From a virus, in the IMG/VR virus record IMGVR_UViG_3300009103_000115, positions 1-30,559 of that record: a stretch of 30,559 nt of DNA. One strand, given 5' to 3'. The position numbers and the translations under genes were made by a program. Under the pieces are notes generated by a model. The model ran no database searches. It was not told the origin of the DNA and was given only the letters and a program-made list of their open reading frames with translations. Positions within the stretch are counted from its first letter, which is position 1, and each line of letters starts with the position of its first letter. Positions 1 through 30,559 of the stretch are shown piece by piece.

Positions 1-2
1 AC

Positions 3-278
3 GGTTACGACATACAAGGGCATGGATATATGCTTCTATATGATGTTCAAGAGTTCATTTTAACTTTTTGCCTAGTTGATACCCCCGACCATCTAATTAG
101 TGAATATGACAACTTAGATGTTCACCATGTGAGCGTAGAAATACCTATAGAGGAAAGGGTCACGGAGCTACGTTTTGAACGATCCAAGTACATGGATGAA
201 CTAATTGAATACAAGTGTAAAGAGGCGCAAAGGTACGCTATTTGGTATAACCAACAAATTGACAACAAAAAGCATTAA
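3..278 (+). CDS. C-terminal end of a probable YqaJ/lambda-exo-like PD-(D/E)XK nuclease (5' truncated by window edge)
   Basis: The frame is open from the left window edge, so the ATG at position 30 is internal and the gene begins outside. The 91 visible residues read Q-G-H-G-Y-M, then a hydrophobic strand, then CLVDTP followed by a charged helical end rich in E, R and K. That order, a 'QxQGYM' helix then a 'CLVDTP' strand then an IPxxxRV region, is what I know from the C-terminal part of phage YqaJ-type recombination exonucleases. These resect double-stranded DNA ends for annealing. The catalytic D, E and K residues would lie upstream and cannot be checked. One base separates its stop from the NinB-like gene, which supports a shared recombination operon. 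Family assignment is recognition by eye, moderately sure. Confidence 0.6.
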   Translation, partial: GYDIQGHGYMLLYDVQEFILTFCLVDTPDHLISEYDNLDVHHVSVEIPIEERVTELRFERSKYMDELIEYKCKEAQRYAIWYNQQIDNKKH

Positions 279-279
279 A

Positions 280-723
280 ATGGCTAAGTACGACGGAACA
301 AACCCAGTAGACATTCAGAAGGCTAAAAAACGCGTAGAATCTCTTATCAAAAATCGAAAATTCTTCGAAATAAGAGAAATTACAGATAAAAGCCTCAGTC
401 AAAACAACTACTTTCATTTGATAGTATCTTATTTCGCTGCTCTTTGCGGTTACTCTATGTACCATGCAAAACAGGTTATCGTAAAAGAACAAATTTGCCC
501 TGATATTTTCATGGAAGAAAGATTCAGCGAAACTACTGGAGAAGCTTACAGTCACAAACGAAGTTTTGCAGACTTGACGAAGGAAGAAGCAAGTACATGC
601 ATTGAGACTTTTATCAGTTATGTGTGGGAACACATGGACGTACATTTGCCAAGACCAGAGGATTTAATATACCTGCGAGAAGCCCAAAAAGAGGTTGACC
701 GTTGCGAAACTTTTTTAGTGTAA
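280..723 (+). CDS. NinB/Orf-like recombination mediator (putative)
   Basis: Protein of 147 residues. I place the start at the ATG at 280, one base after the upstream stop. An in-frame ATG at 205 would overlap the upstream nuclease gene by 74 bases and add a basic stretch unlike the rest. The protein opens with a basic segment, then has KSLSQNNYFHLIVSYFA, a pattern (S-L-x-Q-N-x-x-x-H) like the core of phage NinB/Orf proteins. A VKEQICPDIF helix and an acidic end follow, with PRPEDLIYLREAQ near the C terminus. Lambda Orf helps load recombinases onto SSB-coated DNA. Its place directly after a recombination-type nuclease fits that job. The family call is inference from motif and context; an unrelated small DNA-binding protein is possible. 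Confidence 0.5.
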   Translation: MAKYDGTNPVDIQKAKKRVESLIKNRKFFEIREITDKSLSQNNYFHLIVSYFAALCGYSMYHAKQVIVKEQICPDIFMEERFSETTGEAYSHKRSFADLTKEEASTCIETFISYVWEHMDVHLPRPEDLIYLREAQKEVDRCETFLV

Positions 724-755
724 AAAAATATAATTAACCCATTAAAACAAAAAAT

Positions 756-1061
756 ATGAACGCGCCAGACATAACAAAAAGCAATGATTTCAAAGCGTAC
801 TTTTGCCAAAAACAACAACGACATATTTGGGTGTTAGGTTACTTCGGTGGTGGAAGTATAAACTTTATTCGATATAAAGAAATAGCAGAGTTTTTTGCCC
901 ATAAAGCAAAAGTCCCTATTGAGACTATCGAAATGGATGAAATTTTCAAATCAAGACGATTCAAAGGTTTTAAGTTTATATTTAGTACACACGATTATCA
1001 GGAGCCTATAAAAGCCTATGGCGAAAAATGCGATGATGTATTTAAATGGCTTAACGATTAA
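756..1061 (+). CDS. Hypothetical phage protein, 101 aa
   Basis: ATG follows an A-rich leader (aaaacaaaaaat), typical for Bacteroidota start sites. The product is mixed alpha/beta in appearance: an early aromatic strand (HIWVLGYFGGG), a helix around residues 38-50, and a basic strand KSRRFKGFKFIF near residues 65-76. There is no signal peptide and no membrane segment. I do not recognise a family. It lies in the rightward operon between the NinB-like gene and another hypothetical gene, about 30 bases from the former and 19 from the latter. Confidence 0.7.
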   Translation: MNAPDITKSNDFKAYFCQKQQRHIWVLGYFGGGSINFIRYKEIAEFFAHKAKVPIETIEMDEIFKSRRFKGFKFIFSTHDYQEPIKAYGEKCDDVFKWLND

Positions 1062-1080
1062 CCAAAACAACCAAACTAAA

Positions 1081-1716
1081 ATGAAAAAGAAACTAGAATT
1101 CAAAGACATTGCAAGGTTCTTGCCATATGGGCTGAACTTCGCCATCAAAAACAAAGAAATATTAGCCGATGCTTGGGCAGATAGAGGAGGGAATACTTTA
1201 TACACAAATGAACTAGAAGGAGGCAACCAAGACGCAATTGATTTATCAAATTCAAAGTGGAGTTTAGATAAAGATTGTTTCACAATTAAACTTTCAGACC
1301 CTTATCCAGGCGAATATGAGTTTCATTGCTTATACAATAACCTAGGCGATAGCTCCCTAAATGTAGGTTTTTCTGAAGTGCTTCCTTTGCTTCGCCCAGA
1401 ATCAGCCCTAATTGAAGAAATAGAGCACAACAATAAAAAGATTATTCCTCTTGTAGAAATAGCCAAAATAGCTTTTCCAAGTCGTACTTATAGATACGCT
1501 CAGAGTATTAGTGATTCTTTGTATAATTTGAGTGTTGTAAACACTTTAACCAATACCACCGAAGGTATTCTATATTATAAAAAAGGTTCTTTTTGGTACG
1601 ACACTAAATTGTCCAGTCATATTATATGGGGGCAACAGCAAATAAACCAGCTCCTAGAAGAACTCCTAATAGACACCAGAGGACTAATATCTCAAGGACT
1701 CGCTAAAGAATTGTAA
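1081..1716 (+). CDS. Hypothetical phage protein, 211 aa
   Basis: I prefer the ATG at 1081 (MKKKLEFKDIARFLPYGLNF) to the in-frame ATG at 1018, because the earlier one lies inside the upstream gene and adds a stretch that reads as untranslated leader. The N-terminal 'FKDIARFLPYGL' pattern resembles short phage proteins I have seen in Bacteroidota prophages, but no function is known to me. The middle is beta-rich with many polar residues. The C-terminal part (WYDTKLSSHIIWGQQQINQL onward) looks helical. No membrane segment or catalytic motif is visible. Confidence 0.72.
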   Translation: MKKKLEFKDIARFLPYGLNFAIKNKEILADAWADRGGNTLYTNELEGGNQDAIDLSNSKWSLDKDCFTIKLSDPYPGEYEFHCLYNNLGDSSLNVGFSEVLPLLRPESALIEEIEHNNKKIIPLVEIAKIAFPSRTYRYAQSISDSLYNLSVVNTLTNTTEGILYYKKGSFWYDTKLSSHIIWGQQQINQLLEELLIDTRGLISQGLAKEL

Positions 1717-1718
1717 AA

Positions 1719-1772
1719 ATGAATGTAGTACACAAACAAGATTACAATTCCCAACGTAAATATAAACTATGA
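1719..1772 (+). CDS. Possible 17-residue leader peptide coupled to the methyltransferase
   Basis: A tiny ORF, MNVVHKQDYNSQRKYKL, starts two bases after the preceding stop and ends in a TGA that overlaps the methyltransferase ATG as ATGA. The overlap is the usual arrangement for translational coupling, so it could feed ribosomes into the next gene or act as a control leader. At this length the ORF may be chance. The only support is the ATGA junction and the lack of another use for this gap. Confidence 0.25.
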   Translation: MNVVHKQDYNSQRKYKL

Positions 1773-2944
1773 AACCAATAAACACACTCAGCCTGTTCAA
1801 TGGCATGAACTGTATAGGGCTAGCACTTAAAAAAATGGGAATCTCATTCAACCTTTATGCATCCGAAATAGATAAGCATGCAAACAAAGTTTCAAGCGCC
1901 TTGTTTCCTGATACAGTAAATTTAGGTTGTGTTATATGGGTTCGTCGTGCTATCTGTTGGAAAGATCATACTATTTATAAGTTTTTGAATTCTCCTATTA
2001 TTTCAAAGGCCAACAAAGACAAGTTCAACAAATTACTATTCTTGCGCCAAATAAACTTTGATTTAGTAGTAGGCGGTAGCCCATGCCAAGGGTTCAGCTT
2101 TGCAGGGAAGCAACTCAACTTTAAAGACCCTAGATCAAAACTATTTTTTGAGTTCGTGAAGATTCTAGACAAAATAAGAGAAAAGAACCCTAAAGTAAAG
2201 TTCCTTTTAGAAAATGTAAAAATGAAAAAGGAATTCCAAAAGATTATATCTAAATGCATGGGTGTAGAACCTATCGAAATTAATTCTGCTTTGGTGTCTG
2301 CACAGAATAGAAAACGCTTGTACTGGACGAATCTCACACCAATGTTTAAGAAGACTTTATTTGGTTTGCCATCTCCAATGATACCGCAACCAAAGGACAA
2401 GGGTATACTATTAAAAGACATTTTGCAAACAGATGTAGACGATAAGTATTACATAGGAGAAAAACAAAAAGATTTCATTCTTAATTCTGAACGGCTAAAG
2501 AAAAAATACACGCAAGTTAATGGAGAGAAAGCTTTAACTATGAGAGCTCGCCAATTTGCGAACTGGAATGGAAACTATGTTTGTGCTCGTCAAGTAGGAA
2601 GAAAGCTTATAGATGGAAAACGTGCCGATGATGCCGACATTAAAGCAAAACAAATGCTTGAGCTAAGAGAAGATAATAAAACTGGGACTTTGACTACAGT
2701 CCAAAAGGATAATCTTATACTTTTGGTTCCAGAGGCCACAAAAAAAGGTTATTGTTTATTCAAAGACGCAAAAATAAGGAGATTAACCCCAAAAGAATGC
2801 TGCCACTTACAAACTATAGCGGCTTGGGCAATTGAAATAATACTAAACTGCGGAGTCTCAGACTATCAAATTTATAAAATGCTTGGAAACGGCTGGACGG
2901 TTGAAGTTATAATATATTTACTTTCATTTCACTACAAAAACTAA
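1769..2944 (+). CDS. DNA (cytosine-5-)-methyltransferase, phage orphan type
   Basis: 391 residues carrying the C5-methyltransferase motifs in order: motif I LSLFNGMNCIG (residues 7-17) for S-adenosylmethionine; acidic motif II in ASEIDKHA; motif IV GGSPCQGFSF with catalytic Cys near residue 106; motif VI ENV near 148; motif VIII SAQNRKRLYW; a target-recognition region (about 230-330); motif IX RRLTPKECCHLQ; and motif X LGNGWT near 373. It transfers a methyl group to C5 of cytosine in a specific sequence. No restriction endonuclease is beside it, so protection of phage DNA is the likely role. Two oddities: the usual LG-D-V before motif IV reads LGCV, and about 30 extra residues separate it from GGSPCQ compared with phage relatives I know. 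Class certain; target site unknown. Confidence 0.93.
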   Translation: MKPINTLSLFNGMNCIGLALKKMGISFNLYASEIDKHANKVSSALFPDTVNLGCVIWVRRAICWKDHTIYKFLNSPIISKANKDKFNKLLFLRQINFDLVVGGSPCQGFSFAGKQLNFKDPRSKLFFEFVKILDKIREKNPKVKFLLENVKMKKEFQKIISKCMGVEPIEINSALVSAQNRKRLYWTNLTPMFKKTLFGLPSPMIPQPKDKGILLKDILQTDVDDKYYIGEKQKDFILNSERLKKKYTQVNGEKALTMRARQFANWNGNYVCARQVGRKLIDGKRADDADIKAKQMLELREDNKTGTLTTVQKDNLILLVPEATKKGYCLFKDAKIRRLTPKECCHLQTIAAWAIEIILNCGVSDYQIYKMLGNGWTVEVIIYLLSFHYKN

Positions 2945-2948
2945 CAAA

Positions 2949-3173
2949 ATGAAGACAACATTTTTATCTCTGTGCGTGGTTATAATCGCATTAGTGGTTA
3001 TGGACATTACAAAACCCCTGAAAGTCAAACAGGGGCAAAAATATAAGCTCAGAACAGGGCAAATTGTAACCGTTACCTTAGTAGAAAAAGACTTGGTTAT
3101 TTTTAAGGATGGTACCCGTTCTGTTTGTTGGGAATTAGAATCTTTTAAAGAAAATGCTAAAAATTTAGATTAG
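2949..3173 (+). CDS. Small single-pass membrane protein, 74 aa
   Basis: Starts four bases after the methyltransferase stop. Residues 4-18 form a hydrophobic segment (TFLSLCVVIIALVVM), either an N-terminal anchor or an uncleaved signal. The rest is short, basic, then beta-rich, with two strands (KYKLRTGQIVTVTLVEKDLVIF) like a small SH3-type barrel. The Cys in the hydrophobic segment lacks a proper lipobox, so I do not call it a lipoprotein. Function unknown. Confidence 0.65.
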   Translation: MKTTFLSLCVVIIALVVMDITKPLKVKQGQKYKLRTGQIVTVTLVEKDLVIFKDGTRSVCWELESFKENAKNLD

Positions 3174-3174
3174 G

Positions 3175-3474
3175 ATGAATAATACATCAATAATTAAAAC
3201 AGAATTAACACTCGAAGATATAGTAGTACAGGAACATTGGGAATTATGTGAGACCACTAAAGGGAAAAAGCGAACCCTAATGCTAAAAGAAGAGTTTTTA
3301 GCAATCAAGGATAAGCCAATAAAAAAAATGACACTTGAAGAAGTTTCCCATGTAGCCGCTTTATTTTGTGATAACTATACTTTTGTGAAAGGGTCAGACA
3401 TAGACCGTCTTTTAACATCATTAATTCAAATTCAAGAACTCTTAAACAACATTTATAATGAACCGAAGAAATAA
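3175..3474 (+). CDS. Hypothetical phage protein, 99 aa
   Basis: Begins one base after the previous stop, so probably coupled. Soluble, charged and mostly helical in appearance. A 'TLEEVSHVAALFCDNY' helix around residues 56-71 is followed by a leucine-rich C-terminal helix. No recognised family. Its last 17 bases overlap the start of the following membrane-protein gene. Confidence 0.65.
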   Translation: MNNTSIIKTELTLEDIVVQEHWELCETTKGKKRTLMLKEEFLAIKDKPIKKMTLEEVSHVAALFCDNYTFVKGSDIDRLLTSLIQIQELLNNIYNEPKK

Positions 3475-3772
3475 ACAACGACTTTTAAATTTATTACAAG
3501 ATATAGCGTCTATCTTGTGTGCTCCTTTTTACGGATCTTGGCTATTATGGGGAAAATTCAAATACAGCGACTCGATAAATCGGTACACCGTTTTATTTTT
3601 CAAAGTGCTGATACTTGTCTTTATTCTTTTTCCTGCTTTTTTAGTAGGCATGCTTTTAATAACAGTATCATACTTAACACGAAGCTTAGGTTTATTTTTA
3701 ATTTTAAACCCTAACGAAGCTCTTTTTGAACTAAAAGAATTTAGTTTTAGAAGTGGTATAAGAATTCAATAA
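3458..3772 (+). CDS. Small membrane protein, 104 aa
   Basis: The N terminus is basic (MNRRNKQR), then comes a moderately hydrophobic helix around residues 15-31 and a strong hydrophobic stretch at about 43-73, long enough for one or two transmembrane helices. The C terminus is polar and would face the cytoplasm or periplasm. It is the last gene of the rightward operon, before the terminator at 3844. No family recognised. A holin-like role cannot be excluded but nothing specific supports it. Another frame (3517-3714) also stays open but is less membrane-like and lacks a good start context. Confidence 0.62.
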   Translation: MNRRNKQRLLNLLQDIASILCAPFYGSWLLWGKFKYSDSINRYTVLFFKVLILVFILFPAFLVGMLLITVSYLTRSLGLFLILNPNEALFELKEFSFRSGIRIQ

Positions 3773-3843
3773 TCAAAGATAAAGAAATTGAAAAGAAAGA
3801 GATTACCAGATTGGACCTATTTGCCTGAAACGCTATAAATCAG

Positions 3844-3882
3844 AAAGCCGCAACCCATCAGATAGGCGCGGCTTTTGTTTTC
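3844..3882 (+). terminator. Rho-independent terminator of the rightward operon, at the convergent junction
   Basis: Perfect 8-bp stem AAAGCCGC (3844-3851) and GCGGCTTT (3868-3875), 16-base loop, followed on the + strand by ttttgttttct-type T-rich sequence. It lies between the last rightward gene (stop 3772) and the last leftward gene (stop 3924). On the - strand the hairpin is followed only by TTTCTGATTT, so any leftward effect should be weaker. Confidence 0.8.
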
Positions 3883-3923
3883 TCGCATATGGTGAGATCA
3901 CTTAACTAACTAAAACGAATATC

Positions 3924-4235
3924 TTAATACCCATTATTACAAGTAGGGCATAAAATCTTACGAGCGGCTTTATATATCAACCAAAAAACTTTTGTGGGGT
4001 CAATTGGCTCTCCTGAACTTTCCGGTATATTTATTTCAACATTGATTGGTCCAAAATCTTGATTCATTGTATTGACTCCAACAATCTCTGCTTCATGCAA
4101 ACCTACAAAATTTTCTTCAGGAATCCAAAAAGATACTTTTGCTTTTACTTCCGAACCTGGTTCTTTAAAGTAAACTGTTGCATAGTTATTTTCTGTTACC
4201 GAATAATCAACAATTTCTAATTCTTCTGTAGCCAT
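3924..4235 (-). CDS. Hypothetical protein at the end of the late operon, 103 aa
   Basis: Beta-rich N-terminal half (residues 5-45) and a C-terminal CPTCNNGY with a CxxC pair, which could bind metal if a second pair comes from a partner or dimer. No signal peptide or membrane segment. It is the last gene transcribed leftward before the convergent terminator. No family recognised; lysis, tail-fibre accessory and packaging roles are all open. Confidence 0.62.
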   Translation of the reverse strand: MATEELEIVDYSVTENNYATVYFKEPGSEVKAKVSFWIPEENFVGLHEAEIVGVNTMNQDFGPINVEINIPESSGEPIDPTKVFWLIYKAARKILCPTCNNGY

Positions 4236-4246
4236 TTTTATTTTTT

Positions 4247-4459
4247 TTAGGACAATAAAACATAATCTGTGGGTGATAGCGGCTGATTCCCGTAAATGTC
4301 AAGCTGTGGGATAGCTTCGATTAATGCCAATAGAATATAATCAAAGTCAACCTGAAAAAAGTACTTTACGGCTACACTTAACGCAGCAATACTAATAACT
4401 GAACAACTAAACCAGTCATGATATTTTTTCAAAGTCTTTATAATAATTTTGCTATCCAT
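4247..4459 (-). CDS. Small membrane protein, 70 aa (holin candidate)
   Basis: Basic N terminus with KTLKKYHDW, then a hydrophobic helix at about residues 17-36 (FSCSVISIAALSVAVKYFF), a short polar turn and a second weaker hydrophobic stretch near 41-50. Size, charge distribution and position after the tail genes are compatible with a small holin. No endolysin is nearby, so that role is only a guess from position and topology. Confidence 0.6.
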   Translation of the reverse strand: MDSKIIIKTLKKYHDWFSCSVISIAALSVAVKYFFQVDFDYILLALIEAIPQLDIYGNQPLSPTDYVLLS

Positions 4460-4463
4460 ACTT

Positions 4464-4703
4464 CTATTTGTTTATTCTATCTCTAGTCCTTAGCTCGCTT
4501 TCTATTTGCTCTCTTAAAATAGGGTCTTTTACGTGTTTCTCCAAAAACTCTTTTAAATCATCTTCACTGTCTTTCATATACATAAAAAACTCTAAGAAAG
4601 TTAAAGGTTTAGGTGAATTAATCTTACTCCAATAGTCGTAAATAACCCTAAGCGCGTGAATAGCAATGTCTAAAAGAATCAACCACTCAATGCTTATATT
4701 CAT
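4464..4703 (-). CDS. Small membrane-anchored protein, 79 aa
   Basis: I start at the ATG at 4703. A TTG at 4739 would add a 12-residue lysine/phenylalanine-rich extension with no better initiation context. Residues 1-24 (MNISIEWLILLDIAIHALRV) are hydrophobic and could be one membrane helix. The rest is a charged amphipathic helix ending in a basic tail. It precedes the 70-residue membrane protein by four bases, and the two may act together, for example as a holin/antiholin-like pair. No family recognised. Confidence 0.6.
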   Translation of the reverse strand: MNISIEWLILLDIAIHALRVIYDYWSKINSPKPLTFLEFFMYMKDSEDDLKEFLEKHVKDPILREQIESELRTRDRINK

Positions 4704-4783
4704 TGTCGTAAATTTATGGCTTTTTAAAAAGAAAAACAAGGGTTAGGACGTTGACCCCTATAATATTTATTATTCGTATATTT

Positions 4784-5176
4784 CTACGGCACAAATGAAA
4801 TAGCTTGATTGTCCGCGCCAGCCGCTAACAATATTTTTTCGTAAAAATCTTTGTTATTATTAATTATTTGGGGTAAGGTGGTACTTGTAGAACCCATAGG
4901 ATAAAAATGGATAACAATAGTATCCCCTGTAGCAGGGTAAGCCCCTAACTCTAACTTATCAAAAGGTGAATCACCGTTGTCAAATATTATATATAATTCT
5001 CCCGTTTCTGCCGCGCTAGAACCGTTATTTTTTTGTTGAAAATCTCTTATATCGGTGTATCTAACAAAATTCCTCGACAAGGTAGGAACAGGATAAGGTG
5101 CTAACAAAGAAGTATTATTTTTTACAAAAAAATGTTCGCTACAAGCGTATACTTCAGCAAATTTTATATCAGCCAT
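4784..5176 (-). CDS. Hypothetical virion-associated protein, 130 aa
   Basis: Follows the 337-residue tail gene by one base, so it is part of the same translation unit. Mostly beta in appearance with Gly, Asn, Ser and Thr turns, for example TGELYIIFDNGDSP and GDTIVIHFYPMGSTSTT. No signal peptide or membrane segment. Its place directly after the distal tail genes makes a minor tail-tip or fibre component the simplest reading, but no family is recognised. Confidence 0.68.
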   Translation of the reverse strand: MADIKFAEVYACSEHFFVKNNTSLLAPYPVPTLSRNFVRYTDIRDFQQKNNGSSAAETGELYIIFDNGDSPFDKLELGAYPATGDTIVIHFYPMGSTSTTLPQIINNNKDFYEKILLAAGADNQAISFVP

Positions 5177-5177
5177 A

Positions 5178-6191
5178 TTATTTTTTCAAGTTTATTATTA
5201 AAGAATACCTAGATGCACCAGCCGAACCACCAATTCTAAATGTATTTAAATCAACGTTTTTCAAGTACATTTCTCTATTTCTAATTTTAGGGTACTTATT
5301 AGTTGGTGAATTAAGTATAGTCTCGCTATTAAATGCGAAATACACATTATTATTGATAGCGCATACAATGATGTCAGCAACACGGTTTTGAGGCGCTAAC
5401 TTTCCGTCTTCGTCAGTATCTTGAGTAACATTTCTAACAGGGTTACCTGAATACGATAAGCTAAAAGTTGTTTCCAATGGTTCCTTAATACCCTTTAAAA
5501 TCTGCTGTTGCTGCTCAATCAAAGTTACTAGTTGATGAACCGCACCAGTGGGCAAATTGCTGGTCTTGGGGAAAGAATTATACTCCAAAAGATTGCCAGA
5601 ATTACCCTCATATATGCCAATAGAGTTAATTTCTACAACTGTATCAAATACAGGCATAAAATAAAGCTGTGTATCGTTTAAAGCACCAAAATAAACCAAA
5701 CTTTGAGAGTTATTTAAGGCTTTTGCTAATTCTGTTGTATCCACTAAAGATTGGCTAGCGCCTGCGAATGATTTCGCCACGCCATCTATGTTAATTTGCA
5801 ACTCTACGTATTGAAAAGGAAATTGAACCCAAAATCCACCGTCATCATTCGGTAAGTCTAAAATATAGCCTATGTGCTTTGCTTGGGTTTGTTCGTTTAA
5901 AATATCTTGGTTCGATGATGTTGAACCGCCAACAGGTGCAGTGGTAGTTGAAGACTTTTTAAAGGTTGCAAAATAGCTATTTACAACACTAATAGCGCCT
6001 AAAGGTGTGCCAGTTTCGTTTTGTAATAAACTCAATGACTCGCTAGTAGATGTTCCCTCTTGGGTGTCCTTTAATTGAACACTTGTTGGCGTGGTAAAGG
6101 CATAATCAAAGCTATCTATCGGGATGATAGTCTCATTGCCATTTTTATCTAAAACAATAAAATTACCTCTTTGGAAAATTCTTGTTGCCAT
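5178..6191 (-). CDS. Putative distal tail/fibre protein, 337 aa
   Basis: Composition is typical of tail-tip and fibre proteins: Ser/Thr/Asn/Gly-rich, beta-dominated, few charged clusters. A short Ser/Thr linker (SSTTTAPVGGSTSS) near residues 79-92 separates an N-terminal domain from the rest. A Gln run (VTLIEQQQQILKG) near 220-236 looks like a short trimerising helix. It starts one base after the stop of the 442-residue gene. The role is inferred from order and composition, not from a recognised family. Confidence 0.7.
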   Translation of the reverse strand: MATRIFQRGNFIVLDKNGNETIIPIDSFDYAFTTPTSVQLKDTQEGTSTSESLSLLQNETGTPLGAISVVNSYFATFKKSSTTTAPVGGSTSSNQDILNEQTQAKHIGYILDLPNDDGGFWVQFPFQYVELQINIDGVAKSFAGASQSLVDTTELAKALNNSQSLVYFGALNDTQLYFMPVFDTVVEINSIGIYEGNSGNLLEYNSFPKTSNLPTGAVHQLVTLIEQQQQILKGIKEPLETTFSLSYSGNPVRNVTQDTDEDGKLAPQNRVADIIVCAINNNVYFAFNSETILNSPTNKYPKIRNREMYLKNVDLNTFRIGGSAGASRYSLIINLKK

Positions 6192-6192
6192 A

Positions 6193-7521
6193 TTAACAGT
6201 TTGTTTTTCTGTTGTTTTTAAATCTATCAGTGAAAAGCAAATTCACTTTAACCCCTCTTGTTAAAGTTTGGTACTCGCTTCCTTCGTTATCTTGCAATTC
6301 TACAGGTAATAACTCAAAATTATAACTATGGTTATTTTTGTTATAATCGCTTACAAAAAGTTCATTTCCTTTTAAAACAAAATCCATTAACTCATCAGCT
6401 ACACAAACAGGTAAATTCAACCCTTGAAACTTATATTCTTTATTAATAGAAATACTTATTTGCCTATTCTTATAATCTCTAGTGGATAAATTATTTTGTT
6501 CGTAACTCCTTTCTGCTCTTCCAAAAAATCCATTAACTCTTAATGATGTTTTATAACCGCTACCTTTGAAATCAACCTCTTTGTCGACAAAAAAACCATC
6601 TTGTGTACAATCTATTCTTACTGTATGATTGGCTTTGTCAATGCTAAAAGCCTGCAAAGTAAATGTATTAGTGTAGTAGTCCTGAGGGATTCCCACAAAA
6701 TTAACCTCCTGTTTTATTTGGTAACTACCCTCTCCAAGAAGAGCCAAAACATTTTTCCACTCCAAGATATAAAAACTTAAATCTGGCTGTGCCCCTCCGA
6801 AATCTTGAAAAGTTCCGTATGTGTTGTCGTTCAATAGGTATTCTGTAGCATTTGCAGTGTCCACTAGTTTAAAAACTACACTGCTATTGTTTGTAGGTCT
6901 TTTAAAGTAAACGCCCGTAAAATCGTTCTTATAAGGGCTAGAGTCGGTTAAATCTCCAAAAACCTTGGATATATAGCCGCATTTTTTAAAGCCTCTATCT
7001 GGAGGAATTGGTAATGGTGGTGTAACTTTTACTGCATAACTTAAAGTTCTTTCGCCAGTTGGACAAATTTCATCATTCCTATTTATCAAGCATTCCTTAC
7101 ACCCTGCATACTCTGTATATGATGTAAGTAACCTTGTTGCTGGTGCGCTAGGTCCTATCTGGAACCAACAATCACAACTGCCATCAATCCTTAGTACATT
7201 ATTAGTTGGTGTAGCTGTTGGAAATCCAAACACTTCTCTTTTACCAGTCTCACAATTCTCATACTCATATTCTGCAAAAATAGGAGTACAAGCATTTGCA
7301 CTACTGACAACTAAATCAGGCACATAATCGGTAAAAACACAAACATTATCACCTAAAAAATCCAATTCATATACTCGATTAACATTAACAGGGTTGCCTT
7401 GGAAAAATTCGTTGACAAAAACAAATTTTCCGGCCATAGGGTGTAATGTATTCCAACCTAAACAATCAATGTCTGGGTAATTACTTGGGTTGCATGATAT
7501 AAGTCTATAATTAAATGCCAT
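6193..7521 (-). CDS. Cysteine-rich distal tail protein, 442 aa
   Basis: A long beta-rich protein with well over a dozen cysteines, mostly in the N-terminal half (for example CDCWF, CKECL, EICPT) and singly afterwards. So many cysteines are unusual for a phage structural protein and suggest metal clusters or disulfides formed outside the cell. Its start codon shares one base with the stop of the 1173-residue gene (TAATG), implying coupling. Position suggests a tail-tip or baseplate-like component next to the receptor-binding protein. No family recognised; no signal peptide. Confidence 0.7.
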   Translation of the reverse strand: MAFNYRLISCNPSNYPDIDCLGWNTLHPMAGKFVFVNEFFQGNPVNVNRVYELDFLGDNVCVFTDYVPDLVVSSANACTPIFAEYEYENCETGKREVFGFPTATPTNNVLRIDGSCDCWFQIGPSAPATRLLTSYTEYAGCKECLINRNDEICPTGERTLSYAVKVTPPLPIPPDRGFKKCGYISKVFGDLTDSSPYKNDFTGVYFKRPTNNSSVVFKLVDTANATEYLLNDNTYGTFQDFGGAQPDLSFYILEWKNVLALLGEGSYQIKQEVNFVGIPQDYYTNTFTLQAFSIDKANHTVRIDCTQDGFFVDKEVDFKGSGYKTSLRVNGFFGRAERSYEQNNLSTRDYKNRQISISINKEYKFQGLNLPVCVADELMDFVLKGNELFVSDYNKNNHSYNFELLPVELQDNEGSEYQTLTRGVKVNLLFTDRFKNNRKTNC

Positions 7522-10500
7522 TATGGTACGTAAGTTTGTATTATCTTAGAGAACATGTTGCTTGTCAAGTCCATTCTCCATAGTAGTGAAGTAATTGGAC
7601 TAGAAGAAACTATCACCCGTCTAAAATAGAAGTAATTCCCTACTACACAGCCTACCCCCATAGAGGAACCGCCAGAAACAGGCATATTTACAGTATTTAC
7701 AAGAGAAAATGTTGAATCAAAAATAAATACCTTTGATGAATCCATGACATAAAGCATGTTATTGTAGGTAAAAATATTTCTTATTTGAGTCAAAGAACCC
7801 CCTGATATAATTAATGTCTTAATTGTACTTATAGGGTCATAAGCGTAAATATAGGAAACATCGGGAACATCCCTGAAACCGTATATAACTTTATTTTGGA
7901 AGTAAACCAAAGGTGCTTCCACTTCGCTACTATCTGGATTTAAATCAACCGTTAACGGATTCAATGTAGTGCCCACAATTTCACTTAAGACCCCTAAAGT
8001 ATATTCAAACACACCAGAACCAGTATCTATAAAGTTATTCCATCCTGAATTGTCACTTAAGAAACTTGGTCCTATTAATGTGATTGAATTAGTAGATATC
8101 TCATATTTGAATACACCACCAAAATTATTATTTCTCCCTAGTCTAGGACTACCATAAATAAATCCATTACTATAATATAAAGGATTCGATATTGTATTAA
8201 AATTTGGGCTAGTCGCAATTTGCGAGAACCTATAACCTGTGGTTGTAGATAAACTTATTAGTTTCGTAAAAGTATTGTCGTTTATTGCTATCGAATAAAA
8301 ATAACCCAAATTATTATCCCCACCCTCATCAGTACAACCAAAGAGTTTTCCTTCAGCATATAAAAGACCAACTCTATTGCTATGTTCAAAATTATAGATA
8401 ACTTTTGATGTATAGGTTGGATCAGATAAATTCATCTTCCAAATATAACCCAGTCCATTATCTCCTCCTAATCTGCTAGTGCCATAAATGAAACCGTCAA
8501 ACTCTACAACACTACTCTGTTGCTGTCCTCCTATTTCGAAGGCATCTCTACAGCCTGAACGCCCTGTTATTTTGTAAGCTGTTGCATTTAGTAACTTGTT
8601 GGGGTTTATTAAGCATGATGTTTTAATTACAGTAGGGGAAACTAACACTACATTTAGTAGCGAATCACCATTTAAAGGCTCTAGAGGGTTGTCTGGCTCT
8701 GGTAGCCAAATATTAGAAAGTTGCCTAAACTCAGACTGTCCTGCACCCTCTCTAACCTCTATCGTGGTTGTAAAATAAACGCTATTCAAATTCGCCCATG
8801 TTCCCGTCAATCTATTGTATTCAATCTCTACCCTTACTGGTTCATTGCTTAATATAACACCCAAAGGTAATCCGCTTTCAGCATCAGTACCTCCAGATAT
8901 TATAGATTGGTCTGATTCTCTTTTATAGGTTACCGTAGTTGTAATATTATCGTTATCATTATAATCTTTGAATAACAATTCCTTTTTATTTTCATACCTA
9001 ACAGGATTTGAATCTAGTTCAGCATTAGTAAATACATAAAAATACATTCTCCAACCCGAATTAAGCAAATAAGCGTACCAGTCATTACTAAGACCATTAT
9101 TTTTTAATGTGTTATCGTAAAAATTATTATTAACCTGAAATGGCACGTTAAACCTACTTATCCAATCCTCCCACCTAACTTTGAACCCATAAAAACCAAG
9201 AACCCCCTTACTAGAGCCTGAATCTATACTTGGGTAATATTTTGCTGAAATAACATTTTTTGAATTATTCGGAGGTAGCAATCCATACTTAAATCCCCTT
9301 GATGCTTCAAAGTTATACTGGCTTACATCTGGGTACTGTGTTAAATCAATTGGATATTTATCTAAAAAGTATTGAAAACCATCAGAACTCCTTTCTATTA
9401 AAATGCCATACTCTATACCTGTTATTACTGGAATATCAACAGACACATTAGTGTTAACTAAAAATTCTATTCTTGCTGATATGTCGTCTTCTATTCTAAT
9501 GTCATTACCGCAAATGCTTGGAGAATCGCTCAAATCTTGTGGATGGGTTAAGAAACCTATTTGCATGCCTTCATATTCTCCAAGAGGCTCTATAAATGTG
9601 TCCATTTGGTTAAAATCAACACGTTTGCAAACTCTGTTCGATTTATTAGTAAGTAAATTTTGGTCGCCGACATTGACCCATATTATATAATTCCTATCAT
9701 CTAAATCACGCTTCTCCATGAAAGCAGTAAACGCAGGATTAGGTGTGAAATCGCATTCAAATGTTATTTCTTGTGGTCCAGTTTGTTGAAATCTTATGTT
9801 CTGAGTGTCCATACTCGCTCCATCATTACTAAAACCCTGCCTGTATGATCCATCAATGATATTTGATACATTGAAAACGTCTGATAAGTAACCACCACCA
9901 GTATTTATTTTTGTGTTTTCATGAAACGGTGTTTCTAGTTCTTTGTAATCAGCCTCAATAGTTGGGACCCATTGGAAACCGTAAGTGCATTTTGTTTGAC
10001 CACTAATATTTGCTATACCGTCAATAATTACTTTACATGAAGTAGTATTTTTGTAATCCAGTTGCGATATAATTGTACCATTAGAGTTTTTATACTCTAT
10101 CGATTTAATTGTAAAATCATCTACACCACCATTGTAGTTTTCATCAAACCAACCTGTAACCCCTAATTGCTTTGTTAGTTTTAAATCGTTAGATATTGAT
10201 ATATTGGGGTTGTTAAAAGTTGGATAAGCTTTTATTATAAAGTTATCGGTCAAGCACTCTTTATCTAATGTTTGCGGTGGGCTTTCGTTCGCTGAAAAAG
10301 TGTTTATGTCCTCAAAGAATGAGCTAATCATAAACACCATGTCAATCCTGTATGTGTATGTAGTGTACGTATAAGGAGGGCTACCGCCAGAAGATACACC
10401 AAGATAAGTTAAATCGCAACTTTCAATACTCATGCCACTTTGAAGGCCTTGCGCTTCTATTGGTATTGTCTGCCCCAAGGACATCAAGCTAACATCTCTT

Positions 10501-11042
10501 GCCCTAAAAAATGTATCAGTACCATCAATGAAGCTTCTTAAATTCAAACTATCTGAATCACTATTTCTTAAATGTCCTGGCTGGAAAAATAATTCATCAG
10601 GTATTTTGTCTGTAGCAATAAATACACTATGTATTTTGTCATCTGCAAGCTGAACTGGGTAGATGTTTGATACTTGAGCACCACCACCTAAAGTGCCGTT
10701 GCTTGAAATCATTTGGCTCCCATTAATACTAACGACTGTACCCGTTACCACATAAACAGAGCTAATACCAGAAGGTATGTTTAAAACAGTCCATTGAACG
10801 GTAAAATTATCGCCAACTCCAAAACCTTGTTCCTGCCAAAAACTACCATCAGTTAAGGTGAAAATATTTGGCTCCTCCATGAATAAAGTATTGGATAGGC
10901 TAAAATTAATATCTGCAGATATTTGTGCCAAAAAAGACAATTTTTGCCATACACCAACATTCCCCAATAACAAACTTATGTTTTGGTCTTGTGGTCGCTC
11001 TATGTGCGTGTATATTCTTTCTTTTATCTTTATTCCCATCAC
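7521..11042 (-). CDS. Large tail-tip protein with C-terminal GloVer-type beta-propeller repeats, 1173 aa
   Basis: The largest gene in the window. The N-terminal ~840 residues are beta-rich and hydrophilic with scattered cysteines and many Asn/Gly turns, as in tail-tip proteins. From about residue 840 to the end there are roughly six repeats of ~40-60 residues: 'GFIYGTSRLGGDNGLGYIW', then 'GKLFGCTDEGGDNNLGYFY', then 'GFIYGSPRLGRNNNFGGVF', followed by three more diverged copies (near 1043, 1087 and 1126) with the pattern N-x-hydrophobic-Y-aromatic. The first three match the Gloeo/Verruco (GloVer, TIGR03803) repeat consensus I know: G-x-L-Y-G-T-T-x-x-G-G-x-x-G-x-G-T-V-F. Such repeats fold as beta-propeller blades. 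A host-receptor or glycan-binding role is inferred. Repeat family fairly sure, function open. Confidence 0.8.
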   Translation of the reverse strand: MMGIKIKERIYTHIERPQDQNISLLLGNVGVWQKLSFLAQISADINFSLSNTLFMEEPNIFTLTDGSFWQEQGFGVGDNFTVQWTVLNIPSGISSVYVVTGTVVSINGSQMISSNGTLGGGAQVSNIYPVQLADDKIHSVFIATDKIPDELFFQPGHLRNSDSDSLNLRSFIDGTDTFFRARDVSLMSLGQTIPIEAQGLQSGMSIESCDLTYLGVSSGGSPPYTYTTYTYRIDMVFMISSFFEDINTFSANESPPQTLDKECLTDNFIIKAYPTFNNPNISISNDLKLTKQLGVTGWFDENYNGGVDDFTIKSIEYKNSNGTIISQLDYKNTTSCKVIIDGIANISGQTKCTYGFQWVPTIEADYKELETPFHENTKINTGGGYLSDVFNVSNIIDGSYRQGFSNDGASMDTQNIRFQQTGPQEITFECDFTPNPAFTAFMEKRDLDDRNYIIWVNVGDQNLLTNKSNRVCKRVDFNQMDTFIEPLGEYEGMQIGFLTHPQDLSDSPSICGNDIRIEDDISARIEFLVNTNVSVDIPVITGIEYGILIERSSDGFQYFLDKYPIDLTQYPDVSQYNFEASRGFKYGLLPPNNSKNVISAKYYPSIDSGSSKGVLGFYGFKVRWEDWISRFNVPFQVNNNFYDNTLKNNGLSNDWYAYLLNSGWRMYFYVFTNAELDSNPVRYENKKELLFKDYNDNDNITTTVTYKRESDQSIISGGTDAESGLPLGVILSNEPVRVEIEYNRLTGTWANLNSVYFTTTIEVREGAGQSEFRQLSNIWLPEPDNPLEPLNGDSLLNVVLVSPTVIKTSCLINPNKLLNATAYKITGRSGCRDAFEIGGQQQSSVVEFDGFIYGTSRLGGDNGLGYIWKMNLSDPTYTSKVIYNFEHSNRVGLLYAEGKLFGCTDEGGDNNLGYFYSIAINDNTFTKLISLSTTTGYRFSQIATSPNFNTISNPLYYSNGFIYGSPRLGRNNNFGGVFKYEISTNSITLIGPSFLSDNSGWNNFIDTGSGVFEYTLGVLSEIVGTTLNPLTVDLNPDSSEVEAPLVYFQNKVIYGFRDVPDVSYIYAYDPISTIKTLIISGGSLTQIRNIFTYNNMLYVMDSSKVFIFDSTFSLVNTVNMPVSGGSSMGVGCVVGNYFYFRRVIVSSSPITSLLWRMDLTSNMFSKIIQTYVP

Positions 11043-11302
11043 TTATTGGGGTATCTTTCTTTGACTTCTGCTATTAAAACGGTTATTTCTTTATCTATAC
11101 TAGTGCCTGTTTTCGCTTTTTTTGCTAGCTCCTTTATTTGTATGATTTTCTTTTGAGTATCCTTTAGGTCTTTTCCTTTTAAATTACTGGTCGCCTCAGA
11201 CAAAGCCTTTGAAACTAAAGATTCTGCTTGTGGAATCATTTCATTAACAACTTTCATTAAATCATTAGCCTGATTAATGGCATCTTTTAATTTATTACTC
11301 AT
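11039..11302 (-). CDS. Small helical coiled-coil protein of the tail module, 87 aa
   Basis: Nearly all helical, rich in K, E, A and L with heptad-like spacing (residues 5-70). No cysteine or membrane segment. Starts one base after the stop of the 598-residue gene and overlaps the next gene by four bases (ATGA). Probably a tail-tip assembly factor or a short structural helix bundle. No family recognised. Confidence 0.7.
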   Translation of the reverse strand: MSNKLKDAINQANDLMKVVNEMIPQAESLVSKALSEATSNLKGKDLKDTQKKIIQIKELAKKAKTGTSIDKEITVLIAEVKERYPNK

Positions 11303-11303
11303 A

Positions 11304-13100
11304 TTACAAGAAGTTTATAACAAAATTTTTATCATAAATCCTGTTGACTCTATAACTTATAGTTGCCTCATTCTCCCAAACATTCCATACTAACTTGGAT
11401 ACTTCTGCAGGCTCTCCACTTTGGGTTTCAACTAGATTATTTGCTTCTAAAGATACGAAATCTTTGTAACAAAAAGGTATTTTTTGTTCTTCAAAAATCC
11501 AATATTGGTTGTGAATGCCATTTGTGGGTACAAAGCTATTAATAAAGTGATAATTTTCGTATAAATTTTTTGCACTTAATATTTCCCTTTGGTTCTTAGT
11601 CAGCTTTTGACCAGACATAACAACAATCTTTCCAGTATTTGTATAATCACTCGATAAATGCAGAACTCCAATTCTATTATTGATTTTACCACTAAGCCCC
11701 TTAGGATTGCCTAGCTGCCCTGTTACAGCATCTGCTAGAGTAGCAAAAACTTTCACTACTTCCTCTATAACTGTTAATTTATCCTTCCTAGACGGCAAAG
11801 AAAAAGGTATAGCCACCTTTTCAAGACCAGTTAAATTTGTTAATTCTGGATTCTCTGTATTCAATGCGGTAATTTGCGCCTGAAAGCTCAAACCGTCTAC
11901 ATTTTCTAAAGTATTTTGATCCTGTGGGTCAATATTCCAATAGATATTATAATTAGCCCTAAACTCATCAACATTAAAACCGTTGAAATCAATAAACTTT
12001 TCTTGGTCTGTGAAAGTGTTAGGAATCACATAAGGGCTTTGTGTTCTGAATTTATCCTTTCTTTCAAAGAAAAGTATTCCGTCTGACAATTTAAAATCAG
12101 CATTAAACATCTTTTTTAATTCCCTAATTAAACCGCCAGGCGTATCTATAACGCTGTTTACTTCAGGAACTCCTGTTTGTGTGCTTTGAGATGCCACAAA
12201 AGCTCCCTTTTCTTGTTTTTTGGGTGGCATATAGCACCACCTAGCACTGGTCTTATCAAGTTCATCCAACAAAGAACTTTGAAGCGTCAATCCTCTGTAA
12301 TCACAGAATCTTTGCAATAGTGTTTTTATGGGAATGCCTCTGTGAAACCTCTTCAATGGCATTAGCTCATCAATGATTTGCTCTACTAGCTTTACTAAAG
12401 CGAAAACAATTGCCGCTAAATATGCAATTTGAGCAACTAGCTTTAATGCTGCCATTATTATATTACCAATATCATAAGCAGTAACCACACCACCGCCCAA
12501 ACCAGCACTTACACCAACAACTGGTGTAGCTGCGTCAGTCAAATCTGCTATTCTTCCAGCTAAAGATTTTATATTTTCAATTAGCTCTTTTACTAAGGAA
12601 TAAGTAGATAAAGCAAGTATTAAAAGCTGCATTCCATCAGGAATAAAATTTATAACATAAGGTATGTCTACAAAATCAGATGTTTTAATAATTCCTATAC
12701 TTTGTAGGTATCTGAAGCTATCAGCATCGGCAACATCATTTAACCAGTCTGAACCTTGCCTAGTTTGCAAAGAAACGCTAATACCACAGGTATCAAAAAA
12801 AGATGGATTCTTTGTGAAATCAATATATAAATCAAAGTTCTTGTAATCACTAAAAGAACCAATTTGTATATTGTATGGCATGCCCTCAAAAACACCTACT
12901 CCACCACTTTTCCCACTCAAAAAACGATCCCTAATTAAAGTGCCGTCTTTACCGTTAAAATCCAATGAGCTAACATTAATCATTGCCTGCGCCTTCCTGT
13001 CTAACCAATCCATTTCTATCTCTATCAATGGAGGCTTATTTGGTTGACTATTTACAGGATTTACCAAATTGCCATCTGCATAATGCCTTATATCTGTCAT
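11304..13100 (-). CDS. Distal tail/baseplate-hub-like protein with internal hydrophobic region, 598 aa
   Basis: Overlaps the tape-measure gene by four bases (ATGA), the position where siphophages encode Dit/Tal or hub proteins. The N-terminal ~145 residues are beta-rich and contain IEMDWLDRKAQ. Residues about 150-255 are strikingly hydrophobic, with IPDGMQLLILALSTYSLV and a Gly/Ala-rich stretch followed by YLAAIVFALVKLV, enough for two or three membrane-type helices. The C-terminal 330 residues are mixed alpha/beta with aromatic-rich strands. I recognise a similar arrangement in Bacteroidota siphophage tail proteins but cannot give a family name. The hydrophobic core may insert into the host membrane during DNA entry (inference). 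Confidence 0.75.
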   Translation of the reverse strand: MTDIRHYADGNLVNPVNSQPNKPPLIEIEMDWLDRKAQAMINVSSLDFNGKDGTLIRDRFLSGKSGGVGVFEGMPYNIQIGSFSDYKNFDLYIDFTKNPSFFDTCGISVSLQTRQGSDWLNDVADADSFRYLQSIGIIKTSDFVDIPYVINFIPDGMQLLILALSTYSLVKELIENIKSLAGRIADLTDAATPVVGVSAGLGGGVVTAYDIGNIIMAALKLVAQIAYLAAIVFALVKLVEQIIDELMPLKRFHRGIPIKTLLQRFCDYRGLTLQSSLLDELDKTSARWCYMPPKKQEKGAFVASQSTQTGVPEVNSVIDTPGGLIRELKKMFNADFKLSDGILFFERKDKFRTQSPYVIPNTFTDQEKFIDFNGFNVDEFRANYNIYWNIDPQDQNTLENVDGLSFQAQITALNTENPELTNLTGLEKVAIPFSLPSRKDKLTVIEEVVKVFATLADAVTGQLGNPKGLSGKINNRIGVLHLSSDYTNTGKIVVMSGQKLTKNQREILSAKNLYENYHFINSFVPTNGIHNQYWIFEEQKIPFCYKDFVSLEANNLVETQSGEPAEVSKLVWNVWENEATISYRVNRIYDKNFVINFL

Positions 13101-16015
13101 AAACGTTTCTTTATTTTCTCGGTCTTAGTCATGCGTGAAGCAACTGTTTTTCTGGTCACCTCTACGACATCCCCAATGATAGATGTAATTGTTTCCTGAA
13201 CAACTGGTTTCTTTTCAATGGCTTTTCTGGTTTCTCGCAATTCGGTCAACAAACCATCAAGATTAACAATATTACTGTCGCTATGATTGTTCGCACTTAC
13301 TTCTTTAGTTTGTTGGTTGTAATGTGCAGCACCTAAAGTCATGTAATTAGGTTTTAAGTCTGATATAGATGCTCCTAGAAGAGCATTCTTAACTAAAGTT
13401 TCATTGCTCATTGATCCTAGTTGTTTATTTTGTTTTGCTGTAACAACCCGTTCATTGTTATGCAGTATCGCTAATCTTCCTCCTTTTGAATCCATGGGGT
13501 TACTCACTGTTCCGGTGTCCTCTGTACCATCATAAAAACTTCCTATAGCTGCCAAAAGCCCTTTCAACACACCAAATTGTTGTAAACCAGTTTGAACAGC
13601 GTTTGGATCACCATTCTGAGCCGCTGCAACGGTTAGATTGATTAAGGCTAAAGCCTCTGCTGCTTGTTTAGCTCGTTTCTCTGCCTGTTGCCTTTGTAAC
13701 TCCTTTTGTGCTAGTTGTTCTTGCTCAAACTTTAAATTGTTTTCCAAGCCTGCTTGTGCTCTCGATTCTGCTCGTTCTACAGCGGTGACCTGAGCGCTTA
13801 CAGCATCCTCTGCAGCCTTAACCTCTGAATCAAAAACACCTTGAATGGCCTTGGAGGTTTCCTTAGTTATGTTTATAATATCTTTCGATAGTTTCTCTTG
13901 CTGTTCCTTTCTATTTTTTAACCTGTCCGCCCTTTGTTTGGATAAAGCTTCTTCTTCTTCTTGAATTGCTTTCTGTTGCCCCTTTAGACCGTCTACAGTA
14001 GCCTTATTTAGCTTATCTTGGTCTTTTTTTATTAAAGCCTTGGCAGTATCAACAGATTTTTTTGCCTGCTTTTCTCGCTTTAGGTTAAAATCTGCTATAA
14101 TATCAAGTTTTCTTTGTTCTGAGGCTTTTAGTTGTGCTTCACTAAGCTGCTGACTTAATGATTCAATTTGTAATAACTCTTTGCCTATCTTTTCTCTAAA
14201 CTCAATAACCTGTTTAGAGTTCTCACCGTAAAACTCAATTAAAGCCTTTTCTTGTTCCTCCGCTAGTTTGATAAATGAATCTAAATTATCCTGTCTTAGC
14301 TTTTGTTCCTCTTTAAACCTTAAATCCTCCAGTTCTAAAGCTCTATCCAAGCGATCCTCTATACTGCCAATTTCTAATTCTGACAATTCTCTTTGTAGCT
14401 GTTCAATGGCTTTTAGCCTTTCAGAATAATTATCCTTTAAAGCCTTGGTATTGTCTTTGTTTTTTGATGTATTAATATCAAGGTTTCTTTCATAGGTTTT
14501 TAAATCCCCTTGTAAGGCTTGAATTGAAGCATTAGTATCTCCAATTGCTTTGTTGTATAAGAATGTTTCTTTTATCAGATTCTTAAATGGTCCTATTACG
14601 TTTTCACCATCCCTTTGTAAATTAACTAAGGTAGATGCTAAGTCGCCCAAACCATTCTCTGCACCATTTAATATTCTTGTTAAGTCCGCTATAGTGCCAA
14701 AATTACCAGACAATATATCAGCAAAAGCATTAGAAGCAATCGCGTTTTTGCTTAATTCCTCAGCAAAGTTTTGAAAATCAGAAACAGTAAAGCCAAGAGC
14801 CGTTCCTGTGTTTTCTGCGCTTGATTTTATGGCATTGAATGCATCATTTAGGGCAGTAGCCTTGTTTGTAAATATATCAGTCTGGGTTGCTTGCTGTGCT
14901 CTTAGCAAGAACGTCTTACTTATAGCCTCATTAACCAAGTCTTGAGCCACTGCTATTTCCTCTTGTAGTGATTTTTCAGTCAATAGATTAGGGAGATATT
15001 GACCATATTGCTTATTTATCTGGTCAACAAGTTCTTTTCTTTCTTTGCTGCCTTCGTTAGTGTTGCTAAGAGATGTAAAGAGTTGGTCTACATTTGCCTT
15101 CTCTTTTATCATTTCTTTGTTTAAGTCATTTATTGTACTCTCTAGTCCTGCACTCGTAGCTGAGAACTCATCAGCACCTTTATTGATGTCAACAAAAAGA
15201 CCTACAAAGCTCCTAATTGCATCAGACACAAAAGTTATAGCCGGGGCGAGAACCTTTAATAATTCTACAGAAATCTTAGTCAAAGCATTAGATGTTTCAC
15301 CTAAAGAACTGTCTAACTCTTCAAGTGATTGGCTGCCTTTTTTATTTTCATCTATTAGGGACTTTACGCCCGTGACCACTTTTCTGAAGAAATCTACAGC
15401 CGTTCTACCAATAAATACTCTAGCCGTTGTTTTACCAAGCTTAGACAACGAATCAGTATAATTTCCTACATTCCTTCTAGTATCACCAGTAGCCTTTTCT
15501 AAAGCCTTTAGTCTCTTGGTAAGCTCTAGTTTTTGCCTAGAAAGTTGCTTACCTCTTTTCCCGTTCTTAGCCTCTTCTTCTGTCAGTTTCGCCCATTCCG
15601 CACTAGCCAAAGATAATTGAGCGCGTAGACTTTTTATTGTGTTGCCTTGCTCATTCTGGATAATAGCCAATTGTTTGGCTCTTGCCACTCTCTCTCGTTG
15701 TACTTGTCTTTCTTTTTGTGCTTGTATTAATTCCTCGTTGGTTAATTGCTTACGCTTTTTTTGAGCAATTAAAAGAGCCTCTTTTTTAATCCGTAGCTTT
15801 TCTTCAGCCAACTCTAATTTCCTTAAAGCGATTGCTTGTTTTTCAATTTGGGCGGTATCGTTTACATTGATAAACTTTAGACCTTCGTTAAATTCTTTGG
15901 CTAATTTCCTAAGCCTAGATTCTAACGAATCAAGATTTGAAAACAAATCATCAAAAACATCTGTTGGTGCTATAATATTATTATAACTAATTATTGCTTT
16001 TTCTTCGTCAGCCAT
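13097..16015 (-). CDS. Tail tape measure protein, 972 aa
   Basis: Long, mostly coiled-coil protein: K/E/Q/L-rich helices at about residues 20-200 and 510-760, a hydrophobic helix region near 245-275, and a compact C-terminal domain from about 830 with FYDGTEDTG followed by DSKGGRLAILHNNERVVTA. That C-terminal signature is one I know from Bacteroidota phage tape measures. It scaffolds tail-tube assembly and sets tail length. With the usual rule of about 1.5 angstrom per residue, the tail would be roughly 145 nm. The gene overlaps the upstream chaperone ORF by 8 bases and the downstream hub gene by 4. No lysozyme or peptidase motif was seen in it. Confidence 0.9.
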   Translation of the reverse strand: MADEEKAIISYNNIIAPTDVFDDLFSNLDSLESRLRKLAKEFNEGLKFINVNDTAQIEKQAIALRKLELAEEKLRIKKEALLIAQKKRKQLTNEELIQAQKERQVQRERVARAKQLAIIQNEQGNTIKSLRAQLSLASAEWAKLTEEEAKNGKRGKQLSRQKLELTKRLKALEKATGDTRRNVGNYTDSLSKLGKTTARVFIGRTAVDFFRKVVTGVKSLIDENKKGSQSLEELDSSLGETSNALTKISVELLKVLAPAITFVSDAIRSFVGLFVDINKGADEFSATSAGLESTINDLNKEMIKEKANVDQLFTSLSNTNEGSKERKELVDQINKQYGQYLPNLLTEKSLQEEIAVAQDLVNEAISKTFLLRAQQATQTDIFTNKATALNDAFNAIKSSAENTGTALGFTVSDFQNFAEELSKNAIASNAFADILSGNFGTIADLTRILNGAENGLGDLASTLVNLQRDGENVIGPFKNLIKETFLYNKAIGDTNASIQALQGDLKTYERNLDINTSKNKDNTKALKDNYSERLKAIEQLQRELSELEIGSIEDRLDRALELEDLRFKEEQKLRQDNLDSFIKLAEEQEKALIEFYGENSKQVIEFREKIGKELLQIESLSQQLSEAQLKASEQRKLDIIADFNLKREKQAKKSVDTAKALIKKDQDKLNKATVDGLKGQQKAIQEEEEALSKQRADRLKNRKEQQEKLSKDIINITKETSKAIQGVFDSEVKAAEDAVSAQVTAVERAESRAQAGLENNLKFEQEQLAQKELQRQQAEKRAKQAAEALALINLTVAAAQNGDPNAVQTGLQQFGVLKGLLAAIGSFYDGTEDTGTVSNPMDSKGGRLAILHNNERVVTAKQNKQLGSMSNETLVKNALLGASISDLKPNYMTLGAAHYNQQTKEVSANNHSDSNIVNLDGLLTELRETRKAIEKKPVVQETITSIIGDVVEVTRKTVASRMTKTEKIKKRL

Positions 16016-16286
16016 TCTTTTTGTTTTTGACTTTAATCCAGTTTTTTAAATGGTAGAAATTCATTATAGACAAATCCCTTACATTTTTATTTGTGTGTTC
16101 CTCCATAGAGAGTAACATTAAACCTTGGGCATTTTCATTTTCAACAATAGCGTTATTACTTACATAAACATTCCAATAACTAGGTCGGCTAATCCTTAGC
16201 AATTCCAAAGTAGATTCCTTTACAACCTCTTTTGCCTTTTCCTTGTCAATCAAAGCCAAAGAACGAGCCTCCAAATTTGCTAACAT
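16008..16286 (-). CDS. Tail assembly chaperone, T-like part, reached by -1 frameshift from the upstream ORF
   Basis: 92 residues from an ATG at 16286, but the same frame is open well upstream, through the end of the preceding 149-residue ORF. In that ORF a -1 shift lands in exactly this frame. A shift at the TTTTTTA site adds 14 residues (KETFYGTNLSYNTA) before the Met at 16286, giving a fusion of about 247 residues. Position immediately before the tape measure and the two-frame layout match the lambda G/GT arrangement. The product is helical and charged with a basic C terminus (KNWIKVKNKKNG). Independent initiation at 16286 cannot be excluded. Confidence 0.72.
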   Translation of the reverse strand: MLANLEARSLALIDKEKAKEVVKESTLELLRISRPSYWNVYVSNNAIVENENAQGLMLLSMEEHTNKNVRDLSIMNFYHLKNWIKVKNKKNG

Positions 16287-16300
16287 GGCAGTATTATAAC

Positions 16301-16750
16301 TTAGATTCGTGCCATAGAAAGTTTCTTTAAAAAAGATTTGAAGCTCATTAAAGATTTTTTTTTTACGCGCTCTGTTTCTCTCTTCATTTCGTCAAATGAA
16401 ACACCAAATTCATTTAGTTTTTGTATGGTTCTAGTTAGTCCCTCTTCGCTTATATCATCACAAGGTACTCCATCAATGCTCTTCACTTGCACAGCATACG
16501 CCATTGATGTCGGAGAAAATTCATTTTTGATCAAAGCAAGTACCATTAGCATATTAGAAAGCTCCTTGAATGCGCTTTCGTTGTCATTAGCAAGAATGTA
16601 ACCGTTTGCCCTTTTAACTCTTGTTGTCATGTCCTCCCAATTATCGCCCGTTTCCGCAGCCATAGCCATATAGTTATTAAACTTCAGGTATCTTAAAATT
16701 GGCGCGGTTTCAATATCATCATAAATAACCACTTTATTATTACTCATCAT
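16301..16750 (-). CDS. Tail assembly chaperone, G-like part (149 aa)
   Basis: The first of the two overlapping chaperone frames, just ahead of the tape measure. It is soluble and mostly helical. The last 21 residues (VKKKSLMSFKSFLKKLSMAR...) are basic and are encoded by the two candidate slippery runs. In siphophages such proteins exist in excess with a minor frameshifted form that binds the tape measure. The first two codons are both Met. The start overlaps the preceding membrane-protein gene by 11 bases. Chaperone identity rests on position and frameshift layout, not on sequence similarity I can recall. Confidence 0.7.
   Translation of the reverse strand: MMSNNKVVIYDDIETAPILRYLKFNNYMAMAAETGDNWEDMTTRVKRANGYILANDNESAFKELSNMLMVLALIKNEFSPTSMAYAVQVKSIDGVPCDDISEEGLTRTIQKLNEFGVSFDEMKRETERVKKKSLMSFKSFLKKLSMARI
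16328..16364 (-). promoter_or_regulatory. Candidate programmed -1 frameshift region (two slippery runs)
   Basis: Reading the - strand in the chaperone frame, codon 129 starts GTA AAA AAA AAA TCT, giving A10 (16355-16364) and an A AAA AAA heptamer in phase. Eleven codons later TCT TTT TTA gives T TTT TTA (16328-16334), the classic X XXY YYZ heptamer, also in phase. The zero frame stops at TAA 16301-16303. The -1 frame has no stop from before the A-run through position 16008. Either site, or both, could serve. I did not identify a downstream stimulatory hairpin or pseudoknot. Confidence 0.72.
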
Positions 16751-17051
16751 TACTTATAATACGCTTTATAATATTATTAAATCCTGCTGCACTGTACCCT
16801 AAAATAATCAACCTAAAATCCTGCATCCAACACACAAAAGGCAAACACATAAAAAAAGCCAAATGAGACTCCATGCACAATTCACAATCTACTAAATCAC
16901 TCAAAAAATCCCCTAGACGTTTATGCTTTATACGTCTAACATAGGTTTTTATTGGACAATCGCATTGGTCTAAAGATGTAATCTTATAGATAACTTGGGT
17001 AAGCCACCAAAAAAAGAAATAAAAAACTACTAAATTTACCATATTAATCAC
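16740..17051 (-). CDS. Small membrane protein with CxxC motif in the tail module, 103 aa
   Basis: Residues about 4-24 are strongly hydrophobic (VNLVVFYFFFWWLTQVIY). A basic central loop (YVRRIKHKRLGDF) follows, then DCELCMESHLAF with a CxxC pair and a second hydrophobic stretch (about 62-90). The order, short TM, basic loop, C-x-x-C directly before a second TM, resembles DUF1360-like small membrane proteins, though I am not sure of the family. It overlaps the upstream tail gene by 8 bases and the downstream chaperone by 11, so it is expressed with the tail genes. Role unknown. Confidence 0.65.
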   Translation of the reverse strand: MINMVNLVVFYFFFWWLTQVIYKITSLDQCDCPIKTYVRRIKHKRLGDFLSDLVDCELCMESHLAFFMCLPFVCWMQDFRLIILGYSAAGFNNIIKRIISNDE

Positions 17052-17631
17052 ATTCCTCCTGCATTACTAATTTTATGTTCACTCTAAAATGTTGCAAAGG
17101 CGCTTTTTCTATCGTCTCTAGTTCCACACTTAAGCCTCTAAACACTTCTTCAGGACGATAATCTATATTTATTACTTTTGCTTGGTAAAAAGCGCCTAGA
17201 TTATTCCTCAATACGCTCCTAACTTGTTTTACTAAATTAGCAGTAAACAAATCAGTTTGTAAAAGAGATTCATTTATTAACTCAAGGTTTACACTAAAAA
17301 TAATAGCCACATTGTAATTCAGAAAGCCATAAGAACCCTGCTGTTGTCCAGTCAACACCTCTTTATCAACTAAAAAAAAGGATTGCCCTTGCTTGTCATT
17401 ATCTGGCGTTACCGTAAAATACTTAGCTTGGTTACGATCAACACCAAGATACACCTGTGGGTAATTAGAACGCTTTTTATTAGAGTTATCTATATTCCGG
17501 TAAGCTCTACCATACGGATGCGTTAACCAAGGCAATCCAGAATCTAAAACACCCTGTAAATCAATTATAGCCCTGTCTATTTCAACAGGGTCTTGCTGAA
17601 CTGGCAAAGTAGGATTTTGTAAATTATTCAT
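17044..17631 (-). CDS. Putative tail terminator / tail completion protein, 195 aa
   Basis: Size and position (after the neck protein, before chaperone and tape measure) match the tail terminator of siphophages, which caps the tube and joins it to the head. The sequence has an N-terminal helix (DRAIIDLQGVLDSGLPWL), a polar middle, strands such as NYNVAIIFSVNLEL and a C-terminal strand-rich part, compatible with the alpha/beta terminator fold. Overlaps the previous gene by four bases (ATGA). Identity is inferred from synteny. Confidence 0.6.
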   Translation of the reverse strand: MNNLQNPTLPVQQDPVEIDRAIIDLQGVLDSGLPWLTHPYGRAYRNIDNSNKKRSNYPQVYLGVDRNQAKYFTVTPDNDKQGQSFFLVDKEVLTGQQQGSYGFLNYNVAIIFSVNLELINESLLQTDLFTANLVKQVRSVLRNNLGAFYQAKVINIDYRPEEVFRGLSVELETIEKAPLQHFRVNIKLVMQEECD

Positions 17632-18107
17632 ATTACTGATTCTATAATTGAATTAATATTTTCGGTCAATTCTGGCACAATATATTGGTTATAAAACTTT
17701 TCAAAATTCATGTCCTGGATACCCAATATAGCCTTACCGTACCTTTTTGTTAAATATGCTGCATAATCAACTTTTGCCAAAATTACCAACTTGTCATCAT
17801 CTCCAATAAACTGTACACTTTGATAAAAACTCCCTGTGTCATTTAGTGTCACTCTATCGGTAGGCTGTCCCTTTCTCAGCTTTATGGAAATGGTCTTTTT
17901 TGTATAACTAGGCTTTATTGTAATACCTTTGCTATCTTGACCTTTGTTGAAAAGTTGATCTTTGTTTTGTATTTCTTTAAGTACACTTGCATTAGAATTT
18001 ATAACGTCCTTCAATGTAGGATAAATCACATCTTGGATGCTTTGTACTTTATCCCTGACAGAATTAAGTATATCAAAATTAGACTTTGCATAATTACCAA
18101 GCCCCAT
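17628..18107 (-). CDS. Head-tail joining / neck protein, HK97 gp10-like (putative), 159 aa
   Basis: Helical N-terminal half, then the segment RVTLNDTGSFYQSVQF, a strand DKLVILAKVDYAAYL and a KRYGKAILGI turn. The pattern 'L-x-x-T-G-x-x-x-x-S-v' followed by 'YA-x-x-L..G..I-L-G' is how HK97 gp10-type neck proteins usually look. These bridge the connector and tail. Its place between the connector candidate and the terminator candidate agrees. Family call by motif and synteny, moderately sure. Confidence 0.65.
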   Translation of the reverse strand: MGLGNYAKSNFDILNSVRDKVQSIQDVIYPTLKDVINSNASVLKEIQNKDQLFNKGQDSKGITIKPSYTKKTISIKLRKGQPTDRVTLNDTGSFYQSVQFIGDDDKLVILAKVDYAAYLTKRYGKAILGIQDMNFEKFYNQYIVPELTENINSIIESVI

Positions 18108-18109
18108 AA

Positions 18110-19261
18110 TTAAAGTGCTTTCGTTGTCGCGCCTTTTCTAGCACAAGGTAGGCACGGATTGTTTTTTACATTCCCCTCATCTAAAGCAATTACTTTGATT
18201 GCTCTTTGAACTTGAGCTAAAAATGTTGTTGCTTTGGTTCCGTTATCAGCTTCAAGTGCTCTTAAAGCCATAGGCTGTAAATTCTGTTCTGTGCCGCTGC
18301 TTTGGCTGCTGGATGCAATCATTTCCAAAACCCTTAGTGCTACCGTTTTACCTATCGAATCAGCGAAAGAAAGCCTATTATCTTTCCAGAATCTTGTTAA
18401 GTTACAAGAAACAGTAATATTGAAGTTAAAGCCGAAATTATTAGTTGAGCAATAAACCATGTCTTCATGCTTAAATAGCTTGCCCACCGCTGGCAAATTA
18501 GCACTAGCGACATAAAAAGGCCTCATAGATACATACTTACTAATAGAAGTATAAGCAGCGTTAGATTTTTTATTGCCTCCGCACGACCCACAATATCCAT
18601 TAATCCAATTCAAGGTTTTAAACTGAATAGCATTTCCAACTAAATCGTCTTGGTAGTAGCCTAAATACCAAACTGCACCACTGTTGTTACTGCCGTCATC
18701 GAAATCTATCTTTAAATTTGCGGATGTGTCTACCCATTGAAAACTATAAGCATTAGTACTTGTATAGGTTATGGTTTGCACAGAATCATCTTGTAAGCTA
18801 TTAAACAAGTATAGGGTTAAGTTTGGTTGAGCCTGTGACAAGTAAAGCCCTATCCTGTTGATAGCGGCTCTAATGCCTTCAGAATCTGATATTGAAAACT
18901 GCACACCACAAAACCTACCTTCGTTTGTTATTTCATCGCCTCTTATTACTTGTTGGTAGATAAGATCACTAGATACAATATTTTTACCAGATACGGTTAA
19001 CTTTTTTTTCTCTGCAACTTTGGTTAAAACTTCATTGCATGCCCCTGTGGTTAATTCATCCAAGTACTGATCTAAGTTCCTGTCCGAAGCTAACATACAC
19101 TGTATATAATCCAACCTAACTAAAGGGTGAAAGTCTTGATAATATCTTCCACTTTCAGTAATATTCAAGTTGGGATTTAATGGCGGAACATCAGTAGAAT
19201 TCCAGTGATTCCTGAAACCAACAACTTTTTTAAACTCAGCTATTAATGAATTATCGTACAT
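18110..19261 (-). CDS. Putative head-tail connector or minor capsid protein, 383 aa
   Basis: First gene after the major capsid protein and its terminator. Residues 1-100 are helical. The middle is beta-rich and includes YCGSCGGN, and the C-terminal end has CLPCARKG, so two CxxC pairs may bind metal. The pattern is familiar from genes downstream of the capsid gene in Bacteroidota siphophages, but I cannot name a family. Adaptor, head completion protein or decoration protein are the alternatives. The start codon has an ordinary AT-rich leader and lies 19 bases beyond the terminator hairpin. Confidence 0.62.
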   Translation of the reverse strand: MYDNSLIAEFKKVVGFRNHWNSTDVPPLNPNLNITESGRYYQDFHPLVRLDYIQCMLASDRNLDQYLDELTTGACNEVLTKVAEKKKLTVSGKNIVSSDLIYQQVIRGDEITNEGRFCGVQFSISDSEGIRAAINRIGLYLSQAQPNLTLYLFNSLQDDSVQTITYTSTNAYSFQWVDTSANLKIDFDDGSNNSGAVWYLGYYQDDLVGNAIQFKTLNWINGYCGSCGGNKKSNAAYTSISKYVSMRPFYVASANLPAVGKLFKHEDMVYCSTNNFGFNFNITVSCNLTRFWKDNRLSFADSIGKTVALRVLEMIASSSQSSGTEQNLQPMALRALEADNGTKATTFLAQVQRAIKVIALDEGNVKNNPCLPCARKGATTKAL

Positions 19262-19270
19262 GCATGTTTA

Positions 19271-19308
19271 TTTTAAAACGGGTGTATTAGTATTGCACCA
19301 ATACACCC
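19271..19308 (-). terminator. Terminator hairpin directly after the major capsid gene
   Basis: Perfect 9-bp stem GGGTGTATT (19280-19288) with AATACACCC (19300-19308), 11-base loop. On the - strand it is followed by GTTTTAAAAT. It sits 22 bases after the capsid stop and 19 bases before the next gene's start. It should stop part of the transcripts, keeping capsid mRNA in excess over tail genes, or stabilise the capsid mRNA 3' end. The same 'CCC-GTTTTAAAA' tail follows the hairpin at 28261-28287. Confidence 0.75.
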
Positions 19309-19330
19309 AAAAACCAAAGTGAGATTATAT

Positions 19331-20374
19331 TTAAGGCGCTAAGAAATCAAATTTCTTAATACCTGTGTTTGTTTGTGTGCCAACAAAAGGAGAAAAAATA
19401 GCAAGGTTAAAGCCTATTTTCCATTGTTCTTTATAACGTCCGACATCCGAAGGGTTAAGAGTCCTAGCGGTTACATCAGCACAATCAGATTTATACTTGA
19501 CCATCAAATCAATTCCCAAAAACTCAGATCTAAAAGAACTCCATTCAATTCCAGTTGTAGATCTTTCTCCATTTTTTGAATCTCCATCCAAACGGCTAAC
19601 ATAACCAATACTATTGTCAGGAACAATAAAGCCTGTACTTTGAGTAGTACCACCACTTGTAACAGTAGTTCGTGACGCAGAAAAATTATAATCCTTAAAT
19701 TGGAACGCTAGGTTAGTGTTATTCGCGCCGCCTTGATTTCCAAAGAATGACACGTAAGAGGGTAATTGGGCGTCGCCAATTACATTTAGGTTTCTCCCTT
19801 GATAATCATCCGCGAGCATAATACTACGAACATCATTAAAGAAACGTTGACTAAGATTGTCAGATACTTGTAAAGCATCAGCAGCTAAAGGATAACGCTT
19901 ACCAACACCAACAAAAGCACTATTGTAAGTAGTGGCTTTAGCAGTATCTACAACGTTATGTATTGCTAATTCTAAGTAATCTGCCAAGGATTCTTCAGCA
20001 TCAGCCATTTTTCTACCAAATACCTGTGCATAGGTTAATTGGTTTTGCTGAATTTCGGCAGGAATCATATCAATTTCAACGAACTTTTCAATAAAAGTCA
20101 CATTTAAATACTCTGCACTTGCTTCTAAATCACCAAAGCTACAATCCATTCCCCCGTCTTGAACTGGAGGCTTGTTTTTTAACATTACGGGTATTTTAGT
20201 GGCAGGCTTACCCCAACTATTTTTTAACATTTCTTCATTTACCCTATTCGGTAACTGAGACTCTTTGGCGGCATTCAACCAGCCATATTGTTGTCGTCTT
20301 AAAACTTCCCAATCCTGTCCAGATGGGTATTCTCCAACGCTTTCCTGTAATAATAAATCAATTATACCTGGCAT
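19331..20374 (-). CDS. Major capsid protein (putative, HK97-fold class), 347 aa
   Basis: Assigned from position (scaffold gene upstream, connector genes downstream), size and composition. It is a well-balanced soluble protein with an N-terminal helical segment (SGQDWEVLRRQQYGWLN), a helix TYAQVFGRKMADAEESLADYL near residues 115-135 that could be the spine helix, and a beta-rich second half (GGTTQSTGFIV, GIEWSSFRSEFLGIDL). It would form the icosahedral shell. The gene is followed at once by a terminator, as expected for a gene made in excess. No direct sequence match is claimed. Confidence 0.8.
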   Translation of the reverse strand: MPGIIDLLLQESVGEYPSGQDWEVLRRQQYGWLNAAKESQLPNRVNEEMLKNSWGKPATKIPVMLKNKPPVQDGGMDCSFGDLEASAEYLNVTFIEKFVEIDMIPAEIQQNQLTYAQVFGRKMADAEESLADYLELAIHNVVDTAKATTYNSAFVGVGKRYPLAADALQVSDNLSQRFFNDVRSIMLADDYQGRNLNVIGDAQLPSYVSFFGNQGGANNTNLAFQFKDYNFSASRTTVTSGGTTQSTGFIVPDNSIGYVSRLDGDSKNGERSTTGIEWSSFRSEFLGIDLMVKYKSDCADVTARTLNPSDVGRYKEQWKIGFNLAIFSPFVGTQTNTGIKKFDFLAP

Positions 20375-20394
20375 CTATTCTTTTTTTTTGGGAG

Positions 20395-21279
20395 TTATCG
20401 CATAGGTAACGATTCGTAATCGTGTTGCTTTTTAACAAGTTCCCATTGTTTTGTGAAATCATCTGTTCTAGCAGCCATTCCCTGTAATGATGCTGCTTTT
20501 TGGAAAGCAATATACAACTTCTCTTTAGTTGTGTATGCCCCCGTTAATTTAATATTTCCACCTACGATTGTAGAACCTGGGTTTTGCTCTTTACCAGCTC
20601 CACCACCTGCGTTAGAATCAACTAAGATTGGCTTGTATAACCTCTCTAGTATTTCTGCTTCATTAGCAGGGGCACGTAAGTCATTTAAGTAAGGAAGCCC
20701 TTTATCATCATGATAAATAAAACTTCCATCCTCTTGTTTTTTTGCTGACTGAATCAATTTATCTTTAATCCCTGTTTTGAATGACAAAATAACATCATTA
20801 TTGTAATTAGGATTGAATTTAAGTTTTGATTCTGCATTCATAAATTTATAATTTATAACATTGCTTCTATTGGTTGAGCGCTCTTTTTCCAATTCCTTTT
20901 GCAAATCCTTGTACTCTTTATCCGCTTGCTCTTTAACCGCCTGTAGCATTGTTTTTGCCTCTTCAATCTCTTCTTTAGTAGCTTTTGAAGACTTTGCTTT
21001 TAGCTGCAAATCTTCAATAACCCTTTTTGCTGCTGCTGTGCTTTTCTCACCTTCCTTTTTCTCATAACCAAACGCGGCTAGGATTTCATCCACATTTCCG
21101 TAAGCCTTGGCTGTAGCTTTATCTGAAGCGTCTTTAATAATGGCTTCTTTGCTATTTGCCAAGTGATTGTTCAAAACAGTTTTACCCGTTTCTGTTTGCA
21201 TGCTGTAACCTACAATTGCAGACTCTAACTCTGGGTTCTTCATTACAGCTTCTTTTAATTGTTCAATTGTTATTTCCAT
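20395..21279 (-). CDS. Capsid scaffold protein (putative), 294 aa
   Basis: Strongly helical and charged: residues 45-150 are rich in A, K, E and Q with coiled-coil periodicity (for example EEAKTMLQAVKEQADKEYKD). The C-terminal third has a Gly/Asn-rich linker (DSNAGGGAGKEQNPGS) and a final helical domain. This is the usual look of scaffolds encoded directly ahead of the capsid protein; they guide shell assembly and then leave. No catalytic protease motif is visible, so capsid maturation by a phage protease in this gene is not supported. It ends 20 bases before the capsid start. Confidence 0.75.
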   Translation of the reverse strand: MEITIEQLKEAVMKNPELESAIVGYSMQTETGKTVLNNHLANSKEAIIKDASDKATAKAYGNVDEILAAFGYEKKEGEKSTAAAKRVIEDLQLKAKSSKATKEEIEEAKTMLQAVKEQADKEYKDLQKELEKERSTNRSNVINYKFMNAESKLKFNPNYNNDVILSFKTGIKDKLIQSAKKQEDGSFIYHDDKGLPYLNDLRAPANEAEILERLYKPILVDSNAGGGAGKEQNPGSTIVGGNIKLTGAYTTKEKLYIAFQKAASLQGMAARTDDFTKQWELVKKQHDYESLPMR

Positions 21280-21307
21280 AATCTTCTCTCGATTATTTTA
21301 TATTAAC

Positions 21308-21760
21308 TTATAATGTTTCTAAAAATGGCTTAATGTCTTTTTGTCTCAAGTTCAATTGCTTTGCAATGTCTTTGATTGGCACATCTTGATTGTGCAGCTC
21401 TTTAATGTCTTCTTTTTGCTCATCCGACAACTCAACTAACTCAGCGCCTTTATCTGTCGCTTTGGTAGGGTCGTGCAATATAATTAATTTATGTGCCCCC
21501 GACATACGAAGTGCCGTCTTATCTGAATCCCTAAGAGAGTTCCACGCTTCAACCGTCTTGGTGAATATCTGCATTGATGGGGTGGTCACTCCTGTCATTT
21601 GGTTATGATTAATTGTAATTGCACAAAAATTATAGCATCCAGAGTTGTAATCTGGTATTTGTAGTGCTTCTTTAATTTTTAATTGTGGATAATCCTCAAT
21701 CGCTGCCAGCACTTGAGGATTCTTCGATTGGTTCGCTGTTACTTTCATTTTCTTTTGCAT
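21308..21760 (-). CDS. Small head-module protein with C-terminal HTH-like end, 150 aa
   Basis: Starts at ATG 21760 inside the end of the portal gene, overlapping it by 65 bases. A second Met four codons later (21748) is possible. The body is mixed alpha/beta (INHNQMTGVTTPSMQIF), and the last 40 residues (SDEQKEDIKELHNQDVPIKD followed by IAKQLNLRQ) resemble a helix-turn-helix. It may bind DNA or the portal. The long overlap may be translational coupling. No family recognised. The reading frame is well populated with coding-like residues through the overlap. Confidence 0.65.
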   Translation of the reverse strand: MQKKMKVTANQSKNPQVLAAIEDYPQLKIKEALQIPDYNSGCYNFCAITINHNQMTGVTTPSMQIFTKTVEAWNSLRDSDKTALRMSGAHKLIILHDPTKATDKGAELVELSDEQKEDIKELHNQDVPIKDIAKQLNLRQKDIKPFLETL

Positions 21761-23450
21761 AACTTACTAAAGTGTTATATATTTCCTGTACAATCTCTGC
21801 AAAGGTTTTATTTCCATCTTTTACGGCTTGGGATCCAAAATCAGACAAAGCACCATTTTCACGTTCAAATCTCTTGATATAAGAAGTTACATTAGCTTTA
21901 ATGTCTAAATTAATGCCCGACATAACGCCTTTTTCTTTCTTCGTGTAACAATCCTCTAAAGTGCTATAAGGTGCAGGATTAACGTTGTTCTGGATAATTA
22001 AGCTCCTAATCTTATCAGGGTTTGCTTTGTACTTAGTTTCTATAAGTTGTTTGTATAGTTCGTCCAATTCGCTTTCTGGCATGCCTGATTCTTTTGCTGC
22101 TAAAAACAAATTTTGTATTTCTCCTTCTGATAATAAAAGCCATTCTGTGCCCCAATTAGCGTATCTGCTCATATCTATATTTAAAGACACTTTTGCTGCC
22201 GTTTCGTGTATCCAAACGTCTATATCGTTTAACATTGACGACATGAATAATAACGGTTTTCTAGCACTTTCTATAACAGAACGCACTTGTTCAGAATTCA
22301 CAGCCTCTTTTTCCATCACTTGGCTGATACCTGTCGTATTCTTCTTTAAAGAAACAATTCGCGCATCTTGTCTTTTTGCTGCATACTCGTTATTCTTAAT
22401 GTCAGGACTAACAAAGCGCAACATGCCGCTAACATCCTGCTCATCCTTAAATACAGCAGGGTCTATTTCTACTACTGTGCCGGGTCCTATTATCTTACTA
22501 CTGCTGCACGTTTTACAATCTTCCCATTCCGAATAATTCCCTCCTTCTAGGGGTCGCCTAGTTTTTCCATTCTCACAATGGTCATCTTCGCATATATCCT
22601 TGGCTTTTTCTACCGCACTATAGACGCTGTAATGGTCAGCATATCTCAAATAACAATCAAATAGCGTCCAATTCATTAGCAATCCAAAAACTGGCGCAAA
22701 TGGACTAAATCTATCAAAGCTATTCTGGCTGCTTCTTGGTACACTTAAAAAAGGTCTAGCTGGGCAGAACTTTAATTGATGAGGATTCTTTATTGTTACA
22801 GTCCCTGTGTCGCCTAAAACTTCAACTACTCGGTAACTTTCAGCATCATAATACCCAATTCGTTTAACCTTTTTCCCTTCATTATTGATATAGGAAGAGT
22901 GGGCGAATTGAATATAATCAACTTCAACGTCAGATCCATCGACAAAAGCTACATCTTGGATGTTTTCATTGTACAGCGTCACTAAATAGGCACGTCCATT
23001 CTCATCTTTATCAATCAAAACAAACGTATTTGGTTTGTTTTTAAAGACTTTTCTTCCTATATCTTGTATATAGGAAGGTATTTTCATTTCTCTAAATAAT
23101 TCCTCTGCTGCTGCCTCTGCGTTTTCATTTTGAAATGAATTCTTAAAATTTGCATTCCTAGAATGGAACACGCGGTTTAAATCTCCTGAAACATCCCTTG
23201 TCTCATTCACAATAGGCAACGGGAAAGAAAAAAACTTCAATGTACTTTGGTACTTCTCTTTGTGCAAACGAAGTTCCATAGTCCTTAAAACATCTTTCCA
23301 ACCTTCCTCTCTCTTTATTTCGTCATGCGTTAAAGCTTCAGTGTATACCCTTAATTGACTCTCGTATATTAATCCATCAGCAACAGCAGCACTAGTCTTT
23401 CCGTTCTTGATCTTTTCCAGTAGTTTGCTGTCTGATAATATCGTTGCCAT
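21696..23450 (-). CDS. Portal protein (putative) with zinc-knuckle-like insertion, 584 aa
   Basis: Placed after terminase and before scaffold and capsid, with the size of portal subunits. It has a helical N-terminal part, a beta-rich clip/wing-like middle, a long helical stretch (residues ~350-460) and an acidic, Ser-rich C-terminal tail. Residues ~287-316 hold C-x4-C-x19-C-x2-C (CEDDHC ... CKTC), a candidate zinc knuckle. Portals form the dodecameric channel through which DNA is packaged and leaves. Starts 17 bases inside the end of terminase-side coding: the preceding small gene overlaps it by 59 bases. Identity rests on synteny and architecture. Confidence 0.78.
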   Translation of the reverse strand: MATILSDSKLLEKIKNGKTSAAVADGLIYESQLRVYTEALTHDEIKREEGWKDVLRTMELRLHKEKYQSTLKFFSFPLPIVNETRDVSGDLNRVFHSRNANFKNSFQNENAEAAAEELFREMKIPSYIQDIGRKVFKNKPNTFVLIDKDENGRAYLVTLYNENIQDVAFVDGSDVEVDYIQFAHSSYINNEGKKVKRIGYYDAESYRVVEVLGDTGTVTIKNPHQLKFCPARPFLSVPRSSQNSFDRFSPFAPVFGLLMNWTLFDCYLRYADHYSVYSAVEKAKDICEDDHCENGKTRRPLEGGNYSEWEDCKTCSSSKIIGPGTVVEIDPAVFKDEQDVSGMLRFVSPDIKNNEYAAKRQDARIVSLKKNTTGISQVMEKEAVNSEQVRSVIESARKPLLFMSSMLNDIDVWIHETAAKVSLNIDMSRYANWGTEWLLLSEGEIQNLFLAAKESGMPESELDELYKQLIETKYKANPDKIRSLIIQNNVNPAPYSTLEDCYTKKEKGVMSGINLDIKANVTSYIKRFERENGALSDFGSQAVKDGNKTFAEIVQEIYNTLVSYAKENESNSEPIEESSSAGSD

Positions 23451-23595
23451 TAAAAATATATTTGCCTTTTAAACTAAAGCTTTTAGTATTGTTTTTTTCT
23501 TCCAGCTTGAGCAGCCTTAAAGCATGCTCGAAAGATAATTCTTTTTCAAAACCCTTATCTTTATGAATAAGGGTTATAGTTTTTGGCATTCCCAT
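23392..23595 (-). CDS. Small protein between tail-tube candidate and portal, 67 aa
   Basis: Basic and charged (KTITLIHKDKGFEKELSFEH), alpha/beta, no membrane segment. Its ATG shares one base with the stop of the upstream 228-residue gene (TAATG) and it overlaps the portal start by 59 bases. Small basic proteins of this look stand directly before the portal in other Bacteroidota phages as I recall, but the function is unknown to me. The overlap suggests coupling to portal translation. Confidence 0.55.
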   Translation of the reverse strand: MGMPKTITLIHKDKGFEKELSFEHALRLLKLEEKNNTKSFSLKGKYIFNGNDIIRQQTTGKDQERKD

Positions 23596-24281
23596 TAGAA
23601 TACATTAGGGTTCAACATGTTAAAGTTTGGATTAATAGGGGTTAAATATTCGTCATAATTAGCTTCTAGCTGGAATGTCATAATATTGCTATCCCGGCTG
23701 TTCAAGCCTGTGTTATTCTTTGTACCAAGATAAAACTTTTGTAAAGGGAAACCAGTAACTTTATTTCCATCTTTTCTAACCCACAAAGTATTGTCTTGAC
23801 TAATCCAATAAACCTCTACAGAGCCAATTCCTGCTCCTTGGAAGTAACAATATAGTTTTCTAAAAGCTACAATTTGATCTTTATCTAAGTTATCAAAACG
23901 TGCTGTTCCATCTGCTGGATTTGTACCATTAGACAAAGTAGCACCATTTAGAGTGGTATTATCTCCACCTCCTTCAGTCAGCTCTGTCCCCGGCTCAATG
24001 CCAGAATCTCCACCAATCAAAGGTGTCCTAATTACCTTAGTTAAGTCTGCTGCTGCCTTTAAAGTATTCCATCCTGTAATGTCTTCGATTACCTCACTAG
24101 CAATCGTGACTGGAATGTTATCAGCCGGTGCGGCAGTATCCCAAATAACTTGCCCTCCCACAACAAACAAATATCTTTGAATCTGTAGCATGCCTTTACC
24201 ACATACAGTATCGGGAATACTTTCTAATTCCGTAGCTGGTGGACAAATTCCACAAGCTGTTAAATAGGTCAATAAATTCAT
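23595..24281 (-). CDS. Structural protein upstream of portal (candidate major tail tube protein), 228 aa
   Basis: Beta-rich, Gly/Asn/Thr-rich protein with a Cys-containing N terminus (LLTYLTACGICPPATEL), a loop region (GGGDNTTLNGATLSNGTNP) and a strand-rich C-terminal half (VEVYWISQDNTLWVRKDGN, then FYLGTKNNTGLN and SNIMTFQLEANYDEYLTPI). No other gene between terminator and chaperone looks like a tail-tube subunit, so this protein is a candidate although it lies upstream of portal. No signal peptide consistent with lipidation: the hydrophobic run before the Cys is too short. Decoration or head protein is the alternative. Confidence 0.5.
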   Translation of the reverse strand: MNLLTYLTACGICPPATELESIPDTVCGKGMLQIQRYLFVVGGQVIWDTAAPADNIPVTIASEVIEDITGWNTLKAAADLTKVIRTPLIGGDSGIEPGTELTEGGGDNTTLNGATLSNGTNPADGTARFDNLDKDQIVAFRKLYCYFQGAGIGSVEVYWISQDNTLWVRKDGNKVTGFPLQKFYLGTKNNTGLNSRDSNIMTFQLEANYDEYLTPINPNFNMLNPNVF

Positions 24282-24336
24282 TTTTTCTTTATTTAAACGT
24301 ATTAAAATACTCTCACCTTTGGTTTAAATAAGTTAA

Positions 24337-25059
24337 CTATAGGTTCACGTTTTTAACCACTACTGTTTGAATGACACCAAGTGAATCTCTAAAGCCTACT
24401 TGAAAGTCATATTGACCAACACCTATTGGGTCTGCAAAAAATGATTCCCATAAAAAACTAAAAGTTCTTTTACCATTAATGCAACCTAAATCATTAAGCG
24501 TAAACGCCACCGTATTGGGATTTGGTCCAGCTATAACGTTAATAGAAACCGCAACATCAGTAAGGTCACAAGTAAAAGAGTTGTTTAATTCAACTCTTAC
24601 CTCGTACTCAAAAGTTATACTACCCACTCTTGGGTTCATTATTAAATCAAAATCGGTTGTCAGAGAAGGATAATTAACACCTCCACAGCAATTAAAAGAC
24701 GGTGGCGGATCAAGATACTCTCTAATAACGTTTAAAATTGTAATCTCTCCAGGAGTTAAGGCAGTTTGGTCTAAATCAAGTCCGTACAATCTAGAAAGAT
24801 ACTGATTAAAACCTGAATCACTAAAAGGCTGTATTTGCCCCGTCTCTAATTGTGCTCTAATATCTGAAATTTCAACAGGTACTGGCAGTGCGGTTATATT
24901 CTGCAAAGAACTAAGCAACAAACAAGACTCACTGTCTATTCCTGTAGCAAAAGCACTAGGTTTTAGTTTGTACATTAAACTGCATTTATACTCTAATTTA
25001 GAGCAACTTTGAAATAATGTTATTAATACAAATATAGTAAAAAAAAAGTATTTATTCAT
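24337..25059 (-). CDS. Lipoprotein encoded within the head module, 240 aa
   Basis: The N terminus MNKYFFFTIFVLITLFQSC is a clear lipoprotein signal: two positive/polar residues, an 11-residue hydrophobic core, then a lipobox-like LFQSC with Cys19 as the acylated residue, followed by SKLEYKC. The mature part has helical residues 55-115 with a Pro-rich stretch (LDPPPSFNCCGG) and a beta-rich C-terminal half. It should be anchored in a host membrane, probably the outer membrane, rather than in the virion. It lies between large terminase and the structural gene at 23595. Possible roles: superinfection exclusion, envelope change or a recently inserted moron gene. No family recognised. Confidence 0.75.
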   Translation of the reverse strand: MNKYFFFTIFVLITLFQSCSKLEYKCSLMYKLKPSAFATGIDSESCLLLSSLQNITALPVPVEISDIRAQLETGQIQPFSDSGFNQYLSRLYGLDLDQTALTPGEITILNVIREYLDPPPSFNCCGGVNYPSLTTDFDLIMNPRVGSITFEYEVRVELNNSFTCDLTDVAVSINVIAGPNPNTVAFTLNDLGCINGKRTFSFLWESFFADPIGVGQYDFQVGFRDSLGVIQTVVVKNVNL

Positions 25060-25104
25060 GATTATTTGAAAACATTTTGAAAAGTCATTATTTTTATTAA
25101 GCAG

Positions 25105-26334
25105 TTATTTCAAATGTCGGGTTGTTATTCCTTGTATTGCATACCTTGTTGCATCCCATGCGTGATTGTTCTTGTCTACTGGGATATTAAGTAGCTTACC
25201 TGTCGTTTTATCTTCTTCCCATACATATCCAATCTGTTCGGCTTTTAAATGGATATTATCAACAATGTAAATTGTTCCAAAGCCTTTTATTGCGTTTATT
25301 CCTTCAATTATGGAGTTAGGACCTTTTTGCGCTCCTCTTACTTTCCATCGTCCATTTGAAGGAGATTGTAGCTCCTTTATAGTCTTAGGGCTGGCACTGT
25401 CAGCAAATATGTATTTACGTTTAGATATGCCCAAATCTTTGAGTTTTTTTGCAATATCTGGGCTAGTTAATCCAGTTTCATAAATGAGTAATTGCAAATA
25501 TAGATTCCCTTCTGACAACCTTAGTCTAACTAAGGTAGTAGGATCGTTTGTAAATCCAAAATCCATGCCGTAGGCTTCTTTCTTGTACACTTTAGGCATT
25601 TCTGAAACCCAAACAACATTAGGAAATACAACTAATTCAGTAGCGCCAGTCTTGCCAAGCAAGTAAACTTTTTTAAATTCTGCATTTACTCTTCCTTTTG
25701 CTATAAGTTCTCTTTTTACCTTTTCTGGAACGAACTTATTATGGCTAAGATTAGAATAAATCATTTTGGTTCCTATTTTTCCAATGAACTTATCATGAAA
25801 CCAAAATGGTGCATCTGGATTGTAATCTACAAAAGTTCTGATTTTGGCTCTAAACATTAATTGTTCAGCAATTTTCCAAGCTATACCATTTGCCTCATTA
25901 ATAAAGACATAGTGCCGTTTACCACTCTTAGCGTCTTGCCAATTTTTAAAAGAACTAAACTCTAGTTTTGCACCATTTAGCGCGAATTTAGCAACTTTAT
26001 CCGTTTTATTGTATTGGTGTTTAAAAAAGTGCCTACAATTTTCAGGAAAAGAGTTAATGATGATGTCTACTACATTGTCAAAATCGGTTATGGCTCCTTT
26101 TTTTAGATTAGGTATGTCTTGACCTACTACAGTTGTAACAATCGGCTCTCGCCTGCCTTCTTTGTCGTAGTATTCAGTTGATAACGTTAAATAAAAAAGA
26201 ACCTGTAAGATACTAAATGTCTTCCCTGACCATGTACCTCCTTGGTTACCAACAACGGGTTCAGTAGCTGCTATATTAGCCAGAAATATGGGTGACTCAT
26301 AAACAGGATTATTTATTATTATTGTTTGGTTCAT
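25105..26334 (-). CDS. terL: Terminase large subunit, 409 aa
   Basis: ATPase and nuclease motor that packages the genome through the portal. Seen directly: Walker A GGTWSGKT (residues 32-39); Walker B-like VFINEAN (143-149), with Asn where many families have Asp and the Glu in place; coupling motif VDYNP (169-173); nuclease acidic residues in YGMDFGFTNDP (~255), FADSASP (~315) and NHAWDATRY near the C terminus (Asp394). All are in the expected order for the RNase-H-like nuclease of Terminase_3/6-type proteins. Length is normal. Its start overlaps the small terminase end by 26 bases. Confidence 0.93.
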   Translation of the reverse strand: MNQTIIINNPVYESPIFLANIAATEPVVGNQGGTWSGKTFSILQVLFYLTLSTEYYDKEGRREPIVTTVVGQDIPNLKKGAITDFDNVVDIIINSFPENCRHFFKHQYNKTDKVAKFALNGAKLEFSSFKNWQDAKSGKRHYVFINEANGIAWKIAEQLMFRAKIRTFVDYNPDAPFWFHDKFIGKIGTKMIYSNLSHNKFVPEKVKRELIAKGRVNAEFKKVYLLGKTGATELVVFPNVVWVSEMPKVYKKEAYGMDFGFTNDPTTLVRLRLSEGNLYLQLLIYETGLTSPDIAKKLKDLGISKRKYIFADSASPKTIKELQSPSNGRWKVRGAQKGPNSIIEGINAIKGFGTIYIVDNIHLKAEQIGYVWEEDKTTGKLLNIPVDKNNHAWDATRYAIQGITTRHLK

Positions 26335-26902
26335 CCTCTGTAAAGTCTCTTATGTTTTTTTCTTCACTTGGCAGTATATTGGGCGTGGACGACCCTATAT
26401 TTAATATCATAGTCCCTTTGAAGGTTCCGTCGTCTTCATTTAATGAGGGTTCATCAAACCCAAGCATTTTATTTAGCATGTTTATAGCCTTTAATTTATC
26501 ATGCATTTTAATTTTATAGGTCTCCTTGTTCCCGCCTTCAAATTCTGTATGGATATGGGTAAATTCGGATATAGCGGCTTTTTCGTCCTCTGTTAGGTCA
26601 TCAAAATCTTTAAATTCCGTCCAATTCTTTTTGAAATCAGATACATTAGTATAAGCAACCTTTTTTAATTCCAAAATATTCCTTATAGCTGTTACACCTG
26701 TTATTTTAGATAAGTCCTTCTGTATTTCTTCGATATAGGCTTTTACGTTAAGTTTTGTTAAGTTCTGTGAGGCTTGTTCTTTTGCTGTTCTATGGCTATA
26801 CCCAGCAGCTATTGCAGCCCTAGCACCATTACAGTCAATAACATATTCCTCACAAAATCTACGCTGCTTGTTGGTTAGCGGTTTTTCCTCATCTTTTTTC
26901 AT
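26309..26902 (-). CDS. terS: Terminase small subunit, 197 aa
   Basis: The N-terminal pattern LTNKQRRFCEEYVIDCNGAR, AAIAAGYSHRTA, KVNVKAYI-type helix (here KLNVKAYIEE) is the Terminase_2 signature: a helix-turn-helix that binds the packaging site. A helical centre (residues 60-150) forms the oligomeric ring, and the C terminus is acidic and poorly ordered (EDEPNNNNK). It recognises phage DNA and regulates the large subunit. The final 26 bases overlap terL, implying coupling. First gene of the recognised late module. Confidence 0.93.
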   Translation of the reverse strand: MKKDEEKPLTNKQRRFCEEYVIDCNGARAAIAAGYSHRTAKEQASQNLTKLNVKAYIEEIQKDLSKITGVTAIRNILELKKVAYTNVSDFKKNWTEFKDFDDLTEDEKAAISEFTHIHTEFEGGNKETYKIKMHDKLKAINMLNKMLGFDEPSLNEDDGTFKGTMILNIGSSTPNILPSEEKNIRDFTEDEPNNNNK

Positions 26903-26927
26903 AAACGTCTCTATTTATGCTAAAAAA

Positions 26928-27146
26928 TCATTTGATTGTTATCTCACAAAAGTTATTACTTAACTTATGCTTGTATTTCTTCCCATTTTCAATGTCCTCA
27001 ATAAACTCCCACTCTGTATTGTTATCATAGGTCTTTATTTTGGAGGTATAAAAATCCAAGGCTTTTTGTTCGTCTCCAATCTTAGTTGTTCCTGTTGCGG
27101 TATTATTGGTTTTTGGTTCGTATGTGTATTCCTTTATTGTTTTCAT
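26928..27146 (-). CDS. Hypothetical protein, 72 aa
   Basis: Small, polar, Lys/Thr/Asn-rich protein with an early YTYEPKTNNTATGTTK segment and a C-terminal KYKHKLSNNF basic stretch. No cysteine cluster, no membrane segment. It begins at ATG 27146, which overlaps the stop of a short upstream frame as ATGA, and ends 25 bases before terS. No family recognised. Confidence 0.55.
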   Translation of the reverse strand: MKTIKEYTYEPKTNNTATGTTKIGDEQKALDFYTSKIKTYDNNTEWEFIEDIENGKKYKHKLSNNFCEITIK

Positions 27147-27229
27147 TTTGTCATTATGTTAACTGAATCTTTAGCCCATTCTTCGCACCGTTGTCTTATT
27201 TGTTTATCAGATGGTTTTCCTTTTTCTTT
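27143..27229 (-). pseudogene. Short start-less ORF coupled to the next gene (decayed or frameshifted)
   Basis: 28 codons between two in-frame stops, reading KEKGKPSDKQIRQRCEEWAKDSVNIMTK in two halves (KEKGKPSDKQIRQRCEEW; AKDSVNIMTK), with coding-like composition. Its TGA overlaps the ATG of the 72-residue gene (ATGA), a real-gene type of junction, yet no ATG, GTG or TTG is present in the frame. In the frame one base ahead, a TTG and a Lys-rich run (LLVKKKKENH) precede it and would join after a -1 shift in the A-rich stretch. Likely a small gene damaged by an indel; chance is possible. Confidence 0.35.
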
Positions 27230-27318
27230 TTAACTAGCAAAGAATTGGTCTATATTATGGTTTGACCTCTCAGTGAAAACTAATGAGACTAGTGATAATA
27301 TTTTCACTTCCTCTTTTT

Positions 27319-27699
27319 TTATTCAAATATCTCTTTTTCTAGATCAATCTTTCGATGCATTAAAGTTATCAGCTTTGTGATTTGCTCCATGTTCTCACCT
27401 TCATACTTTAGGTCAAACAAGTAGTCAAATGTCACTGTTTCCATGGTCAACCATTTGTTTATGACATCAACATACTCAGCCGCAGTGGGAAACACTGCGG
27501 CTGTAGCAAGGTAATGCATAAGTTCAATATTGTTGCACTTACTCAGATCTTTTATAAAAATCGAACGCTCTTCTTTTTTTATCTTAGCGTTCTTTAGCTT
27601 CTGCTTTGCTTTTTTATAAAGGATTCTGAAATCACTATCCCTTTTATATTCGGCAAAGCGCAGCTTATTCAATTTTTTTTTGATTAGTTTGGTTATCAT
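27319..27699 (-). CDS. Hypothetical protein, 126 aa
   Basis: The first 60 residues are Lys-rich and helical (IKKKLNKLRFAEYKRD; KAKQKLKNAKIKKEER), the rest is a more hydrophobic helical domain containing an ATAAVFPTAAEYVDVINKW stretch. No signal peptide. It overlaps the lipoprotein gene upstream by 35 bases. The basic half could bind nucleic acid. No family recognised. The overlap resembles an Rz/Rz1 pair only superficially, because this protein has no N-terminal membrane anchor. Confidence 0.58.
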   Translation of the reverse strand: MITKLIKKKLNKLRFAEYKRDSDFRILYKKAKQKLKNAKIKKEERSIFIKDLSKCNNIELMHYLATAAVFPTAAEYVDVINKWLTMETVTFDYLFDLKYEGENMEQITKLITLMHRKIDLEKEIFE

Positions 27700-27967
27700 G
27701 TTTTTTTATTTCTTTCCAAGCTTGCTTTAAGCAGAACTCAACTCCATAAAGAGAATGGAAATGGCTACGTTCAAAAAATTTGCCTTTCATATTAGTAAGG
27801 CTAATTCTCCTTGATATTAAGCTATCTTGGTAAGCTCTCATACGCCAAAACAACAGCGTATCTATTTTTGGAACTTTTTGAAGTTCTGTTATTTCGGTTT
27901 TAACATTATGTTGATTACATGACATTAAAGATAGCAAAAAAATAATACTTAAAAAAATCTTTCTCAT
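27665..27967 (-). CDS. Small lipoprotein, 100 aa
   Basis: MRKIFLSIIFLLSLMSC is a textbook lipoprotein signal: basic n-region, long hydrophobic core, LMSC lipobox with Cys17. The mature part (83 residues) is charged and helical (LLFWRMRAYQDSLISRRIS). It should be exported and lipid-anchored in the envelope. As a second phage-encoded lipoprotein outside the tail operon, it may be a superinfection-exclusion or envelope factor. A spanin is less likely: there is no paired inner-membrane partner and no C-terminal transmembrane helix. Confidence 0.7.
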   Translation of the reverse strand: MRKIFLSIIFLLSLMSCNQHNVKTEITELQKVPKIDTLLFWRMRAYQDSLISRRISLTNMKGKFFERSHFHSLYGVEFCLKQAWKEIKKHDNQTNQKKIE

Positions 27968-28055
27968 TAGGACGTTGTCTCATGTGGGGATGTTAAAAAA
28001 TAAAAACTAGAGATTCATTTCAATTACTTTCAGGTTTTTGAGCAAGTTCGGAAGT

Positions 28056-28178
28056 CTATACTCCTACTTTGTTAATAATTTCATTTGTGCTTAACTGGGT
28101 TGTTTTTTGGACTACTTGATTGCTATAATTATTAAACGCTTTTATCTTGGCTTTTTTATATCGATCTATTTTTTTCAT
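28056..28178 (-). CDS. Possible 40-residue basic protein
   Basis: ATG-initiated ORF (MKKIDRYKKAKIKAFNNYSN..., 40 residues) with a strongly basic, helical N terminus and a polar end. It is preceded by the A/T-rich leader usual here. The start overlaps the end of the next small ORF upstream by 23 bases. No family recognised. Short length makes this tentative. Confidence 0.35.
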   Translation of the reverse strand: MKKIDRYKKAKIKAFNNYSNQVVQKTTQLSTNEIINKVGV

Positions 28179-28251
28179 TGTACATAATCTCTATTGCTTC
28201 ATCAAGGAATGCTTTTATTAATTTTGCCTCGCAAGTTGTTAATTTTAACAC
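28156..28251 (-). CDS. Possible 31-residue ORF with GTG start
   Basis: Frame VLKLTTCEAKLIKAFLDEAI... followed by EIMYNEKNRSI and TAA. Composition is coding-like and amphipathic, but the only start is a GTG that lies immediately behind the terminator at 28261-28287. It could be the remnant of a longer gene whose 5' end is lost; an in-frame stop occurs 11 codons upstream. Confidence 0.25.
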   Translation of the reverse strand: MLKLTTCEAKLIKAFLDEAIEIMYNEKNRSI

Positions 28252-28287
28252 TTTTAAAACGGGAGGCTGCGATCAAAACAACCTCCC
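28252..28287 (-). terminator. Strong rho-independent terminator on the - strand
   Basis: The - strand sequence GGGAGGTTG...CAGCCTCCC forms a stem of 10 pairs (six Watson-Crick G-C/A-T pairs, then T-G, T-A, G-C, T-G) with a 7-base loop, followed by GTTTTAAAA. It lies after the 148-residue gene and the tRNA-like element, so it would end the transcript holding both. Confidence 0.75.
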
Positions 28288-28316
28288 TATACTAACCGAA
28301 ATAAAACAAAATATTA

Positions 28317-28376
28317 TAGTAACACAGTCGGGAACCCAAGACCCAAGCCTCTAACTAACTGAGCTACTAGAACGTT
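28317..28376 (-). ncRNA. tRNA-like structured RNA, incomplete (tRNA-Pro-like anticodon arm)
   Basis: On the - strand the sequence GTTCTAGTAGCTCAGTTAGT followed by TAGAGG matches the 5' part of a tRNA: acceptor strand, TA at positions 8-9, D-arm GCTC...GAGG with one mismatch. A hairpin TTGGG/CCCGA follows, with loop TCTTGGGTT, in which CTTGGGT would be an anticodon loop reading TGG (Pro). The T-arm and the matching 3' acceptor strand (CTAGAAC) are missing. Instead TAGTAGC (28363-28369) can pair with GTTACTA (28317-28323) to close the structure with 7 pairs including one G-T. It is therefore a relic or a tRNA mimic, not a standard tRNA. Confidence 0.35.
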
Positions 28377-28383
28377 TTAAACA

Positions 28384-28422
28384 CTACCAAGCCCCGATAT
28401 AATCAGAGCGAGGTAGACGGGG
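28384..28422 (-). other. Two interleaved complementary stems (possible pseudoknot or switch)
   Basis: CCCCG (28418-28422 on the - strand) pairs with CGGGG (28392-28396), and CTACC (28412-28416) pairs with GGTAG (28384-28388). The two stems interleave, so they would form a pseudoknot or exclude each other. Just upstream the - strand reads TTCAAATCCCCC, like a T-loop with its 3' stem. The element lies between the stop of the 148-residue gene and the tRNA-like sequence. Stems are only 5 bp and could be chance. Confidence 0.25.
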
Positions 28423-28436
28423 GATTTGAATTTATT

Positions 28437-28883
28437 TTATAGAAGTCCTTTTTCCATTAGGAATTCTTTCATTTTGAATTTGGCTCCAATTTCTCTTGGG
28501 GCTGACTGACGGAATAAAGTTCTATAAACTCCTTCTTCTATTAAATCTAAGCCATTTGCAGGAGGGGATTCTAATGGAACAAACTGAACATACTCAACAA
28601 TATCCTTACCTTTACCTTTTTCCTCCTTTACAACCAACTCAAAAACTTTCGATGTACCAAAACCTTCAATTACAATTTCATCAGGAAGGGTTTGAAATAA
28701 AGCTACCAACTTGTCCCAAAGTTCGTGCGCTTCCTCTATTATTTCGGGTAAATCTTCTAAGATAAAGTCCTTAATCGTTAGGATTGTTTTACCATTAATT
28801 TTTTCTAAGAAAGAAAGATTAACAACTCCATTTTTGGAGCTATTTACTTTAGCTGTTTTGTTATTTATTTTTACAATTTGCAT
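28437..28883 (-). CDS. Hypothetical protein, 148 aa
   Basis: Beta-rich N terminus (KTAKVNSSKNGVVNLSFL), an acidic helix in the middle (ILEDLPEIIEEAHELWDKLV), then strands with FELVVKEEKGKGKDIVEYVQF and a final helix. Soluble, no cysteine. Its start is followed upstream by a gap of 196 bases that holds the hairpin at 28939-28958 and no ORF, so it may have its own promoter; I see no convincing Bacteroidota promoter (TTG / TAnnTTTG) there. No family recognised. Confidence 0.68.
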   Translation of the reverse strand: MQIVKINNKTAKVNSSKNGVVNLSFLEKINGKTILTIKDFILEDLPEIIEEAHELWDKLVALFQTLPDEIVIEGFGTSKVFELVVKEEKGKGKDIVEYVQFVPLESPPANGLDLIEEGVYRTLFRQSAPREIGAKFKMKEFLMEKGLL

Positions 28884-28938
28884 GTTTTATTGTTTTATCG
28901 GCTTCCAAAATAATGGATTATATAATTTGGTTATAAGA

Positions 28939-28958
28939 AGCCACCCCGAAAGGTGGCT
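28939..28958 (-). terminator. Terminator-like hairpin after the SSB-like gene
   Basis: Perfect 7-bp stem AGCCACC/GGTGGCT with a 6-base loop. It lies about 120 bases after the stop of the SSB-like gene. The - strand run after it (TTCTTAT) is only partly T-rich, while the + strand side has ATTGTTTTGTTTT, so efficiency may be better in the opposite direction. Probably separates the SSB/YopX transcript from the next gene. Confidence 0.6.
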
Positions 28959-29079
28959 ATTGTTTTGTTTTGGATACCATTTCTAAAATCAACGATTAAG
29001 AAATAATTACAATACGAAGATAAGGCATTGTTTTTGAATTTCCAAGCTTTTGAAAATTTTTATTTGTTTTTTTTAAAAA

Positions 29080-29451
29080 TTAGAATGGTAATTCATCTAC
29101 AAACAAGTCTGCTGGTGGTTCTGCATCAGCAGATTGAAAAGGTGTTTCAGTCGTTTGAGGGGCTTTATCTTGCTCTTTTTCTAAGCGCCATGCATTTAGA
29201 GATACAAAATACTTCACTTCATTTTTAGGGCTTGTCCATTCTCTCCCACGAATGTTGAAGTAAACAACAATGTTTTCTCCTTTCTTAAAGTCTAAAATTT
29301 TATCGCAATTATCTTGTGTTAGTTCAAATTTAACCAATTGAGCATATTTGTCATCTGTTTTAATAACAAACTCACGTTTTTTAAATGAGTCGCTAACTTG
29401 TACCGTTTCAAATACCTGGTATACTGTTCCTGTTAATTTTAATTCTGACAT
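29080..29451 (-). CDS. DUF3127-type single-stranded DNA-binding-like protein, 123 aa
   Basis: OB-fold-like beta protein: KLTGTVYQVFETVQV, then KKREFVIKTDDKYAQLVKFEL, KGENIVVYFNIRGREW, and a strand ending in LNAWRLEK. This series matches DUF3127, a Bacteroidota family related to SSB as I know it. The C terminus is Pro/Asp/Glu-rich and ends in VDELPF, like the acidic tip of SSB proteins (DDDIPF) that recruits repair and replication partners. It would coat ssDNA during phage replication or recombination. Length is normal for the family. Confidence 0.82.
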   Translation of the reverse strand: MSELKLTGTVYQVFETVQVSDSFKKREFVIKTDDKYAQLVKFELTQDNCDKILDFKKGENIVVYFNIRGREWTSPKNEVKYFVSLNAWRLEKEQDKAPQTTETPFQSADAEPPADLFVDELPF

Positions 29452-29452
29452 T

Positions 29453-29800
29453 TTATTTATTGTTAAGTTTTGAAAAATCAGTTAATGGCATAGAACTATA
29501 ATTTATAAGATTATCTCCCGTATTACTAACTGTTATTATATTACATCCATGTTGAAATATTAAATCGTCTTTTAAACCCATTGCTTTATGCACATGCAAG
29601 AATAGACTAACCATCTGCATACGTTTAATATCTACTTTTTCTAATTGCTTTTTTAGGATTTCTGCTTCCTCTTTTAAGGCATTATACTTTGTATCCACTT
29701 CTGTTAATAATCTGTATGTTTGCCCTGCATTATCAGCAGAGTTTCTAACTACATCACAGACCCCACTGTAACTATATCCTGTTTCCTCTATTAATGACAT
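29453..29800 (-). CDS. Hypothetical coiled-coil protein, 115 aa
   Basis: A helical region around residues 28-60 (LLTEVDTKYNALKEEAEILK) with heptad spacing is followed by a shorter mixed domain ending in a hydrophilic tail. No membrane segment. One base separates it from the SSB-like gene, so it is probably in the same operon. Not recognised as a family; an SSB or recombination accessory protein is one option. Confidence 0.62.
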   Translation of the reverse strand: MSLIEETGYSYSGVCDVVRNSADNAGQTYRLLTEVDTKYNALKEEAEILKKQLEKVDIKRMQMVSLFLHVHKAMGLKDDLIFQHGCNIITVSNTGDNLINYSSMPLTDFSKLNNK

Positions 29801-29833
29801 TGTTTTTAATTTAGATTGTTTTATTAATGTGTT

Positions 29834-29992
29834 TTAATTCAATCGTTCTATTCCAATAACCAGCAACCGTTTTAGTTTCAGCTGGTCAATTTGATACTTA
29901 AGTTGTATTATTAGTTGCTGCTCTGTTGTCTTTGCGGCTTGTAGTTCTTTATTAGCCTGCTTTTTTAGTATTATTAGGCTGTGTTCAATCAT
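29834..29992 (-). CDS. Small helical protein, 52 aa
   Basis: ATG at 29992 begins MIEHSLIILKKQANKELQAA, followed by a Gln-rich helix and a basic end (KLKRLLVIGIERLN), stop at 29834. The start overlaps the YopX stop by eight bases (ATGATTGA), a coupled arrangement. The whole chain is amphipathic helix, likely a coiled coil. No family recognised, but the frame, start and spacing look like a real gene. Confidence 0.6.
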   Translation of the reverse strand: MIEHSLIILKKQANKELQAAKTTEQQLIIQLKYQIDQLKLKRLLVIGIERLN

Positions 29993-30434
29993 TGTTCAAA
30001 AGTTCTGGGTTGTCGTGAATGTTGCCTATTACTTCAAAGCTTTCTTCGTGCAATCCATACAAAGAGCTAAAAGTAAAAGGTGGCATTTCTTCTAAATTTT
30101 CATACCCTGTGTAGTCTAAGAAAGCGTTATCCATCTGGTCAACAACCTTTACCCCGTATGAACCGACAGCCGCTATCAAGACAACAACACCTTTAAACTC
30201 TTTTTCAATTTCGGTACCATCAAAAAGAAATTGATGCACTAAAATCACATCACCTTTGTAAATGTCGCGCTCGTTTTGGTCTGGAAACCCTATGTACTGC
30301 CCCACTGTTTCGGGGTCTACTGTTCTCATACGCTCGAATGCTTTCTTTATAAAACATTTCGCTCCGTCGTAATAAATAAATCCATAAACCCACTCACCAT
30401 TTTCAATACATTTCGCTCTAAATTTGTAATCCAT
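29985..30434 (-). CDS. YopX family protein, 149 aa
   Basis: I start at ATG 30434 (MDYKFRAKCIENGEWVYGF), because the frame also runs upstream to the window edge but YopX proteins begin with 'KFRAK..GEWVYG'. Other YopX signatures are VDPETVGQYIGFPDQNER followed by DIYKGDVI and a C-terminal FEVIGNIHDNPELL. The family is common in phages and prophages of Firmicutes and Bacteroidota; its function is not established. Length is typical. Its end overlaps the 52-residue gene. Confidence 0.9.
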   Translation of the reverse strand: MDYKFRAKCIENGEWVYGFIYYDGAKCFIKKAFERMRTVDPETVGQYIGFPDQNERDIYKGDVILVHQFLFDGTEIEKEFKGVVVLIAAVGSYGVKVVDQMDNAFLDYTGYENLEEMPPFTFSSLYGLHEESFEVIGNIHDNPELLNND

Positions 30435-30450
30435 TGTAATTATAGTTTTA

Positions 30451-30558
30451 TTAGTTAATGATTGTTTTAATTCTGCCCCGACTTGCTGGAAGATTTTCTG
30501 CATAAACATACACTTTCCTTTGCTCAGTCGGTTTATTCTTTCGTCTATTTCTTTGGGT
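30451..30558 (-). CDS. Possible C-terminal end of an upstream gene (truncated at window edge)
   Basis: A frame open from the right edge ends at TAA 30451-30453, reading ...KPTEQRKVYVYAENLPASRG and then RIKTIIN. Third codon positions are A/T-rich like the neighbouring genes. A competing frame continuous with YopX is also open to the edge, so which is real cannot be decided here. Confidence 0.25.
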   Translation of the reverse strand, partial: TQRNRRKNKPTEQRKVYVYAENLPASRGRIKTIIN

Positions 30559-30559
30559 G

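Follow-up and report, generated by a model that had tools for sequence, protein, structure and literature searches.

Two overlapping reading frames immediately precede the tape-measure gene in the window, the 30,559-nucleotide stretch of an uncultured virus record (IMGVR_UViG_3300009103_000115) that we analysed, and the question raised by this locus is whether they encode two proteins or are one gene read in two ways and, in the latter case, at which site and by what means the frame is changed. In long-tailed phages, ribosomal frameshifting is the textbook means of setting the G/GT ratio, and a first-pass annotation of the window proposed that a programmed -1 ribosomal shift of this kind joins the two frames into a tail chaperone fusion. 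Our analyses of the locus and its homologues suggest instead that the short and long forms of a tail assembly chaperone are probably both made from the window gene by transcriptional slippage at a run of ten A residues.

Reading Frames at the Locus

ORF1 (16301..16750, minus strand, with its stop codon at 16303-16301 on the same strand) has 149 aa, encodes the N domain up to the run of ten A residues (A10; 16355..16364, minus strand) and would represent the short, G-like form of the chaperone. The run is in phase (GTA AAA AAA AAA TCT) and is both the candidate slippage site and the homology junction. The -1 frame (16008..16391, minus strand) is open from 5' of the run, with no stop between 16394 and 16010, and from 16358 would encode the C-terminal, T-like domain of the long form. 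ORF2, a mechanical call of 92 aa (16008..16286, minus strand), is offset from ORF1 by -1 and begins at an ATG that falls within that C-terminal domain and probably does not act as a start. Two A AAA AAA heptamers occur in phase inside the A10 run (16364-16358 and 16361-16355), a T TTT TTA heptamer is in phase at 16328..16334 (minus strand), and a -1 shift at either the A-run or T TTT TTA results in 247 residues. The coordinates, the -1 offset, the open -1 frame, the in-phase heptamers of both kinds and the fusion length of about 247 residues in the first-pass annotation were all confirmed on re-checking. Single in-phase heptamers are weak marks, as the other genes of the module contain ~10 more in-phase AAAAAAA or TTTTTTA by chance, and ~2 A/T runs of at least 10 are expected per window. 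The features that go beyond chance are the homology extending over the junction and the retention of the run among relatives.

Gene Identity and Genomic Neighbourhood

Profile searches matched ORF1 to positions 7-139 of the 250 in phrog_8914 (E 5e-30) and the -1 frame from 16358 to positions 136-249 of the same 250 (E 1.3e-7). Sequence comparison thereby assigns each frame to one half of a single ~250-aa family, which is encoded just 5' of the tape-measure gene. ORF1 matched 74 phage records, and tblastn identified 76, from phages of Bacteroides, Parabacteroides, Flavobacterium, Croceibacter, Elizabethkingia and Alistipes. Most of these relatives have a single continuous ORF of ~250 codons, with which the window gene is colinear, and several carry the annotation tail assembly chaperone. 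The -1 frame also matched Flavobacterium phage 1/32 over 97% of the length of the frame. The matches to the two halves of phrog_8914 and the mostly unsplit relatives support the earlier proposal of a G/GT-like single product of two frames upstream of the tape-measure gene.

The gene directly downstream (13097..16015, minus strand) matched phrog_167, tail length tape measure protein (E 1e-4), and directly upstream is a small DUF1360-like gene (16740..17051, minus strand; PF07098 at 20.8 bits, just below the cut-off of 21), a neighbour also found in Bacteroides phage C1_85S2P. The order of chaperone then tape measure is present in most annotated relatives, and the virus record of the window has genes for terminase, portal, tail protein and tape measure. 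No DNA-level relatives of the window were identified in the phage collection, no relatives were found among the plasmids searched and there was no match in Rfam. A scan of viral contigs with ORF1 as a single protein returned no relative, whereas alignment-based scans did find relatives; a scan with the window's own lineage gave no close relative, the best identity being ~32%.

It is extremely improbable that the locus encodes two separate proteins, with ORF2 translated from its own ATG at 16286. Such an ATG is present 15 bases past the ORF1 stop (16301 to 16286), but homology in the -1 frame passes unbroken from upstream of that ATG to the A-run, and the relatives are mostly one ORF. This agrees with the first-pass annotation, which doubted that the ORF at 16286 is an independent protein. 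A second ORF that starts independently, with no open -1 frame upstream, was sought among the relatives and was not found.

Position of the Frame Switch

Nine codons separate the A10 run from the end of the T6A heptamer. When scored against a family profile of 117 sequences, which included the window's own fusion and so slightly helped its score, the nine residues gave +15.4 bits in the -1 frame (IFNELQIFF) and -4.2 bits in the 0 frame (SLMSFKSFL), and 0.02% of permuted -1 nine-mers reached the score of IFNELQIFF. Since the residues after the A10 run fit the profile in the -1 frame only, the switch is placed at the A-run. A shift at T TTT TTA (16334-16328), which was the preferred site in the first-pass annotation, can be given hardly any weight: the heptamer is canonical and in phase, but the homologous frame between A10 and T6A is already -1, and such heptamers arise by chance elsewhere in the module. 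We judge the T6A heptamer to be a bystander that two Phe codons happen to produce.

Conservation of the A-Run

Loci were gathered from phage records, IMG/VR and GTDB genomes, and after removal of duplicates there were 108 full-length homologues, comprising 95 that are fused, 10 that are split by -1 and three that are split by +1. Comparison of these homologues revealed that the slippery A-run noted in the window is conserved throughout the family, being at the same place in 108 of 108 distinct homologues, as A9-A12 in 107 and as A8 in one. The lysine codons of the run in the 95 unsplit genes are AAA in 285 of 285 instances and AAG in none, compared with 1073 AAA versus 936 AAG (53% AAA) elsewhere in the same genes. 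A similar result was obtained with 68 representatives having <80% nucleotide identity, for which AAA:AAG was 204:0 in the run versus 751:680 elsewhere. In an alignment of 42 fused proteins there are only four invariant columns, one glycine and three lysines. The main source of loci was a scan with N-terminal peptide patterns away from the run, and those patterns that did include the run were peptide patterns back-translated to degenerate DNA; therefore, the selection of loci does not explain the pure A-run.

Phase Changes within the Family

A tree of 84 representatives requires at least nine changes among the fused, -1 and +1 states, in both directions. The window was placed with a support of 98 in a flavobacterial clade that has fused, -1 and +1 members; the branch leading to it is long, and its precise position within that clade is uncertain. 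A -1 split with an A9 run is common to three related contigs obtained from separate metagenomes (L024, L026 and L029), which indicates inheritance of the split rather than error. Sequencing error may account for some single cases (BF8P1, L012, 99% identical to an A10 relative; and the metagenome-assembled loci L115-L117).

A homopolymer error in the window contig would mean that the run is really A11 and the ORF unbroken, as in the relatives. A single A separates the window from an unsplit gene, and the window is one uncultured virus record whose close relatives were not found. We nevertheless consider this very unlikely, as the gene has the same kind of split in Flavobacterium phage 1/32 (a named phage whose genome is complete), and the -1 split with its A9 run is inherited in the three metagenome contigs. 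In addition, the family-wide result is independent of the window.

Stops and RNA Structure around the Run

Both non-coding frames have a stop within four codons past the run in 68% of the unsplit genes versus 8% of control positions, an excess that follows in part from the amino acids next after the run. Upstream of the run, a stem of at least 6 bp with a spacer of 0-3 nt is present in 81% of the Bacteroidales-type clade, compared with 12% at control places within those genes. This hairpin beats synonymous-codon shuffles (mean z -2.0, Wilcoxon p ~1e-12, kinship not corrected for), and its pairs covary (72% paired; score 0.285 vs 0.197; 0/500 shuffles), slid registers being 20-40% paired. RNAalifold identified no consensus structure in the upstream-hairpin alignment, probably due to the register differing between genes, and the hairpin was evaluated by fixed-register counts and register-free tests. 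In the flavobacterial clade, abutting stems were no more frequent than at control places (12% vs 13%) and the upstream energy signal is weak (mean z -0.84); the window has neither signal, and no hairpin abuts its A10 run. Downstream of the run, pseudoknot-free folding revealed no excess of RNA structure (mean z of +0.46 for fused and -0.47 for -1 split genes, and +0.26 for the window).

The hairpin is present in 52 of 61 unsplit genes with an A10 run versus none of the six with A11. These counts hint at a trade-off between hairpin and run length, with kinship uncorrected and the A9 unsplit genes also being without hairpins. Among named isolates, the gene is unsplit in Bacteroides phage B124-14, which has the hairpin, and in Flavobacterium phage tant8-1, which has an A11 run.

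Transcriptional Slippage and Ribosomal Frameshifting

Under transcriptional slippage, the window gene (16750-16008, minus strand) would be a single two-domain tail-assembly-chaperone gene whose phase is broken by one base at the A10 run, and its unslipped reading would produce the 149-aa short form (G-like). Stuttering of the RNA polymerase on A10 that adds one A (or any number equivalent to +1 mod 3) would place the mRNA in the long-form frame, and ordinary translation of the slipped mRNA would then yield the long form of ~247 aa (GT-like, ...ERVKKKIFNELQIFFKETFYG...). The short and long forms would act on the adjacent tape-measure protein as gpG and gpGT do. In relatives with the opposite phase, the long form would come from unslipped mRNA and the short form from slipped mRNA. 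Genomic phase would consequently be of little importance provided that the run remains slippery, and the gene would drift among unsplit, -1 and +1 states because slippage gives both forms in any of them.

Features of transcriptional slippage are a run of at least nine pure A residues, of the length of the RNA-DNA hybrid, an abutting 5' hairpin, no 3' structure and a free phase. Present here are the A10 run of the window, the purity of AAA in its unsplit relatives and a phase that is free to change, and the conserved features of the family are a better fit to slippage by RNA polymerase than to a ribosomal shift. With slightly less assurance than for the window gene, we consider it likely that this family of Bacteroidota phages makes both chaperone forms by polymerase slippage on A9-A12, with a boost from the covarying hairpin in one clade and with drift of phase. 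Two observations point away from transcriptional slippage, the window having no abutting hairpin and the direction being -1 in 10 of the 13 split genes.

A classical -1 programmed ribosomal frameshift on A AAA AAA in the A10 run, like that of lambda G/GT and with one uniform mRNA, appears unlikely. Such slippage would serve the -1 splits, and -1 is what most split relatives need; the window has two in-phase A AAA AAA heptamers, and a joined chaperone CDS is annotated at the same place in Flavobacterium phage 1/32. A ribosomal -1 shift, however, explains neither the pure A-run and 5' hairpin that are kept in unsplit genes nor the three +1 splits, and a downstream stimulatory structure is absent from the window and the family, based on pseudoknot-free folding. 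Of the -1 ribosomal shift proposed in the first-pass annotation, the in-phase A AAA AAA site has stood, whereas its ribosomal nature is doubtful, as the features of the family favour the polymerase. The lineage of the window is without the hairpin, so ribosomal -1 slippage may operate there. Shine-Dalgarno pairing is little used by Bacteroidota.

Comparison with Known Systems

The G/GT tail assembly chaperones of lambda-like phages are made by -1 programmed ribosomal frameshifting (PMC5009743). They likewise have short and extended forms just before the tape-measure gene, and the split in the window is also -1. However, neither sequence profiles nor a fold search gave a match to them and, unlike in the lambda-like system, most relatives here are unsplit, with a pure A9-A12 run, a 5' hairpin in one clade and no downstream stimulator. 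The genes F132_37/F132_38 of Flavobacterium phage 1/32 (KJ018210) are homologous to the window gene, with an A10 run and a -1 split, and are annotated as two chaperones, one being the joined CDS; the identity is ~32%, and the record table gives no mechanism.

Several features of the family have counterparts in known cases of transcriptional slippage. Such slippage occurs in the dnaX gene of Thermus thermophilus, whose run has nine bases and is accompanied by stops in the two alternative frames (PMC5009743). This gene resembles the unsplit phage genes in its pure 9-base run, two length forms and post-run stops, although it is a cellular polymerase gene for which phase switching is not described. 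Slippage is stimulated by a 5' adjacent hairpin in the nascent RNA, as in the Roseiflexus IS630 transposase element (PMC5009743). That hairpin is directly 5' of the slip motif, as in the Bacteroidales-type clade and unlike in the window; its motif is T5C5, with deletion only, whereas that of the phage family is an A-run. The poly-A run (A11) of tssM in Citrobacter rodentium and Yersinia pseudotuberculosis has 15-25% slippage, with the orthologues in opposite phases (PMC4256274), and gives short and long forms, as would the phage family. While tssM is a type VI secretion gene in two species, the pattern here extends across a phage family. AAG substitutions abolish tssM slippage (PMC4256274), and IS1447 slips on an A-run, with stem-loop structures reported in its relatives (PMC6211511).

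In the literature searched, which had most subscription journals outside it, there was no account of tail chaperones being produced through transcriptional slippage. If correct, our interpretation would provide a transcriptional counterpart to the long-known translational G/GT switch, and unsplit chaperone genes that are annotated as having no frameshift would also yield two products. Chaperone genes without a visible frameshift would then be a puzzle that is checkable by one cDNA amplicon per phage, and the family would be a large natural series in which to study the effects of hairpin strength and run length on slippage by the polymerase in Bacteroidota.

Predicted Role and Fold

The putative role in tail assembly is suggested by gene order, the two-form architecture and existing annotation. 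No tail-chaperone match was found in Pfam, the fold search returned nothing significant in the PDB and a few entries resembling the family in the viral library, and it gave no significant match to any known tail chaperone beyond the family; the role is therefore based on position and architecture. The phrog_8914 label of "head and packaging / virion structural protein" is not supported by the position of the gene. In the virion proteome of phage B124-14, the proteins detected were those of ORFs 38, 39 and 42 alone (PMC3338817). The structural model of a fused relative is a confident one (pLDDT 94, pTM 0.87), and in it the lysines of the run fall within a long helix that separates the N half from the C half.

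The PHROGs category of phrog_8914, 'head and packaging, virion structural protein', is at odds with the position of its member genes before the tape measure, and also with several records in which members are named 'tail assembly chaperone'. In the homolog L012 from Bacteroides phage BF8P1 (1486-2239), the homopolymeric run is A11, compared with A10 in a 99% identical relative, resulting in two annotated ORFs in +1 phase. This A11 is either a natural variant or a sequencing error.

A further overlapping pair of minus-strand ORFs, 27665-27967 (-) and 27319-27699 (-), occurs in the window. Their overlap contains a minus-strand run of nine A (27681-27673) and may represent a second site of slippage or overlap.

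A lipoprotein-like ORF, MNKYFFFTIFVLITLFQSC, at 24337-25059 (-), is flanked by head genes and has a 9-base T run (coding strand) in its signal peptide. The tail-region protein of 1173 residues (7521-11042 (-)) matches phrog_12056 over residues 4-832 only; motifs such as GLLYAEGKLFGCTDEGGDNNLGYFYS recur in its C-terminal third, which resembles a separate repeat domain.
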